DNA of 64,000 bases from assembly GCA_017459705.1 (NCBI GenBank), contig JAFUCJ010000003.1:62001-126000 (forward strand), read 5' to 3'. The stretch's first letter is position 1. Each line of letters starts with the position of its first letter. Made by a program: the position numbers and the translations under genes. Shown in pieces: positions 1-64,000 of the stretch. The DNA comes from Candidatus Saccharimonadota bacterium (GTDB lineage: Bacteria; Patescibacteriota; Saccharimonadia; Saccharimonadales; Saccharimonadaceae). The notes under the pieces were generated by a model, which was given only the letters and a program-made list of their open reading frames with translations, was not told where the DNA came from and ran no database searches.

Positions 1-1
1 T

Positions 2-943
2 CCTCAACTTCTATGTATGATTTTCCCAATTGGTTGGCAGAAAGCAAACAATACAAACGGCTTAAAGCAATTAAACAATGAGCATTACAAGAGAGACCGA
101 CATATTGTGAGTATAGACAATTATTATGAAGACGGTCCAGATAAAATTTTTCCCGATGTTGGAACGGGCGGAGTAAATATCATCTTGCGCAATTCAAACT
201 ACGATAATAACGGCGAAATTAAAAAATTTGAATATGGTAAAAATGTGGGGACTTTTGTGCTACCGATTGAGCAGTCCGAAATGGAGAAGCCAGCGGAATT
301 AAAAGCGATGTTGTCAGTAGTTAAAAGTTCTTCTACAATAGATTCACTAGGCTCGTCTCAAAAGCCATATGGCTTAAGAACTGACGCAATGAAAAAACCA
401 GAAAAATACGGCTTGAAATTTACCGAAACAAAAACGAACGATGATGACGTAAGAGCATTTGGGCTATTACCAAGCAACAAACGAGGTTATATGTATATCT
501 CTCGAGATATCTTACCTAAAACCAGTAGTAACCTAGACCACTACAAACTGTTCGTACCAAAGGCTTGGGGAAATATGTCAAAAACTGCAGGAATAGGAGG
601 GTCTTATTCGAATCTTTGCATTGCAAATCCAGGTGATGTCTGTCTAGAAACATATATGGAATTTGGGGCGTTTAAAACAAAAGAAGAAACTGAAAAAATG
701 GCAAAATACTTTTTTACAAAGTTTTTTAGAGCATTGCTATTTTTAGCGAAAGATTCACAGTGTGCCTCAAAAGAAAAATATAAGTTTATTCCTATACCAG
801 ATTTAGCAAAAGGCTACTGGAGCAAAAGTATTGCAGAGATTGACGAGATTCTATTTGAAGAATATAATATTCCAGAGGAAAGCCGAAGATTTATTCGTGA
901 GAATATTCAGACCCGTGACGAATCAAATATAGATATCCTATAG
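2..943 (+). CDS. Eco57I-type restriction-modification DNA methyltransferase, C-terminal part (5' end outside window)
   Basis: The reading frame is open to the left edge, so this is the C-terminal part of a longer protein; the first in-frame ATG is at 17 but is probably internal. The start (MIFPIGWQKAN) and the end (KSIAEIDEILFEEYNI followed by a short acidic tail) match the closing part of Eco57I/type II N6-adenine methyltransferases, whose last ~300 residues form the target-recognition region and often end with a 'SxsIxeID..Ly..Y.l' signature. The catalytic NPPY region must lie upstream and is not visible. A membrane-protein gene starts one base after the stop, so the two are probably co-transcribed. 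Family call is from recognition of the C-terminal pattern only; a solitary methylase and a fused restriction-modification enzyme cannot be told apart. Confidence 0.68.
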   Translation, partial: PQLLCMIFPIGWQKANNTNGLKQLNNEHYKRDRHIVSIDNYYEDGPDKIFPDVGTGGVNIILRNSNYDNNGEIKKFEYGKNVGTFVLPIEQSEMEKPAELKAMLSVVKSSSTIDSLGSSQKPYGLRTDAMKKPEKYGLKFTETKTNDDDVRAFGLLPSNKRGYMYISRDILPKTSSNLDHYKLFVPKAWGNMSKTAGIGGSYSNLCIANPGDVCLETYMEFGAFKTKEETEKMAKYFFTKFFRALLFLAKDSQCASKEKYKFIPIPDLAKGYWSKSIAEIDEILFEEYNIPEESRRFIRENIQTRDESNIDIL

Positions 944-944
944 A

Positions 945-2084
945 ATGAGTAAACAAAAGAAGATTTTAAATATAGTCCTGGGCGTAATCTTTTTGATACT
1001 GTTAGCGGGTAACATACTGGTTATTGTTTGTCCGCCTTTTAAAGAAAGGTTGTGGGGCTTCTTTGGCGACATAGGGAGTCTTTTGAAAAATCTTTCGTTG
1101 GCATATTTAGGTTCTTACATATTCTACTGTTTTCAAATCCTTATGCCAGACCTTTGGAAATCTCATATCGAAAAGAATTATATGAAACAATTCTTTGATG
1201 GCTCCAACATAGATGGCTTTGCGGTACTTTTAAAAACCTGCTACTCATTTCCAGATGCGCAAGGAAAAATCCCCAGGCAACTATTCTATGTTTGTGAAAA
1301 AATCCCCGATAAAAAAATGTATGTTGCCGAAATAATTATTTTACAAAACCAAGATAATAAGAAGCACTATGTCTCACTTACCGACAAAATATCATTCAGC
1401 GAGGCAATGGCGAATAACCTTGAATCGATTAGGCGACAAGTGGAGTATTTTAGAAAACAGTATGACAAGAAAATTTGTAACGAGGATTTACTCCTAGTTT
1501 TTGACAGAATCATAGATAATACTACGGAATTACAGTCGTTATACGATAATTCCCAAAGGTATTCCACCCAGAATACTCTTCTGGGCGGAATAACTGACGT
1601 CCTACAGACCCTATACGAAGACTTAAGTTATATAGTTTCTCGCTACAAAATCAAAAGTGAACGCCGTATTGAAGTTATTACAAACGAAGAAGAATACAAA
1701 AAAGCAAAGAGTATTTACGACTCGCAAATTAAAAACGGTCTAGCAGACCTCGTTAACTTTAGTAGACAAGGGAGCAAACTAGTTTTTGAAGTTAATAAGA
1801 ATGCCAAAATATTTTTCCCTATTGGGTGCTTTCTAGAAAATAGGGGGCATAAAGTTAAGGGCAGCGATGAGGCTAGAGATATTACGGTATTTAAAGATGG
1901 CAAAAGAATCCAAAAAGTAAAAGTTTTTGGCATACGCAATATTTCCATAGGAAGAATTATTATTTTGAGGCATAATTTCACGGAGAAAGATTTGTATTGG
2001 ATGGAAGACAAAGTAGTGAGGTTGGGGATGGGCAATGATAGTATACAGAAAAACACAACCACCGAGAATCTAAACAAGGTATAA
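945..2084 (+). CDS. Unknown two-TM membrane protein next to the DNA methyltransferase
   Basis: A 379-residue protein beginning one base after the methyltransferase stop, which suggests translational coupling. Hydrophobic stretches at about residues 8-28 and 48-68 predict two membrane helices with a short loop; the remaining ~300 residues are hydrophilic and probably cytoplasmic. The C-terminal half alternates charged helical stretches (about 150-250) with a short beta-rich tail. I do not recognise the family. Position beside a restriction-modification gene and AT-rich composition unlike the housekeeping genes point to an accessory or defence-related role, but this is context only. Confidence 0.7.
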   Translation: MSKQKKILNIVLGVIFLILLAGNILVIVCPPFKERLWGFFGDIGSLLKNLSLAYLGSYIFYCFQILMPDLWKSHIEKNYMKQFFDGSNIDGFAVLLKTCYSFPDAQGKIPRQLFYVCEKIPDKKMYVAEIIILQNQDNKKHYVSLTDKISFSEAMANNLESIRRQVEYFRKQYDKKICNEDLLLVFDRIIDNTTELQSLYDNSQRYSTQNTLLGGITDVLQTLYEDLSYIVSRYKIKSERRIEVITNEEEYKKAKSIYDSQIKNGLADLVNFSRQGSKLVFEVNKNAKIFFPIGCFLENRGHKVKGSDEARDITVFKDGKRIQKVKVFGIRNISIGRIIILRHNFTEKDLYWMEDKVVRLGMGNDSIQKNTTTENLNKV

Positions 2085-2091
2085 TAGGACT

Positions 2092-2199
2092 ATGAAACAA
2101 TATTGCGTAAACTGTGGGCGAGAGATTGAAGACTACGAGATGACCCTCACTGGACAGTGTGTTTATTGTTGTGATATTGAGGAACTAGAAGAACGATGA
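2092..2199 (+). CDS. 35-residue zinc-ribbon-like microprotein
   Basis: A 35-codon frame starting 7 bases after the preceding stop. It carries two CxxC pairs (CVNCGRE near residue 5 and CVYCC near residue 23), the spacing of a single treble-clef or zinc-ribbon knuckle. It ends in an acidic tail. The frame overlaps the next small frame by ATGA. Similar Cys motifs recur in the next two frames, so the three may be related zinc-binding polypeptides or pieces of one family. Function unknown. Confidence 0.5.
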   Translation: MKQYCVNCGREIEDYEMTLTGQCVYCCDIEELEER

Positions 2200-2291
2200 T
2201 AAATAAAAAACACAACTGCGGGGATTGCAGGAACAGAAAAACACAAATCCGTGGAATACATCTTAATAAAAATATAAGTGCAGGAATATAA
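2196..2291 (+). CDS. Possible 31-residue Cys-containing microprotein
   Basis: Starts in an ATGA overlap with the preceding microprotein. It has one HNCGDC motif near the N-terminus and a basic body. There is no independent RBS; expression would rely on coupling. It may be a chance frame, but the repeated CxxC theme in three consecutive frames makes it worth noting. Confidence 0.25.
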   Translation: MINKKHNCGDCRNRKTQIRGIHLNKNISAGI

Positions 2292-2312
2292 GTTGGAGTA
2301 AAATATAAAACG

Positions 2313-2678
2313 ATGGACAGGATTTGCCCAAATTGCGGACGACCAATGAACGAATATGACCCCATTTGCGGACCAGGCGGTATGGGCTGTTTGTATTGCA
2401 CAAAGCATTGTCCGAATTGTCACAGAGAAGTTTTCGACCAAGATATTATCTATGGTGATTCGAAAGAGTATTGCAGATATTGTCGAGCAGAAGTCGAGGA
2501 AGAAGAGAGGCAAATGCTCGAAGATGACCTAGACGATGACGAAGATATTGATTTAGATGATAGTCTAGAAAATATAGACGAAGAGACTTTGAACAAATTC
2601 CGCAATATGACCAAAGAAGAGCGTAGCGAATACATCGACAGTCTTTATGCGGACATAATAAGTAAACTGAAGAAGTAG
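2313..2678 (+). CDS. Zinc-ribbon protein with acidic C-terminal half
   Basis: A 121-residue protein with three Cys pairs in the first 60 residues (CPNC, CLYC/CPNC, CRYC), consistent with tandem zinc ribbons. A run of Glu/Asp from about residue 62 to 90 and a short helical tail follow. No membrane segment or signal peptide. It ends 3 bases before the convergent gene at 2682. Zinc-ribbon plus acidic tail is seen in small nucleic-acid-binding or adaptor proteins, but no specific function can be assigned. Confidence 0.6.
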   Translation: MDRICPNCGRPMNEYDPICGPGGMGCLYCTKHCPNCHREVFDQDIIYGDSKEYCRYCRAEVEEEERQMLEDDLDDDEDIDLDDSLENIDEETLNKFRNMTKEERSEYIDSLYADIISKLKK

Positions 2679-2681
2679 GCG

Positions 2682-3215
2682 TCAAAAGGGGGAGCCTGGC
2701 TCTTCCGTCCATCCATCGCCATAGAAACTAGTGGAATGTTTTCTCGACCACAAATCGGTTGGACAAGAATAGCGAATCCTTCGACAATCGAAAAATTGAA
2801 TAGCGTTCTCTCGTGGGTAATAAAAATACTGATTCGACGGAATATCATCGCTTAATTCGTGGTAGACGGGCAACCCCATATATGTCTCTGGCTCTCCAGA
2901 TAGGCTCTCTGACGCATTTAGAGGCGTTTCTAGGGGCTTTTCGGTGTCAAGGTGGCTATCTGTACCTTTTTCGTAAACAGCCTGTTCGTCTATACTCTCA
3001 TCAACTGACGTGTTTTTAAAACCTTTCTCCCTTTTGAAACTTTTTTGCGCTTTCTTGATTTGTCTATCAAAATCAGGATTCGCTCTTCTATAACGGGCAA
3101 AAGAATCCTCCGAGATTCCGACCTTTAGACAAGCGGTTTTAAAATTTAGCCCTTCGTGAATAAGGGTTACTAGGCGTCCTGCAATTTCTTCATTAAATTT
3201 ACTTTTTCGGCTCAT
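2682..3215 (-). CDS. HTH protein resembling phage terminase small subunit
   Basis: A 177-residue protein. Residues 1-60 (start MSRKSKFNEE, then GLNFKTACLKVGISEDSFARY and a DFDRQIKKAQ helix) form a homeodomain-like helix-turn-helix typical of terminase small subunits and phage-type DNA-binding proteins. The C-terminal two-thirds is low-complexity, then Tyr/Phe-rich, and unrecognised. No clear RBS precedes the ATG; a 51-base hairpin (3221-3271) ends 5 bases before it. Convergent with the zinc-ribbon gene and downstream of a KilA-N gene on the same strand, so a prophage-remnant context is plausible. Confidence 0.55.
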   Translation of the reverse strand: MSRKSKFNEEIAGRLVTLIHEGLNFKTACLKVGISEDSFARYRRANPDFDRQIKKAQKSFKREKGFKNTSVDESIDEQAVYEKGTDSHLDTEKPLETPLNASESLSGEPETYMGLPVYHELSDDIPSNQYFYYPRENAIQFFDCRRIRYSCPTDLWSRKHSTSFYGDGWTEEPGSPF

Positions 3216-3220
3216 ATTTT

Positions 3221-3271
3221 AACTGTACACCAAAATCCGCATTATTTTTTTAGCGGGTTTCGTGAACAGTT
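3221..3271 (-). other. Hairpin between KilA-N and HTH genes
   Basis: AACTGT/ACAGTT outer arms with inner CAC/GTG and CCGC/GCGG steps form one imperfect stem over the KilA-N stop codon and up to the start of the HTH gene. No T-run follows on the minus strand, so it may modulate read-through or translation rather than terminate. Confidence 0.35.
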
Positions 3272-4115
3272 ATTCGCTAGAATCGAGCATTTTTGGTAAA
3301 TCGGGGTCAACAGAAGATAGGGCTTTAATCTGTTTAATTACCATTTCACGAAGAAGCAGTAAACGGTCTCCGAGATTTTTATATTTTGATGTTAGAATAG
3401 CATTATAACTTTCAAGATTCGCCAGAATCAACAACTGATGAATCGTGGCATAATCCCTAATGTTGCCTTTCTTATCTGGATTTTCTTCTCGCCACTGTTT
3501 TGCGGTTTTACCAAAAAGAGCCACATTCAACAAGTCTGCTTCGGAAGCATAAGTGTAAGCAATCTGCTCTTTGGTGAGTTCTGGTGGGAGTAGATTTTCT
3601 TTGATGGCGTCGGTATGGATTCGGTAGTTTAGTTTTGCGATGGCACGATTTAAGTTCCAGTTCAGAGATAAGCGGGAGTTTTCGTCTTCTTTAATTCTCT
3701 GATAATCCTTAATGATGTATAGTTTGAATTCCGCTGAAATCCAAGAAGCAAACTCGAAAGCGATGTCGGTATGAGCATATGTGCCACCGTAGCGACCAGA
3801 TTTAGACACGATACCAATAGCATTTACACCGTCAATCCACTTTTGCGGAGCCATCGTAAAAGCATTATAGCCAGCCTCATTTTTAAACCCTTCGAATTCG
3901 ACGGGTTTAAAATTTGGATTGTGAAGTTTTTCCCAGAGTCCGAGAAAAGCAATGGTTTCTTTTGACCTCATCCAGTTGCGAATGGTGTTATTCGGGTCAT
4001 CACTTCTAAATTTTGCGATGTCTGTAAGCGAGATAAACTCATTTTTGAAATCATTAGTATAGATTCCGATGTCTAGTCCTTTTGCGTGAATAGTTTCTTT
4101 TACTGGTTTTACCAT
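3270..4115 (-). CDS. KilA-N domain protein
   Basis: A 281-residue protein whose first ~150 residues match the KilA-N fold: 'FISLTDIAKFRSDDPNNTIRNW' near residue 28, a variable middle, and 'GRYGGTYAHTDIAFEFASWIS' near residue 107, followed by 'EFKLYIIKDYQRIK'. KilA-N domains are found in phages and in accessory regions of bacteria and are thought to bind DNA. The C-terminal half is helical and unassigned. A GGAGG Shine-Dalgarno lies about 8 bases before the ATG, unlike most genes here. A TTGACA lies upstream on the minus strand, with only a weak -10. The gene probably marks a mobile or phage-derived island. Confidence 0.8.
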   Translation of the reverse strand: MVKPVKETIHAKGLDIGIYTNDFKNEFISLTDIAKFRSDDPNNTIRNWMRSKETIAFLGLWEKLHNPNFKPVEFEGFKNEAGYNAFTMAPQKWIDGVNAIGIVSKSGRYGGTYAHTDIAFEFASWISAEFKLYIIKDYQRIKEDENSRLSLNWNLNRAIAKLNYRIHTDAIKENLLPPELTKEQIAYTYASEADLLNVALFGKTAKQWREENPDKKGNIRDYATIHQLLILANLESYNAILTSKYKNLGDRLLLLREMVIKQIKALSSVDPDLPKMLDSSE

Positions 4116-4611
4116 AAGCGGTTTCCTCCATTTAGGTGATATCTTGAAATGGTTATGCTATATTTTGTTCATTTGTCAAATTACTTAATTCTATTATACG
4201 ACAAAAGTGGACAGGACGGGAAAAAGTGATGGAGATTGAAGACTGTATTTTTGGGATTCGTTATATGCGGGGAGGTAGATTAGTTTTGGGTTTAGCAACT
4301 CTTATCTCTATGTGTATTTTCTCTCCCATAAGTTCTACTTGTATATGGGGGAAGTATAGTAATATATTTAATATTGCGAATCCTCGTCATATCACCCCTG
4401 TTTATCTAGTATAATTAGTTGAATTAGTATATAGTACAGTTGTGATACCTTTGATTCGATAAATATCTGCTACTAGTGGGTTCCACATCGTTTCTATAAG
4501 GGTCACCAATAAAAGAAGCCATTTATGGCTTGTTTTTATTGGTGACGAGAAGATGAGAAACGAAGTTACTCTCGCCGAGATCACCAATAAAACTAAAGCC
4601 AAGGCAATCCC
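4116..4611. other. Intergenic region with a long hairpin and repeated half-sites
   Basis: No convincing gene. At 4502-4546 a perfect-looking hairpin pairs GTCACCAATAAAA with TTTTTATTGGTGAC around an inner AAGCCA/TGGCTT stem. A further direct copy of the half-site (ATCACCAATAAAAC) lies at about 4580-4593. Neither is followed by a clear T-run. Short frames here show no coding character. Confidence 0.4.
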
Positions 4612-4640
4612 TTGACTTTTTTGATGATGTGTGCTATAAT
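4612..4640 (+). promoter_or_regulatory. Strong sigma70-type promoter for the 4755 gene
   Basis: TTGACT (4612-4617), 17-base spacer, TATAAT (4635-4640) with an upstream TGTGC extended context. It gives a leader of about 105 bases before the ATG at 4755. Confidence 0.75.
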
Positions 4641-4663
4641 TAAGATAACGCTTAACGCGATAG

Positions 4664-4698
4664 CACCTTAAAATTTTAGCGTTTGGTTAAGGTGTTTT
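4664..4698 (+). promoter_or_regulatory. Leader hairpin
   Basis: CACCTTAA (4664-4671) pairs with TTAAGGTG (4687-4694), followed by TTTT. It lies in the 5' leader of the secreted protein gene; it could be an attenuator or a stabilising 5' hairpin. Confidence 0.4.
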
Positions 4699-4754
4699 CG
4701 CTTCATATAAATGTCCTTCAACTTTTTCAGTAAATTATAAGGAGGTTTTTCGAA

Positions 4755-6092
4755 ATGAAAAACATGAAGCGCATCTTGGCGACCATCCTGGCAGTCATCG
4801 CCGTAATGGCCATCACCGCCATCCCCGCGTCCGCCTACACGGACAACTACGGTTACGGCTACGGCTACAACAACAGCGACCGGATGATCACGCTCCAGGC
4901 CGTTACTGACATCCTGAAGCAGGACCTCGGGTATGCGGACGACCACGCCGCGGTCCACGCTGCATGGCTGACAATCCAGGTCGAAAACGGGGCGAACGTC
5001 GGCGAAAGCTATTACTACTCTGACGTCAGTCAGGCCTACTACTACTGGTCAGCGAGATATACGGGTAATACATTGCCCATGCCGACCAATTACAACAGCA
5101 ACCTCAACCGCCGGCAAAGTGCCGCCTGGGTCGCTTACGACTCCGTCGTGGCGAAATACCCGGTGGACCATCCCCTTTCCGTAGCGATGTTGGATGTCGC
5201 CCTGGCGGAGATGGGCACATCCTGCGCCTATTCATACTGCTATGACAACCTCTACGGCACAACGGATAAATTCTATTACTTCAACGGCAGCGCCGTCAAC
5301 GGCAACCGTGGCAACACTGGCACCAACAACAATAACTATTACGACAACGGTCTCAGCGGCACTCGCATCTCCAGTGGCGTCAGCTACTGGTGGGACAATG
5401 CGTGGTGGTACCAGTCCACCAGCGGCAATCAATTTTTCAAAATAGAGAACCGCAAGCAGGTCTGGGCCACCAGTGGCCAGGCGGATTCCATAGTCCGTTA
5501 TGGCAGCCGATTAGACAACAACTACGCGTACAGCTCTGAGGTCGACGGGTATAACGGCAACAACCAGTCCTGGTACAGCAACGGCAACCAGCAGACCAAT
5601 AATAGTCAATTTTGGTCCAAGCAAAGTTACTACTCGGGCCTGTTGACCGGATGCGACCAGTACATCAACCTCCAAGACGCAGCCGTGTTGGCCGACGCCA
5701 TGGCGAGCTACACAGAAGGCTGTGGCGACATCAATTATGTCGCCACCCTAGGGTGGGTGTACGTAAACATCTGTGGGGGGAAGCCCTACGCAGAATGCGT
5801 AGGTACCTTCCCCAACTACCGCCAGGGAGCGGCAGCGAACACCCGCAACGTGGCAGGCATCGACTACGTTGCGCTTGCGAAAGACCTACTCTTTCGCAAG
5901 GCGGCGGAATTAAACGGCGTCCAAAATGTCGGCCGGCTGATTCCCAAAACCTTCACCTATTTTTGGATCGAGGGCGGCTCCCTGTATTTCAGGGACGCCA
6001 ATATCGGGTACGACCACTCCCACGACTTCGACGTAACCATGTGGGTCAAAAATGGCGAGTTCCGCTCGCCCTACACCACCTCCTACCGCTAA
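4755..6092 (+). CDS. Secreted protein with degenerate SleB-like (Hydrolase_2) C-terminal region
   Basis: A 445-residue protein with a signal peptide: basic start, hydrophobic core from about residue 7, AxA site near residue 27. The mature part is rich in Tyr, Asn, Gly and Ser. The last ~150 residues align by eye with the end of the hydrolase at 21733: 'AVLADAMASYTEGCGDINYV' with 'IILAKIAFLEARGQTGIVEI', 'DYVALAKDLLFR' with 'DYLALARDIIFR', and 'NVGRLIPKTFTYFWIEGG' with 'DVGRVLPSDYFWWSGDG'. In the latter the Glu of EARG is the expected catalytic residue of SleB-type muramidases; here that column is Tyr and a Glu lies two residues later. The AAGGAGG RBS, strong promoter and own terminator make it a monocistronic, probably highly expressed gene. 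Codon use is richer in C-ending codons than in the neighbours. It may be a cell-wall-associated or non-catalytic wall-binding protein. Confidence 0.7.
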   Translation: MKNMKRILATILAVIAVMAITAIPASAYTDNYGYGYGYNNSDRMITLQAVTDILKQDLGYADDHAAVHAAWLTIQVENGANVGESYYYSDVSQAYYYWSARYTGNTLPMPTNYNSNLNRRQSAAWVAYDSVVAKYPVDHPLSVAMLDVALAEMGTSCAYSYCYDNLYGTTDKFYYFNGSAVNGNRGNTGTNNNNYYDNGLSGTRISSGVSYWWDNAWWYQSTSGNQFFKIENRKQVWATSGQADSIVRYGSRLDNNYAYSSEVDGYNGNNQSWYSNGNQQTNNSQFWSKQSYYSGLLTGCDQYINLQDAAVLADAMASYTEGCGDINYVATLGWVYVNICGGKPYAECVGTFPNYRQGAAANTRNVAGIDYVALAKDLLFRKAAELNGVQNVGRLIPKTFTYFWIEGGSLYFRDANIGYDHSHDFDVTMWVKNGEFRSPYTTSYR

Positions 6093-6128
6093 ACAGCGGT
6101 AGTAACGATAAATCAAACGCTAAAAAAG

Positions 6129-6154
6129 TCCCCGGCAGCCAGCCGGGGATTTTT
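6129..6154 (+). terminator. Bidirectional intrinsic terminator
   Basis: TCCCCGGC/GCCGGGGA stem with a 5-base loop followed by TTTTT on the plus strand; A residues 5' of it give a T-run on the minus strand. It ends the 4755 gene and probably also ligA. Confidence 0.85.
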
Positions 6155-6246
6155 CATGCCCATCGCCCATTCATCTATTTATCTTTTCATACCCCCGTCC
6201 TTTTATTCTTCCACGCCAATCGCATGTTTCTACGACCACCACCTAT

Positions 6247-9397
<3,151 letters not shown>

Positions 9398-10204
9398 TGA
9401 AAAACCCCTTTCTCAGCGGATTATTTATATACATCGACGCGGCCGCTGTGTTTTGATTTTGCATCGGCGCCGAGTGCGTTTGCAACTTTTTCAGTGCATC
9501 AATCATGCCCTCTGGGTATCGCGTAATGTTCACCGCCGACGCATCCGCCAGGTACTCGCGCTGACGGCTCACCGCCATTTGCGCTAGCGCCGCGAGAATC
9601 GGCAACAATATCGCCGCAATCACAACTAGGAAATACCCCACCGGACTCCCCTCGTCATTTCGCCGTCGGTTACCATAGAATACCATACGCAGTGCTATAT
9701 CCGCAATTAACCCTATCACGCATGTTAACCCGAACACGATCATTGATACGCGTATATCATAGTTCTTGACGTGCGACATTTCATGCGCCATCACCGCGGT
9801 CAGCTCCTTGTCATTCATGATATCGAGCAGCCCCGTAGTCGCCGCCACTACTGCATGTTTTGGATCGCGCCCCGTCGCAAAAGCATTCGGCGCCGGGTCT
9901 TTTATCAAATACACTCGTGGCATCGGTAGCCCAGTTGTAATTGACAGATTCTCTACTGCCTTATATAGGCGCGGGCAGGTTTTCTTATCGACTTCCTCCG
10001 CGCCGGTCATCATCGTCGCTATCGACCCTGCCGCGAAATACTGAATCAACGCGTATATCACAGCCACCACCACAGTCCATACCGTAATCCACGGATCGCG
10101 ATAAACATACGCGAAAATCGCCGCTATCACCGCTATCATCAAAACAAACGCGATGATAATCACTACCGTCCGCCGTTTGTTTTGTGCTATTTGCTTATAC
10201 ATTA

Positions 10205-10783
10205 CTAGAACTTAACTTCTGGCGCATTCGCGATTTTGGCTCTTTCGTTCTCCGCCACTTCGAAATACTCGCGTTTCTTGAAATGCCCGAACATATTATT
10301 AATCAGATTAGACGGGAAAGTCTTAATTTTCGTATTAAGTTCCTTCGCCCCCGCATTATAAAATCTCCGCGCCGCCTGAATCTTGTCCTCAACATCCTGC
10401 AACTGCTCTTGCAACTTCACGAAGTTCACATTCGCTTTGAGTTCCGGGTATGCTTCCGCAATCGCAAAAATCCTCCCGAGTGCCGTTTGCATTTCTTTCT
10501 CGGCTTCGGCCGCTTGCTTGACCGTCTTCGCGCCCATCACTGCCGACCGCGCGCTCGTCACCATCTCGAAAGTTTCTTTCTCGTGCTTCGCGTAGCCTTT
10601 TACCGTTTCCACCACGTTCGGAATCAAATCCGCACGATATTTGAGTTGCACCGTAATATCACTCCACGCCTCGTTTACTCGCTCGTTTAGCGACACCAGA
10701 CCATTGTATGCCGCGATGATTACCGCAATCAGTATCACTACTATCGCCACTACCACTATTGCTATTATTCCACCTGTACTCAT
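10205..10783 (-). CDS. lemA: LemA family protein
   Basis: A 192-residue protein with one N-terminal membrane helix (residues 4-26) followed by the helical bundle of LemA ('YNGLVSLNERVNEAWSDITVQLKYRADLIPN' region, then 'VETVKGYAKHEKETFE', and 'FNAGAKELNTKIKTFP'-like region near residue 145). It has a real Shine-Dalgarno (AAAGGAG) and a TATAAT box about 20 bases upstream, so it heads the four-gene operon lemA-htpX-(membrane protein)-ligA. Its exact biochemical role is unknown. Confidence 0.93.
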   Translation of the reverse strand: MSTGGIIAIVVVAIVVILIAVIIAAYNGLVSLNERVNEAWSDITVQLKYRADLIPNVVETVKGYAKHEKETFEMVTSARSAVMGAKTVKQAAEAEKEMQTALGRIFAIAEAYPELKANVNFVKLQEQLQDVEDKIQAARRFYNAGAKELNTKIKTFPSNLINNMFGHFKKREYFEVAENERAKIANAPEVKF

Positions 10784-10801
10784 ATTTTCTCCTTTTCTTT
10801 A

Positions 10802-11782
10802 TTATATCACACTTGCCAGCGTATTATATATTATATACCCATAGTAAACCGCAAATACCACCAGCATTATCGCCCCCTCTTTTTTCGAAATCGGACTGCC
10901 TTTTCTCGCCACTATCCACAGTAGCGCCGCGCTCATCACCATCATTATCACATCTAGCATCTCAAAACTCTCCGGGCGTATACCACCAAACACCGCCACC
11001 GGCAACCCGAGCACGATACATATATTAAATATATTGCTCCCGATGATATTTCCTACTAGTAGTTCGTTTTCGTGGCGCCGCGCCGCCGTAATTGTTGTCA
11101 CAAGTTCCGGCAGGCTCGTCCCGAACGCCACCACCGTCAACGCGATAATCCTATCCGAAATCCCCATTTCACTAGCAATATACGACGCCGAACTCACGAC
11201 GAATTGGCTCCCCGCTACCACACCGACTAACCCCAACACTACAAACAGAAACGACAATGGCAACTTCCATTTCGGTTTTTCTACCACTTTCGTCTCACTG
11301 CGACTACGCCGTATCATTGCCACAATATAATACAAAAACACCGCAAAGAACAATACTAGAACTAGTCCGTCACCTCGCGTGATTAAGTTTTCTTCGCTTC
11401 CTGAAATTGTCTTATCGAGGAACAACAGTACCAACCCCACCGACACGAGCAGCAATAGCGGCAATTCTTTTGAAATCGTACCACGACTGATTTTGATTGG
11501 ACTAATCAACGCCGCCACCCCGATTAGTAGCAGGATATTAATAATGTTGCTACCCATTACATTCCCGAGCAACATATCAGTATTGCCACTAATCATTGAC
11601 GAAATCGACACTGCAAGCTCCGGCGCCCCCGTCCCGAACGCCACAATCGTCAGCCCAATCAACTGTTTGCTGACCTTAAAATTCGACGCGACACTACTCG
11701 CTCCGTCTACCAACCAGTCCGCCCCCTTAATCAAAATCACGAACCCCACCACCAGTAATAGTATTTGTAAAAACATATCCAT
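10802..11782 (-). CDS. CaCA-family sodium/calcium-type antiporter (YrbG-like)
   Basis: A 326-residue membrane protein with about ten helices in two inverted halves, each with an alpha-repeat: 'GTGAPELAVSISSMISGNTDMLLGN' near residue 53 and 'GTSLPELVTTITAARRHENELLVGN' near residue 220. Both end in the 'GSNI.NI' motif. This is diagnostic for the Ca2+:cation antiporter superfamily. The short cytoplasmic loop carries Arg/Lys between the halves. The ion is not proven by sequence. It lies 18 bases downstream of lemA's start, on the same strand, but lemA has its own promoter. Confidence 0.92.
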   Translation of the reverse strand: MDMFLQILLLVVGFVILIKGADWLVDGASSVASNFKVSKQLIGLTIVAFGTGAPELAVSISSMISGNTDMLLGNVMGSNIINILLLIGVAALISPIKISRGTISKELPLLLLVSVGLVLLFLDKTISGSEENLITRGDGLVLVLFFAVFLYYIVAMIRRSRSETKVVEKPKWKLPLSFLFVVLGLVGVVAGSQFVVSSASYIASEMGISDRIIALTVVAFGTSLPELVTTITAARRHENELLVGNIIGSNIFNICIVLGLPVAVFGGIRPESFEMLDVIMMVMSAALLWIVARKGSPISKKEGAIMLVVFAVYYGYIIYNTLASVI

Positions 11783-11806
11783 AATAACTATTATATCACA
11801 AAAAAA

Positions 11807-11880
11807 TGGAGGTGCCTACCGGAATTGAACCGGTGTACGCGGTTTTGCAGACCGCTGCGTAACCACTCCGCCAAAGCACC
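11807..11880 (-). tRNA. tRNA-Cys (GCA)
   Basis: Cloverleaf with acceptor GGTGCTT/AGGCACC, anticodon loop CTGCAAA (GCA), T-loop TTCAATT and an encoded CCA end. It lies downstream of tRNA-Gly on the minus strand. Confidence 0.93.
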
Positions 11881-11893
11881 ATTATATATTAAA

Positions 11894-11944
11894 TGGTGCG
11901 TTTGAAGTGCACTCTAACTCTCGCACCGAAGGTTCGAGAGTTAG
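11894..11944 (-). repeat. Duplicated tRNA-Gly 3' tail with a 10-bp hairpin
   Basis: The reverse complement of 11894-11923 repeats the T-loop to CCA part of the neighbouring tRNA-Gly (11977-12006) with a few changes. Immediately 5' of it, CTAACTCTCG (11914-11923) and CGAGAGTTAG (11935-11944) form a perfect 10-bp inverted repeat with an 11-base loop. No full cloverleaf can be folded, so this is a tRNA-tail remnant rather than a gene. Confidence 0.55.
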
Positions 11945-11976
11945 CGCAACCGCAATCTGCGCCATCCATATTAAAA

Positions 11977-12053
11977 TGGTGCGAATGAAGAGACTCTAAC
12001 TCTCGACCTCTTCCTTGGCAAGGAAGCGCTCTAAACAACTGAGCTACATTCGC
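11977..12053 (-). tRNA. tRNA-Gly (GCC) with unusual D- and T-loops
   Basis: Acceptor GCGAATG/CATTCGC, discriminator A, encoded CCA, anticodon loop TTGCCAA (GCC). The D-loop reads AGTTGTTTA, with T at position 19, and the T-loop reads TTAGAGT, with A at position 56. The normally universal G19-C56 tertiary pair is thus replaced by U19-A56. Confidence 0.88.
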
Positions 12054-12107
12054 ACGTCCTAACTGTTAATATCTCCATTATATCACACTTTTCTACAAAT
12101 ATCCACA

Positions 12108-13085
12108 TTATTTCACTATTTTCATCAATACCTTACCTTCTTTTGCGATTCTCCCCGCTTTTTCAATCAGCGCCGCCACCTTCGCACGCTCCGCCTCCTG
12201 CTTCTCCACGTCGAACGCCGCCTGTTGTCGTTTCAAATCTCCATAAAATCCCGTTCCTCGCGCCGCTTTCCAGAACAAATCCTCGCACGGCACATTCTGA
12301 TAGTGCCATGGTTTATTGAATAAATTGAAATGCACCAATTTCGTATCTTTCGGTAGATTCACACACGGCTCCGCATTCCATACTGTATCGAGATGCGCAA
12401 TTTTGCCCCTCAGTATCACATTTGCGTAATCTTGGTCTGGCGCCACGAGGTCTGCATTATATTTTTCTATCATTCCCACCATCGTCGTGAGATACCGCAT
12501 CTTGCGCATCTTTTTGAGGTCCATCAGCATCACCCCATCATTCACATATTCCGCATGCGGTACTCCCACCGCATTATCCACATAATCACGAAACTCCGGT
12601 ATCGCAGTTACTTTCGGATCCGGCATCGCGGCAATCACTTCATCCTCACCTAGTTTCATATCAAACAATTCCCCCACGTCACTTAGTAGCACCGTATCAC
12701 TATCAATATACACCGCCTTCTCGAACACCGGGAACAACCTCGGTATGAAAAATCTATAATAATACACTGCGCTCGAGAAGAAATCTCCCGCGCCCTTTTC
12801 CCGCGCACAGTATTTAATCACTGCCTTCAAATACAAACTATTCGTAATCTTCCGGAATTGTATTGCCACGTTTTTCGTCGCAAGGCTCCGAAGCCTCACG
12901 CGATTATCAATCGTCAACCCGTCATGCAGTATTATCACCTGATAATACCGCGATTTGTTCGACGTCCGCTCAAGCGAATGAATCGCCGCCGCCGCATACG
13001 GCGCATAAGCATTGTTAATTGTCAAAAACACCGGCACTACATTCGTTAGTTTGCCTTTCGGCCGTCCAGTTGCAAAAATACTCAT
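12108..13085 (-). CDS. Family 8 glycosyltransferase
   Basis: A 325-residue GT8-type sugar transferase. 'VVPVFLTINNAYAPYAAAAIHSL' opens the nucleotide-sugar fold, and the DxD metal site sits in 'VYIDSDTVLLSDV' near residue 125. Next come 'YVNDGVMLMDL' and the closing His-containing 'LVHFNLFNKPWHY' motif. The last ~50 residues are a basic helix, as in enzymes that sit on membranes. The start overlaps the stop of the acyltransferase gene by 4 bases. A role in surface glycan or glycolipid synthesis fits the neighbour; donor and acceptor are unknown. Confidence 0.92.
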   Translation of the reverse strand: MSIFATGRPKGKLTNVVPVFLTINNAYAPYAAAAIHSLERTSNKSRYYQVIILHDGLTIDNRVRLRSLATKNVAIQFRKITNSLYLKAVIKYCAREKGAGDFFSSAVYYYRFFIPRLFPVFEKAVYIDSDTVLLSDVGELFDMKLGEDEVIAAMPDPKVTAIPEFRDYVDNAVGVPHAEYVNDGVMLMDLKKMRKMRYLTTMVGMIEKYNADLVAPDQDYANVILRGKIAHLDTVWNAEPCVNLPKDTKLVHFNLFNKPWHYQNVPCEDLFWKAARGTGFYGDLKRQQAAFDVEKQEAERAKVAALIEKAGRIAKEGKVLMKIVK

Positions 13086-14032
13086 TTTTTACCTTTCTTT
13101 GTTACTGGCGTCACCCCGCGCTTCGCCGAATGGGATGCCCCGCACTTCGCCGTCTGGGATGCCCCGCACTTCGCCGAATGGGACGCCCCACTCTTCGTTG
13201 GCGCTGCCCCACCTCCCGCCGGCTTTTTCACATACTTAAAATAATCATAGTCGCTATTCTTCGCATCACGCACCATCGCCGCGTGGACTTTCTCCGCCAA
13301 AGCCTCGCAATTCTCCGCCTCGCCAAGCCCCTTCTCCGGATAAAACGGTCCGTCCAAGTACACCTCCATCCGCGGCAAATCCCGCCCTTCCCGTCGATGA
13401 TACGTTGTCGTCATCGCGTACACTGGCAAATTATTGCGCACTGCATATTTGAACGACCGCCCACCCGCCGGGAACTTCCTCACCCCAGTATAGTATGGCC
13501 ATACATGCGCCTCAGGATATATCACTAGCACTTTTTTCTGCGCAAGTCGTCGGTCCACCGCCACATTGAACTCATGTTTCTCCTCACGAGTTTTCCCGAG
13601 TGGCAGCCCACCAATCATCGGCAATATCGGTCCGATTCCTGGGATTTTCAAATTCACCGGCGAAATCACCGTGAAGATCCGTCTATCCGCCGCAATCGCC
13701 GGTCCGAACACATCATGAAAAGGATTCGTATGCGTCGCATAAATCACATAGCCCTTGCCCCGCGCCGCTTTCAGTTTCTCGCGCCCATGCACCTTGACCC
13801 CCCAATATCGTCGTTCGTACCACTGCCCAAATATCCAAAAAGCCCGAAACATTATCGCCGAGTATGCCCGCACCCACCAATGCCGCGGAATGAACTCATA
13901 TCCATCAGGTAATCCCACCTCTTCATGTCGCTCCTGCTCATCTGTCTGTATCGGATCGGACTCCTCCGACTCGTAGTAGAACACCCGCTCCGACTCCGGT
14001 ATATCTTTCTGAAATAACTCTGCTTTTGCCAT
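13082..14032 (-). CDS. PlsC-like (1-acylglycerol-3-phosphate-type) acyltransferase with repetitive tail
   Basis: A 316-residue protein with an LPLAT acyltransferase domain at about residues 75-275. 'THTNPFHDV' is the HxxxxD catalytic motif, written with one extra residue or as H-N-P-F-H-D; 'IGGLPLGKTREEK' and 'VIYPEAHVWP' correspond to the later substrate-binding motifs, where PEG is more usual. Because the first motif is atypical, substrate is uncertain. The last ~35 residues consist of an 8-residue repeat (GASHSAKC-like) encoded by 24-bp tandem repeats at 13117-13212. TATAAT boxes lie just upstream, and the GT8 gene is coupled downstream, suggesting a glycolipid pathway. Confidence 0.82.
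   Translation of the reverse strand: MAKAELFQKDIPESERVFYYESEESDPIQTDEQERHEEVGLPDGYEFIPRHWWVRAYSAIMFRAFWIFGQWYERRYWGVKVHGREKLKAARGKGYVIYATHTNPFHDVFGPAIAADRRIFTVISPVNLKIPGIGPILPMIGGLPLGKTREEKHEFNVAVDRRLAQKKVLVIYPEAHVWPYYTGVRKFPAGGRSFKYAVRNNLPVYAMTTTYHRREGRDLPRMEVYLDGPFYPEKGLGEAENCEALAEKVHAAMVRDAKNSDYDYFKYVKKPAGGGAAPTKSGASHSAKCGASQTAKCGASHSAKRGVTPVTKKGKK
13117..13212. repeat. 24-bp tandem repeat (about 3.5-4 copies) in the acyltransferase tail
   Basis: Units begin near 13117, 13141, 13165 and 13189 with the shared core CTTCGCCG..TGGGA.GCCC. In-frame copy number changes would lengthen or shorten the C-terminal tail by 8 residues. Confidence 0.7.
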
Positions 14033-14047
14033 ATTATATATATTATA

Positions 14048-14875
14048 TCATAAGTTATTTTTAAGTTTATTATACTCTTCGTATATATCGTCGTATTCGT
14101 AGATGCGAAGCACCTCATGCACCCGCTCTATATCATATGGTTTTACTTTCTGTACCCGAAACACCGGAAAAAACTTAAAATTATTCGAAAAATGGTGCAG
14201 TACTGTATCTCGGCGCGGCCTCTCACCCTGTTCATTCCACCGCCGATTCACCAGCACGCGTCGCGAAATAGTTTTGTTCAGTGCCGCCTGATCTGCCAAC
14301 ATCATCCACCGTTCGCCACACAATTTCGCCGCTCGCATGAGACAGCCAGTCCTGCGACATTCATCCAAATTAAACAGCATCACCCCCGAGTTCATGTAAT
14401 CAAAGTTAAACAACCCTCGGTAATGATAAAAATTTTTGCCGTAGATATCAAGCACCCCCGCCGCCTCTATCCCAGCAAGCGGCATATTATAAAACTCTCG
14501 TATATCTCCACGGCATACCACATCATAATCTAGGTATAATATCCGCGAACAGTCCGCTAGTTCCGGCATCTTGTCCGCGTAAAGCCGGAGCATCGAGCAT
14601 GGCGTGAAATACGACCCCATATTCTTGCTCGGCAGATTTTTCACGAACACATCAGTCGCATCGATCAACCGCACGCTGCTCTTCGCATTGTATTTTTTTA
14701 CCAACGCATCCAACACCGCCACTGTTGATGCTTCAAACGACCGCACTCCCTCATATCGAATCGTCGCAATATATATATTATATACACACTCCCTCGGCGT
14801 CCGCATCATTAGCGACATTATCGATACCGCCACCCCATACCGAATCCCCGCATCCCCACAGTACAATATATTCAT
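14048..14875 (-). CDS. Family 8 glycosyltransferase
   Basis: A 275-residue GT8 protein. The N-terminus 'MNILYCGDAGIRYGVAVSIMSLM' is the typical start. The DxD-type metal site is in 'RILYLDYDVVCRGDI' near residue 103, and 'YMNSGVMLFNLDECR' near residue 155 is the second GT8 signature. 'DQAALNKT' and 'VLHHFSNNFKFF' close the fold. It begins one base after the DUF4143-type ATPase gene and has AGGAGT upstream, so both are probably on one transcript. Together with the acyltransferase-GT8 pair downstream it suggests a small surface-glycan locus. Confidence 0.9.
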   Translation of the reverse strand: MNILYCGDAGIRYGVAVSIMSLMMRTPRECVYNIYIATIRYEGVRSFEASTVAVLDALVKKYNAKSSVRLIDATDVFVKNLPSKNMGSYFTPCSMLRLYADKMPELADCSRILYLDYDVVCRGDIREFYNMPLAGIEAAGVLDIYGKNFYHYRGLFNFDYMNSGVMLFNLDECRRTGCLMRAAKLCGERWMMLADQAALNKTISRRVLVNRRWNEQGERPRRDTVLHHFSNNFKFFPVFRVQKVKPYDIERVHEVLRIYEYDDIYEEYNKLKNNL

Positions 14876-14876
14876 C

Positions 14877-16082
14877 TTATACTCCTATCAAGAAATCAGC
14901 TATATCCATTACCCTTACACCCTCATATACCATTTCTGGTTGCCTTGTCCGTGCAACTAGGAGTTTTGGATAAGCATCTTTTACAGCCAACAATGCCCCT
15001 ACTTCACGCCCAAATGTCTTCTCCTCAGAAATATCATACGAAACCTGTACATAAATCTTCTCATCTCCACGTTTCGCCACAAAATCTATCTCCTTATCGC
15101 GCAAAGTCCCCACATACACCTCGTACCCACGACGCATCAGTTCTATCGCGACAATATTCTCATACATTGATCCATAATTCGCATTTTTTGTTCCTAATTT
15201 TGCAATTTTGAGTGCATGGTCACATAGGTAGTATTTATCCTGCGACCTGAGGTAGTTTTTCCCCTCCACATCATATCGCTTCACCTTATAGAATGCAAAA
15301 GTTCGGCAAAAATAATCCAGATACGCACTCACGGTTTTGTTATTAGTATAATTCCGCGCCGAATTCAATACGTTCGCAATGTTATTCGCCGTAGTAAGTC
15401 GCGACATATTATCCATCAAAAACTCGCCGACATCCATCAGTAGAGCCGCATTTTCAATCTTATACTTATCGACGATATCCCGTATCACAAGAGTATCATA
15501 AATATTACTAATGTAACGGTATTTCTCATACTGGTCATCATAGATATACGAACCGGCAAACCCGCCCTCTGCTACATACTTATCAAAAGCCACGTATCTA
15601 CCGAACTCATCTTCCATATCATAGTCATAATACTGCAAATACTCCGCGAACGAAAACGGATATACTTCTATCGGAAACACCCGACCAGCGAAAAGTGTCG
15701 CGAGGTCACTACTAAGTAGGAAAGCATTCGACCCTGTCAGATAGATATCGTATTTACCCGAAGCGTGCAAACTATTAATTGCAAGCTCAAAGTTATCACA
15801 TAATTGTATCTCGTCGATAAACACGAAATTGCGCTTCGCCTCATCATAACGCCCCTCGATATATTCGTTAAGTGCGTGATATTCCCTGTATGGCTCATAT
15901 TCAAGTTTACTAAAATTAACGTGCGTAATCGCCGCGTCCTGCACACTCGCCGCCACATATTCCTCAAACATCGCAAGCAGCGTCGACTTACCGCTTCGAC
16001 GCACGCCGGTAATCACCTTAATATCAGGCGTACCCATCACTTTTTTGAGCGTATTCAGCTCCGCACGTTCTATATATTTCAT
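14877..16082 (-). CDS. AAA ATPase with DUF4143-type C-terminal domain
   Basis: A 401-residue protein when started at the ATG at 16082, which is preferred over the longer frame (ATG 16118). A TATAAT lies 6 bases upstream of it, with TTGACT 18 bases further, giving a leaderless mRNA. Walker A is 'GVRRSGKSTLL' (about residue 29), Walker B 'FVFIDEIQLC' (about 92), and sensor 'IYLTGSNAFLLS'. The C-terminal part has the 'DYFCRTFAFYKVKRYD' and 'YEVYVGTLRDKEIDFVAKR' motifs of the DUF4143 PD-(D/E)XK-like domain. Function of this widespread family is not settled. The promoter carries an array of alternating inverted 10-mers. Confidence 0.9.
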   Translation of the reverse strand: MKYIERAELNTLKKVMGTPDIKVITGVRRSGKSTLLAMFEEYVAASVQDAAITHVNFSKLEYEPYREYHALNEYIEGRYDEAKRNFVFIDEIQLCDNFELAINSLHASGKYDIYLTGSNAFLLSSDLATLFAGRVFPIEVYPFSFAEYLQYYDYDMEDEFGRYVAFDKYVAEGGFAGSYIYDDQYEKYRYISNIYDTLVIRDIVDKYKIENAALLMDVGEFLMDNMSRLTTANNIANVLNSARNYTNNKTVSAYLDYFCRTFAFYKVKRYDVEGKNYLRSQDKYYLCDHALKIAKLGTKNANYGSMYENIVAIELMRRGYEVYVGTLRDKEIDFVAKRGDEKIYVQVSYDISEEKTFGREVGALLAVKDAYPKLLVARTRQPEMVYEGVRVMDIADFLIGV

Positions 16083-16102
16083 GCCACTATTATACCATAT
16101 CC

Positions 16103-16220
16103 ACTTCCAAAAAGTCAATTTTTCGCAAGTTTTAGAAGTAAAATCGCCTTCTTACTTCCAAAACTCGCAAAAAATCAAAGTTTTAGAAGTCAAACCCGCA
16201 CACTCGCTCCACTTCCAAAA
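16103..16220. promoter_or_regulatory. Alternating inverted 10-mers over the ATPase promoter
   Basis: ACTTCCAAAA at 16103, 16154 and 16211 alternates with TTTTAGAAGT at 16130 and 16181, spaced 24-30 bases. The first copy sits between the -35 (16113-16118) and -10 (16089-16094) of the minus-strand promoter. The layout looks like repeated operator sites. Confidence 0.55.
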
Positions 16221-16228
16221 ACCACACC

Positions 16229-16246
16229 CCCCCGCTTACGCGGGGG
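16229..16246 (-). terminator. Hairpin downstream of the 16293 gene
   Basis: CCCCCGC/GCGGGGG with a TTAC loop. The following minus-strand sequence has a short TTTTT after 8 bases. Probable terminator, not a strong one. Confidence 0.5.
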
Positions 16247-16292
16247 ATTTACTATATCGCAGGAGAATTGCGGGAAGAAGCCGGAAGAGGAA

Positions 16293-18056
16293 CTATACCG
16301 AGACACACCGCACCGAGAGGCCGACGCCGCGGTAGTTGTCGCCGGCGGGATTAACGCTGCCGGACCTAAAGTACAAGTAGTAACCGTACGTCACTGAGTT
16401 AGCGGAACTAGACCAGTAGTCGCCGCGGCGCCCAGCATTGTACAATGTAGATAGCGGCGAATGCATATAGATAAAGCCGCCACGAACAAGGTAAAGCGGA
16501 GCCGCAAAGAGGCCTGTAAAGTTGCCGGAAGTTACGTTGTCTGAGCTGGTAGAACCATTATTGTATAGTCCATTAAGGTTACCCCAAGTACCCGCGGTGG
16601 GAGTGCTAGCGGTCGTATCAGAACTATCGGTCATTGGTAATTTCCAGCCTTTTGGACAGATGGAGTTAGCCTGTGCTGTACCGAGGCCGGTAGAAGCGCT
16701 AGTGGAATCACTAGATGCTACTGCGGTGGACCAGTTGTACCAGTTACCAATCGCACCGTGTGCACCATTACCAGAGTACGGAGTTGTCGTAAAGTAAGTA
16801 GAAAGTGGAGTCGTACCGTCTTGTGCGGTGGTCTTAGTATTGTTGAGGAAGTTACAGCCTACCGACCACGACACATCATTACATACGCTACTCGCGAAGT
16901 ATGTACCAGTTTCATACCATTGACCCGGATCTACGGAATGAGGTGTCGTATCACTATTCGCCCACTTGTTTGCTGCGTCGGCGTTAGAGCCGTAGTTAAT
17001 TTCACCACTCGTACCTCGCGTGCCAGTCGTTGATACGAGAGTGTACATGCTTGCCGGTGGGGTCCACGTGATGACACCGTTTGAGGACGTATAGTTCGTA
17101 GCGTAGATGCCAGAACCGCCCTCGGTGAGGTTGGTATAGTTGCTGGTGAGGTACTTTACTGTATCGCTATTGATGCTAAAATCTAGGTTCTGAGTCATCC
17201 AGCATTTACCATCTAGGAGTTTCGTCACCCAGTAGATATTCCCATCACGCTCATCTATTAGTTGCGTAGATTCGTGTGCGCCATTTGCCGTACTCGGCGT
17301 CTTCACATAGTCGCAAATCGTCGAAGTCATATCCTGCATCTTGTAGTAGCCATTGTATTTGTCCGCCCCGACATATTCAAAAGCCAGGTCGAACGTCGTA
17401 CTACTCGCCGCCGGGATATTACCAGTCATCATGAAGTTAAGTGTAATCGAATATGTACCGTACGGAATATCACTGGATACTTTCGCCGCGAAATCCAAGT
17501 CGTATTGATGCGTGCCGTATGCGTCAGTGCCATCCGCCACCGTCGTCGCCGCAATTGGAATGTTTCCTGTCGTCATCGGGAGATAATTATCACCGCTCAG
17601 TTTGTAGCCCCACTTGTCTTTCGTGTCATCGCTGCTGGCGAAATCCGCCGCACTATAACTGCTACCAATAGTCCCAATGGTAGGGTACGTCGTACCATCA
17701 GAGAGGGGTGTGGTACGTGTCAAACTAGTGGTAGCAGTCGATGTAATGGGGCTAGTCGTCGTCATCACGAGCGAATAGCCAAATGGATTATTTGTTTCCA
17801 CGATCACCGGTACAGACGATTCACTGAACTGGCCCGTGGCTTTCGGGGTAATATCTAGCACAGTCGAGGCGGGTACGGTAATTTCCAATTTACGGTCGCT
17901 CAGCACACTGAGATACCCGCTCTCTGCGTGTGCCATATCGGATATGGGAGTATTCGCCAACACTGCGAGTCCCAGCATGACGATACCCGCCATCCCCGGC
18001 AGTATATATAATAACTTGTTTGATATTTTATGTTGTCTTTTGTATGACCTGTGCAT
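16293..18056 (-). CDS. Large secreted protein with Fibrobacter-type (TIGR02145) paralogous domain
   Basis: About 587 residues from the ATG at 18056, which has AGAGG six bases upstream; an in-frame ATG at 18092 is an alternative. A basic N-terminus is followed by a hydrophobic helix and an 'HAES' site near residue 44, a signal peptide. Next is a beta-rich Thr/Ser-rich region ('LEITVPASTVLDITP'). From about residue 260 comes the Fib_succ_major-like module: 'DERDGNIYWVTKLLDGKCWMTQNL', 'CPKGWKLPM', 'GDYWSSSAN' and the ending 'GVGLSVRCVSV'. Such proteins are exported and common in CPR bacteria and Fibrobacter; their role is unknown, possibly adhesion. The gene has a long structured leader. Confidence 0.85.
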   Translation of the reverse strand: MHRSYKRQHKISNKLLYILPGMAGIVMLGLAVLANTPISDMAHAESGYLSVLSDRKLEITVPASTVLDITPKATGQFSESSVPVIVETNNPFGYSLVMTTTSPITSTATTSLTRTTPLSDGTTYPTIGTIGSSYSAADFASSDDTKDKWGYKLSGDNYLPMTTGNIPIAATTVADGTDAYGTHQYDLDFAAKVSSDIPYGTYSITLNFMMTGNIPAASSTTFDLAFEYVGADKYNGYYKMQDMTSTICDYVKTPSTANGAHESTQLIDERDGNIYWVTKLLDGKCWMTQNLDFSINSDTVKYLTSNYTNLTEGGSGIYATNYTSSNGVITWTPPASMYTLVSTTGTRGTSGEINYGSNADAANKWANSDTTPHSVDPGQWYETGTYFASSVCNDVSWSVGCNFLNNTKTTAQDGTTPLSTYFTTTPYSGNGAHGAIGNWYNWSTAVASSDSTSASTGLGTAQANSICPKGWKLPMTDSSDTTASTPTAGTWGNLNGLYNNGSTSSDNVTSGNFTGLFAAPLYLVRGGFIYMHSPLSTLYNAGRRGDYWSSSANSVTYGYYLYFRSGSVNPAGDNYRGVGLSVRCVSV

Positions 18057-18119
18057 GTAATGCCTCTCATTTATTTTATTATTTCCACCCACGGCACCAC
18101 TAAAAACGGCACCGCAGGC

Positions 18120-18259
18120 TTCCTACAGCTTAAACCCAACATATGACATAGTCAACAGAAGGCGTAAACTTACCTAACGGTACCGTTTGTAACCTTCTCT
18201 TGCATGGAGCATACATTTACTAGCGTTCGCTGTGTTGTTGGATTGTTAAGCTGTAGGAA
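18120..18259 (-). repeat. Palindromic element in the leader of the 16293 gene
   Basis: TTCCTACAGCTTAA (18120-18133) is the exact reverse complement of 18246-18259, extended by a CCAACA/TGTTGG step. Inside, AGAAGG/CCTTCT and the palindrome AACGGTACCGTT (near 18176-18187) stack further. The minus-strand TATAAT near 18270 places the transcription start next to the outer arm, so the element would form the 5' end of the mRNA leader. Confidence 0.6.
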
Positions 18260-18484
18260 TTTGTATAATTTCATTATAGCACACATTTTTTATTTTTGTA
18301 TATACTTTTTTATAAAAATAAGTCCCGTCGCGGGACTTACTCTATATTTCGATGTACTCCATCCATTCGGCAGGAGCCATTTTTGCTGTACGCTGTCTTT
18401 GCTTAGTGCGTCTCAGCTGTTTGATACGCATGTATCTAATTCTATCAAATCTTGCCGTATCATGCAAGCATAATATCAATCGTC

Positions 18485-18559
18485 TGGCGAGGCCGACAGG
18501 AATCGAACCTGTATTGTATCCTTAGAGGGGATATGTCCTATCCGTTGAACGACGGCCCC
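18485..18559 (-). tRNA. tRNA-Arg (TCT) with C33
   Basis: Acceptor GGGGCCG/CGGCCTC, discriminator G, encoded CCA, T-arm ACAGG/CCTGT with TTCGATT. The anticodon arm is TATCC-CCTCTAA-GGATA, giving anticodon TCT but C instead of the conserved U at position 33. Confidence 0.88.
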
Positions 18560-18580
18560 AGACTCACTATATATTATACA

Positions 18581-19330
18581 CTATTTCTCTGGTTTTCTCA
18601 ACTTGTAATATATCGATGGCGCGAATCTTATCGGTGCCAAAGCTCGTTGCGCTCCGTTTTCCATCTTGATCAAGTTCCGTGTGCCGAGTACCTTTTTTAA
18701 CCCCCTACTCCGAAAATTCGACACCGACAACACCCTTTCCTGCGAAAACCCCACTCGCGCAAAAATCTCCTCGACATACTTCGGATGATAATTATAGAAC
18801 CCATTCGCGCTGATTTCCGTATAGTTCGCCACCGTCTTGTCGAAAGGATTAACCTTGCTTCTACCAGTCACAAATCTCGCCATCTTTGGCAGGGTTCGCT
18901 TGTTCGCTACTTCTATCACCGCTACCCCACCAGGCTTCAATACTCGGTATAGTTCCGCTACCGCTTTTTCCAGATGCTCCAAGTGATGCGTCACCCGCAC
19001 CATCATCAGTCCGTCAAGCTCATTATCTTTGAATGGTAGCTTATATATATCTCCGGCCTTTGTCTCGATTTTGTCACCGTAGATTTCCTTTGCCTGTTTC
19101 AACTCCGTTTTCGAGTAGTCAAACAAGTATACTTTACGTGCCCGCCTCAGATATTCATTCGCCAGTCGCCCATAACCACCGCCAATATCTGCGAATTTCT
19201 CCATTCGCTTCGGCAACAATTTCCGAATCGCCATCCGGTCAGCCTGATCCTCATATTCCCTATCAGCATCTTCCCAAAAAATCTTCTTGTAATCGTAGCC
19301 GTTATAATCCGAAACAACTTTGTCACTCAT
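18581..19330 (-). CDS. SAM-dependent class I methyltransferase
   Basis: A 249-residue Rossmann methyltransferase (Methyltransf_11 type). Motif I is 'FADIGGGYGRLANEYL' near residue 47, an acidic residue ends strand 2 ('VYLFDYSKTEL'), motif II/III is 'ETKAGDIYKLPFKDNELDGLMMVRVTHHL', and 'YRVLKPGGVAVIEV' follows. The C-terminal ~80 residues are basic and probably bind substrate. TATAAT lies 7 bases before the ATG with no RBS, so the mRNA appears leaderless. Substrate unknown; ubiquinone-type or glycolipid substrates cannot be inferred. Confidence 0.9.
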   Translation of the reverse strand: MSDKVVSDYNGYDYKKIFWEDADREYEDQADRMAIRKLLPKRMEKFADIGGGYGRLANEYLRRARKVYLFDYSKTELKQAKEIYGDKIETKAGDIYKLPFKDNELDGLMMVRVTHHLEHLEKAVAELYRVLKPGGVAVIEVANKRTLPKMARFVTGRSKVNPFDKTVANYTEISANGFYNYHPKYVEEIFARVGFSQERVLSVSNFRSRGLKKVLGTRNLIKMENGAQRALAPIRFAPSIYYKLRKPEK

Positions 19331-19349
19331 ATCACTTATTATAACACTT

Positions 19350-21134
19350 TTATATCACACGCGACACTTCTTCTAGGGTAGTTTCTCCACGCAACGCCGC
19401 AATCACGCCTTTTTGTTCGAGCGTCAGCATCCCACGCTTCTTCGCCGCACGTTCAATCGCATTAGTATTGATATCCGCCACATCCCCCCGAATGAACCCT
19501 TGAATATCCTCGCTCACTACCAACTGCTCCATTAGCACCATACGCCCGCTATACCCAAACGGTGCCGTCGCCGTCGCTACTGGTTCATATAGCGTGATAC
19601 TATCAAAATCAATCTCTGCCTCCTCTGCATCTGCGACTTTTTTACCTAGTCCCCGCTCCGAGATTTCACGCTCGGCCAGTGCTTTGTCTAGCTCGTTCTC
19701 TACCCCACTCATGATTTCTGCCACCTCGACCTTGGCTCGCGCCACACTCGCCGCAGACTTCCGTCTAGCGTTCAGCCCCCGTAACCACTTCGGGTCCACT
19801 CCGCGTAGCACCTCGCTAATGTATTTCTTTTCGGCATCCGTCGCTCGTCGCGGCTTCTTCGAGTCGGACAGCTTGCGCACCAACCTCTGCGCCACAATCA
19901 GCCTAATCGACGACGCGAAAATCGGATTCACCCCAATCAGGTCAATCATTCTCGCAAACGCCGCACTCGTCGAATTCGCGTGAAAGCTCGACAGCACCAG
20001 ATGCCCCGTAATCGAAGCCTGAATCGCCGTCTTTGCCGTGTCCGCATCACGAATCTCGCCCACCATCACAACATCCGGATCCAAACGTAGCACCGACCTC
20101 AGCCCCTCAGCAAACGACCCCCCAACATTGGTATTGATTGGAATCTGTGAAATCCCTGTGATACCATACTCAATCGGGTCTTCTAGTGTGATAATCTTGC
20201 GATCGCTCGTATTTAACGCATTCAACATCGAATATAGAGTCGTCGATTTACCCGACCCAGTCGGACCCACCATCAAGACTAGCCCTCGCGGATGCGAAAT
20301 CACCTCGTCAATTTCCGCCCGCTCGTCGCGCGACAAGCCGAGCAGACCCAAGTTCAGCAGTGACTCATCAAAATTGAAAAGTCGCATCACCGCATCCTGC
20401 CCATACATCGTCGGAATCGTCTCCACACGAATATTGAGTAGATGCGTTGCCCCATCTCGCGTGATTTCTTTCTGCATGTGCCCCGACTGCGGCTTGTTCG
20501 ACGCCGTCGACACGTTCGCCCGCGACGACAACTCGCCCATCAAAATCCGATATTTATCCCGGTCGATATTTGCCACCGGATGTAGCAAACCATCCACACG
20601 CATCCTCACCCGGATCAAATCACGCATGTTCTCGATATGAATATCACTCGCACCGAGTTTATCCGCCTGATCAATCAAAAAATCAAACACTCTCTCGCTC
20701 GACACTCCCGCCAATGTCCGCGACACACTCGCTAGCGTCTCCGAATCGCCATCGCCAGCAATTTTGATATCGTCATAGACGATTTCTTGTGGTGGGTCGT
20801 ACCTCAGCATCAAAACTTTATATGCCGAACCCGAAATCAAGAAGAAATCCACTCGCTCGCCACGCTCATTATACTCCTGGCGCATCTGTTGTATTAGCGA
20901 CCTCGGCGTCTGACTCGTCACCATAAACTGATAATGGTCGTCACCGCCCCCAATATGTAACGGCAATATGAAATCCCGATGCATCTCCGGCACATCAATC
21001 AACCCTCTCACTAGTGGGATATCGTTTTCAAAATCCCGCGTGTCTAGATACGGTAGTCCCAGTATTTTCGCCCGCGACGACGTCGCCTGCTCTTCATTAT
21101 CCCTGCGTTTTTCTTGTATCTCCCGTTCATTCAT
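19350..21134 (-). CDS. GspE/PilB-type secretion or pilus-assembly ATPase
   Basis: 594 residues from the ATG at 21134; a TATAAT at 21144-21149 makes this start more likely than the upstream ATG (21155), which overlaps the box. An N-terminal domain precedes 'LGASDIHIENMRDLIRVRMRVDGLL'. The catalytic core has Walker A 'GPTGSGKSTTL', the Asp box 'ITLEDPIEY', Walker B 'DPDVVMVGEIRD', and His box 'GHLVLSSFHAN'. This hexameric ATPase powers type IV pilus or type II secretion machines. The tetracysteine zinc loop common in GspE is replaced by a helical insertion around residues 440-510. It probably works with the prepilin at 25179. Confidence 0.93.
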   Translation of the reverse strand: MNEREIQEKRRDNEEQATSSRAKILGLPYLDTRDFENDIPLVRGLIDVPEMHRDFILPLHIGGGDDHYQFMVTSQTPRSLIQQMRQEYNERGERVDFFLISGSAYKVLMLRYDPPQEIVYDDIKIAGDGDSETLASVSRTLAGVSSERVFDFLIDQADKLGASDIHIENMRDLIRVRMRVDGLLHPVANIDRDKYRILMGELSSRANVSTASNKPQSGHMQKEITRDGATHLLNIRVETIPTMYGQDAVMRLFNFDESLLNLGLLGLSRDERAEIDEVISHPRGLVLMVGPTGSGKSTTLYSMLNALNTSDRKIITLEDPIEYGITGISQIPINTNVGGSFAEGLRSVLRLDPDVVMVGEIRDADTAKTAIQASITGHLVLSSFHANSTSAAFARMIDLIGVNPIFASSIRLIVAQRLVRKLSDSKKPRRATDAEKKYISEVLRGVDPKWLRGLNARRKSAASVARAKVEVAEIMSGVENELDKALAEREISERGLGKKVADAEEAEIDFDSITLYEPVATATAPFGYSGRMVLMEQLVVSEDIQGFIRGDVADINTNAIERAAKKRGMLTLEQKGVIAALRGETTLEEVSRVI

Positions 21135-21194
21135 AATACTACCATTATACCACAAGTATTTTTATTTTTGCCCATCTTGTGATACAATTTATTC

Positions 21195-21299
21195 ATGGCA
21201 AGAAAGTTTACGTTTAAGCCGGTCTCCAAGCAGAACCGCAACAATAATCACAAACACAGCGACAAGCGCAAACATCCACGTCTTAAAAACGGTCGCTAA
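21195..21299 (+). CDS. 34-residue very basic protein
   Basis: Reads MARKFTFKPVSKQNRN... and ends KHPRLKNGR: 15 Lys/Arg/His-type residues of 34 and no acidic residue except one Asp. A TGTGATACAAT box ends 6 bases before the ATG (leaderless), and a perfect intrinsic terminator follows the stop at once, so the frame sits exactly inside a transcription unit. The composition resembles small ribosomal or RNA-binding proteins. I do not recognise the family. Confidence 0.65.
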   Translation: MARKFTFKPVSKQNRNNNHKHSDKRKHPRLKNGR

Positions 21300-21326
21300 A
21301 ATTAGCCCTTTACCGGGCTAATTTTT
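21300..21326 (+). terminator. Intrinsic terminator after the 34-residue gene
   Basis: AATTAGCCC (21300-21308) pairs with GGGCTAATT (21315-21323) and runs into TTTTT. Confidence 0.9.
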
Positions 21327-21344
21327 CATGCTATAATAGGACAT

Positions 21345-21430
21345 GGAAGGGTGGCCGAGTGGTTGATGGCACTGGTCTTGAAAACCAGCAGATTAACGTC
21401 TCGCAGGTTCGAATCCTGTCCCTTCCGCCA
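21345..21430 (+). tRNA. tRNA-Ser (TGA)
   Basis: Class II tRNA with acceptor GGAAGGG/CCCTTCC, anticodon loop CTTGAAA (TGA), a long variable arm and encoded CCA. A TATAAT box (21332-21337) ends 7 bases before the 5' end. Confidence 0.95.
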
Positions 21431-21605
21431 ATTAAAGAAAAGAAACCAGGAAAGCGTAGCTTTCCTGGCAAACTGAGAACAATAAAAATTGAGAGCTTGC
21501 TCTCATATTTTTATTGGACGAAGTCTGCATAGAAACGAAGTTTCTGGTTTCTTTTTAATCGGCGCCTTCAAGGGGCAAGGATTACAAATCCTGTCCCTTC
21601 CGCCA
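21431..21605 (+). repeat. Palindromic element and duplicated tRNA-Ser 3' tail
   Basis: Directly after the tRNA-Ser CCA, ATTAAAGAAAAGAAACCAG pairs with 21544-21559 (one 3-base gap). The interior holds further hairpins: GGAAAGC-GTA-GCTTTCC, CAATAAAAAT/ATTTTTATTG around GAGAGC/GCTCTC, and GAAAC/GTTTC. At 21587-21605 the last 19 bases of the tRNA, ending in CCA, are repeated exactly. Confidence 0.75.
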
Positions 21606-21609
21606 AACC

Positions 21610-21669
21610 TTGACTTTCGCAACAATCTATGTTACAATAGAGATAGGCCCTAGTTACAGCCTATTTTTT
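21610..21669 (+). promoter_or_regulatory. Promoter and leader hairpin for the 21733 gene
   Basis: TTGACT (21610-21615), 17-base spacer, TACAAT (21633-21638). ATAGGC (21643-21648) then pairs with GCCTAT (21659-21664) and continues into TTTTTT, a terminator-like hairpin right at the start of the transcript. The ATG and its AAGGAGG lie ~60 bases further. Confidence 0.65.
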
Positions 21670-21732
21670 GGTCATATTGGGCAGTATTTTTCCATTTAAG
21701 CATATAAAAATATTTTTTAAGGAGGTTCCGCC

Positions 21733-22779
21733 ATGCATACAGGAACTTATATTCCCAAGCATCTCTCCATCCGTCGCCCCGCCCGAGTAGTCATTGTCTT
21801 AGGAGTCATCTTGGCGCTTTTCGCTTGTTTTCTCTTGCAAGGCGCCTCGCATAGTGCTCCGTCTGCCAAGGACGTCGCGCATGAGATGGCCGAAGCCGCC
21901 CGTTTCATTGGTCTCCCCGAAGACGACCCGATTATTGTCGGCTCCAAGAGAATCTGGCACGCTGTCGATGTGGCCGAAACCACTCTCGGCGAATCGTATT
22001 ACCCCACTAGTGGCACCTACATCACAGTTCGCCGCATGAACAGTGGTGTTACGACAGTCATGGTCCAAGAAACACCCCAAGCGACTCCCCTGAATGTAGC
22101 CACGGAATCCATCACGCAGACAATTCCCACGGTCCAAGTCGCCCCGGATATGATTCTGATGAATACCGGTTTACCCTATCCGCGCCAAGTCGAGCCCCTA
22201 TATCGTACTGACACGCAGAATATCGTCCACAATATCGCGGAGAAGGCTCGCTGGCTAGGCCTTTCCGAGGACGACCCAATCATCAGACGCTCGTCCGAAT
22301 TGTGGTTCGAGCACGAACGCATCCACGAATTGCTAACGAGCGGCGACGTTCTCGACATCTACAATGCCGAAACCGAGAATGATGCTATCATACTAGCCAA
22401 AATCGCCTTCCTAGAAGCTCGTGGACAGACCGGCATCGTAGAGATCGCCTGCGTAGTGTGGAGCGTCCTCAACCGCGTCGACCACCCCAGCTACGCCGAT
22501 TCGGTCTATGGAATAGCCCACTCCGGGCATGTCGCCTATGCAGCACAGACCCCCACTTATGACGAAAGCACCGGCCGCGACTATTTAGCCCTCGCGCGCG
22601 ACATCATTTTCCGTTGGCGCGCCGAAAAAGCCGGTTTCACTGACGTCGGCAGAGTTCTCCCATCCGACTACTTCTGGTGGTCCGGCGACGGATACCACAA
22701 CCATTTCCGGAACGACTACTATGGTCGCAACGGATACTGGGACTACTCCCTGCCAAGTCCATATAGTTTATATGCTTAA
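21733..22779 (+). CDS. Membrane-anchored or secreted SleB-like (Hydrolase_2) cell-wall hydrolase
   Basis: A 348-residue protein. Residues 20-43 form a hydrophobic signal-anchor after a basic start. Two related ~30-residue segments, 'AEAARFIGLPEDDPII' near 54 and 'AEKARWLGLSEDDPII' near 170, are an internal duplication. The C-terminal ~130 residues match the Hydrolase_2 (SleB/CwlJ) fold: 'AKIAFLEARGQTGIVEIAC' carries the expected catalytic Glu, then 'VVWSVLNRVDHPSYADSVYGI', and 'SDYFWWSGDGYHNHF'. It would act on peptidoglycan outside the membrane. AAGGAGG precedes the ATG by 7 bases; promoter and terminator frame it as a single-gene unit. The 4755 gene is its divergent relative. Confidence 0.8.
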   Translation: MHTGTYIPKHLSIRRPARVVIVLGVILALFACFLLQGASHSAPSAKDVAHEMAEAARFIGLPEDDPIIVGSKRIWHAVDVAETTLGESYYPTSGTYITVRRMNSGVTTVMVQETPQATPLNVATESITQTIPTVQVAPDMILMNTGLPYPRQVEPLYRTDTQNIVHNIAEKARWLGLSEDDPIIRRSSELWFEHERIHELLTSGDVLDIYNAETENDAIILAKIAFLEARGQTGIVEIACVVWSVLNRVDHPSYADSVYGIAHSGHVAYAAQTPTYDESTGRDYLALARDIIFRWRAEKAGFTDVGRVLPSDYFWWSGDGYHNHFRNDYYGRNGYWDYSLPSPYSLYA

Positions 22780-22783
22780 ACCA

Positions 22784-22815
22784 AATCCCCGACCACACGG
22801 TCGGGGATTATTTTA
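22784..22815 (+). terminator. Intrinsic terminator, probably bidirectional
   Basis: AATCCCCGACC/GGTCGGGGATT with loop ACAC followed by TTTTA. It lies between the convergent hydrolase and yebC ends. Confidence 0.85.
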
Positions 22816-23514
22816 TTCTGCATTAGTATAAGTGTTCACCACATCATCCAAGTCGTCAATCGCACCGAGCAACTTCTCCAATTTCTCGGCGTTCTCTCCC
22901 TCGACTGGCACATACGATGTCGGAACATACTGTAACTCCGCACTCATCACCGTCAGCCCCGCCTCGATTAGTGCCGCCCGCACTTTCATCAAATCCGACG
23001 CTGCCGTGTAAATCACCGTCGATTCATCTTCCTCCGCCGCGTCTTCCGCACCCGCTTCGAGCGCCGCCATCACCGCGTCATCACCCCGCTCGGAAATCTC
23101 AATCACCCCCTTCCGCGCAAACTGGAACATCACGCTCCCCGGCTCCGCCATCCGTCCGCCGTTCTTGTCGAGCGTATGACGCACTTCCGGCATCGTCCGG
23201 TTCTTGTTGTCCGTCGCCACTTCGATCACGATTCCCACGCCGCCAGGGCCATAGGCTTCGTACACTTCCTCAATCAGCGCCGCCGCAGATTTATCCGCCA
23301 CCCGCGCAATCGCCCGCTCGATATTTGCTTTCGGCATATTCGCGAGTCGCGCCTTTTCTAGCACCATCGCAAGCGACGGATTCGTCGCCGGATCAGTCCC
23401 CGCTCGCGCCGCAATCGCAATTTGATTACCAATTTTCGTAAAAAGCGCCCCTCGCTTCGCATCCACTACGGCCTTTTGCCGCTTGGTCGTCGCCCATTTA
23501 CTATGTCCTGACAT
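22813..23514 (-). CDS. yebC: YebC/PmpR-family protein (internal start within the comEC frame)
   Basis: 233 residues from the ATG at 23514: 'SGHSKWATTKRQKAVVDAKRG' (split) opens the family, followed by 'NPSLAMVLEKARLANMPKANIERAI', 'YEAYGPGGVGIVIEVATDNKNRT', and 'FQFARKGVIEI'. Length matches the family (~240). YebC proteins have been described as transcription factors and as ribosome-associated factors that help translate polyproline stretches. A Shine-Dalgarno-like CGGAGT eight bases upstream supports separate initiation even though the comEC frame runs into it without a stop. Confidence 0.85.
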   Translation of the reverse strand: MSGHSKWATTKRQKAVVDAKRGALFTKIGNQIAIAARAGTDPATNPSLAMVLEKARLANMPKANIERAIARVADKSAAALIEEVYEAYGPGGVGIVIEVATDNKNRTMPEVRHTLDKNGGRMAEPGSVMFQFARKGVIEISERGDDAVMAALEAGAEDAAEEDESTVIYTAASDLMKVRAALIEAGLTVMSAELQYVPTSYVPVEGENAEKLEKLLGAIDDLDDVVNTYTNAE

Positions 23515-24714
23515 AAAATTACTCCGATTCTTATTACCTTCTCTTAATTTTACCACTTTTAGCGTCAGGAGTAAAGCCGCGATTACCCCATAGATTCCAA
23601 ATACCCACCCCTGTCCCGCATCAATCGTCACCAGTAGTTGCTTTGCGTTACTCAGCCACTCCACCACCGCGACGTGCAGCCCTATCAGCCGCGTCGCGCA
23701 CCACCCCACCACCTCACCCACCACCGGCACTCCACTAATTAACCCCGCCGCAAACACCAACCCCATCGCCCATGGCAAAGTCGGCAATATCAGCAAATTC
23801 GCCACCACCGATATTAACGACACTTGCCCGAAATAATACAACGCGATCGGCATAGTCATCAACGTCGCCGCCGCCGTCGAGATTACCGTTCCGCCCACTA
23901 GCCCCGGTTTCCGCTCACCATAGAAGAACCCACTCATCTTCGGCGCTAGTATCATAATCCCTGCATAGCTCGCCATTGATAACAGCCACCCAATATCCAC
24001 CGCAAACAGCGGATTTATCATCAGCGTCACCGCCGCCACCATCACGATTAGTCGCCACGCCGCAATTTTGCGCCCTGTATACCACGCCACTAGTGTCAGC
24101 CCCGTCATCAGCCCCGCCCGCAGTATCGACGGCGTCCACCCCACCATCGCCATAAACATCACTATCAAAATCACCGCGGTCATCAACCCCGCAAAACGCG
24201 ATATTTTCCCGAAAATCCCCCGCGTCACCTCCACTAGTATTGACAGATGCGCCCCACTCGCCACCACAATATGCGACATCCCCACCACACGCAGTTTCTC
24301 CGCAAAATCTTTCGTCAGCCCTGTTCGCATCCCGAGCAGGTACGACAACCCTAGTTCCACCTCTGGCTCCCCCACTACCGTCCGTATCCGCTCCGCGAAG
24401 AAATCACGCGTTTCCACCACCAACTCCCACCCCTCCGGCGCAAACTCTGCCCCATGTAGTACCTCGCCCACCCTCACGAAACTCACCATCATCCCTGCCA
24501 GCCCCGCCATCATCACCGTCGCATACATCGGCCGTATTAGTGCGACAATTATCAAAATCCCGCCCACGATAGCAAACCATGGCTCCGCCAAGTAGTTTAT
24601 GCGCATCATCACCCCTAGCACTACCCCAGCAATAATTCCGCCGCACATCCACACAATGCTCCACGAGCCATGCAATTTCCGCCCCAACCATTCTTTCACT
24701 ATCCCTAATCGCAT
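22813..24714 (-). CDS. comEC: ComEC-type DNA-uptake channel in one continuous frame with YebC
   Basis: A single 633-codon frame. Residues 1-400 are a ComEC competence channel with about ten membrane helices and the core signature 'GMRTGLTKDFAEKLRVVGMSHIVVASGAHL' split near residue 128, then 'GWTPSILRAGLM'. The beta-lactamase-like domain that follows in long ComEC proteins is absent. No stop separates it from YebC, whose Met is codon 401. ComEC moves single-stranded DNA across the inner membrane during transformation. TTGACT-18-TATAAT lies directly upstream (TATAAT 5 bases before ATG). Either a true fusion is made, or YebC is also translated from its own start; a GGAG sits 8 bases before that Met. 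Confidence 0.82.
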   Translation of the reverse strand: MRLGIVKEWLGRKLHGSWSIVWMCGGIIAGVVLGVMMRINYLAEPWFAIVGGILIIVALIRPMYATVMMAGLAGMMVSFVRVGEVLHGAEFAPEGWELVVETRDFFAERIRTVVGEPEVELGLSYLLGMRTGLTKDFAEKLRVVGMSHIVVASGAHLSILVEVTRGIFGKISRFAGLMTAVILIVMFMAMVGWTPSILRAGLMTGLTLVAWYTGRKIAAWRLIVMVAAVTLMINPLFAVDIGWLLSMASYAGIMILAPKMSGFFYGERKPGLVGGTVISTAAATLMTMPIALYYFGQVSLISVVANLLILPTLPWAMGLVFAAGLISGVPVVGEVVGWCATRLIGLHVAVVEWLSNAKQLLVTIDAGQGWVFGIYGVIAALLLTLKVVKLREGNKNRSNFMSGHSKWATTKRQKAVVDAKRGALFTKIGNQIAIAARAGTDPATNPSLAMVLEKARLANMPKANIERAIARVADKSAAALIEEVYEAYGPGGVGIVIEVATDNKNRTMPEVRHTLDKNGGRMAEPGSVMFQFARKGVIEISERGDDAVMAALEAGAEDAAEEDESTVIYTAASDLMKVRAALIEAGLTVMSAELQYVPTSYVPVEGENAEKLEKLLGAIDDLDDVVNTYTNAE

Positions 24715-24747
24715 GCGAGATTATAGGCACATCACGTCTGATAAGTC

Positions 24748-24785
24748 AACCCCTCACCATTTTTTCGCAGGTAGGGGGTTTATTT
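24748..24785. other. Hairpin abutting the comEC promoter
   Basis: AACCCCT (24748-24754) pairs with AGGGGGTT (24773-24780), followed on the plus strand by TATTTTT. On the minus strand the same arm runs straight into TTGACT, the -35 of comEC. It could end plus-strand transcripts. Confidence 0.4.
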
Positions 24786-24857
24786 TTGCTTCGGGGTGTG
24801 TTATAATGAAAAAGGACGGAGTTTTCCGTTGAACGATTGTTGTTATGCATTTGCTAT

Positions 24858-24934
<77 letters not shown>

Positions 24935-24943
24935 AATGCATCT

Positions 24944-25020
24944 GCACCGGTAGCTCAGTGGATTAGAGCACTAGTCTTCGGAACTAGGTGTCGTAGGTTC
25001 GAATCCTATCCGGTGTACCA
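24944..25020 (+). tRNA. tRNA-Arg (TCG)
   Basis: Acceptor GCACCGG/CCGGTGT, anticodon loop CTTCGGA (TCG), T-loop TTCGAAT, encoded CCA. It lies 9 bases after the previous tRNA. Confidence 0.93.
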
Positions 25021-25033
25021 CCTTACGCTATAT

Positions 25034-25110
25034 GGTACCGTAGCTCAGTTGGTTAGAGCGTGGGACTCATAAGCCCAAGGTCACTGGTTCAAACCCAGTC
25101 GGTACTACCA
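25034..25110 (+). tRNA. tRNA with CAT anticodon (elongator Met or Ile2)
   Basis: Acceptor GGTACCG/CGGTACT, anticodon loop CTCATAA, encoded CCA. Features of initiator tRNA (unpaired 1-72, GGG/CCC stem next to the loop) are not met, and position 31-39 is A-G. Met versus lysidine-modified Ile cannot be decided from sequence alone. Confidence 0.85.
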
Positions 25111-25178
25111 AATCTCAAACAATATGTAAAATCAGCAACTCGGCTGATTTTTTCGTCACTTTATGCTATAATTACCTT

Positions 25179-25571
25179 ATGTATCACAGACGAGGTTTTA
25201 CCATCATCGAGCTCATCATCGTCGCCACGTTTGCCTCTCTGCTTTTCATTCTCTTCTTTATCCAGAAGTCCAACGTCGACGCCATCAACCGCGACGCCGA
25301 CCGCAAGACCGCCATCAACGCCATGTACTACGCCCTCGAAGAAAGTTTCTACAAGGACCACGGCTACTACCCCGAACAGATTTCCGAGGACAATATCACC
25401 GTTATCGATCCCGCACTCTGGACTGACCCGCTCGGATTCAATCTCGGCGACTCGCTCAGTTCCTATCATTACGATCCCGCTAATTGTAGCGACGGCAAAT
25501 GCAAAGAATACATCCTGAGGGCCGATTTGGAGAAGGAATCCGCCTTCGTCAAAACCAACCGCACCCACTAA
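25179..25571 (+). CDS. Type IV prepilin-like protein
   Basis: A 130-residue protein with a class III signal peptide: short basic leader 'MYHRRG', cleavage expected between Gly6 and Phe7, then 'FTIIELIIVATFASLLFIL' with the conserved Glu5 of mature pilins. A single Cys pair (CSDGKC) near residue 107 probably forms the C-terminal disulphide loop. TATAAT lies 6 bases before the ATG with no RBS (leaderless). It is the likely substrate of the GspE/PilB-type ATPase at 19350; whether it forms a pilus or a DNA-uptake pseudopilus with ComEC is inference. Confidence 0.88.
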   Translation: MYHRRGFTIIELIIVATFASLLFILFFIQKSNVDAINRDADRKTAINAMYYALEESFYKDHGYYPEQISEDNITVIDPALWTDPLGFNLGDSLSSYHYDPANCSDGKCKEYILRADLEKESAFVKTNRTH

Positions 25572-25594
25572 TTATCACCGTATCGCCAATGCAA

Positions 25595-25625
25595 ATGCCC
25601 TCACACGAAGCGAGGGCATAGTCTA
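25595..25625 (+). terminator. Hairpin after the prepilin gene
   Basis: ATGCCCTC (25595-25602) pairs with GAGGGCAT (25612-25619); the following sequence is only moderately T-rich. Confidence 0.6.
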
Positions 25626-26204
25626 TTATTTTTCCTCAGATTTGTTTTTCTTTTTCGCATCGGTGACGAGCCGCGACACGTTTTTGAGTTCCTCCGGCGT
25701 AATATCCGAATGTGTAAATGTATAGGTCGTTTCCTCACCCACCGTCGAAAGCCTCAGCGTCCCATAATGGAATAGTTTCTGCGCTAGCCCCGACTGGTGA
25801 AAGCTCGCATCCTCGATCGACGCCAAATCGATCATATTGACCGACGTCGCCAGTGGCGCTTTCATCACCATTTGAATCACTCGCCTATTCGTCACGTATA
25901 GCCGGTTCCCCCGATAGACTATCCACGCCACCACACAAATCAAAAACGCCATTATCACTATCACCCCGAGTATCATGTATAGGAAGTTACGCCCCATCTG
26001 GTCTAGCATATTTTGCCCCATCAACACCAGCAGAAACGCGAGCAGCACTATCGCTAGCCCCACTGCCACTTCAAAAAACACCGCAATCAACGCTATCTTG
26101 GCTCGCATGAAAGCATACTCGACGTATTCGCCATCCTCCAACTTCAAGAACGGATAATCTTTTTTACTTCTGTCATGGCGAATTTTCGCTAACCCCTCGT
26201 CCAT
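25626..26204 (-). CDS. Membrane protein with bacterial PH-like domain
   Basis: A 192-residue protein. Two membrane helices (about 35-62 and 72-97) are followed by the bPH_2-type segment 'NRLYVTNRRVIQMVMKAPLATSVNMIDLASIEDASFHQSGLAQKLFHYGTLRL' (split), which is typical of YdbT/YdbS-like proteins. The PH-like fold would lie in the cytoplasm. AAAGGAG precedes the ATG, so it is leadered. Function unknown. Confidence 0.82.
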   Translation of the reverse strand: MDEGLAKIRHDRSKKDYPFLKLEDGEYVEYAFMRAKIALIAVFFEVAVGLAIVLLAFLLVLMGQNMLDQMGRNFLYMILGVIVIMAFLICVVAWIVYRGNRLYVTNRRVIQMVMKAPLATSVNMIDLASIEDASFHQSGLAQKLFHYGTLRLSTVGEETTYTFTHSDITPEELKNVSRLVTDAKKKNKSEEK

Positions 26205-26258
26205 TTTACTCCTTTACACCGGTTATTTTTGATACGTCAAAATACTAATTACCTAGCA

Positions 26259-27278
26259 TTATAGCACATTTTCTGGATTTTGTAAATGCTTACGACCTTT
26301 TTCAGTCACCACGCGCCCTTTCGGCGTCCGCGCAAGCAACCCCAATTGCAACAAATACGGTTCATAAAAATCCTCAATCGTCGTCGCCTCGTCACCGGTC
26401 AGCGCCGCAATCGTCGTAAGTCCTACCGGCCGATCGCCATAATTCTCCCACATCAGCCGAAGCATATTTCTATCCGCCGGGTCAAGTCCCAGGTAATCAA
26501 TTTCCATCATAGAGAGTGCCGCTCGGGCTATTTTTACGTCCACGATGCCATCACCGTTTACGTCCGCATAATCCCGCACCCGCTTGAATAACCGGTTCGC
26601 GATACGCGGCGTCAACCTCGACCTCGTCGCAAGTAGTTTCAGCGCCTCCGGCTCAATTTCGGTAGACAATATCCCCGCCGTCCGCGCGATAATTTGCTCG
26701 ATTTCCGGTTCCTTGTAGTATTCTAGCCTGTGAATTATCCCAAACCTATCGCGCAGTGGCCCTGCAAGCGACCCCGTCCGCGTCGTCGCCCCAATCACCG
26801 TGAAATGTGGCAAATCCAGTCGCACACTCCGCGCCGCCGGCCCTTTACCTATCACGATATCCAACTTATAATCTTCCATCGCGGAGTATAAGACTTCCTC
26901 TACCGCCCGCCGCAATCGATGAATCTCGTCGATAAATAATACGTCACCGTCTTTTAAGTTCGTCAGTATCGATGCGAGATCCCCCGCCCGCTCTATCGCA
27001 GGCCCGCTCGTGACCCTTAGCGACGCGCCTAACTCGTGTGCAATCACTCCCGCCATTGTTGTTTTGCCTAACCCCGGCGGACCATACAGCAGTACATGGT
27101 CGAGTGTCGACCCATCCGCACGCTTCTTTACCGCGTCAATCGCGAGTTTCATGTTGTTTTTGAGATGCTCCTGCCCGATATATTCACCAAAAGCCGTCGG
27201 TCGAAGGCTCACCTCCATCCGTTCTTCTTCTGCATTACTTTCCGCAAGCGTCGGCTCTACCAACCTCTCAATTGCCAT
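26259..27278 (-). CDS. ruvB: Holliday junction branch-migration ATPase RuvB
   Basis: A 339-residue AAA+ motor that drives branch migration with RuvA. Walker A 'YGPPGLGKTTMAGVIA' near residue 63, Walker B 'VLFIDEIHRL' near 116, sensor 1 'FTVIGATTRTGSLAGPLRDRFG', sensor 2 in 'RSRLTPRIANRLFKRVRDYA', and the C-terminal winged helix ('YLLQLGLLARTPKGRVVT'). Length and order are canonical. It starts one base after the Fic gene stop, so it is probably co-transcribed with it; ruvA and ruvC are not in the window. Confidence 0.97.
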   Translation of the reverse strand: MAIERLVEPTLAESNAEEERMEVSLRPTAFGEYIGQEHLKNNMKLAIDAVKKRADGSTLDHVLLYGPPGLGKTTMAGVIAHELGASLRVTSGPAIERAGDLASILTNLKDGDVLFIDEIHRLRRAVEEVLYSAMEDYKLDIVIGKGPAARSVRLDLPHFTVIGATTRTGSLAGPLRDRFGIIHRLEYYKEPEIEQIIARTAGILSTEIEPEALKLLATRSRLTPRIANRLFKRVRDYADVNGDGIVDVKIARAALSMMEIDYLGLDPADRNMLRLMWENYGDRPVGLTTIAALTGDEATTIEDFYEPYLLQLGLLARTPKGRVVTEKGRKHLQNPENVL

Positions 27279-27279
27279 A

Positions 27280-28341
27280 CTACCCTTTCCTTTTCAGCAC
27301 ATACCGTGCATCATGCGTTTCACCCACTAGTTCCAGATATCCATCGTCCACTAACTGTTTCAATCGCCTTTGTATGGATCGCCGGTTCAATTCTGGCAAG
27401 AGTTTTTCCGCATCCGATATACTTATTGCGCCAAATTTTGCCACATAACTCAGCAAATCTTGGTCTTCACGGCTGAGCCCTACTGGTTCACCGGCCATCA
27501 GCGACACATTAAGCAAACGTATCTCCGCATCTAGCACTCTGAGTGATGTTACATATCCCTCCACGAAATACTCCAACCACGGCGTGATATCCGCTTTTAC
27601 CGACGTCACATAACTCTTACCGTTCACATTCTGTAGCACCGCATAGTAAGCCGCTCTATCTGTGGCATAATATGAATCAAGCACCAACGCTCCATTATCG
27701 TCATATTGATTAATTGCGAGAAACAGCATTGTGAGCGCCCGCGCCGTGCGACCGTTTCCATCCGCAAACGGATGTATTGCTACAAAATGCAAATGTATAA
27801 TCGCCGCCAATATCACTGGATGCATTATGTACTGATTATCTGTTACATAGGCTAGCAAATCCAGCATCTCCGCCCTCACGTCGTCAACCGGCGCACCCTC
27901 ATATATCATCTCGTGAGTTTTCTGGTTTTCAATATATACCGGATTAAATCTCAGTTGCCCCGTCCGGTTCTTTGTGGTAAGTCCTGTCATTATTATCCCA
28001 TGCAGTTCCAGCACATCGTCGAGTGTTATCTCGCTCGCGCCATGCCGCCGCCGCTCGATAAAGTCAAGCGCCGCTTTATAATTTTTTACTTCCAGTTCGG
28101 CATATTCTTCCTTAGTTAATACCCTGTCTGAGGCAATCACCGCTCGCACTTCATTCATGCTAAGCGGATTCCCCTCGATAGATGTCGAACTATGCGCCGC
28201 CTCCACGCTCGCGCGGTATCGCACCGACGCTTCCACCGTCGGCAAAATCCTGCTCGCCGCAATCACGTTATTGATGCGCCCAATATCCTGTAACAAATCT
28301 TTAACCTTATCCGTTATCACAAACTTCGGTTTATAACTCAT
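27280..28341 (-). CDS. Fic-domain protein with winged-helix C-terminus
   Basis: 353 residues. The catalytic motif HPFADGNGRTAR (about residue 193) matches HPFx(D/E)GNGRxxR of AMP-transferring Fic enzymes. An N-terminal helix carries STSIEGN near residue 53, matching the (S/T)xxxE(G/N) self-inhibitory motif of class II Fic proteins. The last ~75 residues, 'REDQDLLSYVAKFGAISISDAEKLLPELNRRSIQRRL' (split), look like a winged helix. TATAAT ends 6 bases before the ATG, so the mRNA is leaderless. Four TTTGCGACA copies overlie the promoter; the winged helix could bind them. Target of AMPylation unknown. Confidence 0.93.
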   Translation of the reverse strand: MSYKPKFVITDKVKDLLQDIGRINNVIAASRILPTVEASVRYRASVEAAHSSTSIEGNPLSMNEVRAVIASDRVLTKEEYAELEVKNYKAALDFIERRRHGASEITLDDVLELHGIIMTGLTTKNRTGQLRFNPVYIENQKTHEMIYEGAPVDDVRAEMLDLLAYVTDNQYIMHPVILAAIIHLHFVAIHPFADGNGRTARALTMLFLAINQYDDNGALVLDSYYATDRAAYYAVLQNVNGKSYVTSVKADITPWLEYFVEGYVTSLRVLDAEIRLLNVSLMAGEPVGLSREDQDLLSYVAKFGAISISDAEKLLPELNRRSIQRRLKQLVDDGYLELVGETHDARYVLKRKG

Positions 28342-28358
28342 GCTTACATTATATCACA

Positions 28359-28400
28359 TTTGCGACACTTTGCGACAAACTTTGCGACATTTTTGCGACA
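28359..28400. promoter_or_regulatory. Four TTTGCGACA repeats at the Fic promoter
   Basis: Direct copies at 28359, 28369, 28381 and 28392, spaced 10-12 bases, about one DNA turn each. They cover the -35 region of the minus-strand promoter whose TATAAT is at 28348-28353. Confidence 0.65.
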
Positions 28401-28440
28401 TCACCCGCCATCTCCTAGCCTATCGGCTAGGGTGTATTTT

Positions 28441-30855
28441 TTAAGCCGCCCCACCTTCCACAGCCGCCATCACCGCCGCCCTGTCACGCTCAATCAGCGC
28501 TAGTCTTGCCTCAATCTCACCTTTACCGACCTCTATCGCCCGCGCCAGCGCCACATCTCCTGCCATCGGCTCAAAGAACTTTCGCCAAGCATCATATTCA
28601 TCAGCAGTTCTCACCGACCCCGCCGTATATCTCGGATAATTATCTAGCGACTTATCCCCCGCCATCTGCTTTACGAAGTCCCAATGCGAAGTTAGCCACA
28701 AAAACACCTTCATTTTCACCGCTGGATTTCTATATAGATATATAAATAAATGGAATTGGTCCTGCGGTTTCACTACGTCGGGGCATTCTAGCAGCTCCAT
28801 CACTCGTGCTAGCCCAGCCTCATCCCGCATCAAAGTCATCGCAAATAGGAGATCAAACTTGATTTCCGGATCCGCTATCATCTGGTATCCGTTCAAATAC
28901 TCATCTAGACATCCTGGCTCCAAATACAATTTCGCATCCAATATGCTACTCCGAATCTCCGCATCAAGCGCAGCGTAATCCCCGTCGTACATTTTCGCTA
29001 ATTTTCGCATATTCGTCACATCCGCCCCCTCATACGTCGAGCCATAGAAATCTAGCGCTAGCAGAGTCGCCCGCAGACGTATGGTGTTTTCGTCATCGTC
29101 CTCACGCGTCACTAGCCCCACTCGCGCTAGCCCCGGCTCCACCAACTTTCTCACAAAATCCTTGAACTTCCGCTCATCTGCCGACCCCGGGTCGAAAAAC
29201 ACTTTCATCCCCGCCACAATCGTCACGATAATACTCCATACCGCCGCCGACTCTTCGTCACGAAACTTTTCAATCAGCGGCAACAGCGACGCGCTTGATA
29301 CTAGGCCGGCCTTCGCCAGCAAGTCCCGGTCGATCAGTAACCGCAGCTTTTCTTCCAGTCCAAGCTTATCAAATCTACCAAGTCGCTCCTCAAACTGCGC
29401 ATCAGTCAGTTGGAGTATATAATGCCCGCTCATGTCCTCAGAGATTTCCGGCAACATCCAGTCCGATTCCGTCATTTCCCCATCTAGCACGAACCTTCTC
29501 TGCGTGAACTTCTCAAAATCATCATCACCCCGAATCACTGGATACCCCGGACGATCGATAAATCCATGCATCATCTCCCCCACGTCAAATCCAGCGTGTT
29601 TGCCAAGTGCCGCCCATAAGTCATCACCCACTGTATTACTATACTTGTGTGTCTCAAAATAACCCCTCAGTCCCGCGCAAAACTTCTCCCACCCCATCAG
29701 TCGCACTACCATCAGCATCAACCTCGCCCCCTTCGCATACACAATCGCCGGATCGAACAACGTCGCAATTTCTTCTGGATCATTCACTTCCTGATGTACC
29801 GACTGCACACCTGCTAACGAATCACGCTTCAACGCCGCTAGCGCGTCCCCCGTGAAAAAGTTCTCAAAAATCTTAAACTCCGGATACGCCGCATCTACTG
29901 CAAAATACTCCATCACACTCGCAAACGATTCATTCAGCCACAGATCATCCCACCACTGCATCGTCACCAAGTCCCCGAACCACTGATGCGAAAGTTCGTG
30001 CGCCACCGTCAGCGCCACGCTCTTTTTTGTATCTAGTGTCGCCGACTCGCCCGCCAGCATCATTGATTCACGATATGTCACTAGCCCCCAGTTTTCCATC
30101 GCACCTGCCTCAAAATCCGGCAACGCCACCTGATCACACTTCGTCAGCGGATATGGCACGCCAAAATTGTCATCATAGAACTCTAACGCTTTCGCCGCTA
30201 CCTCATTTGCAAAATCTACCGCATCCACATCCTGATTCAACGCACAATAAGTCGTAATCTTCGTGCCATGCGCGTTCGTCACGGTCTTGCCGTGAAACTT
30301 ACCACTCACCCAAGCAAGTAGATATGTACTCATCCGCGGCGTCGGTTCAAATGCCACCGTTTTCATACCAGAATCAGAACCGCATAACGCGATTTCCGGC
30401 ATATTGGAAATCACAGTATCATCCGCCGCCGTCGTGAGCGTCAGTTCAAACACCGCTTTCGCCGCCGGCTCATCAATACACGGAAACGCTTCTCTCGCAT
30501 AATGACTCTCGAACTGCGTCGCTACAATCGTCTCTGTCCGCCCGTCCAATTCATAAGTAGACAAATACGCCCCCTGCATATTTTCATTTAATGCTCGGCT
30601 ATAATATATTATCACCTCTACATTCCCCCGCCTCATTTTCGGCATGGTCAGGAAATCATCATCATACCGATAATCAGCTTCGTGGCCATCAACCAATACC
30701 CGTTCAATCTCCATTTTGACCGCGTGGAACTTAATCGTCTCAGATAGCACCTCGCCTCTGATTTTCGCAGTGCCAGAGATAGTTTTCGCTTTCTTATCTA
30801 TCACCAAATCCAGCCCATACCATTCCGGCACGAAATAGTCGATCAATCTTTCCAA
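28441..30855 (-). CDS. M1-family aminopeptidase
   Basis: 804 residues. The start is TTG at 30855 with AAAGGAG eight bases upstream; no ATG is better placed. The family exopeptidase motif GAMENWG lies near residue 252 and the zinc site HELSHQWFGDLVT with Glu 19 residues on (NESFASVMEY) near 288-315. 'QFESHYAREAFPCIDEP' near 118 is the substrate-pocket segment. The C-terminal ~350 residues form the helical ERAP1-like domain. It removes N-terminal residues from peptides in the cytoplasm; no signal peptide. It follows ftsH by 14 bases on the same strand, so proteolysis and peptide clearance are co-expressed. Confidence 0.95.
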   Translation of the reverse strand: MERLIDYFVPEWYGLDLVIDKKAKTISGTAKIRGEVLSETIKFHAVKMEIERVLVDGHEADYRYDDDFLTMPKMRRGNVEVIIYYSRALNENMQGAYLSTYELDGRTETIVATQFESHYAREAFPCIDEPAAKAVFELTLTTAADDTVISNMPEIALCGSDSGMKTVAFEPTPRMSTYLLAWVSGKFHGKTVTNAHGTKITTYCALNQDVDAVDFANEVAAKALEFYDDNFGVPYPLTKCDQVALPDFEAGAMENWGLVTYRESMMLAGESATLDTKKSVALTVAHELSHQWFGDLVTMQWWDDLWLNESFASVMEYFAVDAAYPEFKIFENFFTGDALAALKRDSLAGVQSVHQEVNDPEEIATLFDPAIVYAKGARLMLMVVRLMGWEKFCAGLRGYFETHKYSNTVGDDLWAALGKHAGFDVGEMMHGFIDRPGYPVIRGDDDFEKFTQRRFVLDGEMTESDWMLPEISEDMSGHYILQLTDAQFEERLGRFDKLGLEEKLRLLIDRDLLAKAGLVSSASLLPLIEKFRDEESAAVWSIIVTIVAGMKVFFDPGSADERKFKDFVRKLVEPGLARVGLVTREDDDENTIRLRATLLALDFYGSTYEGADVTNMRKLAKMYDGDYAALDAEIRSSILDAKLYLEPGCLDEYLNGYQMIADPEIKFDLLFAMTLMRDEAGLARVMELLECPDVVKPQDQFHLFIYLYRNPAVKMKVFLWLTSHWDFVKQMAGDKSLDNYPRYTAGSVRTADEYDAWRKFFEPMAGDVALARAIEVGKGEIEARLALIERDRAAVMAAVEGGAA

Positions 30856-30869
30856 TCTGTGTAACTCCT

Positions 30870-32801
30870 TTAATAAAGTTTTGCCGCGTCCGGAAGTTTA
30901 GCGTCTTTCAGAATCGGTTCAAGCTCTTTTTCTTCAAGCGTTTCGTGTGCTAATAATTCTTCCGCCAACTTGTCTAACACCGCTTTATTTGCTTTCAGCA
31001 CTGCTTCTGCGCGCGCCGCCGCCTCATCCGACAGCTTCTTAACCTCAGCATCAATCAACTCCGACGTCTTCTCCGAGTATGGTTTGCCAGTTGTGATTGT
31101 GTAATATCCAGTATCCTCACCCGGGAACACGATATTCCGCAAAGCGTCGCCCATCCCCTCTTCTACAATCATCGATTTCGACAACTCTGCTACGTTTTTT
31201 AGATCCGACGACGCACCCGTCGTAATCGCATCTTTGCCGAAAATCAACTTTTCTGCGACCCTACCACCCATCGCGCGCGCCAGAATATCTTTTAGTTCAT
31301 AGACGCTCTTGTAGCTACGATCCTCTGGTGGCAAGAACCACGTCACCCCACCAGTCGCTCCACGCGGAATGATTGTCACCTTATGCACCGGATCACTATC
31401 CGGTAACACATGCCCCACTACCGCATGACCCGCCTCATGATATGCGGTGATTTTGCGCTCTTTGTCGTTCATTACTTTACTCTTGCGTTCTGGTCCAATC
31501 GCCACCCGCTCAAACGCCGCAACCACATCTGCATTGGAGATTGCCTTATGCCCCTCACGCGCCGCCGTGATTGCAGATTCATTCGCTATATTAGCAAGAT
31601 CCGCCCCCGACGACCCAGCGGTCTTCTTGGCCAACGCTTCGAGGTCCACATCCGCCTCTACCGGCTTACCCTTGAAGTGCACTTTCAGTATCTCCACACG
31701 ATCTTTGCGCTCCGGCAAAGTCACGTTTACATGACGATCAAACCGCCCCGGACGCAGTAACGCCTTGTCGAGCATGTCTACGCGGTTTGTCGCCGCCATC
31801 ACGATCACGCCGCTATCATTGTCAAACCCATCCATCTCCACCAAAATCTGATTCAAGGTCTGCTCGTCCTCACGCCCCGCCCCACCACGCGCATCGCGTT
31901 TATGTGCTACTGCATCAATCTCATCAATAAAGATAATCGACGGCGCATTCTTTTTTGCTTTCGAGAACAAATCCCTCACCCGCGAAGCGCCTACCCCCAC
32001 GAACATTTCCGCAAACTCCGACCCCGAAATCGAAAAGAAAGGCACATCCGCTTCGCCCGCCACAGCGCGCGCCATTAAAGTCTTACCAGTACCCGGATCA
32101 CCAGCGAGAAGCACCCCACGCGGAATCTTCGCGCCCAGTTTCTCATACTTCTTCGGATTTTTCAAGAAATCAACAATTTCTGTCAAATCCTGCTTCGCCG
32201 CTTCGTTGCCCGCCACGTCATTAAAAGTCACCTTTTTCTTATCGGGCCCATACAACTGTGCTCGCGCTTTGCCAAAAGAGAGCGATTGATTGTTGGCGCT
32301 CGTCGCCTGCTTCATCATCCACGACAAGAAAATCACTATCGCGACAATCGGCAAAATCGTAATTGCAACATCTAACACTATCCCCCACACGTTAATATTC
32401 TCTTTATACTCGATCACTGGATATTTTGCAGTACACTCGGTCAACTTCTCACCGTCCAGCCCGTCGCAATAATTAATCAAACCCTGATCATATAACGTCC
32501 CCGAACCATCCTTCCGAGATGTTTCCGTCGGCGTGTCTTTCCCCTTCAACGTAATATCCAGTTCGTCACCTCGCACAGTAATCTTTGAGATATTCCCATT
32601 CGGATCATTAGCACGCGCCACCACTTCCGAAATTGGCACTTCCGTCTTGGCTGGGTTTCGCCCAGAGAAATTCGCTACCACCATGCCAATCAAACATGCC
32701 ACTAAAAGCACGAACACGAAACTTCTAAACATATTGCTTCGGCCCATATTATTCACGTTACCCGGCACGCCCGGCTTCTGATTCGGTAATTTCTCCGCCA
32801 C
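30870..32801 (-). CDS. ftsH: Membrane AAA protease FtsH
   Basis: 643 residues, starting with GTG at 32801 behind AAGGAG. One helix near residue 28 and another near 140 flank a ~90-residue extracytoplasmic region. Walker A '[17 protein letters not shown]', Walker B '[12 protein letters not shown]', the second region of homology '[20 protein letters not shown]', and zinc site HEAGH near residue 448 with '[14 protein letters not shown]' are all present. It degrades membrane and unstable cytoplasmic proteins as a hexamer. Order and length are canonical. The M1 aminopeptidase gene follows. Confidence 0.97.
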
Positions 32802-32879
32802 TTTTTTATCTCCTTAATAAATCTATTCTATCACATTTTCGAAATCTATGCTATAATATATAATATAGCTCATTAATAG

Positions 32880-33005
32880 TTGCATGATTTACTTCATTCA
32901 TGGGACATTAAGACAAAATCTCCGATTTTGTCGCCGGAGGGGCGAAGCACCGTGATATAATTACTATCACGGTGCGAAGCTCCCAGAATGAAGTAAATCA
33001 TGCAA
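32880..33005 (+). repeat. Cloverleaf-like palindromic element before tRNA-Pro
   Basis: A perfect 20-bp outer inverted repeat (32880-32899 with 32986-33005), extended after one bulge by TGGGA/TCCCA, encloses GACAAAATC/GATTTTGTC (32912-32932) and GCACCGTGATA/TATCACGGTGC (32947-32975). A TATAAT near 32850 lies upstream, and tRNA-Pro starts 8 bases after the element, so it would be part of the tRNA precursor. Confidence 0.8.
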
Positions 33006-33013
33006 CAAATTGA

Positions 33014-33089
33014 CTGGGTGTAGCACAGTTGGTAGCGCGCGACTTTTGGGAAGTCGAGGTCGCAGGTTCAAGTCCTGTCACCCAGACCA
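33014..33089 (+). tRNA. tRNA-Pro (TGG)
   Basis: Acceptor CTGGGTG/CACCCAG, anticodon loop TTTGGGA (TGG), T-loop TTCAAGT, encoded CCA. Confidence 0.94.
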
Positions 33090-33138
33090 TTATCATCAAA
33101 TATAATATTCTTGACAAAGCGTCAAGAATATTGCGTAT

Positions 33139-33213
33139 CTGGGATTAGCGCAGTGGTAGCGCGCACGCCTGGGGGGCGTGAGGTCGCCAGTTCGATCCTG
33201 GTATCCCAGACCA
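33139..33213 (+). tRNA. tRNA-Pro (GGG)
   Basis: Acceptor CTGGGAT/ATCCCAG, anticodon loop CTGGGGG (GGG), T-loop TTCGATC, encoded CCA. Second proline isoacceptor of three in this segment. Confidence 0.94.
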
Positions 33214-33228
33214 GTTTTATTTCTAGTT

Positions 33229-34101
33229 TTATTTCTTACGGCTCCTCGGAGCTTTTTTCGTTGACTTCTTACCGATTATACCTTTTTGCTTCAATACTAA
33301 CATGGCAACTACGCCACCAATCACAGCGAGTATCGCTACCGCACCAAGCACTATCCCTGCCACATTCACGCCATCCGACGATACTTCCTCCGTCACATCA
33401 GTAGAAAGCACGACATTCTGTGTCTCATTTTTTGTTTTTTGCTTAGTCGTAGCACCAGTCGTCGATTCATTCTCTGCCACATTGCTATCACTTGCAGCCC
33501 CATCATCAACACCCTCTTCTCCATTTCCGCTCGACGCTCGCTCCCGCTTATTCCCAGACGCGTCGGGTTCACTTTTGCTAGTCGCATCACTAGAATTATT
33601 CCCCCTCGCCGCACCATTATTGGTCGATTCGTTTTCCGTCGAAGTCCGTGTTTGCGCCGAAGCCGGAGTCTGCTCCTGTACTGGCTCTGCACTTACCTGC
33701 TTCACCGACACCCCAACCGACGCCACAAAAACCGTTGCATCCTCATAGCCCACGCCATCCACATTCGCCGCTTCAATCGTTACCGGTATACTATACTGCC
33801 CCGCCGGCGTCCCCGCAGCGACTTTATATGTCGCCACGAGCAGTGGAGTACTACCGCCAACCTCGACCATGTTTCCCCCCAAGACAAAATTATTACTCAC
33901 CGCCCCTCCGACCACCATGCCGGACACTGCACCTCCTGCCGTCGCCGAAACGAAGTTTACATTTCCACTCGTATCACTCACCGCAAAATTGCCTTCCAGC
34001 CCCATCAGCGTTTCACTCCGCGCCGCCGTCAGGTACACCGTCACGTGTCCATCACTCGTGCCGTCCAGTTCTACCCCACCATTAGTCGTTACATTAAACA
34101 T
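33229..34101 (-). CDS. Surface protein with cohesin-like domain and C-terminal membrane anchor
   Basis: 290 residues. Residues ~5-130 are beta-rich with a cohesin-type pattern: 'HVTVYLTAARSETLMGLEGNF', 'VNFVSATAGG' and 'LLVATYKVAAGTPAGQYSIPVTI', which resembles 'a.i.FkV...ap.G.ypIt' of type I/II cohesins. A ~110-residue linker rich in Ser, Asn, Glu and Thr follows, then a membrane helix (about 250-272) and a very basic tail. This architecture suits a wall-spanning anchor. No N-terminal signal peptide is seen, although TATGAT lies 6 bases before the ATG and defines the start; export is therefore unexplained. Cohesin assignment is by pattern and uncertain. Confidence 0.6.
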   Translation of the reverse strand: MFNVTTNGGVELDGTSDGHVTVYLTAARSETLMGLEGNFAVSDTSGNVNFVSATAGGAVSGMVVGGAVSNNFVLGGNMVEVGGSTPLLVATYKVAAGTPAGQYSIPVTIEAANVDGVGYEDATVFVASVGVSVKQVSAEPVQEQTPASAQTRTSTENESTNNGAARGNNSSDATSKSEPDASGNKRERASSGNGEEGVDDGAASDSNVAENESTTGATTKQKTKNETQNVVLSTDVTEEVSSDGVNVAGIVLGAVAILAVIGGVVAMLVLKQKGIIGKKSTKKAPRSRKK

Positions 34102-34178
34102 ATCTATATCATACCATCTTCACGCTATAATGTAAATGCTTTATTTTTACCCCCTCTTGTGCTATAATAATTCCAAAT

Positions 34179-34254
34179 CAGGGTGTAGCGCAGTTGGTAG
34201 CGCGCAGCGTTCGGGACGCTGAGGTCGTCGGTTCAAGTCCGATCACCCTGACCA
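34179..34254 (+). tRNA. tRNA-Pro (CGG)
   Basis: Acceptor CAGGGTG/CACCCTG, anticodon loop TTCGGGA (CGG), encoded CCA followed by TTTTTT. TATAAT at 34163-34168. Confidence 0.94.
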
Positions 34255-34302
34255 TTTTTTGTCTAACACAAATAGTGACGCTAGGCGAAACGAAACCATT
34301 TT

Positions 34303-34839
34303 CTAATATAGATACTCCCACAGTTTCCGCTCCAACTCGTCCATCTCGTTCACATCCACCGTCATATATTCGTTTACACCTAAGTCCGCATCCGTGGCCT
34401 CATCTATTCCCCACAATATAGCACTATTTTCCATCGCTAGCATCAGCGATTGTCCTGTCGCCGTACAGTGATAAAAATAGTCGTATAGTTCATATTTCGC
34501 CTTATACTCATTATATACACTCAAATCGTCCGCAATTTCCATTTCGCAAATATCCGAAACTGACACTTCACCGCTCATTTCAGTACCACTATTCATAATC
34601 TTTATTACTGCCACAATCACAGCAGTAATCACCAACACTACCGCACATAACGCCGCGGTTATTTTCACCATCCGCCACTCATTCTTTTTTGGCATCATTC
34701 CATCACCACTTACTATTGCGCCCCCTACCAAACCGCCCGCATTGGCACCGCCCGCCGCCACGCCTCCCGTCGGACCATTCACGTCAACCCCCACCCCCGC
34801 ATTTTGCCATCCACCGTTATAATATCCATTCTGGTCCAT
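34303..34839 (-). CDS. Single-pass membrane protein, unknown
   Basis: 178 residues: a ~50-residue Gly/Asn/Val-rich N-terminal segment, one membrane helix (about 58-82), and an acidic C-terminal domain with two Cys (DICEME, HCTAT) likely outside the cell. It starts immediately after the PEGA-protein stop (TAA-ATG), so it is translationally coupled as the last gene of the four-gene set starting at 38740. No family recognised. Confidence 0.7.
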   Translation of the reverse strand: MDQNGYYNGGWQNAGVGVDVNGPTGGVAAGGANAGGLVGGAIVSGDGMMPKKNEWRMVKITAALCAVVLVITAVIVAVIKIMNSGTEMSGEVSVSDICEMEIADDLSVYNEYKAKYELYDYFYHCTATGQSLMLAMENSAILWGIDEATDADLGVNEYMTVDVNEMDELERKLWEYLY

Positions 34840-35712
34840 TTATTCCTCCACTATTACATTATTCGCCGCACGAATTATCTCCTTTGGCACATTCAGATAA
34901 TTATCATACGCCAGCACCGGCGCCGGATTCCCCATCAATACATATTTCCCTGTGCCGTCATCCATATACAGAGTTCGATACACCAGCCCCTCCGCCGTAA
35001 ATACCGCTAGTGCATACCCATCATCACCAGACAAGGCATAGTTTGGCGCCGGAATATCATTTATCGAATATACATCATAGAACGTAAAAGCCGCCGGCTG
35101 TCCCGCATAGTAGAAATAGTAGTTTCCGAGCTCACTATCGATTCGTTGCCTAAAGTACTCAATCGCCGCTACACTCCCGTCATAATCATCCGCCGTGATC
35201 CGCACGCACATCGGCGTCCAATCATACCCCTGAGCGCAAGGCGACAAATCTAAACCAAAACCATCACCACTCACCGGCAACGCCGCCACTCCTGGATGCT
35301 CAGCCAACAATTGCGCCATCTCTGCCTCTTTTTCATCATCCATAATTTGTTTATAAATCGTCCCGTCATCCGCATCATTTTCGTACCAATCCACCGTAAA
35401 AGTCATATTCGGACTGAGGGCAACGCTGATCGATTCGCCGTCATTTTCAATCATTACCGTACGCGTTTCCGTCTCAAATCCAAATTTCGACACTTCCACT
35501 TCATGTACCCCACGCTTCAACAAAGCATTTTTGTACGGATAATACCGCCCATCAATCTTTACAGTCGCTGAAGCCGGCACCACCCTTATCGAAACTTCTT
35601 TATAATCCGCGTCCGACAGCACCAACGATAGCACTGCCGCTATCACTATTATCACCGTCACGATTATCATCGCTACGCTGATTGCGATTTTTGGCCATTT
35701 TTTACTTTCCAT
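34840..35712 (-). CDS. Membrane-anchored PEGA-domain protein
   Basis: 290 residues. A signal-anchor helix at about 9-33 is followed by a PEGA-like beta domain ('IRVVPASATVKIDGRYYPYKNALLKRGVHEVEVSKFGFE' region, residues ~42-95), which in other proteins folds as a small surface beta sandwich. The rest (about 110-290) is Tyr/Asp-rich, with one Cys pair (SPCAQGY, PMCVRI) and no recognised family. Overlaps the upstream gene's end by 11 bases. Confidence 0.75.
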   Translation of the reverse strand: MESKKWPKIAISVAMIIVTVIIVIAAVLSLVLSDADYKEVSIRVVPASATVKIDGRYYPYKNALLKRGVHEVEVSKFGFETETRTVMIENDGESISVALSPNMTFTVDWYENDADDGTIYKQIMDDEKEAEMAQLLAEHPGVAALPVSGDGFGLDLSPCAQGYDWTPMCVRITADDYDGSVAAIEYFRQRIDSELGNYYFYYAGQPAAFTFYDVYSINDIPAPNYALSGDDGYALAVFTAEGLVYRTLYMDDGTGKYVLMGNPAPVLAYDNYLNVPKEIIRAANNVIVEE

Positions 35713-37720
35713 ATTTATTATCCCACTCCTTTCCGGCCTGCGACTTACATTCTTGCCACTCTCGATTCGCCGTCGTACTTAGCGGATTCGGTTTCGGACA
35801 CTTCGTATTGATGTACTCATCGCGTGTCGGCTTCGCTGGTTCAGCCTGCATTAGCTCTGCACAACCCAAATCATAATACATCGTATTTAGTTCACCATAC
35901 ACCGCGTTGCCACCCACCGAACTTCGCACACGATTTATTAGTGTCACATTGTTCACTTTCCCATTCAAAATCCCACAAATCAGCCCCCGTTTATTATATA
36001 GCTCCGTCTGAGTCACCACATCCGTACCGCACCGCAAATAGCCCTGCATCAGTTGCTGATTCTGCGCTGTCACTATCCCAGGCAGTACATTTGCGGTAAA
36101 CTTCTGACAAATCGCCTTCCGCGGCGCATAATCCGTATATGTCGGCACCGTAGGTTGCTGTGGAGTTTTCATCTTGATATACTCTTCTTTGAGTGCCTTC
36201 GCACAAATCGTGTTCATATTGCAAATTACCTGAAAATGCTTCGCCAGCACATCCGATATTGTCCCACTATTGACATCCAACGCACTCGACGCATATCCAA
36301 GGTTCGCTCCCGCAATCTTGCCACCCTGCACTAATTTTTGCAAATTATATCCATGCAGAGTCACATGCACATGCGGGTTTGTACCGTCTGCGCATACTTC
36401 ATTACCAGTATACGCCACGATCGTATTCACCCCCGGGACCCCCGAAGTTCCACCAATCGTGGACATATGCGCATAGTATCCAGACGCCATTTTGTTGCTC
36501 AGACTAGTCACCTTGAAATCCACAGTTGCACAGTTCGCATCGCTACTTTGGTATCTCGACAAAGCCCCAAAACTCACCGACCCACCGTTCGGCACAAATA
36601 TCGAGAATACCGGCACTCCGGCCGAATCAAGTTGTTGATACTTAGTTGTCGAATACACGCTTCCCACCGCCGCGCTTAGCGCATTTTTCACTGCATCGCG
36701 CTTATAAAAATCCGATATCCCCAGAGAGTGATGAATGTCCATGTCTGCCACTTCCTGTCCGCTACTACGCGAATCATAGCACCACTGCTCAGTATTATTT
36801 GGATCCAACTGGCTAGCCACTTCATCGCACAGCACAACACTTTGCGGCACAGCCAGCGCATCACCACCATAATATGTCGTCACAAAAGTATTATTCGAAT
36901 CATTAATCGGATCGACCGGAATCGTGAGCGGCGTTGCATACCCCGTCACCACATTCCCCTGGAACATCCAGTAGGCCGCCACACTGTTTGCTTTTTTCGC
37001 TTCATGCCAAAATCCATGATGTCCACTCGGAGAAGTAACCACACTACTACTGCTCACCGATTTAATCGGATGATTCAGGAGTACGCCCCACTCGTCTAGG
37101 TTGAAAAACATCCTCTCTCCCACTTTCTGAAGACAATTACCCGCACTCACATTCCCCGTCGGCGTCACGCGGTCTTGTTCGAATTCTGCCGCATTCTTAT
37201 TTGTCTTACAATAATACAAATACCCATTCGATTCCGCTACGTTCACCGCATCATCCGATAGCGGCATCGGCGTCACGTTCGTTAGTCCCGTATTTCCAAT
37301 CGTCGAATTTGGCGTGAAACTCACGGCATCACCCCCAGCGTTACTTCCTGCATTATTTCCACCCCAGCTCGGCACATTGTCAGTAGTCCCCTGCATTTCT
37401 GTACCATTATAAATATCCCCCGGATTCGCCACCCCGCCCGGCAACAAGAAGGCCAATCCAGCATAAAGCAACACCCATACGCCCGCTCCTATCACAATTT
37501 CCAGCATCCGCCGCTTCGCTTTCATCACCTGGTTCACATTATCACCAGCCGTTATCCATTGAATACCGACTACTACAATCCCGATCACCATCAAAATCCC
37601 CACCAGCACCGACAATACATCAATTATCAACACAAAAACCGAAGATATCCCATCACTGCATGGCAAAATCACTGTCTCAATATCCCCGCACCGCGCTGCA
37701 AAAATTTGCATTCCGTTCAT
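35702..37720 (-). CDS. Secreted protein with N-terminal VirB2-like pilin module and large exodomain
   Basis: 672 residues from the ATG at 37720; TATAAT lies 6 bases upstream, inside the start of the longer ATG-37738 frame, which rules that start out. Residues ~20-95 hold two hydrophobic helices joined by 'QWITAGDNVNQVMKAKRRMLEIVIG', the pattern of TrbC/VirB2 pilins. The remaining ~570 residues are extracellular in style (Cys, Asn and Gly rich, for example 'LCDEVASQL', 'EQWCYDS') without a recognised enzyme motif. It lies 18 bases downstream of a gene with the same N-terminal module and an NlpC/P60-like end, so the two are paralogous in their first ~100 residues. Confidence 0.72.
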   Translation of the reverse strand: MNGMQIFAARCGDIETVILPCSDGISSVFVLIIDVLSVLVGILMVIGIVVVGIQWITAGDNVNQVMKAKRRMLEIVIGAGVWVLLYAGLAFLLPGGVANPGDIYNGTEMQGTTDNVPSWGGNNAGSNAGGDAVSFTPNSTIGNTGLTNVTPMPLSDDAVNVAESNGYLYYCKTNKNAAEFEQDRVTPTGNVSAGNCLQKVGERMFFNLDEWGVLLNHPIKSVSSSSVVTSPSGHHGFWHEAKKANSVAAYWMFQGNVVTGYATPLTIPVDPINDSNNTFVTTYYGGDALAVPQSVVLCDEVASQLDPNNTEQWCYDSRSSGQEVADMDIHHSLGISDFYKRDAVKNALSAAVGSVYSTTKYQQLDSAGVPVFSIFVPNGGSVSFGALSRYQSSDANCATVDFKVTSLSNKMASGYYAHMSTIGGTSGVPGVNTIVAYTGNEVCADGTNPHVHVTLHGYNLQKLVQGGKIAGANLGYASSALDVNSGTISDVLAKHFQVICNMNTICAKALKEEYIKMKTPQQPTVPTYTDYAPRKAICQKFTANVLPGIVTAQNQQLMQGYLRCGTDVVTQTELYNKRGLICGILNGKVNNVTLINRVRSSVGGNAVYGELNTMYYDLGCAELMQAEPAKPTRDEYINTKCPKPNPLSTTANREWQECKSQAGKEWDNKYGK

Positions 37721-37738
37721 GCTACAATTATAGCACAA

Positions 37739-38740
37739 TTAGCCTTTGTAGCGAAAAACTCGAAATCCGCTCGCCGAACTTCCAAGCCCACCGTAGGCGT
37801 TGCCGTCCGTAACATATCCAGTTGCCGCCTCGTGTTGCGCCTGAGCTATTTTTGCCTTACCATCACTCGTAAGTCCCACAAAAATCTGCGCATGTCCATA
37901 CACTCCGTCACTACTTTTAGTCATCACATCACCCGGCTGCATCTTCGTCACGTCATCACCATAGTCGATCTCTTCCCATTTATCCGACTTTGCCATATAC
38001 GCCGCCTGCACACCCGGCCCCCGAAACGGATAGTTTATGTCCCCAGTCACGCTCCTTACAACCGTCCCTACAAACACATCACAACTCGCCCCCTGTCCAA
38101 AAATGTTGTTATCTGCCTTCGATACGCTCTCCGCCACCGCCCCCACTCCGACCGATGTCCACTTGATCAAGGCCTGCTTATACGCGTCATTTGGCACCAG
38201 TACCAGACTTCGGTCTGCCTTATTCAACACATTTGTTATCAAATTATGGTTATCGCCCAGTGGCCAAGCGTATTTTAACGCCATATTGACGATCGCATTG
38301 TCACTTTCACTCTTACTGGCCGTGGCGCTACCACCCAGCGTGAACGTGCCGAGCGTACTCGCACTACCCTCGCCACGCGCTACCGCCTTATCCGCTTCGC
38401 TTACCGTCGTATCAGCGGTAATTTTCTCCACCGCTTCGTAGTATGCAATATCCGCTGGATCCATCGGCCCGCTCGGAAGCAACCACGACAAAATCGCCGC
38501 AGTCAGCGCATACACCGCAATACCAATCACAATTTGCGAGATACGCTTTTTGGCATTCCGCACTTGCGTTTCATTGTCGCGCGCTGTCAAGTATTGCAAG
38601 CCCGCCACCGTCAAACCAATCACCGCCACGATCGCGATGCCGATCGACATGACATTCAGTATGAGCGACAAAATAGCACCAATTCCGCTCGTTCCCTCAG
38701 CGCAACTAATAATTGCAGTGTCTACTCCATTACAACTCAT
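37739..38740 (-). CDS. VirB2-like pilin module fused to an NlpC/P60- or CHAP-like peptidase
   Basis: 333 residues. Residues ~20-100: two helices around 'QYLTARDNETQVRNAKKRISQIVIG', matching TrbC/VirB2-type pilins and the downstream gene. From ~200: 'GQGASCDVFVGTVVR' offers a catalytic Cys and 'DGVYGHAQIFVGL' a His at the spacing of NlpC/P60 or CHAP amidases, with 'MQPGDVMTK' between them as in 'lqPGDLvff'. It could cleave peptidoglycan cross-links during cell-surface assembly. A TATAAT lies about 14 bases before the ATG. First gene of a four-gene operon running to 34303. Confidence 0.75.
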   Translation of the reverse strand: MSCNGVDTAIISCAEGTSGIGAILSLILNVMSIGIAIVAVIGLTVAGLQYLTARDNETQVRNAKKRISQIVIGIAVYALTAAILSWLLPSGPMDPADIAYYEAVEKITADTTVSEADKAVARGEGSASTLGTFTLGGSATASKSESDNAIVNMALKYAWPLGDNHNLITNVLNKADRSLVLVPNDAYKQALIKWTSVGVGAVAESVSKADNNIFGQGASCDVFVGTVVRSVTGDINYPFRGPGVQAAYMAKSDKWEEIDYGDDVTKMQPGDVMTKSSDGVYGHAQIFVGLTSDGKAKIAQAQHEAATGYVTDGNAYGGLGSSASGFRVFRYKG

Positions 38741-38831
38741 AATAACTGCTTATTATTATATCATAATTAGCATAAAAAAACAAGTCCAACCCTCCGCCGC
38801 CAGCCCCCGCCACCGAACACTACCGCCCAGA

Positions 38832-39155
38832 CTATATTCCTAACTTCTCATCGCTCAGCGCTTCCGCCGAAAATGGATTCTGATATGCATCTACCGCTTC
38901 CATTTCTACGCGGTATTCTTTTAGATATTCGTCCAAATCTTCCGTCGTCAACACATCGCTATCCTCAAACTCATACTCGCTCTCATCATACTCGCTCTCA
39001 ATTTCACCCTCATCAGGCAAAAACCCTGGTCGCGACCGATCCAAATAAATATCCCCCGAGTTATGATACACCGCAAGCGACACGCCCGTCGTCGTCAGAG
39101 CAATCACTACTGACGCTACACCGAGTATTACCAAGTTCCTCGCACCACTCGTCAT
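38832..39155 (-). CDS. Small membrane protein with acidic tail
   Basis: 107 residues: one helix (about 8-30) and a strongly Asp/Glu-rich exodomain. The ATG overlaps the preceding gene's stop by 4 bases, so it is coupled to it. No family recognised. Confidence 0.65.
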   Translation of the reverse strand: MTSGARNLVILGVASVVIALTTTGVSLAVYHNSGDIYLDRSRPGFLPDEGEIESEYDESEYEFEDSDVLTTEDLDEYLKEYRVEMEAVDAYQNPFSAEALSDEKLGI

Positions 39156-39691
39156 ATTTTGCCCTTCAACTGCAACACCAAATCCAGGTGCACATCCATC
39201 AATTCGCGCATTTTTGCAACATCATTCGCCACTTTCGCTCGCGCCTTTCTTACTGTCGCCAACTTGTCACTAAACTTCGCCGCCTCATTCTTGCAATTTA
39301 TAGACACCAAACTTTCCAGTTCTTTCTGATACGATACATAATCTGCCACGAAGTTCCCCCGCATTTCCGCAAAATCACTTTGATTCTTAATTAACCCTGC
39401 GTCAGACCTATTGTGCGCCACCATCCACACATTGAGCGGCATCACAAACTCCGACAATATCGTCTCATAATACCTCCCTAGATACACCCTAGCACGAGAA
39501 TCATCATGTTGCAGAGTTACTAGCTTATCATGAATGTTCTCACAATTTTGCGAAATACCATCCAATCGCCCGTTTATTACACTCTCGCCTGCACCCTCCG
39601 TCGCCACATCTTCTGCCAACGCCGGACGCACCAATGCCACTGATAACACTACCCCACAAATCATCATTCCTACAAGCAGCCACTTCTTCAT
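39152..39691 (-). CDS. Secreted helical protein
   Basis: 179 residues with a clear signal peptide (core residues 4-22, site 'RPALA-ED' near 26). The mature part is mainly helical with coiled-coil character ('SDKLATVRKARAKVANDVAKMRELM' region). Two Cys (NCENI, INCKNE) could form a disulphide. TATAAT 6 bases before the ATG makes it leaderless. Role unknown; coupled to the small acidic membrane protein. Confidence 0.72.
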   Translation of the reverse strand: MKKWLLVGMMICGVVLSVALVRPALAEDVATEGAGESVINGRLDGISQNCENIHDKLVTLQHDDSRARVYLGRYYETILSEFVMPLNVWMVAHNRSDAGLIKNQSDFAEMRGNFVADYVSYQKELESLVSINCKNEAAKFSDKLATVRKARAKVANDVAKMRELMDVHLDLVLQLKGKI

Positions 39692-39709
39692 CTTTTTATT
39701 ATAACATAC

Positions 39710-41173
39710 CTACCATTTTAACTCGGCAAAAAACTTGTTGTCTTTCGCAATCAACGACAGATTTATCATCGCCGAATCATTTATATTGACTTTCCCATTT
39801 CCATTCACATCCGCAATCATCCGTTCTAGTTCTGATAGCTCATGATAAAATTTATTACTCTTTGAAATCAACGACAGATTTATCATCGCCGAATCATTTA
39901 TATTCACCTTTCCATTCATATTTACGTCACCTTTTAGCACTACATATATTTTTGTCACATCATCAGAGAGAACATATTCCCTCGACGCATCATAGCTATA
40001 ATTCGCCGCTACGACCCGATACTCACCTAACGCATTTTCCGCAATCGCTTCGCACGCTTTCTCCGATTTCACTTCTAGGCTTTCGTCCATCAGACTCACC
40101 TCTGCCATGCCTTTCGTCTTATCAATCACTTCGACCACATGCGCCGCGCCCTCCGCGTCATCATCTTCCACTGCAAAAACGCCGTATTTATCACATTTCA
40201 CATTTTCTGTGCACATTCTAGCATCCAACAAATCAATCATCCCGTACCCATATTCCTCATCACGCCCAGCGGCGCCCAAATCGCGCATATGTCCCGCGAG
40301 CAACTCCCGAACCTCGTCGACACCAATCATCTGATTATAACTTTTTAGCACCCCCACAGCCGCCGCCACATGCGGCGTCGCCATCGACGTTCCGCTCCGC
40401 ACTCCATTGATACTCTTAATATTTGCTCCTGGCGCCACATAGTCCAAGCTCGCTCCGTAATTCGACGTCGCCGCCCGCGTCAAATCATCCCTCACCGCTC
40501 CCACCGCAATCACCTCATCAAAATTCGCCGGATACAAAATCCCGCGCTTACCATTATTCCCGGACGCCGCTACGCTTATCACATTCCGCGCGGCCGCCGC
40601 TTGCAAATAATCATCTAGTACTTCGATATAATCACTCGCCCCGAAACTCATGTTAATAATATCAGCATCGTGCTCCATTGCATAGTCTATCGCCGATAAT
40701 ATATTATCGAGATGCAAATCCCCACTACTACTGCCAGCATCCGCCGCACGTATTACAAGTAAAGTCGCCGCTTCCGGCATCCCCTCGGCCACGGTTCCTG
40801 CCACGTGCGTCCCATGACCGTTCAAATCCTGCACCGCCTCCGCCGTCGCAAGCCCACTCGCAACATCATAAACTTCCAATTGCGTATCAGGAAAATAGTA
40901 ACGGAAACTACCGCTCACCCCAACATCCCCCACATTGAGTCCAGTATCAATTATTGCAATTTTGAGATCACCGCCACGATCCGCCAAATCGACCTTTGGC
41001 AGAACGTTGTTAATACCCATCGTCGTCATTCCCCACGACATAAACTCCGCCGCGGATTCTTCCGCCACTTGAAAAACCGCATTGGGGACTTCGTAGATTT
41101 TCTCCGGCTGAGTCTTGCTCGGCACCACAATCAACTCCGGAGTCACTGGCGAACTATCGCTCGCCAGCACCAC
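39710..41173 (-). CDS. Subtilisin-like (S8) protease with two dockerin-type repeats
   Basis: 487 residues from GTG 41173 (GGAG just upstream). The S8 triad is complete: Asp in 'AIIDTGLNV', His in 'GHGTHVAGT', Ser in 'GTSMATPHVA', with the oxyanion Asn in 'ASGNNGKRG'. The C-terminus has two dockerin repeats, 'GDVNMNGKVNINDSAMINLSL' split and 'ADVNGNGKVNINDSAMINLSL' split, each with a Ca-binding loop D-x-N-x-N-G. No signal peptide is visible. The frame is the same as that of the preceding gene and separated from it by one TGA. It may work with the cohesin-like anchor at 33229. Confidence 0.88.
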   Translation of the reverse strand: MVLASDSSPVTPELIVVPSKTQPEKIYEVPNAVFQVAEESAAEFMSWGMTTMGINNVLPKVDLADRGGDLKIAIIDTGLNVGDVGVSGSFRYYFPDTQLEVYDVASGLATAEAVQDLNGHGTHVAGTVAEGMPEAATLLVIRAADAGSSSGDLHLDNILSAIDYAMEHDADIINMSFGASDYIEVLDDYLQAAAARNVISVAASGNNGKRGILYPANFDEVIAVGAVRDDLTRAATSNYGASLDYVAPGANIKSINGVRSGTSMATPHVAAAVGVLKSYNQMIGVDEVRELLAGHMRDLGAAGRDEEYGYGMIDLLDARMCTENVKCDKYGVFAVEDDDAEGAAHVVEVIDKTKGMAEVSLMDESLEVKSEKACEAIAENALGEYRVVAANYSYDASREYVLSDDVTKIYVVLKGDVNMNGKVNINDSAMINLSLISKSNKFYHELSELERMIADVNGNGKVNINDSAMINLSLIAKDNKFFAELKW

Positions 41174-41206
41174 CTCCGGTTGATTATTGTACCCCCTATC
41201 TTCGCT

Positions 41207-41968
41207 TCACCGAGCAATAATCTCGTAATTTGTCAGTATAGACTGGTCGTACTCAGTGAAACCAGGCAATACAAACATCCATTCGTCATCCTCAGTAAGC
41301 TCGAAGATCACATTTGCTTCACTCATCGCACCATCCGCGTTCGCCCGAGCCACATATTTGACCCAGTAGGCAGTCGCATTTTCGTCACCGGTATAACGCG
41401 CATACACGTTCGCATACGGAATAGTATAGTCAGCATTAGTCGCAAGTGCCTCGCCTTGTAACAGCGCCAACGCCTCATCACTAGTCAACTCACTCGCCGC
41501 CGCATTTACCTGATCCGACAATTCACTATTCGTCTTCTTCAAAGCCGTGATCTGTTTATTATAGCTCGCCGCATCATTGTTTTTCTGCACCATCATCAGC
41601 ACACCAAACCCAATACCGGCTATCGCAATCACAGCCGTACAAATCAGCCCGATCAGCATGCCCATGTTACTCTTCGGCTTCGCCGCCGCCGCATTAGCCG
41701 CCGCTGCCGCCGCCATCTGCGCCTGTTGCTGCTCCTCCGCCATTCGGCTATTTTCCATTTCAGTAGCCATCTGCTGTTCAAGCGGATTCATTGGCTCAGG
41801 CTGTACCATCGCCGGGTTATCTGCCGGATTCATCTGCGGCATCTGCTCGGCCATCTGCACTGGCTGCTCCATAGGCTGCGCCATCGGCTGTTGTGGTTGC
41901 ACCGGCTGCACTGGCTGCATCGGCTTTTGTGGTTGCTGTGGTTGGATTGGTTGTTGATTTGGATCCAT
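41207..41968 (-). CDS. Pro/Gln-rich single-pass membrane protein
   Basis: 253 residues from the ATG at 41968 (a GGAAAATT stretch precedes it; TATAAT further upstream); longer frames to 42058 run through the promoter. Residues 1-60 are Gln/Pro/Met-rich, and a membrane helix lies at about 110-132. The rest is an extracellular-style domain with a helical start ('NKQITALKKTNSELSDQV') and a beta-rich end. No family recognised. Its TGA stop is followed in the same frame by the subtilase. Confidence 0.7.
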   Translation of the reverse strand: MDPNQQPIQPQQPQKPMQPVQPVQPQQPMAQPMEQPVQMAEQMPQMNPADNPAMVQPEPMNPLEQQMATEMENSRMAEEQQQAQMAAAAAANAAAAKPKSNMGMLIGLICTAVIAIAGIGFGVLMMVQKNNDAASYNKQITALKKTNSELSDQVNAAASELTSDEALALLQGEALATNADYTIPYANVYARYTGDENATAYWVKYVARANADGAMSEANVIFELTEDDEWMFVLPGFTEYDQSILTNYEIIAR

Positions 41969-42105
41969 AAAAATAATTTTCCTGCTTATGCTTACCACCA
42001 TTATACCACAAGTGCGACTAGAAAAGTAGATTTTACTAACACAAATGTTGCCCAGCATTGAAATAATTATTGGCTGAAAAGTCCAAGCCAGTAAAAAATG
42101 ATTTT

Positions 42106-43920
42106 CTAATCGCGTTTTAACATAATAGTAAATGCTTCTGACGGCACATCAATTTTCCCAAATCTCTTCATCCTCGCCTTACCACGTTTTTGCTTCTCTA
42201 GCAATTTTGCCTTACGATCACGATCGCCCGTATGAATCTTTACTGTTACATCCTTGCGATATGCACCAATCGTTTCTCGCGCGATAATCCTTGCTCCAAT
42301 TGCCGCTTGCAAAGCCACTTCGTAATTTTGTCGCGGTATCACTTCTTTCAATTTCTTTGTCGTTTCTCGCCCAATCGCATCTGCTTCCGACCTATGACAC
42401 ATTATTGACAGAGCGTCAAGTTTATTGCCACCCACCAAAAAGTCCAATCTAACTAAATCCTCTGCCTTATATCCTGACAATTCGTAATTAAACGACGCGT
42501 AACCGCTCGTCACCGACTTCAACTGATCGTAAAAATCTGTCAACAAATTCGCCATCGGCGCCTCGAAATCTATCACCGCTCGTTCTTCGATGTACGATAA
42601 GTTCGTCTGATGTCCACGCTTGCGATTGATAAGGTCCAACACCGGACCAATCATCGGCTTCGGCAAGATAATCTCGCCCTTTACCCACGGCTCCCGAATC
42701 TCCATCACACTCGCTACGTCTGGCAAATCCGCGGCGGATTTGATTTCCAGTAGCTCGCCATTCGCCAACACCACCTCATAGTTCGTCGACGGATTCGTCA
42801 CGATCAGATCCAACCCGAATTCCCGTTCGAGTCGTTCCCGGATAATATCCATGTGAAGCAACCCTAAGAACCCTATCCGAAGCCCAAATCCCAGTACCGG
42901 CGAGTTCTCCGGCTCAAATCTGAGCGCCGAGTCCGACAGTGCCAGTTTCTCGATAGCCTCCTTTAACTCCTTATACTGATCATTACTTACTGGGAAAAAC
43001 CCCGCATACACAAAAGGTAGCACATTCTTATACCCAGGCAAAGGTTCCCGCGCCGGTTTTTTAACCAGCGTCACTGTATCACCCACTTTTGCCTCGCGTG
43101 TAGTTTTAAGATTCGTCACGATATAACCAATCTCGCCAGCTTTCAGGCTATCTCTCGGCGTCATTTTCGGAGTGAGCACCCCCACTTCCAGAGCCAATCC
43201 TTTCGTTTCGGCAGCCATCATCAAGATTTCTGCATTTTTCTCAATCTCTCCCTCAAAAATCCGCACATACAACACCACCCCCCGATAATCGTCGAAATAC
43301 GAGTCAAAGATGAGTGCCCTAGTGGCATTCGGTTCTGCCGGATGACCAGCGTATGACGTGCTTAAAAATTCAAGTCCCGATGAGGAAAAGACAGGCTTAA
43401 CTTCCACCACCGCATCCAATATCTTATCTACGCCGTACCCTGTTTTCCCACTCGCTTCAATAATCTCCTCGCGAGAACATCCGAGCAGATTGATGATTTG
43501 TGCCGCCACTCCCTCTACGTCCGCCGCCGGCAAATCAACCTTGTTTATCACCGGGATAATCGTAAGATTCTGCTCAATCGCAAGATACACATTCGCAAGC
43601 GTCTGCGCTTGAATCCCTTGCGTCGCATCCACAACCAGCACTGCTATCTCTACCGCAGCGAGCGACCGCGACACCTCGTACGAAAAATCCACATGTCCCG
43701 GCGTGTCGATGAGGTTCAAAGTATAACCTTTCCACCTCATCGTCACCGGCGTCAGCTTAATCGTGATGCCCTTCTCACGTTCTAGCTCCATCGAGTCGAG
43801 CAGCTGCGCTTTCATCTCGCGTTTCGCCACCGTCCCCGTGAGCTCCATCATCCGATCCGCAATCGTTGATTTTCCGTGGTCAATATGTGCAATAATACAG
43901 AAGTTCCGAATCTTATCCAT
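42106..43920 (-). CDS. lepA: Translation factor LepA (EF4)
   Basis: 604 residues. A GTPase domain with G1 'AHIDHGKSTIADR', G3 'DTPGHVDF', G4 'NKVDLP', and G5 'ASGKT'. Beta-barrel domain 2, then EF-G-like domains III and V, and the LepA-specific C-terminal domain ending 'KRMKRFGKIDVPSEAFTIML' split. LepA helps elongation or 30S assembly on ribosomes. An extra ~15 residues ('SSGLEFLSTSYAGHPAEPN') after domain G are longer than usual. TATAAT lies 7 bases before the ATG; the mRNA looks leaderless. Length is canonical. Confidence 0.97.
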   Translation of the reverse strand: MDKIRNFCIIAHIDHGKSTIADRMMELTGTVAKREMKAQLLDSMELEREKGITIKLTPVTMRWKGYTLNLIDTPGHVDFSYEVSRSLAAVEIAVLVVDATQGIQAQTLANVYLAIEQNLTIIPVINKVDLPAADVEGVAAQIINLLGCSREEIIEASGKTGYGVDKILDAVVEVKPVFSSSGLEFLSTSYAGHPAEPNATRALIFDSYFDDYRGVVLYVRIFEGEIEKNAEILMMAAETKGLALEVGVLTPKMTPRDSLKAGEIGYIVTNLKTTREAKVGDTVTLVKKPAREPLPGYKNVLPFVYAGFFPVSNDQYKELKEAIEKLALSDSALRFEPENSPVLGFGLRIGFLGLLHMDIIRERLEREFGLDLIVTNPSTNYEVVLANGELLEIKSAADLPDVASVMEIREPWVKGEIILPKPMIGPVLDLINRKRGHQTNLSYIEERAVIDFEAPMANLLTDFYDQLKSVTSGYASFNYELSGYKAEDLVRLDFLVGGNKLDALSIMCHRSEADAIGRETTKKLKEVIPRQNYEVALQAAIGARIIARETIGAYRKDVTVKIHTGDRDRKAKLLEKQKRGKARMKRFGKIDVPSEAFTIMLKRD

Positions 43921-43959
43921 TCTCTATATTATACCATATTCTAGCATTTTTCACTAGCT

Positions 43960-46137
43960 CTATTGTTCCACCCCAATCATCGAAAGACTGAGTTTTCCGC
44001 GCTCTATTGCGACGAGTTTGACCTTTACTGTGTCCCCCACATGTAATACTTCTTCGACATTCTTCAAACGCTTCCCCTCACGAATCTGCGAAATGTGGAG
44101 CATCCCATCCACGCCAGGCAAAATATTCACAAATGCCCCGAACTCCTTAATCGTTACGACTTTCCCGGTATAAACTTTACCCACTTCCGGCTCTTCCACT
44201 AGTCCCTTAATCCACGTCACGGCTCGCTCAATCGCCGCCGCATTCGTTCCAGCCACCGTCACCAGTCCACTTTCATCAATATTAACTTCGGCACCCGTTT
44301 CCGACGTAATCTTATTAATCGTCTCGCCACCCTTACCGATAATCGTACCGATTTTTTCTTTTGCTACCTGGATTTTCTCAATTCGCGGCGCATGCTCCGA
44401 CAATTTCCCACGCGGCTCTGCAATTACCGACATGATATGTTCCAAGATGAACATCCGTCCTTCGTGTGATTGTTTAATTGCTTTTTCCAAGATTTCCACC
44501 GGCAATCCATGTACTTTCATATCCATTTGGAGCGCCGTCACCCCCTCAGTTGTACCTGTCACTTTGAAATCCATATCCCCGGCAAAATCTTCTGCGTCCA
44601 TAAGATCGGTTAGTACATAGGCTTTATCTATATCAGACGCCTCAATTGGTTGCCCCTTAGGCACATCTACCATCAACCCCATCGCGACACCACTGACTGG
44701 GCGCTTCAAAGGCACGCCAGCGTCCATCAATGCCATACACGACGAGCAAGTCGCCGCCATCGACGTCGAGCCATTTTGCGACATAATCTCCGTCACCGAC
44801 CGAATTGCATACGGAAACTCCTCTTCGCTCGGCAACACCGGTAAAAGCGCCCGCTCCGCGAGGTATCCATGTCCAATCTCCCGTCGTCCAGGCGAGCCAA
44901 TCCTACCGCACTCCCCCACCGTATAAGATGGCGCGTTGTAATGGTGCATATAACGCCGATGTCCATCCGTCACTTCCATCGTATCTACTTCTTGCGCGTA
45001 CGACAGCGGTGCCAACGTTACGATGTTCATCGCCTGCGTCACCCCACGCGTAAACAAGCTCGAACCGTGCGCCCGTGGCAAAATCGACACCTGCGATGAC
45101 AACGGCCGCACCTCCGTCAATTTCCGTCCATCCGGTCGCACCCCCTCTTCAAGAATCCCTCGTCGCACTTCCTTGTGTACCGCCAGTTCAAACGCCTGAT
45201 CATATACATCACGCAAGTTTTCGTCATACCACTTTACTTTATCGTCGTCGGTAATCCCCTCACCATGAAGTAGCGCAAATTCATCATGCATCGCATATTT
45301 GAGGTCGTCTAACATCTGTGCTCGTTCCATCACGTTGCCACGAATCTGTGAGCCAAACTTACCGTCAGTCCATTTCGCAACTTCCGCAATCACTTCGTCG
45401 GTCGGTAGCACCAATTCATACTCCTGTTCAGGAGTCGCCACCTGCTTAGCAAGTTCACGTTGAAGGTCGAGCACCGGCTGTACGTTTGTCACCGCCCAAT
45501 GCATCGCCTCAATAATCGTATCCTCTGGCACTTCGTTTGCGCCAGCTTCCACCATCATTACCTTACCATCCTTGCAAGCTACTACGAGATCAAGCGGCGA
45601 CATTTCGCGCTCCACAGGCGACAGGAACCCCTTAAATTCGCCACCGATACGCCCGATTCTAATCCCCGCCACAGGACCATCAAACGGCACCCCGGCATTC
45701 ATCAACGCACTCGACGCCGCAATCATTGCCACGCAGTCCGGCCGAAACGCCGGATCCATCGATAGTACCGTACATACCACCTGTACCTCTTGGCGGTATC
45801 CTTTCGGGAATAATGGACGAATTGGCCGATCGATTAGCCGCCCCACCAGCACCGCCTCATCCGCCGGCTTCCCTTCACGTTTAATAAATCTTGATGACGA
45901 AATCTTCCCCGCCGCATAATACTTCTCTTCGTAGTCAATTGACAATGGGAAAAAATCTTGTACCACCGGCTTCGTCCCCACCACTACCGACCCCAACACC
46001 ACCGTATCACCGTAAGTCACTAGCACCGACGAAGTCGTCCGAAACCCCACTCGGTTCACTTCCAGCGTCAACGTCCGCCCCAGCCACTCCGTCGAGACCG
46101 ACATGGTCCGCTTGCCGCTTGGGTTAATGATTTCCAT
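43960..46137 (-). CDS. pnp: Polyribonucleotide nucleotidyltransferase (PNPase)
   Basis: 725 residues. Two RNase PH domains (first about 10-150, second about 325-555 with 'GRREIGHGYLAERAL' and 'SCMALMDAGVPLKRPVSG'), a helical linker, then a KH domain ('VAKEKIGTIIGKGGETINKI') and an S1 domain ('GKVVTIKEFGAFVNILPGVDGMLHISQI' split). It degrades RNA from the 3' end with phosphate. AAAGGA lies just upstream, with TATAAT about 110 bases further, giving a real leader. A separate rpsO is nearby, as is typical. Confidence 0.97.
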   Translation of the reverse strand: MEIINPSGKRTMSVSTEWLGRTLTLEVNRVGFRTTSSVLVTYGDTVVLGSVVVGTKPVVQDFFPLSIDYEEKYYAAGKISSSRFIKREGKPADEAVLVGRLIDRPIRPLFPKGYRQEVQVVCTVLSMDPAFRPDCVAMIAASSALMNAGVPFDGPVAGIRIGRIGGEFKGFLSPVEREMSPLDLVVACKDGKVMMVEAGANEVPEDTIIEAMHWAVTNVQPVLDLQRELAKQVATPEQEYELVLPTDEVIAEVAKWTDGKFGSQIRGNVMERAQMLDDLKYAMHDEFALLHGEGITDDDKVKWYDENLRDVYDQAFELAVHKEVRRGILEEGVRPDGRKLTEVRPLSSQVSILPRAHGSSLFTRGVTQAMNIVTLAPLSYAQEVDTMEVTDGHRRYMHHYNAPSYTVGECGRIGSPGRREIGHGYLAERALLPVLPSEEEFPYAIRSVTEIMSQNGSTSMAATCSSCMALMDAGVPLKRPVSGVAMGLMVDVPKGQPIEASDIDKAYVLTDLMDAEDFAGDMDFKVTGTTEGVTALQMDMKVHGLPVEILEKAIKQSHEGRMFILEHIMSVIAEPRGKLSEHAPRIEKIQVAKEKIGTIIGKGGETINKITSETGAEVNIDESGLVTVAGTNAAAIERAVTWIKGLVEEPEVGKVYTGKVVTIKEFGAFVNILPGVDGMLHISQIREGKRLKNVEEVLHVGDTVKVKLVAIERGKLSLSMIGVEQ

Positions 46138-46252
46138 AAAAATATCCTTTCTAGAGAAAACCTCAGGTACCGAACCGCTCCATCTGGAATGTTTCCGTAT
46201 CTGCTGTCTTCTCTATTTCTTAACTTTTGCTTACTATCCATTATATCAAGCA

Positions 46253-46281
46253 TTGACAAATAACGCAACCTATGCTATAAT
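46253..46281 (+). promoter_or_regulatory. Strong promoter for the 46338 gene
   Basis: TTGACA (46253-46258), 17-base spacer, TATAAT (46276-46281), followed by a leader in which GGGGGTT (about 46290) can pair with AACCCT (about 46310), then GAGAGGTGAG before the ATG. Confidence 0.75.
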
Positions 46282-46337
46282 TAAACATGAGGGGGTTGCT
46301 TTCGCATGTAACCCTAGTATATTAGAGAGGTGAGTTA

Positions 46338-46799
46338 ATGAGTATTGCAGACAATTTGGTTTTCAACGCACACGTCGATACCCAGACCCTAGTCATCGAC
46401 GGCATCCCCAAGATCCCGCACACCCAGGCCATCAATCCGTTCCGGAAGATCTGGATCGGAGTCAAAAAGCGCGTTAAGCGTGCCTCCGGACTCGACGTCA
46501 TCGGTTTCTTCAACTATGACAACGAGCAGCATCAGGCCGTATGCCGTTTCTATCTCAGCACGGCACCCGACAATACCCAGGACGAAGCCTTGGCGCGCAC
46601 CGCACGGTGGGAAAAGGATTTCTGCCACGAGATGGCCCTCTTCGAGGACGCCATCCAGAGTTTTTTCCTCGCCGAAAAGAACGGTTACGCCGACTACTTG
46701 GTCTTCATGGCACAGCCGAACCCCAGCGTAGCGGAGTACAAAAGGATGATGAATGAGTTTCTCATCAGCATCCGCCTCCGGCACCCGGAAGACATATAA
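46338..46799 (+). CDS. Unknown 153-residue cytoplasmic protein with strong promoter
   Basis: No signal peptide or membrane helix. The sequence is mixed alpha/beta with an N-terminal ~40-residue segment, a basic stretch ('FRKIWIGVKKRVKRA') and a helical end. AGAGGTGAG is the RBS. Codon use is rich in C-ending codons like the other strongly promoted genes (4755, 21733, 62979, 63770). It lies alone between the pnp leader and an intrinsic terminator. I do not recognise the family. Confidence 0.7.
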   Translation: MSIADNLVFNAHVDTQTLVIDGIPKIPHTQAINPFRKIWIGVKKRVKRASGLDVIGFFNYDNEQHQAVCRFYLSTAPDNTQDEALARTARWEKDFCHEMALFEDAIQSFFLAEKNGYADYLVFMAQPNPSVAEYKRMMNEFLISIRLRHPEDI

Positions 46800-46821
46800 G
46801 TACAAATAATCACCCCCACAA

Positions 46822-46853
46822 AAATCCCGCCCCATTCCGGAGCGGGATTTTCC
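46822..46853 (+). terminator. Bidirectional intrinsic terminator
   Basis: AAATCCCGC (46822-46830) with GCGGGATTT (46842-46850), T-run on both sides. It serves the 46338 gene and the convergent rpsO. Confidence 0.85.
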
Positions 46854-46861
46854 ATAGCTAT

Positions 46862-47128
46862 TTACTTTCGAAGTCCCAACTTGGCAACCGTCTTCTTGTA
46901 CAACTCGAAATCTGTCGTTTCGAGATATTTGAGGAGTTTTTTACGCTTCCCAACCATCTGCATCAGACCGCGTTTAGCCATAAAGTCATGTTTGTTATTC
47001 TTGACGTGCTCCGTCACTTCCTTAATGCGAGCAGTCAGAATAGCCACTTGTACTTCAGGAGAACCAACATCCTTGCTGTTACGCGCGACGCTGGCAATAG
47101 CTTGTGATTTATTCTCTTTTGTTATCAT
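46862..47128 (-). CDS. rpsO: Ribosomal protein uS15
   Basis: 88 residues, matching S15: 'DVGSPEVQVAILTARIKEVTEHVKNNKHD' split, then 'RGLMQMVGKRKKLLKYL' and the basic end. It binds 16S rRNA in the central domain of the 30S subunit. TATAAT lies 9 bases before the ATG. It faces away from truB; pnp is separated from it by the strongly promoted 46338 gene. Confidence 0.96.
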   Translation of the reverse strand: MITKENKSQAIASVARNSKDVGSPEVQVAILTARIKEVTEHVKNNKHDFMAKRGLMQMVGKRKKLLKYLETTDFELYKKTVAKLGLRK

Positions 47129-47169
47129 AGTGCCACCATTATACCACAGATTTATGGTATAATCAAGAG

Positions 47170-47832
47170 ATGAACCCCGAAGAAAATCAGATTATCCTAG
47201 TCGACAAACCAGCCGGCATTTCCAGTTTCGGCGTTGTTGCCAAAATTCGTGGCTACCTGCGCGCCAAATACGGCCACAAAATCAAAGTCGGCCACACCGG
47301 CACTCTTGACCCCTTCGCTACCGGACTTTTAATCATCTTAACCGGCAAAATGACCAAAAAATCCAACGAGTTCTTAAAAAAAGACAAAATCTACGACGCC
47401 ACGCTCAGGCTCGGCTATACTTCCACCACTGGCGACCCCGAAGGTGAGATTACGGAACGCGAGAGCGAGGAGGTTCTCGAAGCGGACATCGCATCTACCC
47501 TACAAAGTTTCACAGGTACCGTCTCCCAAACTCCGCCTAGATTCAGCGCCATCAAGATCGACGGCGAGCGCGCCTATAAACTAGCCAGAAAAGGCGCCGA
47601 CTTCGAAATGCCCACCCGCAAAGTCACGATCTATTCCATCGAAATCCTGAGCTACCACTATCCCGAACTCACCATCCGTTGCCACGTTTCTTCCGGCACC
47701 TACATCCGCACCCTCGCCGAGGACATCGGCAAATCCCTCGGCACCGGCGCTTATCTCACCGCACTCCGCCGACTATCTATCGCCGACTATCATGTCGGAG
47801 ACGCTCATCCTCTCTCCGACTTCACGTCGTAA
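47170..47832 (+). CDS. truB: tRNA pseudouridine(55) synthase TruB
   Basis: 220 residues. 'VDKPAGISSFGVV' and 'GHTGTLDPFATGLL' carry the catalytic Asp. 'LRLGYTSTTGDPEGEI', 'PPRFSAIKIDGERAYKLARKG' split and 'CHVSSGTYIRTLAEDIG' complete the core. The C-terminal PUA-type extension found in many bacteria is absent. It converts U55 of the T-loop to pseudouridine. TATAAT 6 bases before the ATG; leaderless. Divergent from rpsO with a 41-base gap. Confidence 0.96.
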   Translation: MNPEENQIILVDKPAGISSFGVVAKIRGYLRAKYGHKIKVGHTGTLDPFATGLLIILTGKMTKKSNEFLKKDKIYDATLRLGYTSTTGDPEGEITERESEEVLEADIASTLQSFTGTVSQTPPRFSAIKIDGERAYKLARKGADFEMPTRKVTIYSIEILSYHYPELTIRCHVSSGTYIRTLAEDIGKSLGTGAYLTALRRLSIADYHVGDAHPLSDFTS

Positions 47833-47855
47833 GCGTTTTATGCTATACTTAAAAT

Positions 47856-48473
47856 ATGTTACTATATGCGAATAGTCTTACCGGCACACCGGTCCTCAGC
47901 ATGCAGTCCGCCAGCCCGGTCGGACAAATTTACTCCCCTATTGTCGACCCAGATTCACTCAAAATCGTCGCATTTTATCTCGTCGGCCCTCTCATCAACC
48001 GCGAAGCCAATATCCTCGATCTCCATTCTGTCCGCGAATATTCCAAATACGGTTACGTCATCGACTCCATCGACGAACTAGTCGGCAAAAAAGACGTTAT
48101 CAAACTCAGCCGTATCATCGACCTCAATTTCGCCCTCCCCGGCCTCAAAGTTGAAACCAAAAAGGGCAGTAAACTCGGCCGCGTCACCGACTTCACCGTC
48201 ACTTCTGACGATTTCACCGTTGCCCAGATCGTCGTGCGTCGCCCCCTCGTCAAGTCATTTCTCGACCCCGAGCTCATCATCCCCCGCAAGGAAATCCTCG
48301 AAATCACCGATTACAAAATCATCATCAAGGACGAAGAGAAAACCATCCGCGAGAAAGCCGCCAAAGAAGATTTCGTCCCTAATTTCGTCAATCCATTCCG
48401 GAAGACTGAGCAACCAGCTCGCGCACCAGCTCGTACGGAAACCCCTGACGACACAAATATTGAGTCAGCTTAA
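47856..48473 (+). CDS. PRC-barrel domain protein
   Basis: 205 residues with two PRC-barrel-like units: 'LTGTPVLSMQSASPVGQIYSPIVDPDSLKIVAFYL' split at ~7, and 'GSKLGRVTDFTVTSDDFTVAQIVV' split at ~105. PRC barrels occur in photosynthetic reaction-centre H subunits, RimM and many small stress-type proteins. A basic/Pro tail follows. TATACT 6 bases before the ATG; leaderless. Its last 86 bases overlap the convergent recX gene. Confidence 0.82.
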   Translation: MLLYANSLTGTPVLSMQSASPVGQIYSPIVDPDSLKIVAFYLVGPLINREANILDLHSVREYSKYGYVIDSIDELVGKKDVIKLSRIIDLNFALPGLKVETKKGSKLGRVTDFTVTSDDFTVAQIVVRRPLVKSFLDPELIIPRKEILEITDYKIIIKDEEKTIREKAAKEDFVPNFVNPFRKTEQPARAPARTETPDDTNIESA

Positions 48474-49107
48474 TATCATCGTACTTATTCCGCTTTCGTC
48501 TAATGATTTTGCGAATTTCCTCAGCTTCGTCCCGTACCCCAGCGCGTAGCACCGCATCAATTGTATCTCTCGATATGCCTTTTTTCATTAGTTCCATTCT
48601 CAGACGTTTCTCGCTCACCCCTTTCTTGACAAATCGATTCTCCACCCAAAACTCCGCAAATCTCCGATCGTCTACATACCCTCGCTCGACGAGCCGATCG
48701 ATTATCTCCTGAGAAAACCCCGAGAGATCCTCCGGAGAAGATTGTTTCAGTTTTCGTAGCAGATAATCCCGGAGCTCTCTCGTGCTTCGCGGCCTCACCA
48801 GCACCCATTCCAGCGCCCGCTGGTACATTTTGCCAAACTCCGAAGCCCGTTTCAGATCCGCAAGTTCTTCCGCCGTCACCACGCGCCCTACTTTTACGCC
48901 AAGCTCCACCACTTGCGCAATATCTAGCGAAAAAGCATATTTCCCGCCCACATATACGTTCACCCGGTTCTCATTTCGCACCCCCTGTTTGACATCAGTA
49001 ATTCTCAGTTCCGTAGTATCTTCCACGACATCTAGTAAGCGCCTAGTTTTCTTCCGATTTTCAGCTCGCGAAGCAGGGATATCATCTGATAATTTATAAA
49101 TCTCCAT
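48388..49107 (-). CDS. recX: RecA regulator RecX
   Basis: 239 residues. Tandem three-helix RecX motifs: 'ALEWVLVRPRSTRELRDYLLRK', 'RLVERGYVDDRRFAEFWVENRFV' and 'LTQYLCRQGFPYELVRELV'. RecX binds and limits RecA filaments. It begins within the Nudix gene (14-base overlap) and lies downstream of recA on the same strand, a typical recA-recX neighbourhood. An N-terminal ~55-residue stretch precedes the RecX core. Confidence 0.92.
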   Translation of the reverse strand: MEIYKLSDDIPASRAENRKKTRRLLDVVEDTTELRITDVKQGVRNENRVNVYVGGKYAFSLDIAQVVELGVKVGRVVTAEELADLKRASEFGKMYQRALEWVLVRPRSTRELRDYLLRKLKQSSPEDLSGFSQEIIDRLVERGYVDDRRFAEFWVENRFVKKGVSEKRLRMELMKKGISRDTIDAVLRAGVRDEAEEIRKIIRRKRNKYDDIKLTQYLCRQGFPYELVRELVAQSSGMD

Positions 49108-49684
49108 TCTCGATTATCCCCTGCTGCCGAAACCATTCCCCTAACATTTTGAACGTGAGCATATCCTTTTTCAGCGGCGCTTTTGCGTATTTTTGTGCAA
49201 AATCTTCCGTTTCCCGCCAAGGCACCCAGCGCACTTCGCTGACTTCGCCATCGTCGAACTCGAACTCCCCCATCCGCCCCGTCCAGTCCACTGCATATAT
49301 CCAAGCAAACCTGTTTTTATTAAGCCCCCTCACCGTCACGAACTGCAAATCGTCGGCCCGCACTACCACACCAATTTCCTCGTGCATCTCACGCACCGCC
49401 GCTTCCGTTAAAGTTTCGCCGAGATTAATATGCCCTCCCGCCGAAGCATCATAATCACCAGGGTAACGACTCACCTTATCCGACCTACGTTGCCACAAAA
49501 GTTCCAGCTCGCCGTCAGCATTTATTCGGTAAACAAATACCACCGTTACACCGACAATCGCATCAGACCCAGCAACTTCCGGATTATCCAGCGCCGCACT
49601 CCACCAATCTCCCGCTATCGGCTCGCCATTCGGCGCAAAAACTTGCCACTTTTCGTCATTATGCATTTCGTTTACTCCATTCAA
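49094..49684 (-). CDS. Nudix hydrolase
   Basis: 196 residues. The Nudix box GHINLGETLTEAAVREMHEEIG fits GX5EX7REUXEEXGU (written here 22 residues; key residues Gly, Glu, Arg-Glu and Glu-Glu are all present near residue 92). The N-terminal ~45 residues resemble the entry strand of IDI-type or NTP-type Nudix enzymes. Substrate is unknown. It sits 10 bases after recA and overlaps recX, so it is part of the recA operon. Confidence 0.88.
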   Translation of the reverse strand: MNGVNEMHNDEKWQVFAPNGEPIAGDWWSAALDNPEVAGSDAIVGVTVVFVYRINADGELELLWQRRSDKVSRYPGDYDASAGGHINLGETLTEAAVREMHEEIGVVVRADDLQFVTVRGLNKNRFAWIYAVDWTGRMGEFEFDDGEVSEVRWVPWRETEDFAQKYAKAPLKKDMLTFKMLGEWFRQQGIIENGDL

Positions 49685-49693
49685 TTCCTAGTA

Positions 49694-50749
49694 CTAATCA
49701 ACTTTGGCACGCTCTCGTACTTGCCCCTCAATCTCCGCCATGAGCTCTGGCTTTTCCTTAAACAGCTTCTTTACTGCTTCGCGACCTTGCCCCAAGGTCT
49801 CTCCGTTATATTTGATAAACGCTCCTGCTTTTTCCAGCACCCCATACTGCACACCGAGGTCCAGTACATCACCAGTTTTCGAAATCCCCTCATTGTACAT
49901 AATGTCAAACTCCGCCGTCCGGAAAGGCGCCGCGATCTTATTCTTCACCACCTTAATCTTTGTACGGTTGCCAGCAATGTTCTCGCCATCTTTGATTTGC
50001 CCAATTCGCCTAATATCCACTCGTACCGATGCATAGAACTTCAACGCATTACCGCCCGTCGTCGTCTCGGGGTTGCCAAACATTACACCGATCTTCATCC
50101 GAATCTGGTTGATAAATATCACCGTCGCCCGCGACTTCGAGATAATACCCGTCAGTTTCCGCATCGCCTGCGACATCAGTCGCGCTTGAAGCCCCATCTG
50201 CGCATCGCCCATGTCGCCGTCAATTTCGGCCTGCGGGACCAATGCCGCTACCGAGTCCACTACAATCAAATCCACCGCATTGGACCGCACCAACGTTTCG
50301 CAGATTTCAAGCGCCTGCTCGCCATTATCTGGTTGCGAAATTAGCAAGTTTGCCGTATCCACACCGATTTTCTTAGCGTAAGCCGGGTCAAGCGCATGCT
50401 CCGCATCAATAAATGCCGCCTGACCACCTTGTTTCTGAATCTCCGCAATCGCGTGAAGCGCCAGTGTCGTCTTACCAGACGATTCCGGTCCGTAAATCTC
50501 AATAATCCGTCCCTTCGGCCAACCGCCACCGAGCGCCAAATCTAGCGCCAGGGAGCCAGACGGCAGTAGTTCTACATCCATCTTTGGCGTCTCACCAAGT
50601 TTCATAATCGAACCGTCACCGAATTGCTTCGTAATCTGCGCCATCGCCAATTTCAAGGCTTCCATTTTGCCATCATTTTTTGCCACAGAGCCCGCCTTAT
50701 CAGCCTTTTCTGCACCATCTGCCACCACATCTTTTTTAACCATTTGCAT
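49694..50749 (-). CDS. recA: Recombinase RecA
   Basis: 351 residues. Walker A '[16 protein letters not shown]' near residue 81, Walker B '[14 protein letters not shown]', the L1 and L2 loops ('[45 protein letters not shown]' split), and the C-terminal 'VREKAKV'-like end. It forms the homologous-recombination filament. AAAGGACG precedes the ATG by 5 bases; TATAAT lies further upstream (leadered). recX and a Nudix gene follow in the operon. Confidence 0.98.
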
Positions 50750-50802
50750 TACCGTCCTTTCTTATGTATAATTATATTATAAAACTTGATTCGAGAATAG
50801 GG

Positions 50803-50831
50803 TTGACTTTCACAATCGTGTATGGTAGAAT
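50803..50831 (+). promoter_or_regulatory. Promoter antisense to the 23-codon frame
   Basis: TTGACT (50803-50808), 17-base spacer, TAGAAT (50826-50831). The transcript would immediately pass TTACTCC (50847) ... GGAGTAATTTTT, a small terminator-like hairpin. Confidence 0.55.
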
Positions 50832-50846
50832 CAATTTAGGTTTGTG

Positions 50847-50918
50847 TTACTCCCGCTTCTTTGCAGGAGTAATTTTTAGCTTGATAGTTACGTTGATACG
50901 TTCTATTTCTACTTCCAT
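50847..50918 (-). CDS. Possible 23-residue small protein with very strong RBS
   Basis: ATG at 50918 follows AAAGGAGGG by 3-4 bases, the best Shine-Dalgarno in the area. The peptide is MEVEIERINVTIKLKITPAKKRE, alternately charged and beta-like. Upstream, TTGACT (51002-51007) and TAGTGT (50979-50984) are 17 bases apart on the minus strand. A convergent promoter reads across the same segment from the other side. No family recognised. Confidence 0.5.
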   Translation of the reverse strand: MEVEIERINVTIKLKITPAKKRE

Positions 50919-51005
50919 AAACCCTCCTTTCTTCTAACCACGTTTAATTAAACTACGCCACCCCTATTCTCTACCGCCACACTATCACACCGAAACGTAG
51001 CAGTC

Positions 51006-51056
51006 AACCCCCTACCCGCATTTATAACCATAAGCACAGGGTGGGGGGTTGTTTTT
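51006..51056 (+). terminator. Long hairpin followed by a T-run
   Basis: AACCCCC (51006-51012) and ACCC (51014-51017) pair with GGGT (51039-51042) and GGGGGTT (51044-51050), then TTTTT. The left arm overlaps the TTGACT -35 on the minus strand. Confidence 0.5.
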
Positions 51057-51104
51057 ACTCCTCATCTATGCTATCATAGTAATTTTGTGTTATAATATAT
51101 AAAT

Positions 51105-52208
51105 ATGATCATTCGTGAGAATATACCCCTGTCAGAACTTACTACTATGCGGCTCGGCGGCCCTGCTCGCTTTGTCATCGATATCGAATCTCGCGACGAC
51201 ATCATTCCTGCCTTTGATTTTGCACGCAACCACAGCCTGCCTTATTATATTCTCGGCGGCGGTGCCAACACCATCGCGCGCGACGCCGGCTTCGATGGCG
51301 TCATCGTGAGAAACTGTATGCGCGGCATCACGGAATCTTCCGAAGCAAGCAACACGGTAGATTCATTATCCGGGCGGGTGACGAGTGCGGAGGGGGACCC
51401 CCGCGAGCTTCAGCGAGTGGGGGAGGATAGCACTCGGCAGGACCCGCCCTACATGTTGAATGCTCTTGGCGGCACCGATTGGGACGCCGTTGTCGCCTAC
51501 GCCTGCGAACGGAATCTCACTGGCATCGAAGCCCTCGCCAAGATTCCTGGCCTCGCCGGTGCCGCCCCCGTTCAAAATATCGGCGCCTACGGCCAGGACA
51601 TTTCCGACACTTTCAAATCCGCCGAAGTCTATGACATCGCAACTGGCGATTTCAAAACCCTCAACGCCTCCGATTTTCATTTTTCTTATCGCCATAGCAT
51701 TTTGAACACCACCGACCGCGGCCGCTATTTTGTCATTTCCATCACCCTCGCCCTCGCACATGGCACGATGCCTCGCCCTTTTTATAATTCCATTGAACGC
51801 TACCTGGAATCCCACCCCACCGACGACTTTTCTCCCGCTTCCATTCGCGACATTGTTTCCACTATCCGCCAGGACAAGCTCCCCGACCCAGCCGACAAGG
51901 CCTCAGCAGGCTCTTTCTTCAAAAATATCTATCTCTCAAAGTCCGACGCCGCAGCCGCCGAAGCCAAAGGCTACCCAGTCTATCATGGCCACGACGGCCT
52001 CAAAATCAATTCCGCTTGGCTTATCGAACAATGCGGTCTCAAAGGCAAACTCCTCCATGGCATACGCGTTTCCAGTACGGCTCCTCTCGTTCTCATCAAT
52101 GAGTCTGCGACCGGTTATGCCGATCTCGCCGCCGCTCGCGCCGAGATTATCGCCGCCGTCCAAGACAAATTCGGCTACCAATTAGAACAGGAGCCAAACG
52201 AACTATGA
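51105..52208 (+). CDS. murB: UDP-N-acetylenolpyruvoylglucosamine reductase MurB
   Basis: 367 residues. An FAD-binding PCMH fold: 'TTMRLGGPARF', 'YYILGGGANTIARDAGFDGVIV', 'GIEALAKIPGLAGAAPVQNIGAYGQDI' split, 'SYRHSILN', 'PADKASAGSFFKN' with the catalytic Ser, and the C-terminal Glu in the MurB closing segment. It makes UDP-MurNAc for peptidoglycan. A ~26-codon palindromic element (51372-51449) is inserted in frame between 'VRNCMRGITE' and 'MLNALGGTDWDAVV', adding residues such as 'RVTSAEGDPRELQRVGEDST'. TATAAT 8 bases upstream of the ATG; leaderless. The stop overlaps folD (ATGA). Confidence 0.95.
   Translation: MIIRENIPLSELTTMRLGGPARFVIDIESRDDIIPAFDFARNHSLPYYILGGGANTIARDAGFDGVIVRNCMRGITESSEASNTVDSLSGRVTSAEGDPRELQRVGEDSTRQDPPYMLNALGGTDWDAVVAYACERNLTGIEALAKIPGLAGAAPVQNIGAYGQDISDTFKSAEVYDIATGDFKTLNASDFHFSYRHSILNTTDRGRYFVISITLALAHGTMPRPFYNSIERYLESHPTDDFSPASIRDIVSTIRQDKLPDPADKASAGSFFKNIYLSKSDAAAAEAKGYPVYHGHDGLKINSAWLIEQCGLKGKLLHGIRVSSTAPLVLINESATGYADLAAARAEIIAAVQDKFGYQLEQEPNEL
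51372..51449. repeat. In-frame palindromic element inside murB
   Basis: GGGCGGGT (51372-51379) pairs with ACCCGCCC (51442-51449); CGAGTGC (51382-51388) with GCACTCG (51430-51436); CCCCC (51398-51402) with GGGGG (51419-51423). Total 78 bases, 26 codons, and the frame stays open. Confidence 0.75.
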
Positions 52209-53029
52209 AATCCCTAAATGGCACCGAGCTAGCCGGGTTCATCAAGGAACGTCAGGCCCACCAGGTGGCGAGCCTTCGCCCCATCACACCTACTTTGCTC
52301 ATTATTCGCGACTCCGATAATCCCGTCATCGAGAAATACGTTCAGCTAAAAATCCGCTATGGCGAAGACATTGGCGTCAAAGTTATCGACTTTTTGGCGA
52401 CCTCTACCTCGGATATTCAGGACAAAATCCTCTCTGCCAACACCGACGACAGTATTCACGGCATCATCGTACAACTCCCAATTCGGGACAAAACTGCCAC
52501 TAATGCTCTCACCGCGCTCATCGCCCCCCACAAAGACGTCGACGGTCTCTCTGGTAACTCCGGCAGCTATGACTCCGCCACCGCCACCGCAATTCTCTGG
52601 CTCCTCGCCGGCTACGATGTCAAACTAGCAGAGTCCAAAATCGCCATCGTCGGCCGTGGCAAACTCGTCGGCGCGCCACTTTACACAATGCTTGCCAAGT
52701 CACATTACGACGTCGAACTCTTCCATCGTGGCTCCGACTTGACAAGACTTAAAGATTATGATATAATCATCACAGCAACAGGCGTCCCAGGACTTATTTT
52801 GAATGATTACATCTCCCCTAGTACCGTCATCGTCGACGCCGGCACCGCTAGTGAAAAGGGCATCTTAAAGGGCGACCTCGCCGACGAAGTCAGAAACCGT
52901 ACTGACCTCACCGCCATCACCCCCAAAGTCGGCGGCGTCGGCCCCCTCACCGTCTCCTGCCTCTTTGACCATGTCATCACCGCCGCCAGTCAAGCCAACA
53001 GGCTTAGCCAAACCCACGGACTACGCTAG
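52205..53029 (+). CDS. folD: FolD methylenetetrahydrofolate dehydrogenase/cyclohydrolase
   Basis: 274 residues. 'IEKYVQLKIRYGEDIGV' matches the catalytic Tyr/Lys motif YxxxK, 'GIIVQLPI' the folate pocket, 'DVDGLS' the next motif, and 'IAIVGRGKLVGAPLYTML' with 'ATGVPGLI' and 'PKVGGVGPLTVSCL' the NAD(P) half. The usual PCTPxG loop is replaced by 'YDSATATAIL', which is unusual and may affect activity. It interconverts methylene-, methenyl- and formyl-THF. Translationally coupled to murB through ATGA. Confidence 0.93.
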   Translation: MKSLNGTELAGFIKERQAHQVASLRPITPTLLIIRDSDNPVIEKYVQLKIRYGEDIGVKVIDFLATSTSDIQDKILSANTDDSIHGIIVQLPIRDKTATNALTALIAPHKDVDGLSGNSGSYDSATATAILWLLAGYDVKLAESKIAIVGRGKLVGAPLYTMLAKSHYDVELFHRGSDLTRLKDYDIIITATGVPGLILNDYISPSTVIVDAGTASEKGILKGDLADEVRNRTDLTAITPKVGGVGPLTVSCLFDHVITAASQANRLSQTHGLR

Positions 53030-53036
53030 TTAATCA

Positions 53037-54329
53037 TTAGTTTTTTAGACATCCAATCGGTACCACCAGCACGCCATCCTGTCGTTTATATGCATATTTG
53101 GCCAATCCAGATAAAACCATCAGACACTCTGGTTCGCGCATTTCTTCCGTATCCACTACGTTCTTAAATCTTGACAAACTCACAGCAGCGCCATCAACTG
53201 TATCGTCATCCGCACCAAGTTTTATCTCGATGCCAACCCAATGACCATTCAAATGCGCAACTGCATCGCACTCCACCCCATTCTGATCTCTATAATAAAA
53301 CAGCTCGCCGCCAAGCGATTCCATATACACTTTCAAATCTCGGAGTGCTAACGATTCAAATACCAACCCAAGACTATTGAAATCCATCATCAAATCATTT
53401 TTGGTTGCATATAAAGCGGCTACCGCAAGTGACGGATCTACTAGATTACGCTTCTTTCCAGTGCGAATTTCCGTCTTACTACGAATTTTCGGACACCATG
53501 CCTCAACATCATCGACAATGTAAATCTGCTCCAAGATAGAAAGATAATTTGCCGCGGTAGCATCACTAATAGCGCTACCAGTATTAGCCGCCACGTCATT
53601 GATAAGCGTGGAGATCTTGGCGGGAGCTGCGACACTACGGGCTAGCCCCCTGAGCAAGGCTCGCATACGCCCAGGACTATAATATTCTAATTCCTGCAAG
53701 CTCCCCTCTCTCTCCACAATAGCGTTCAGATATTCACGCGCTAAATCACCATCACTCGACATGCGAATCACACTGGCCGGCCATCCGCCACGCGTACACA
53801 ACTCCACAATTTCCTGTATCCCCAGATTTGCCGAGCCGGCAACGTCGGTATTGCCATTAAGCAAAGCCGTGAGCGAAACTTCACCACTCGACTCACCAGA
53901 TTCATACAAGCTCATAGGACGCATAGTGATTTTAGCAATACGCCCAGCCCCAGAATGCATTGGCTTTTTGCCATCGCGTCGCACCGCAGGCGTAGATGAC
54001 CCAGTTAAAATATACTGGCCAGTAAGCCCCGTATCGTCTACATCATGCCTCACCGCATCCCACAGCTCCGGCGCATCTTGCCATTCGTCAATCACACGCG
54101 GCTTTTCGCCAGCCAAAATAACGCTCGGCTGATTTGCGGCAATCTGCCTAATGCCCTGATTGTCTTCGGTGTCCTGAACCTCGACAACGCTTTTCCCCAG
54201 CATCTTAGCCGTAGTAGATTTACCACACCATTTACATCCAGTAATCCACACTGCACCAAAATTAGCCAGTTTCTTCTTGAACAATGGCTCTATAACTCTG
54301 GGCAAATATTTTTTCACATTATCATTCAT
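53037..54329 (-). CDS. AAA ATPase with DUF4143-type C-terminal domain
   Basis: 430 residues from the ATG at 54329, chosen because TATAAT (54337-54342) lies 7 bases upstream and within the longer ATG-54398 frame. Walker A 'GCKWCGKSTTAK' near 30, Walker B 'PRVIDEWQ', sensor 'YILTGSST'. C-terminal 'FESLALRDLKVYMESLGGELFYYRDQNGVECDAVAHLNGHWVGIEIKLG' (split) is the PD-(D/E)XK-like DUF4143 end with EIK. A second member of this family in the window; only distantly similar to the 14877 gene. Three direct TTGGCAAAA[AC]CTAG repeats stand upstream. Confidence 0.92.
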   Translation of the reverse strand: MNDNVKKYLPRVIEPLFKKKLANFGAVWITGCKWCGKSTTAKMLGKSVVEVQDTEDNQGIRQIAANQPSVILAGEKPRVIDEWQDAPELWDAVRHDVDDTGLTGQYILTGSSTPAVRRDGKKPMHSGAGRIAKITMRPMSLYESGESSGEVSLTALLNGNTDVAGSANLGIQEIVELCTRGGWPASVIRMSSDGDLAREYLNAIVEREGSLQELEYYSPGRMRALLRGLARSVAAPAKISTLINDVAANTGSAISDATAANYLSILEQIYIVDDVEAWCPKIRSKTEIRTGKKRNLVDPSLAVAALYATKNDLMMDFNSLGLVFESLALRDLKVYMESLGGELFYYRDQNGVECDAVAHLNGHWVGIEIKLGADDDTVDGAAVSLSRFKNVVDTEEMREPECLMVLSGLAKYAYKRQDGVLVVPIGCLKN

Positions 54330-54368
54330 ATAGTGTATTATACCATAAAAACTAAAAAACAGATATAC

Positions 54369-54428
54369 TTGGCAAAAACTAGCACATTTTTTTGGCAAAA
54401 CCTAGCCAAAAAACTTGGCAAAACCTAG
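54369..54428. promoter_or_regulatory. Three 14-mer repeats with a 23-base period
   Basis: TTGGCAAAA(A/C)CTAG begins at 54369, 54392 and 54415. The period is exactly 23 bases, about two helical turns, and the array lies just upstream of the -35 position of the minus-strand DUF4143 ATPase promoter. Confidence 0.7.
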
Positions 54429-54453
54429 ACTCATATCGTATCAACGTATTTTT

Positions 54454-57400
54454 TTAGCTAATGCCAAGTATACGTTTAATCGGTTCAGGAATGTTACTCC
54501 GTATAGTCTCGTTGCCGGGTTTGTTCAAATCCGCAATAGCATTCGCTAGCGCCCCCGGACCAAGCGCACTGGCAATTTCACTCGACATCTTCGTCAGATC
54601 ATTCGCACTAAACTCCGCACCAATCGCATTCTTATTTCCGCTATTATTGATAAGATCCACAATCGCCTGCCTAGACACGGCATTTTGATTCGCGGAACTA
54701 ACTGCAGCATTTTTGAGGACTTTCGCTGATAAAGCTGTCGCCGCTCCAGGCAACGCCGCCAGGGCACTAAGCGTATCCTTATCCGTATTATCGAGCGCAT
54801 GATCACCCGCATTAGTATTAATATAATCTTTTAGGCCACCAGCCGCGGCGGTAATATAGCTATTGAGATCCATCGAGCCGCCTTTTTTTGCCCACCCTTT
54901 AAGTAACACATTCCCAGACGCTGCCGCTGCTTGTATCAAACTTTCCTTCACTTCCGCGCTCAAACTCGCCGGATTCGCAACTGGACTTTGCATGACCGAC
55001 AATATCTCCGCCATATCACCAGTCTTGAATAGTGAGTCAAACGCCGCTCGCGTCCTAGCGCCAGAACCCACACCGGCACCAGCAAGCGATGCCTGAAACT
55101 CCGTCTGCCGCGCCGCTTTGTCCATATTCGCAAACTGATCGAGCGCCAATTTATACTCTTGCGAATCTCGTGTCGCCTCCGCGCGACTCCTAGCAATCGC
55201 ATCATTAATAGCGGCCACACCGACAGCCTGTTGCGCATTAGCCATCCGCACTTCGTTTTCAGCCGCCGTATTCACAGTATCCCAACTCAACGTAGGAGCA
55301 CCGGCACGAATCTTTGCCGCCTCGCGCATTGCCTCATTCGCCGCCAGTTGATTAGCGTAAGACTGCGTCATACGTGCCGGCGCGTTGTCATATTTCGCCT
55401 GCTCGTTAATCCTATTATTTTCCGCAACTCTCTTTGCGTAGTCCTGTCCAACTTTCGGCGCCCCAGCATTAATCTTCTCCTGCTGCATCGTGGCTTCATT
55501 CCGAATCACTTGTTCGGCAAACGACTGATCCATCCTAGCCGGCAATACATTAATCTTCGCTTGCTCATTCACAAGGTCATTTCTCGCAACACGCCTCGCA
55601 TATTGATCAGTTACCACAGCCGGACCCATGTCAATTTTATTCTGTTGCATTCTGCGTTGATTCTGCGCCAATTGTCGCTCATAATCATAATTCGTCCGCG
55701 CCACATTCTCATCATATTTCGCCTGTTCCTGATCTCGACGATTCTCAGCCTGCGTCCTCGCGTACACCTCAGTAGTTCTCGCCACGCCCGCGCGCCCCTC
55801 TTCGATTCGGTCTACTTGTCTATTGGTATCTTTGGTACGTTGCGCCGCATAAGTTTTTATACCATCCTGCATATTATTACTCATATTTCTGCGCTCCGTA
55901 TCTATCATGTCATCATTCTTCACCGCCGCACTTTGCGCCCGGTTCATGCCGATATCGCCACCAGCCATAAACCTCTGGAATCTGTTCATTCTTCTCCGCA
56001 TTGGCTGGTTGTCATCATCAAGCAAAATCTCACCTGTTCTCCGATTGAACTGAAAACCAGTTCGTCGTGCATTATTCACTCGATTGATGCGCTCCTGCTC
56101 CGACTTGAACCTTTCTGAACCCAGCACGTTGTCTCTTCCGCGCTGCACCCCATTCCTAAACGCCGTACCCATCGATGTCAACGCCCCACCTATCACGCCA
56201 AGTCCGCTCAGGGCATTTTTAAGCAATGTCGGAATCAAGAAAAACGGCAAATACGGCACAAAAATCGCAACAATCCACATCCAGATATGCGCATTATCCG
56301 CATTCGACGTCACAACTATCGCCTTAATTACATAACTCGCCCCTCCAATCGCTCCACAAATCGGAAAAATCACCAATGCCGCTTTGAACAAATCCCACCA
56401 TTTCTTTGTGAATTTCTGAGTATTCGGCAATATATAACAAGCAAATGCAATCGGCGCCACTGCCGCACAGAACACAATGATTATCATCCTCGCGCCCAGC
56501 ATCAAGAAAAACAGCACAATCGCCACAATAACCATTATGAGCGCCAACACTATCATTACTATTGCCATCGGCGTCATCCCCCCAACAGCAATAGATGTAA
56601 CATTCATTACCACGCCAGACGCAGCACCGCCAGCCCCAGCGATGAATAGCACTACCGCTATCACGTGCGCCACAAAACCATTCATTATAGTACTAAAATC
56701 TCCGTCCGCAGACGCCAAAATGTTTTCACCAATCCCTGCGAACATATTATCAAGCCCCACACCGAGAATATTCGACAAGTCAATCGCCAGTTGACATACG
56801 ATAAAACTCAGATTTATAATCACCGCCATCAATACCAGCTTCGGCAAGATTTTCTTGATTCCATAGTTATCAATTCCGTATCCAGTTAACTGTGAGAATA
56901 TCACCACTATCAAAATCACTATCAAAATCACATTTGCGATATCGCGCATGTAATTCCATGCTGCTTTCGCTCCACTATTATTGTCATATAAGTCCGTCCC
57001 CACGTTAAGCCAACTTCGAATCAAATTCTCTAGCGCCGTCGCCGTATGCGACATATTATTCATTGCTGGACACAGAATCCACGTCATCCCCTCGATACCA
57101 GAATTATAACACGCTGCAGAAACAGCCTGCGCTTGGTCATTAGTCGCCCCACCACTACCACTACCACTGCCACTACTACCAGATGTATCGTTCGGAATAT
57201 CGCCATCCGGCGTCTGCGTCACTTCTAGAACCGGCAATACATCAAGCAAATACTCATACCCAGCCTTCGTTCCGTCAAAATAATTTTGTGCATTAAGCAC
57301 CGATACTTCCTTACCGCTATTACTCCGTATTTTTACATAACACGTCTGTCCGCCCTTCGTATATGGCACATATCCATCGTTCTCCAAAGCGCTAATCGTC

Positions 57401-58458
57401 GTACCAGAAATATCACACAATATCGCGGCCTTATAGTAATTCTTCAAATAATCCATATATAGGGAGTTTTTTTCATCATCTGTAAATTGCAAACCGGATA
57501 TATTGTCGATGTCCAACCCTAAAAGTTCTTTCATTGCCGTAAAACTAGCTTCCCCACGCCCAACATCCACGCCTCCCTCCATCTTGCTGATCGTGTAGGT
57601 AGCCACCCCAGATTCATCACGCGCTTTCTCCGTCTTGTAATTATTCTGAGCCCGCAGCCTCACACTAGTATAGCAAACCAGTTCGCCGTCAGCCAACCAT
57701 TGACTATCGCCACATTGTGGTTCCATAAAATGGTCATGAACATCAGTCGCCATAGCATTTTCTAACGCATCAAAGTTTACATAACTCGCTGGATCGTAAG
57801 TCTTCGTGATATAGACACCCGGAGTAGTATACATTTCCATCGAGATAGTATCCCCCTTACTGCCCTGAGACATTCTTAGGGCAAAATTATTATGATCCGT
57901 TTCTGTCAGTTCCACACTACTCACCGTTCCAGCATCATTACCACAAACCGATGCCGTTGTCCACTCGGATGGAGTGGGTGGCCCAACGTCAAAACTGCCC
58001 TGACCCTGCGCCACCAAAAGATTAAACGAAAAACACTTTCCTCCTCCACCTGTATTCTCATAACCCAACTTTTTCAAGAAGTTCGGTCTCTGATTTACTC
58101 TTATATTAGTCGTCGGCAATCCACTCTGTTTCAATAGCCCCGAAAAACCATTTCCCCCTGTCGTACCGCCAAACAGAGCCTGACAGGTAATGTCACCACC
58201 ATTTGTTCCTAAGTTCGTAGACCATGCCGGAATAGCCACGCTCATTCCATTCCCCCCAATTACCACCGCAGTATAATCACTTACATCTCCCATTTGCACC
58301 GTTTTGGCCATGCCGCCCAAGTTATAACAGTTCATCAAACTATACCCTAACGCCTTCTGCTCTGTTCCTGTATATGCCGACGCATTACTTTGCCACATCA
58401 ACGGCAAACCAATCACCATCAGCGTCAAACTTAAAATTTTCACGACTCGTCTACCCAT
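54454..58458 (-). CDS. Giant VirB6/TrbL-like polytopic membrane protein with repetitive tail
   Basis: 1334 residues. A signal peptide (site 'NASA-YT' near 28) is followed by a ~460-residue extracytoplasmic region with Cys pairs. About six to seven helices follow (roughly 505-525, 540-562, 595-620, 626-678, 690-715, 725-748), and the 'MLGARMIIIVFCAAVAPIAFACYILP' region is TrbL/VirB6-like. The cytoplasmic half starts near 760. From ~860 to ~1070 it has repeats of the form 'YAxRVAxNxxxNEQAKxxxxPAR'. It overlaps the upstream gene by 8 bases. By analogy with VirB6 it may be the inner-membrane platform of a type IV secretion-like system; the cognate ATPases are not in this window. Confidence 0.82.
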   Translation of the reverse strand: MGRRVVKILSLTLMVIGLPLMWQSNASAYTGTEQKALGYSLMNCYNLGGMAKTVQMGDVSDYTAVVIGGNGMSVAIPAWSTNLGTNGGDITCQALFGGTTGGNGFSGLLKQSGLPTTNIRVNQRPNFLKKLGYENTGGGGKCFSFNLLVAQGQGSFDVGPPTPSEWTTASVCGNDAGTVSSVELTETDHNNFALRMSQGSKGDTISMEMYTTPGVYITKTYDPASYVNFDALENAMATDVHDHFMEPQCGDSQWLADGELVCYTSVRLRAQNNYKTEKARDESGVATYTISKMEGGVDVGRGEASFTAMKELLGLDIDNISGLQFTDDEKNSLYMDYLKNYYKAAILCDISGTTISALENDGYVPYTKGGQTCYVKIRSNSGKEVSVLNAQNYFDGTKAGYEYLLDVLPVLEVTQTPDGDIPNDTSGSSGSGSGSGGATNDQAQAVSAACYNSGIEGMTWILCPAMNNMSHTATALENLIRSWLNVGTDLYDNNSGAKAAWNYMRDIANVILIVILIVVIFSQLTGYGIDNYGIKKILPKLVLMAVIINLSFIVCQLAIDLSNILGVGLDNMFAGIGENILASADGDFSTIMNGFVAHVIAVVLFIAGAGGAASGVVMNVTSIAVGGMTPMAIVMIVLALIMVIVAIVLFFLMLGARMIIIVFCAAVAPIAFACYILPNTQKFTKKWWDLFKAALVIFPICGAIGGASYVIKAIVVTSNADNAHIWMWIVAIFVPYLPFFLIPTLLKNALSGLGVIGGALTSMGTAFRNGVQRGRDNVLGSERFKSEQERINRVNNARRTGFQFNRRTGEILLDDDNQPMRRRMNRFQRFMAGGDIGMNRAQSAAVKNDDMIDTERRNMSNNMQDGIKTYAAQRTKDTNRQVDRIEEGRAGVARTTEVYARTQAENRRDQEQAKYDENVARTNYDYERQLAQNQRRMQQNKIDMGPAVVTDQYARRVARNDLVNEQAKINVLPARMDQSFAEQVIRNEATMQQEKINAGAPKVGQDYAKRVAENNRINEQAKYDNAPARMTQSYANQLAANEAMREAAKIRAGAPTLSWDTVNTAAENEVRMANAQQAVGVAAINDAIARSRAEATRDSQEYKLALDQFANMDKAARQTEFQASLAGAGVGSGARTRAAFDSLFKTGDMAEILSVMQSPVANPASLSAEVKESLIQAAAASGNVLLKGWAKKGGSMDLNSYITAAAGGLKDYINTNAGDHALDNTDKDTLSALAALPGAATALSAKVLKNAAVSSANQNAVSRQAIVDLINNSGNKNAIGAEFSANDLTKMSSEIASALGPGALANAIADLNKPGNETIRSNIPEPIKRILGIS

Positions 58459-59299
58459 TGTTCACTCCATACAATGCCTCGCGCATCTCGGCGCAACGCC
58501 ACTTCAAATCATTAACCGCCCGCATTGGCATACCATCATATTCCATCTTTACCGCGCCAAGTTGCACTGCAACTTCATCAAGTAACTCGCTCGAAATCGC
58601 AGCAACACAAGTCATATTGAACGCTCCATTTACCACGCAACCCTGCCCAGCGTAGACATCCCAATAAGCGATCTTTGCTAGCATCATCTCTTTATTTAAT
58701 TCCTGCATCGATCTAGCCATCGCACTCTGTGCGTTGGCGGTTACTTTTTCTACCTCCGATTTCGCCGCCTCGCTTCCTGACTCCAAATAGATTTTTACGA
58801 TATCACTCTCCGCAATAAATCCTATTCCCCCGCCAGCGTACTCCACCAGGTATTCCAGATCATTCATCGACGCATCTAGTGACAAGTCCCAAAACAACGC
58901 TCTATTTGCACTCACTGCCGCATTATAAAAGTTCCGATAATAAGTCATCGCACGCGACAAATAGTCCGCATTTTTAACCTGTGAATCAATTTTATATACA
59001 TCATTATAATCATATTCATTTATCTCTTGACTACTTTCCTCTCCGTACAGAATATAATTTGCATATACATTAAATAGCTCCTCATAGCTAGCCCCCTTAT
59101 CATTCCCCCTCCCTCCTACTATCACCGCCGCGACCCCCACGCCTATCGCCACCAAAATCAGCACCACCGCCGCGATAATCAATCCTCGCCGCTTCCCATT
59201 TTTCTTTACGCTCATCCCCGACGGCGTCAAAATCACATCGCCCTGTCCAGATGATATAATCGGCGAATTACCAAAAGAATTATTGTATGACGGACCCAT
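58451..59299 (-). CDS. Single-pass membrane protein coupled to the VirB6-like gene
   Basis: 282 residues. A basic N-terminal cytoplasmic part (with 'GQGDVILTPSG'), a helix at about 38-62 and an extracytoplasmic helical domain with two Cys (GQGCVVN, MTCVA near the end, plus 'WRCAEM'). TATAAT 6 bases before the ATG; leaderless. Its end overlaps the VirB6-like start, so the two form one operon. Not recognised as any VirB component. Confidence 0.72.
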   Translation of the reverse strand: MGPSYNNSFGNSPIISSGQGDVILTPSGMSVKKNGKRRGLIIAAVVLILVAIGVGVAAVIVGGRGNDKGASYEELFNVYANYILYGEESSQEINEYDYNDVYKIDSQVKNADYLSRAMTYYRNFYNAAVSANRALFWDLSLDASMNDLEYLVEYAGGGIGFIAESDIVKIYLESGSEAAKSEVEKVTANAQSAMARSMQELNKEMMLAKIAYWDVYAGQGCVVNGAFNMTCVAAISSELLDEVAVQLGAVKMEYDGMPMRAVNDLKWRCAEMREALYGVNNG

Positions 59300-59354
59300 A
59301 CTTCCATTATATCATAACCACATTCGCCCACCACAAAAATCACAAAAATCACAA

Positions 59355-59390
59355 AAAAATAAGCCAACGCAAAGCATCGACTTATTTTTA
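59355..59390 (-). terminator. Terminator of the DUF11 surface-protein gene
   Basis: AAAATAAG and CTTATTTT arms (about 59356-59363 and 59381-59388) close an imperfect stem, with a T-run on both strands. Confidence 0.6.
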
Positions 59391-59416
59391 TAACCCACCG
59401 TGAAGCGGTCGGGGCC

Positions 59417-59481
59417 GTGCGGAAACTATGTCACCGCGCCTGCGCATTCCCGCATAAGCACCGCGACATAGTCGCCCGCAC
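59417..59481. repeat. Imperfect palindromic element
   Basis: GTGCGG (59417-59422) and ACTATGTC (59425-59432) pair with GACATAGT (59465-59472) and CCGCAC (59476-59481), with 2- and 3-base internal loops. It lies downstream of the DUF11 gene and before its terminator. Confidence 0.55.
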
Positions 59482-59494
59482 ACAATCTAGCTAA

Positions 59495-60742
59495 CTAGTT
59501 TTTACGACGAGATGCTACAAAGTAGCCGCCCGCAGTCACCACCGAACCGATACCAAGCGCCGCACCAGCAATTTCCGCTGGACCAGTGCTGACGATGGTC
59601 TTAGTACCACCGTTATCATCGCGCTTTTTCTCTTCTTCCGGCTTGCTCTCACAACCAGTTGTCGTCACCATGACCGATGCGTCATCTTTCACGACATCAT
59701 CACCCACAGTTACGTTTGCCCAGTTCACCATCTGAGTCGTACCACAAGTCAAATTCTTGTTAATCACCTTCGCTTTGAAACGAATAAATGCGTTCGCACG
59801 AGGTTGGTAGTTCGAACCGATGTTGATACCAGAAGTCGTCAAAGTATCATCCTTGACCTTCGCACCGCCTTGCACATCAGAATTGTAAAGGTAAGTCGTA
59901 CCTGGTACATATTCCATGTTTACTGGCAAAATATCGCGAATCATCACATTATTTGCCGGTTCACTTGCAAGGTTACGATACTCGATCTGGAACTCTACGG
60001 TGTCACCAACTTTGGCATCCACCGCTTCGGTAAACTCATTGTGCGTATCGGCCATACGTACGAGGGTCGATAGCGAGTTTTTGAGCGATTTGTGGACTTT
60101 GAGCTCAATCGTTACCTGACCGTCATAGTCATAACAACCAGGAATCTGACCGTCCATTGTCTTGTAACCGAGGGTTGCACCCTTGGCAATCACAAGTTCG
60201 TCAGAAAGCGTAAAGGTACCCTGAGTATTGACATACTTGGCTGAGCCCTTTACATATTCCAGGTAGAAATTATCTTCCGACGATAGTACCACCTCATCCC
60301 AGTAGCGGTTTGGAGTGGCGTTCGAGGAGTTCAGATAACCTACGATCGTTTGCTCTTTCGCTACCGACATAGGAAGCGAAATGTTTGCCGACACACCTTG
60401 CGCGATGTTATCGGTCCCTTTCGGGCTGTTGTTGTGTACATAGAGGCGTACGATTACCGTATCACCATCTTTCACCGTGAGTTTATCAGCATTCCACACA
60501 TTCGAAGTGTTAGTGCTGAGTTTCGCACCCACGAAATTGCGTTCATCACCAATTTTACCATTAGTGATAGAGTTAAAAGTAATGGTATTGCCCAGATCGC
60601 CCGCATTGATTTGCTCGAGCGTATAAGTCTTACGACCATTACTAGAATCGCCCCAAGCCAACACGTTAGCCGGGACCAGTGAAACGCCCGCTACGATCGC
60701 CGCAGCCGAAGCGCTAAGAATTGCTTTGTAAGCTTTATTCAT
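59495..60742 (-). CDS. Secreted surface protein with DUF11-type repeats and C-terminal anchor
   Basis: 415 residues. Signal peptide with hydrophobic core 8-25 and 'VLA-WG' site near 30. Beta-rich repeats include the DUF11/conserved-repeat motif 'VKDGDTVIVRLYVHNNSP' and 'AKVGDTVEFQIEYRNLASEPANNVMIRDILPVNMEYVPGT' (split). The C-terminus has a STGPAE motif, a hydrophobic helix (about 388-408) and RRKN, an arrangement like sortase or similar wall anchors, though LPxTG itself is not present. GAAAGGAC precedes the ATG (leadered). Possibly an S-layer-like or adhesion protein. Confidence 0.82.
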   Translation of the reverse strand: MNKAYKAILSASAAAIVAGVSLVPANVLAWGDSSNGRKTYTLEQINAGDLGNTITFNSITNGKIGDERNFVGAKLSTNTSNVWNADKLTVKDGDTVIVRLYVHNNSPKGTDNIAQGVSANISLPMSVAKEQTIVGYLNSSNATPNRYWDEVVLSSEDNFYLEYVKGSAKYVNTQGTFTLSDELVIAKGATLGYKTMDGQIPGCYDYDGQVTIELKVHKSLKNSLSTLVRMADTHNEFTEAVDAKVGDTVEFQIEYRNLASEPANNVMIRDILPVNMEYVPGTTYLYNSDVQGGAKVKDDTLTTSGINIGSNYQPRANAFIRFKAKVINKNLTCGTTQMVNWANVTVGDDVVKDDASVMVTTTGCESKPEEEKKRDDNGGTKTIVSTGPAEIAGAALGIGSVVTAGGYFVASRRKN

Positions 60743-60866
60743 ATTTGTCCTTTCAATTATAGTTTATTATTGGTTGTTAAAAACAAACGTAGTTTCATCT
60801 AGTTAGCCAGATTGTTAAATTACGTCTGTCACAACCGAATCGTCTCAAATTTCAAATCATGGGTTT

Positions 60867-60892
60867 GGCCCGGCAGCCGAAGCTGCCAGGCC
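60867..60892. other. GC-rich hairpin without T-run
   Basis: GGCC-c-GGCAGC and GCTGCC-a-GGCC with loop CGAA. It lies between the DUF11 gene start and the end of the gene at 60919, probably ending or protecting the latter's transcript. Confidence 0.4.
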
Positions 60893-60918
60893 GAGAAATG
60901 TGCTTGTGCTACCCATTT

Positions 60919-62979
60919 TTAGAGCGGAGGTGCCTCGATCTCAGTCTTGTCGTGACTGGGGTCGTAGCTTGGCACGCCCTCCAACTCCGTCGGCGGCTTG
61001 ACCGGCGTCGCGACATCGGCTCCCCCATAGCCGTTGCCGTTGCCGTTCTGGCCGGGATTATCGAAAGCATCAGGCGCTTTTGGCGGCTGATACGTTGGTG
61101 TATTAGATCCCCCTGCGGGAGTCCCCTGGTCGTGGTATCCCTCGTTTACGGCCTGTGAGTGGTCATAAACGGGATATTCGGTCACGAATCCACTCCGGTT
61201 GTACTCCGGAGCCGGGTCATTGACCTCAACGGAGGAGTACATCCCCCCGACACCGGTTCCGGTAAATGGATCGTTCTCCACGCCGGGGCTATCATTTACT
61301 CCAATCGTCGAGATCGGGGTCCCGCGATTGACGTCCTTAGGAGATTCCTGCGGAGTCTGGTCGGGATTGGCAGGACCGCCACCGCCGGTACCGTTCTGAT
61401 CCGGATTCGCGGGACCTCCGCCCCCAAAGCCATTATTGTCCGGATTCGCAGGACCTCCGCCTCCGGAGCCGTTATTGTCCGGATTGGCGGGACCGCCACC
61501 GCCGGCACCATCACTGCCTCCGACAGGAGGGGTGGTCGCGGGTGGCGGCGTGCTCTTATTCGGGTTTGCCTGTGGTACCACTTCCATCGCTTCCGCAATA
61601 TTGGCGGGCTGTCCGCCGCAGTCGTCGCGGAAGATGTTCCGCGCCGTCGTGGTAGTACCCTTGATATAGTTCTCCACAATCAGGCAAATGCCGGACTCAG
61701 TAGCCGATTCCATTATGATGATGTCAGGAGTACCGTCCACCGTGTGGGAATCCATATACATCTGGTCCGTCAGCCCCTTGGACTTGTAGGTCAGATATAC
61801 GTTGTCGGCGTCTTCCAATGCCGACACGAACGCTCTGAGATGGCTCCAGTAATCGTCACGATCCTGGACCCACTTGTCTTTCTGCTGATTCAGCAGAAGC
61901 ATCCGGGTGTCCGGGTGGTCCTTCAATTCGGACGAAGGCTCACCCAAGATACGCGTATGGTTCTCGGCATCATAGGCGCCCATCCAAGCGGCGCCAAGAG
62001 CTGGGTCGTAGGCCATAAGCTCGACGACCTTGGTCAGGTACTCGTCAACCGTGACGAGTTGAACGAGGCTCTCCGGGTCCGACCAGTTGATATCGCGGAG
62101 CCGAAGCTCCCCGGCGTTAACTTTTTCCATGATTATTTCATCAATGATTGCATTTCCGAAATAATCATCGTTCTCTTTGATATTATCGCGGAGAACTGCG
62201 TCGTGCCGGAAGTTCCAGGCATACTGGGTTTCTACCGGCACTTCTGCCGGGATTTCCGGGATTTCCGGGGTTTCCGGGATTTCCGGCACTTCCGCTTGCA
62301 AGTCCGCCGTGACCTTCGTGGTCGTATTACGACCGTAAAGGTCAGCCAGACCGGACCCGTCCGCGGTAACCATCGACACGATGACCCCTGCGAACGCCAG
62401 CCCGCAGATCACCGCTACGACGATTCCCCACACTAAGAACTTTGTGCTAGGCCGCCCAGCATCCTTCCTCATCTTCCGGTGATAGAACAGCGTTCCGGCT
62501 ACCATGTAGCCGATGAACGACCAGAATATCGCCCCAGACACCAGAAGGAAAAAGTTCTTCCAAAAGGCGACGTTAACCATCTCCGCAATCACCGCTCCCG
62601 CAGCACCCGTGATGGGCGCCACGATGAAGAGCGTTAGCAGGATGAGCGGGATCATTTCCCAGCCGGTAGAACACCGACGTGCAACCCAGATGAACAGGTT
62701 CACCCAAATCGCAAGACAGCCCGCAAACATCGGAATCGCGAGCCACATGGCCCATCCGGTCAGGATGGTCGAGCAGAACGAGATCGCTCCCATCCCGACC
62801 GACACCCCGATCGCCTGCCACAGGGCAGACTTCGACAGGGTCGCTGTGGTGGCCCCGGACGGAATCCGCCGGAACCAGCTCTTCCCGTCCATAGTGAGCT
62901 TTGCATAGGCCCACATAAGCAGGAAGAACATCCCCACCGCGGGGACGACGCCTCGGAAAATAATCGACAATGCCAACAT
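60919..62979 (-). CDS. Polytopic membrane protein with large Pro/Gly-rich exodomain
   Basis: 686 residues from the ATG at 62979, chosen because AAAGGAGG lies 9 bases upstream; the longer frame (ATG 63120) runs through the promoter and leader. About six or seven helices fall within residues 5-210. Next a short 'EIPETPEIPEIPAEVP' repeat, an exodomain of ~250 residues (Trp/Tyr/Asp rich, 'WMGAYDAENHTRILGEP'), and from ~486 four 'GGGGPANPDNNG'-type repeats. The tail is Pro-rich and low complexity. Codon use is rich in C/G-ending codons. I do not recognise a function. It has the leadered strong-promoter format shared with 4755, 21733, 46338 and 63770. Confidence 0.75.
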   Translation of the reverse strand: MLALSIIFRGVVPAVGMFFLLMWAYAKLTMDGKSWFRRIPSGATTATLSKSALWQAIGVSVGMGAISFCSTILTGWAMWLAIPMFAGCLAIWVNLFIWVARRCSTGWEMIPLILLTLFIVAPITGAAGAVIAEMVNVAFWKNFFLLVSGAIFWSFIGYMVAGTLFYHRKMRKDAGRPSTKFLVWGIVVAVICGLAFAGVIVSMVTADGSGLADLYGRNTTTKVTADLQAEVPEIPETPEIPEIPAEVPVETQYAWNFRHDAVLRDNIKENDDYFGNAIIDEIIMEKVNAGELRLRDINWSDPESLVQLVTVDEYLTKVVELMAYDPALGAAWMGAYDAENHTRILGEPSSELKDHPDTRMLLLNQQKDKWVQDRDDYWSHLRAFVSALEDADNVYLTYKSKGLTDQMYMDSHTVDGTPDIIIMESATESGICLIVENYIKGTTTTARNIFRDDCGGQPANIAEAMEVVPQANPNKSTPPPATTPPVGGSDGAGGGGPANPDNNGSGGGGPANPDNNGFGGGGPANPDQNGTGGGGPANPDQTPQESPKDVNRGTPISTIGVNDSPGVENDPFTGTGVGGMYSSVEVNDPAPEYNRSGFVTEYPVYDHSQAVNEGYHDQGTPAGGSNTPTYQPPKAPDAFDNPGQNGNGNGYGGADVATPVKPPTELEGVPSYDPSHDKTEIEAPPL

Positions 62980-63143
62980 TTCGCATTGCCTCCTTTCATA
63001 AAATATCGGGGGCAATGCCCCCAGTGTTTGGGGGATTGTTGGGTAGCATATATATAAACAGGTTTCATTGAAACCTGAGATGATTCGGTTGTTAATGGTC
63101 GTCATCATTACAGAAAACACACCCTATAACTCAGACTAATTCC
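62980..63143 (-). promoter_or_regulatory. Structured 5' leader of the 62979 gene
   Basis: Two stable hairpins lie in the leader: CAGGTTTC/GAAACCTG (63059-63077) and GGGGGC/GCCCCC (63008-63022), then AAAGGAGG just before the ATG. About 160 bases separate promoter and start codon. No known riboswitch class is recognised. Confidence 0.5.
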
Positions 63144-63172
63144 ATTATAGCACACATGCCCATTTTTGTCAA
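63144..63172 (-). promoter_or_regulatory. Promoter of the 62979 gene
   Basis: On the minus strand TTGACA (63167-63172), 17-base spacer, TATAAT (63144-63149). Confidence 0.8.
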
Positions 63173-63223
63173 TAGCGCTACCATGTTATTGTGCTAATGT
63201 CTAAAATATATCTAAACATAAGA

Positions 63224-63249
63224 GAAACCCCGGTGTCAACCGGGGTTCC
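63224..63249 (-). terminator. Terminator-like hairpin after the 63770 gene
   Basis: GAAACCCCGGT (63224-63234) pairs with ACCGGGGTTCC (63239-63249), loop GTCA. Minus-strand sequence after it is only moderately T-rich. Confidence 0.6.
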
Positions 63250-63287
63250 AAAGTGCTTACTGGGTAGGGTAGGTGGGGGGTCAGGCT

Positions 63288-63770
63288 TTACACCCGACCG
63301 CCGTCAGCGCCGTCGATCGTCTTCGTCGCCGTAAACCCGACAAACTTGCCGTCCTTCGGGTAGGCGTATCCGAATTCGATCTTCCCATCGGCGTCGCGCG
63401 TGCGGGCTTTCAGCTCCGCATTCTCCTCGTCGGCAGGGATAAATCCCTCTTTCTCGTCCCGATCGACGTAGCGGAACACGAATACGGGGCGCACAACAGG
63501 GGTTTTGCTTCCAGCCGCAGCGCGGATACGGGCGTAGAACGCCTGCATCTTCTCAGCCGCAGCCGTCACAGCCGCCGTTACCACACCGAAATCCTCGATG
63601 ATTTCCGGCGTGATCACGGCTCCGGAACTCTTTTCCATCGACTCGATGAGCTTTTTCATCTCCTCGATGGTCTTCTCGGCGGGGGATCCCGCCTCAGCCC
63701 CAAAGGTCAAAGGGGTGGGCGCGGGAAGGGGAGTCGGTCCCCCCATAGTGGTAGAGTCAGGCTTCGGCAT
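63288..63770 (-). CDS. Unknown 160-residue cytoplasmic protein with strong promoter
   Basis: A Pro/Thr/Gly-rich N-terminal ~30 residues, a helical middle with coiled-coil character ('KTIEEMKKLIESMEKS' and 'AAAEKMQAFYARIRAAAG'), then a beta-rich end. No signal peptide or membrane helix. AAGGAGG eight bases before the ATG. Codon use resembles the 62979 and 46338 genes. No family recognised. Confidence 0.7.
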   Translation of the reverse strand: MPKPDSTTMGGPTPLPAPTPLTFGAEAGSPAEKTIEEMKKLIESMEKSSGAVITPEIIEDFGVVTAAVTAAAEKMQAFYARIRAAAGSKTPVVRPVFVFRYVDRDEKEGFIPADEENAELKARTRDADGKIEFGYAYPKDGKFVGFTATKTIDGADGGRV

Positions 63771-63844
63771 AAGAATGCCTCCTTTTTTTAATTATTTTGA
63801 GGTACTCGCGGCACAATGTCGCCACGCTTCCCAGCAATATCTCC

Positions 63845-63873
63845 ATTATATCACACTTTGCACAAAATGTCAA
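63845..63873 (-). promoter_or_regulatory. Promoter of the 63770 gene
   Basis: Minus-strand TTGACA (63868-63873), 17-base spacer, TATAAT (63845-63850), leader of about 70 bases. Confidence 0.8.
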
Positions 63874-63905
63874 TGGTAAAAACATAAATCCGAATTATCA
63901 CCCCC

Positions 63906-63931
63906 AAAGCCGCCCGGAAGAGCGGCTTTTG
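63906..63931 (+). terminator. Intrinsic terminator of a gene beyond the right edge
   Basis: AAAGCCGC (63906-63913) and GCGGCTTTT (63922-63930). Symmetric, so direction is not certain; the last 70 bases of the window show no gene. Confidence 0.6.
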
Positions 63932-64000
63932 AGGCAATCCATGATGTTCGTCCGTATTAGCGAGCTACACGGTATGATAGATGTTATCATTACTGGGCTG

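Follow-up and report, generated by a model that had tools for sequence, protein, structure and literature searches.

The murB gene of this Saccharimonadota bacterium carries a long palindrome within its open reading frame. This raises the question of whether the segment belongs to the enzyme, acts as an RNA, or entered the gene as a mobile element.

A nested hairpin inside murB

The palindrome lies at positions 51372-51449 of the window, by which is meant the whole stretch of 64,000 nucleotides analysed here. Sequence inspection and folding resolve its 78 bp into a nested three-tier hairpin that is in frame with murB, at exactly the place and with the CGAGTGC/GCACTCG and CCCCC/GGGGG steps that an earlier note on this DNA had reported. 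From the outside in, the stems are GGGCGGGT/ACCCGCCC, CGAGTGC/GCACTCG and CCCCCGC/GTGGGGG, and they are parted by two junctions, GA/GCAGG and GGAGGGGGA/AGGATA. The parts are as follows.

51105-52208, + strand: murB, the host gene (367 aa)
51365-51460, + strand: probable full repeat unit, the 96 bp in common with the ileS copy
51372-51379, + strand: outer arm, 5' side (GGGCGGGT); GGGT is the same in every copy retrieved, whereas GGGC varies, with covariation
51380-51381, + strand: unpaired GA within the GGGTGACG junction
51382-51388, + strand: middle arm, 5' side (CGAGTGC)
51398-51404, + strand: inner arm, 5' side (CCCCCGC)
51405-51416, + strand: apical part (GAGCTTCAGCGA)
51417-51423, + strand: inner arm, 3' side (GTGGGGG)
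51430-51436, + strand: middle arm, 3' side (GCACTCG)
51437-51441, + strand: unpaired GCAGG within the CGGCAGGACCC junction
51442-51449, + strand: outer arm, 3' side (ACCCGCCC)

The region 51360-51460 has a folding energy of -48.9 kcal/mol as compared with a mean of -36.4 kcal/mol for shuffled sequences (z = -3.6), and none of 200 dinucleotide shuffles reaches the native value. The host reading frame contains no stop across the hairpin and its product is matched by Pfam MurB_C. Read by hand as a kink-turn, the GA/GCAGG junction did not fit.

Homology between the murB hairpin and a copy in ileS extends over 51365-51460 with 87% identity (query 26-121 of positions 51340-51480), and the MurB proteins of the same genus that have no insert are mostly 331-346 aa long. 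The in-frame addition to MurB stands as first described. From this longer homology and these shorter proteins, however, its size, put at 26 codons, is probably an underestimate.

In an alignment of 30 MurB sequences, 28 have nothing in the loop that receives the insert, in agreement with the earlier claim that the segment is mostly missing elsewhere. In one relative (G004) the same loop holds a different palindrome, and in another Saccharibacterium (L087) it holds a copy of the same family that was entered in another frame; distant MurB proteins bearing the same residues without palindromy at the DNA level were not encountered in this comparison. In the structure of a relative (PDB 7orz) the insert site is a short turn, where the alignment breaks between query residues 84 and 117, the counterparts of chain residues 83 and 85. 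An AlphaFold model, made for this one protein, predicts a confident MurB fold in which residues 82-111 form a disordered loop (pLDDT < 50) between two strands. The insert is thus placed in a loop at the surface that the fold can accommodate, as in Rickettsia palindromic elements (RPE).

Dispersed copies in the genome

The genome of ten contigs (728,099 b, about 728 kb) was scanned whole, and BLAST and a descriptor additionally recovered variant copies. A search with the murB segment finds five further places, and the whole-genome scan yields about 17 copies of what is here called family 1, in two subtypes and mostly inside housekeeping genes. Besides murB, the hosts encode a penicillin-binding protein, TopA (two identical copies 960 bp apart), a TsaE-containing protein, a FemAB-family protein, IleS (two copies, one of them degenerate), Obg, a pseudouridine synthase, XseA, MnmA and a PrmC-like methyltransferase. 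The names Obg (as ObgE), MnmA and PrmC are assigned in part from sequence motifs. The copies occupy several reading frames, in both orientations, of unrelated host proteins, and at least three (C1, C4, C5) lie between genes. Those near predicted N termini (PAD, xseA, mnmA, prmC) may be untranslated. In the FemAB gene (C9:46005-46070) and the pseudouridine synthase gene (C10:213837-213868, - strand) the full element is followed by extra 3' halves that resemble GGCAGGACCCGTCGAG.

A native MurB loop whose DNA is palindromic by chance would explain why the segment sits in frame within an essential enzyme. This reading has next to no probability, since the dispersed copies refute it: the same DNA recurs in other frames and strands of unrelated genes, and in MurB itself the segment is missing from most relatives and predicted to be disordered.

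The earlier note had paired the murB element with a palindrome in ligA and had argued that two such insertions make a one-off accident unlikely. The search for further copies bears out the recurrence, with copies in about ten other genes in which the frame is kept; the picture of a murB element standing alone beside ligA has to be given up, as sequences related to it are numerous in the genome. The two palindromes were also said to differ in sequence and to have only their architecture in common, which is right as far as tested, ligA being absent among the matches of the family-1 scan. The ligA palindrome occupies approximately positions 7762-7850 of the window (- strand) in the ligA reading frame (6247-8355), its complementary arms reach well past those limits, and it has no sequence match to family 1 or family 2 in the scans made.

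Family 2 is a second family of nested palindromes in this genome, with the core GAGCCCCGTAACGACGGGCGCGAGCGAG and likewise in frame. Within one copy the outer arms, 15-20 bp long, are complementary; between copies they are unrelated. The copies are the following.

C9:41963, 42599 and 43859: ValRS, three copies
C9:65829: ileS
C8:2174: FtsJ-like gene
C10:30245, - strand: Dus
C7:151113: end of Pta

The possibility that such arms are an inverted target duplication was considered at ValRS site 1 and rejected, as neither arm looks native there; nowhere else in the genome are the arms found again. There is also a third palindromic repeat, about 91 nt long and with TTACAAC...GTTGTAA ends, which lies outside long open frames (C9:72191, C6:27290, C2:65303, C10:191293, C1:8140), and palindromes with similar ends are found within open frames at C7:155239 and C2:1042. 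A further hairpin with perfect or near-perfect arms of 25 bp (C7:156446-156517) is located inside an open frame of 387 aa.

Covarying arms and invariant junctions

Family 1 has a core of 64-79 nt with three nested stems, laid out as an outer arm GGGT, GA, the middle arm, an inner hairpin, the returning middle arm, GCAGG and the ACCC outer arm. In an anchored alignment of 73 distinct Saccharibacteria copies, from which the arm counts are taken, 93.4% of the cells are paired as compared with 71.9% after shuffling and 32-44% for slid structures. Double changes in the outer and middle arms number 263 as opposed to 85 in shuffles. The letters of GGGTGACG and CGGCAGGACCC were set by the search pattern, and their conservation was therefore checked separately with the BLAST and descriptor variants and with the looser pattern GTGACG...CGGCAGGAC. 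The element has no match in Rfam at gathering score.

Reading frame and translation

Where both flanks of a copy match one protein of the genome, 33 copies are in frame and open and none is clearly disruptive; the copy L069 also lies in an open frame, and five remaining flank-matched cases are ambiguous and look like antisense open frames over intergenic gaps. The palindromic repeat is thus carried in frame by unrelated protein genes, as RPE are. A core length of 1 mod 3 is found for 27 of 35 copies inside genes as compared with 14 of 42 others (Fisher p = 2e-4), and relative to the host gene 21 intragenic copies are sense and 14 antisense.

These data bear on a reading in which the insert never reaches the protein, either because a small splicing-like element leaves the mRNA or because the ribosome skips it by programmed bypass, so that MurB stays normal. 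In favour of this reading, the segment folds as a strong RNA hairpin, and the covarying arms and invariant junctions give it the look of a functional RNA. Its removal would, however, leave length and frame free, as in introns, inteins and bypass elements, whereas gene-spanning copies are in frame and open and the bias in core length is seen only inside genes. Moreover, an RNA element works in one orientation, but the insertions occur in both, and no Rfam family corresponds to it. Removal or bypass is therefore very unlikely. Instead, the kept frame and the core-length bias, together with the disordered loop of the AlphaFold model, support the view that the insert would be translated and tolerated, which would offer selfish DNA a route for adding protein sequence to essential enzymes.

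Distribution in relatives and other phyla

The strict pattern GGGTGACGN{30,60}CGGCAGGACCC is present in 11 of 40 relatives, with no matches for the reversed control, and a slightly looser pattern is present in 2 of 96 genomes from across the phylum, this genome being counted among the two. In a collection of 257 Gb the strict pattern is expected, by our own estimate, to give some tens of matches by chance, and matches that lack a hairpin were dropped. Ten matches in viral contigs include none with a nested hairpin and are regarded as chance; those in Streptomyces and other Actinobacteria are mostly without a hairpin and consistent with chance. The looser GTGACG...CGGCAGGAC pattern matches 24 times in an Uhrbacteria genome (reversed control 0), 37 times in a Deltaproteobacterium (control 0), 56 times, some overlapping, in another proteobacterium (control 2) and ten times in a Gottesmanbacterium (control 0). 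The arrangement GTGACG-hairpin-CGGCAGGAC is seen in genomes G040-G047 from Uhrbacteria, Deltaproteobacteria, a proteobacterium, Omnitrophota, Gottesmanbacteria and Elusimicrobia, at up to tens per genome. Neither Rfam nor the papers searched contain such a family, and a search of open-access literature turned up no paper describing comparable elements in CPR bacteria.

This genome is empty at sites where sister species hold copies. The gene at C10:43077-44501, empty here (G000), has family-1 copies in G004 and G009 (L048, L054) at nearly the same site in opposite orientations. The ileS site holds a family-2 element here and a family-1 element in G006, and ValRS has several different inserts at two sites at which other species are empty. 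Since the same sites in MurB, IleS and ValRS carry different palindromes in different species, either the sites are permissive hot spots or old insertions there have turned over. The earlier note had also proposed a look for target duplications at the insertion points; none is visible at the sites inspected, where the empty sites are too diverged to give exact ends.

These swaps are what would be expected if the insertions were old: the element would have entered in an ancestor and hardly moved of late, and its copies would since have drifted apart or been replaced on the spot through gene conversion or template switching. RPE-4, RPE-6 and RPE-7 of R. japonica show the same pattern, for which the authors leave both readings open (PMC3767692), and template switching in quasipalindromes is a known mutation mechanism (PMC7202029). 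Against great age, most species of the same genus are empty at the MurB site, the family-1 copies of two species in MurB are in different frames, and the identical topA copies point to recent spread. Ancient entry is accordingly rather unlikely, although it deserves some weight.

Replication-strand bias

In this genome 16 of 17 family-1 copies and all seven family-2 copies lie on the C-rich, presumed lagging strand as judged by eye from the GC skew of the contigs: on contigs of negative skew the copies are on the + strand, and on the large contig of positive skew they are on the - strand. Among relatives, with skew taken over 20 kb, the rule holds in 24 of 30 cases (p = 0.0014); it holds in 10 of 10 in Uhrbacteria (p = 0.002) and 4 of 6 in Gottesmanbacteria, again from GC skew, and these p-values are optimistic because copies within one gene or contig are non-independent. 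The excess of sense over antisense copies does not allow gene orientation to explain the bias. With GC skew as the stand-in for a mapped origin, the orientation of the element follows the replication strand rather than the gene.

This also weighs on the idea of a structured RNA element that is selected for a role of its own, such as mRNA stability, regulation or protein binding, and has come to lie in coding regions by chance. Invariant junctions, covarying stems and the existence of intergenic copies would suit such an element, but an orientation that tracks the replication strand, the use of both orientations relative to genes, the patchy presence among relatives and in the phylum sample, and the lack of a neighbour gene in common make it very unlikely.

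A probable mobile element without an evident enzyme

Y1_Tnp is absent from this genome and from 23 genomes of the same genus. Among 25 Y1_Tnp loci in other genomes, one has a copy inside its 3.2 kb and none is flanked by copies. No mobility gene is common to the regions within 3 kb of the copies, the neighbours being only housekeeping genes in conserved order, and no parent insertion sequence of the family-1 element was seen.

The family-1 element is dispersed, patchy among sister species and in frame within genes, and its arms change together. The murB segment is probably a copy of this element, non-autonomous, palindromic and mobile, which would insert at replication forks via single-stranded DNA and add to the protein a loop that is tolerated. 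That the element moves, in the strict sense, is inferred here from divergent species rather than from a near-identical pair of strains of which one has the murB copy. In the mechanism envisaged, the element would insert as hairpin-forming single-stranded DNA exposed at replication forks, and a putative trans-acting enzyme would recognise the invariant GTGACG/CGGCAGGAC junctions and move it. The copies to survive would be those that leave the frame intact and fall in a flexible loop at the protein surface, and their translation would give disordered loops; template switching within the hairpin may contribute to keeping the arms complementary. More tentatively, the GTGACG-hairpin-CGGCAGGAC arrangement could define a superfamily of single-stranded-DNA mobile hairpins in several phyla, moved at forks by a host or other enzyme and repeatedly adding flexible loops to essential proteins of Patescibacteria. 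The motif common to several phyla and the replication-strand bias make the movement of palindromes without a transposase directly testable.

Comparison with known palindromic elements

The element resembles MITEs in being short, gene-less, dispersed, non-autonomous and built of inverted repeats (PMC10969869), but its outer arms vary from copy to copy, no parent insertion sequence was seen, and no target duplication is visible at the sites inspected, whose empty counterparts are too diverged to give exact ends. With REP/RAYT systems and elements of the IS200/IS605 type it shares hairpins with conserved unpaired letters (PMC3116915, PMC6006769); IS608 and ISDra2 target the lagging-strand template (PMC6006769), a preference compatible with the strand bias described above. 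In contrast to these systems, no Y1_Tnp occurs in the genus sample and no GTAG tag was seen, and a REP with RAYT was rejected as no genomic Y1 transposase flanked by the repeats was found.

The CGTC-tagged REPs, which include RPE-4, RPE-6 and the Neisseria dRS3, are likewise palindromic, spread over several phyla, in part intragenic and devoid of a dedicated transposase, and in both cases GACG (CGTC on the other strand) adjoins the stem (PMC3733652). The absence of a dedicated transposase beside the copies here agrees with this, as negative evidence. CGTC-tagged REPs have single stems of 8-9 bp, loops of 4-5 nt and a short CCA-like tail and are mostly dimers (PMC3733652), whereas the present element has a longer core, three nested stems and another 3' junction; lacking the single stem, loop and CCA-like tail, it falls outside the definition of a CGTC REP given there.

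The closest likeness is to the RPE, described by Ogata et al. as cited in PMC3767692 and PMC10969869. Both are short palindromic repeats of several families that interrupt many housekeeping genes of a reduced genome without breaking the frame (PMC3767692, PMC10969869). In both, sister species can have different families at one site or close to it, and no transposase is known. They differ in that the present element occurs in Saccharibacteria and further phyla, forms a three-tier hairpin with GGGTGACG/CGGCAGGACCC junctions and has a measured replication-strand bias. RPE-4, RPE-6 and RPE-7 contain ATGAC and the present element a TGAC-containing motif, which is a lead only, the comparison being one of behaviour. 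By analogy, the element works like an RPE, while its architecture differs and its sequence probably does too. In-frame palindromic insertions have so far been described mainly for Rickettsia, and the same behaviour is now seen in the very small genomes of Saccharibacteria.
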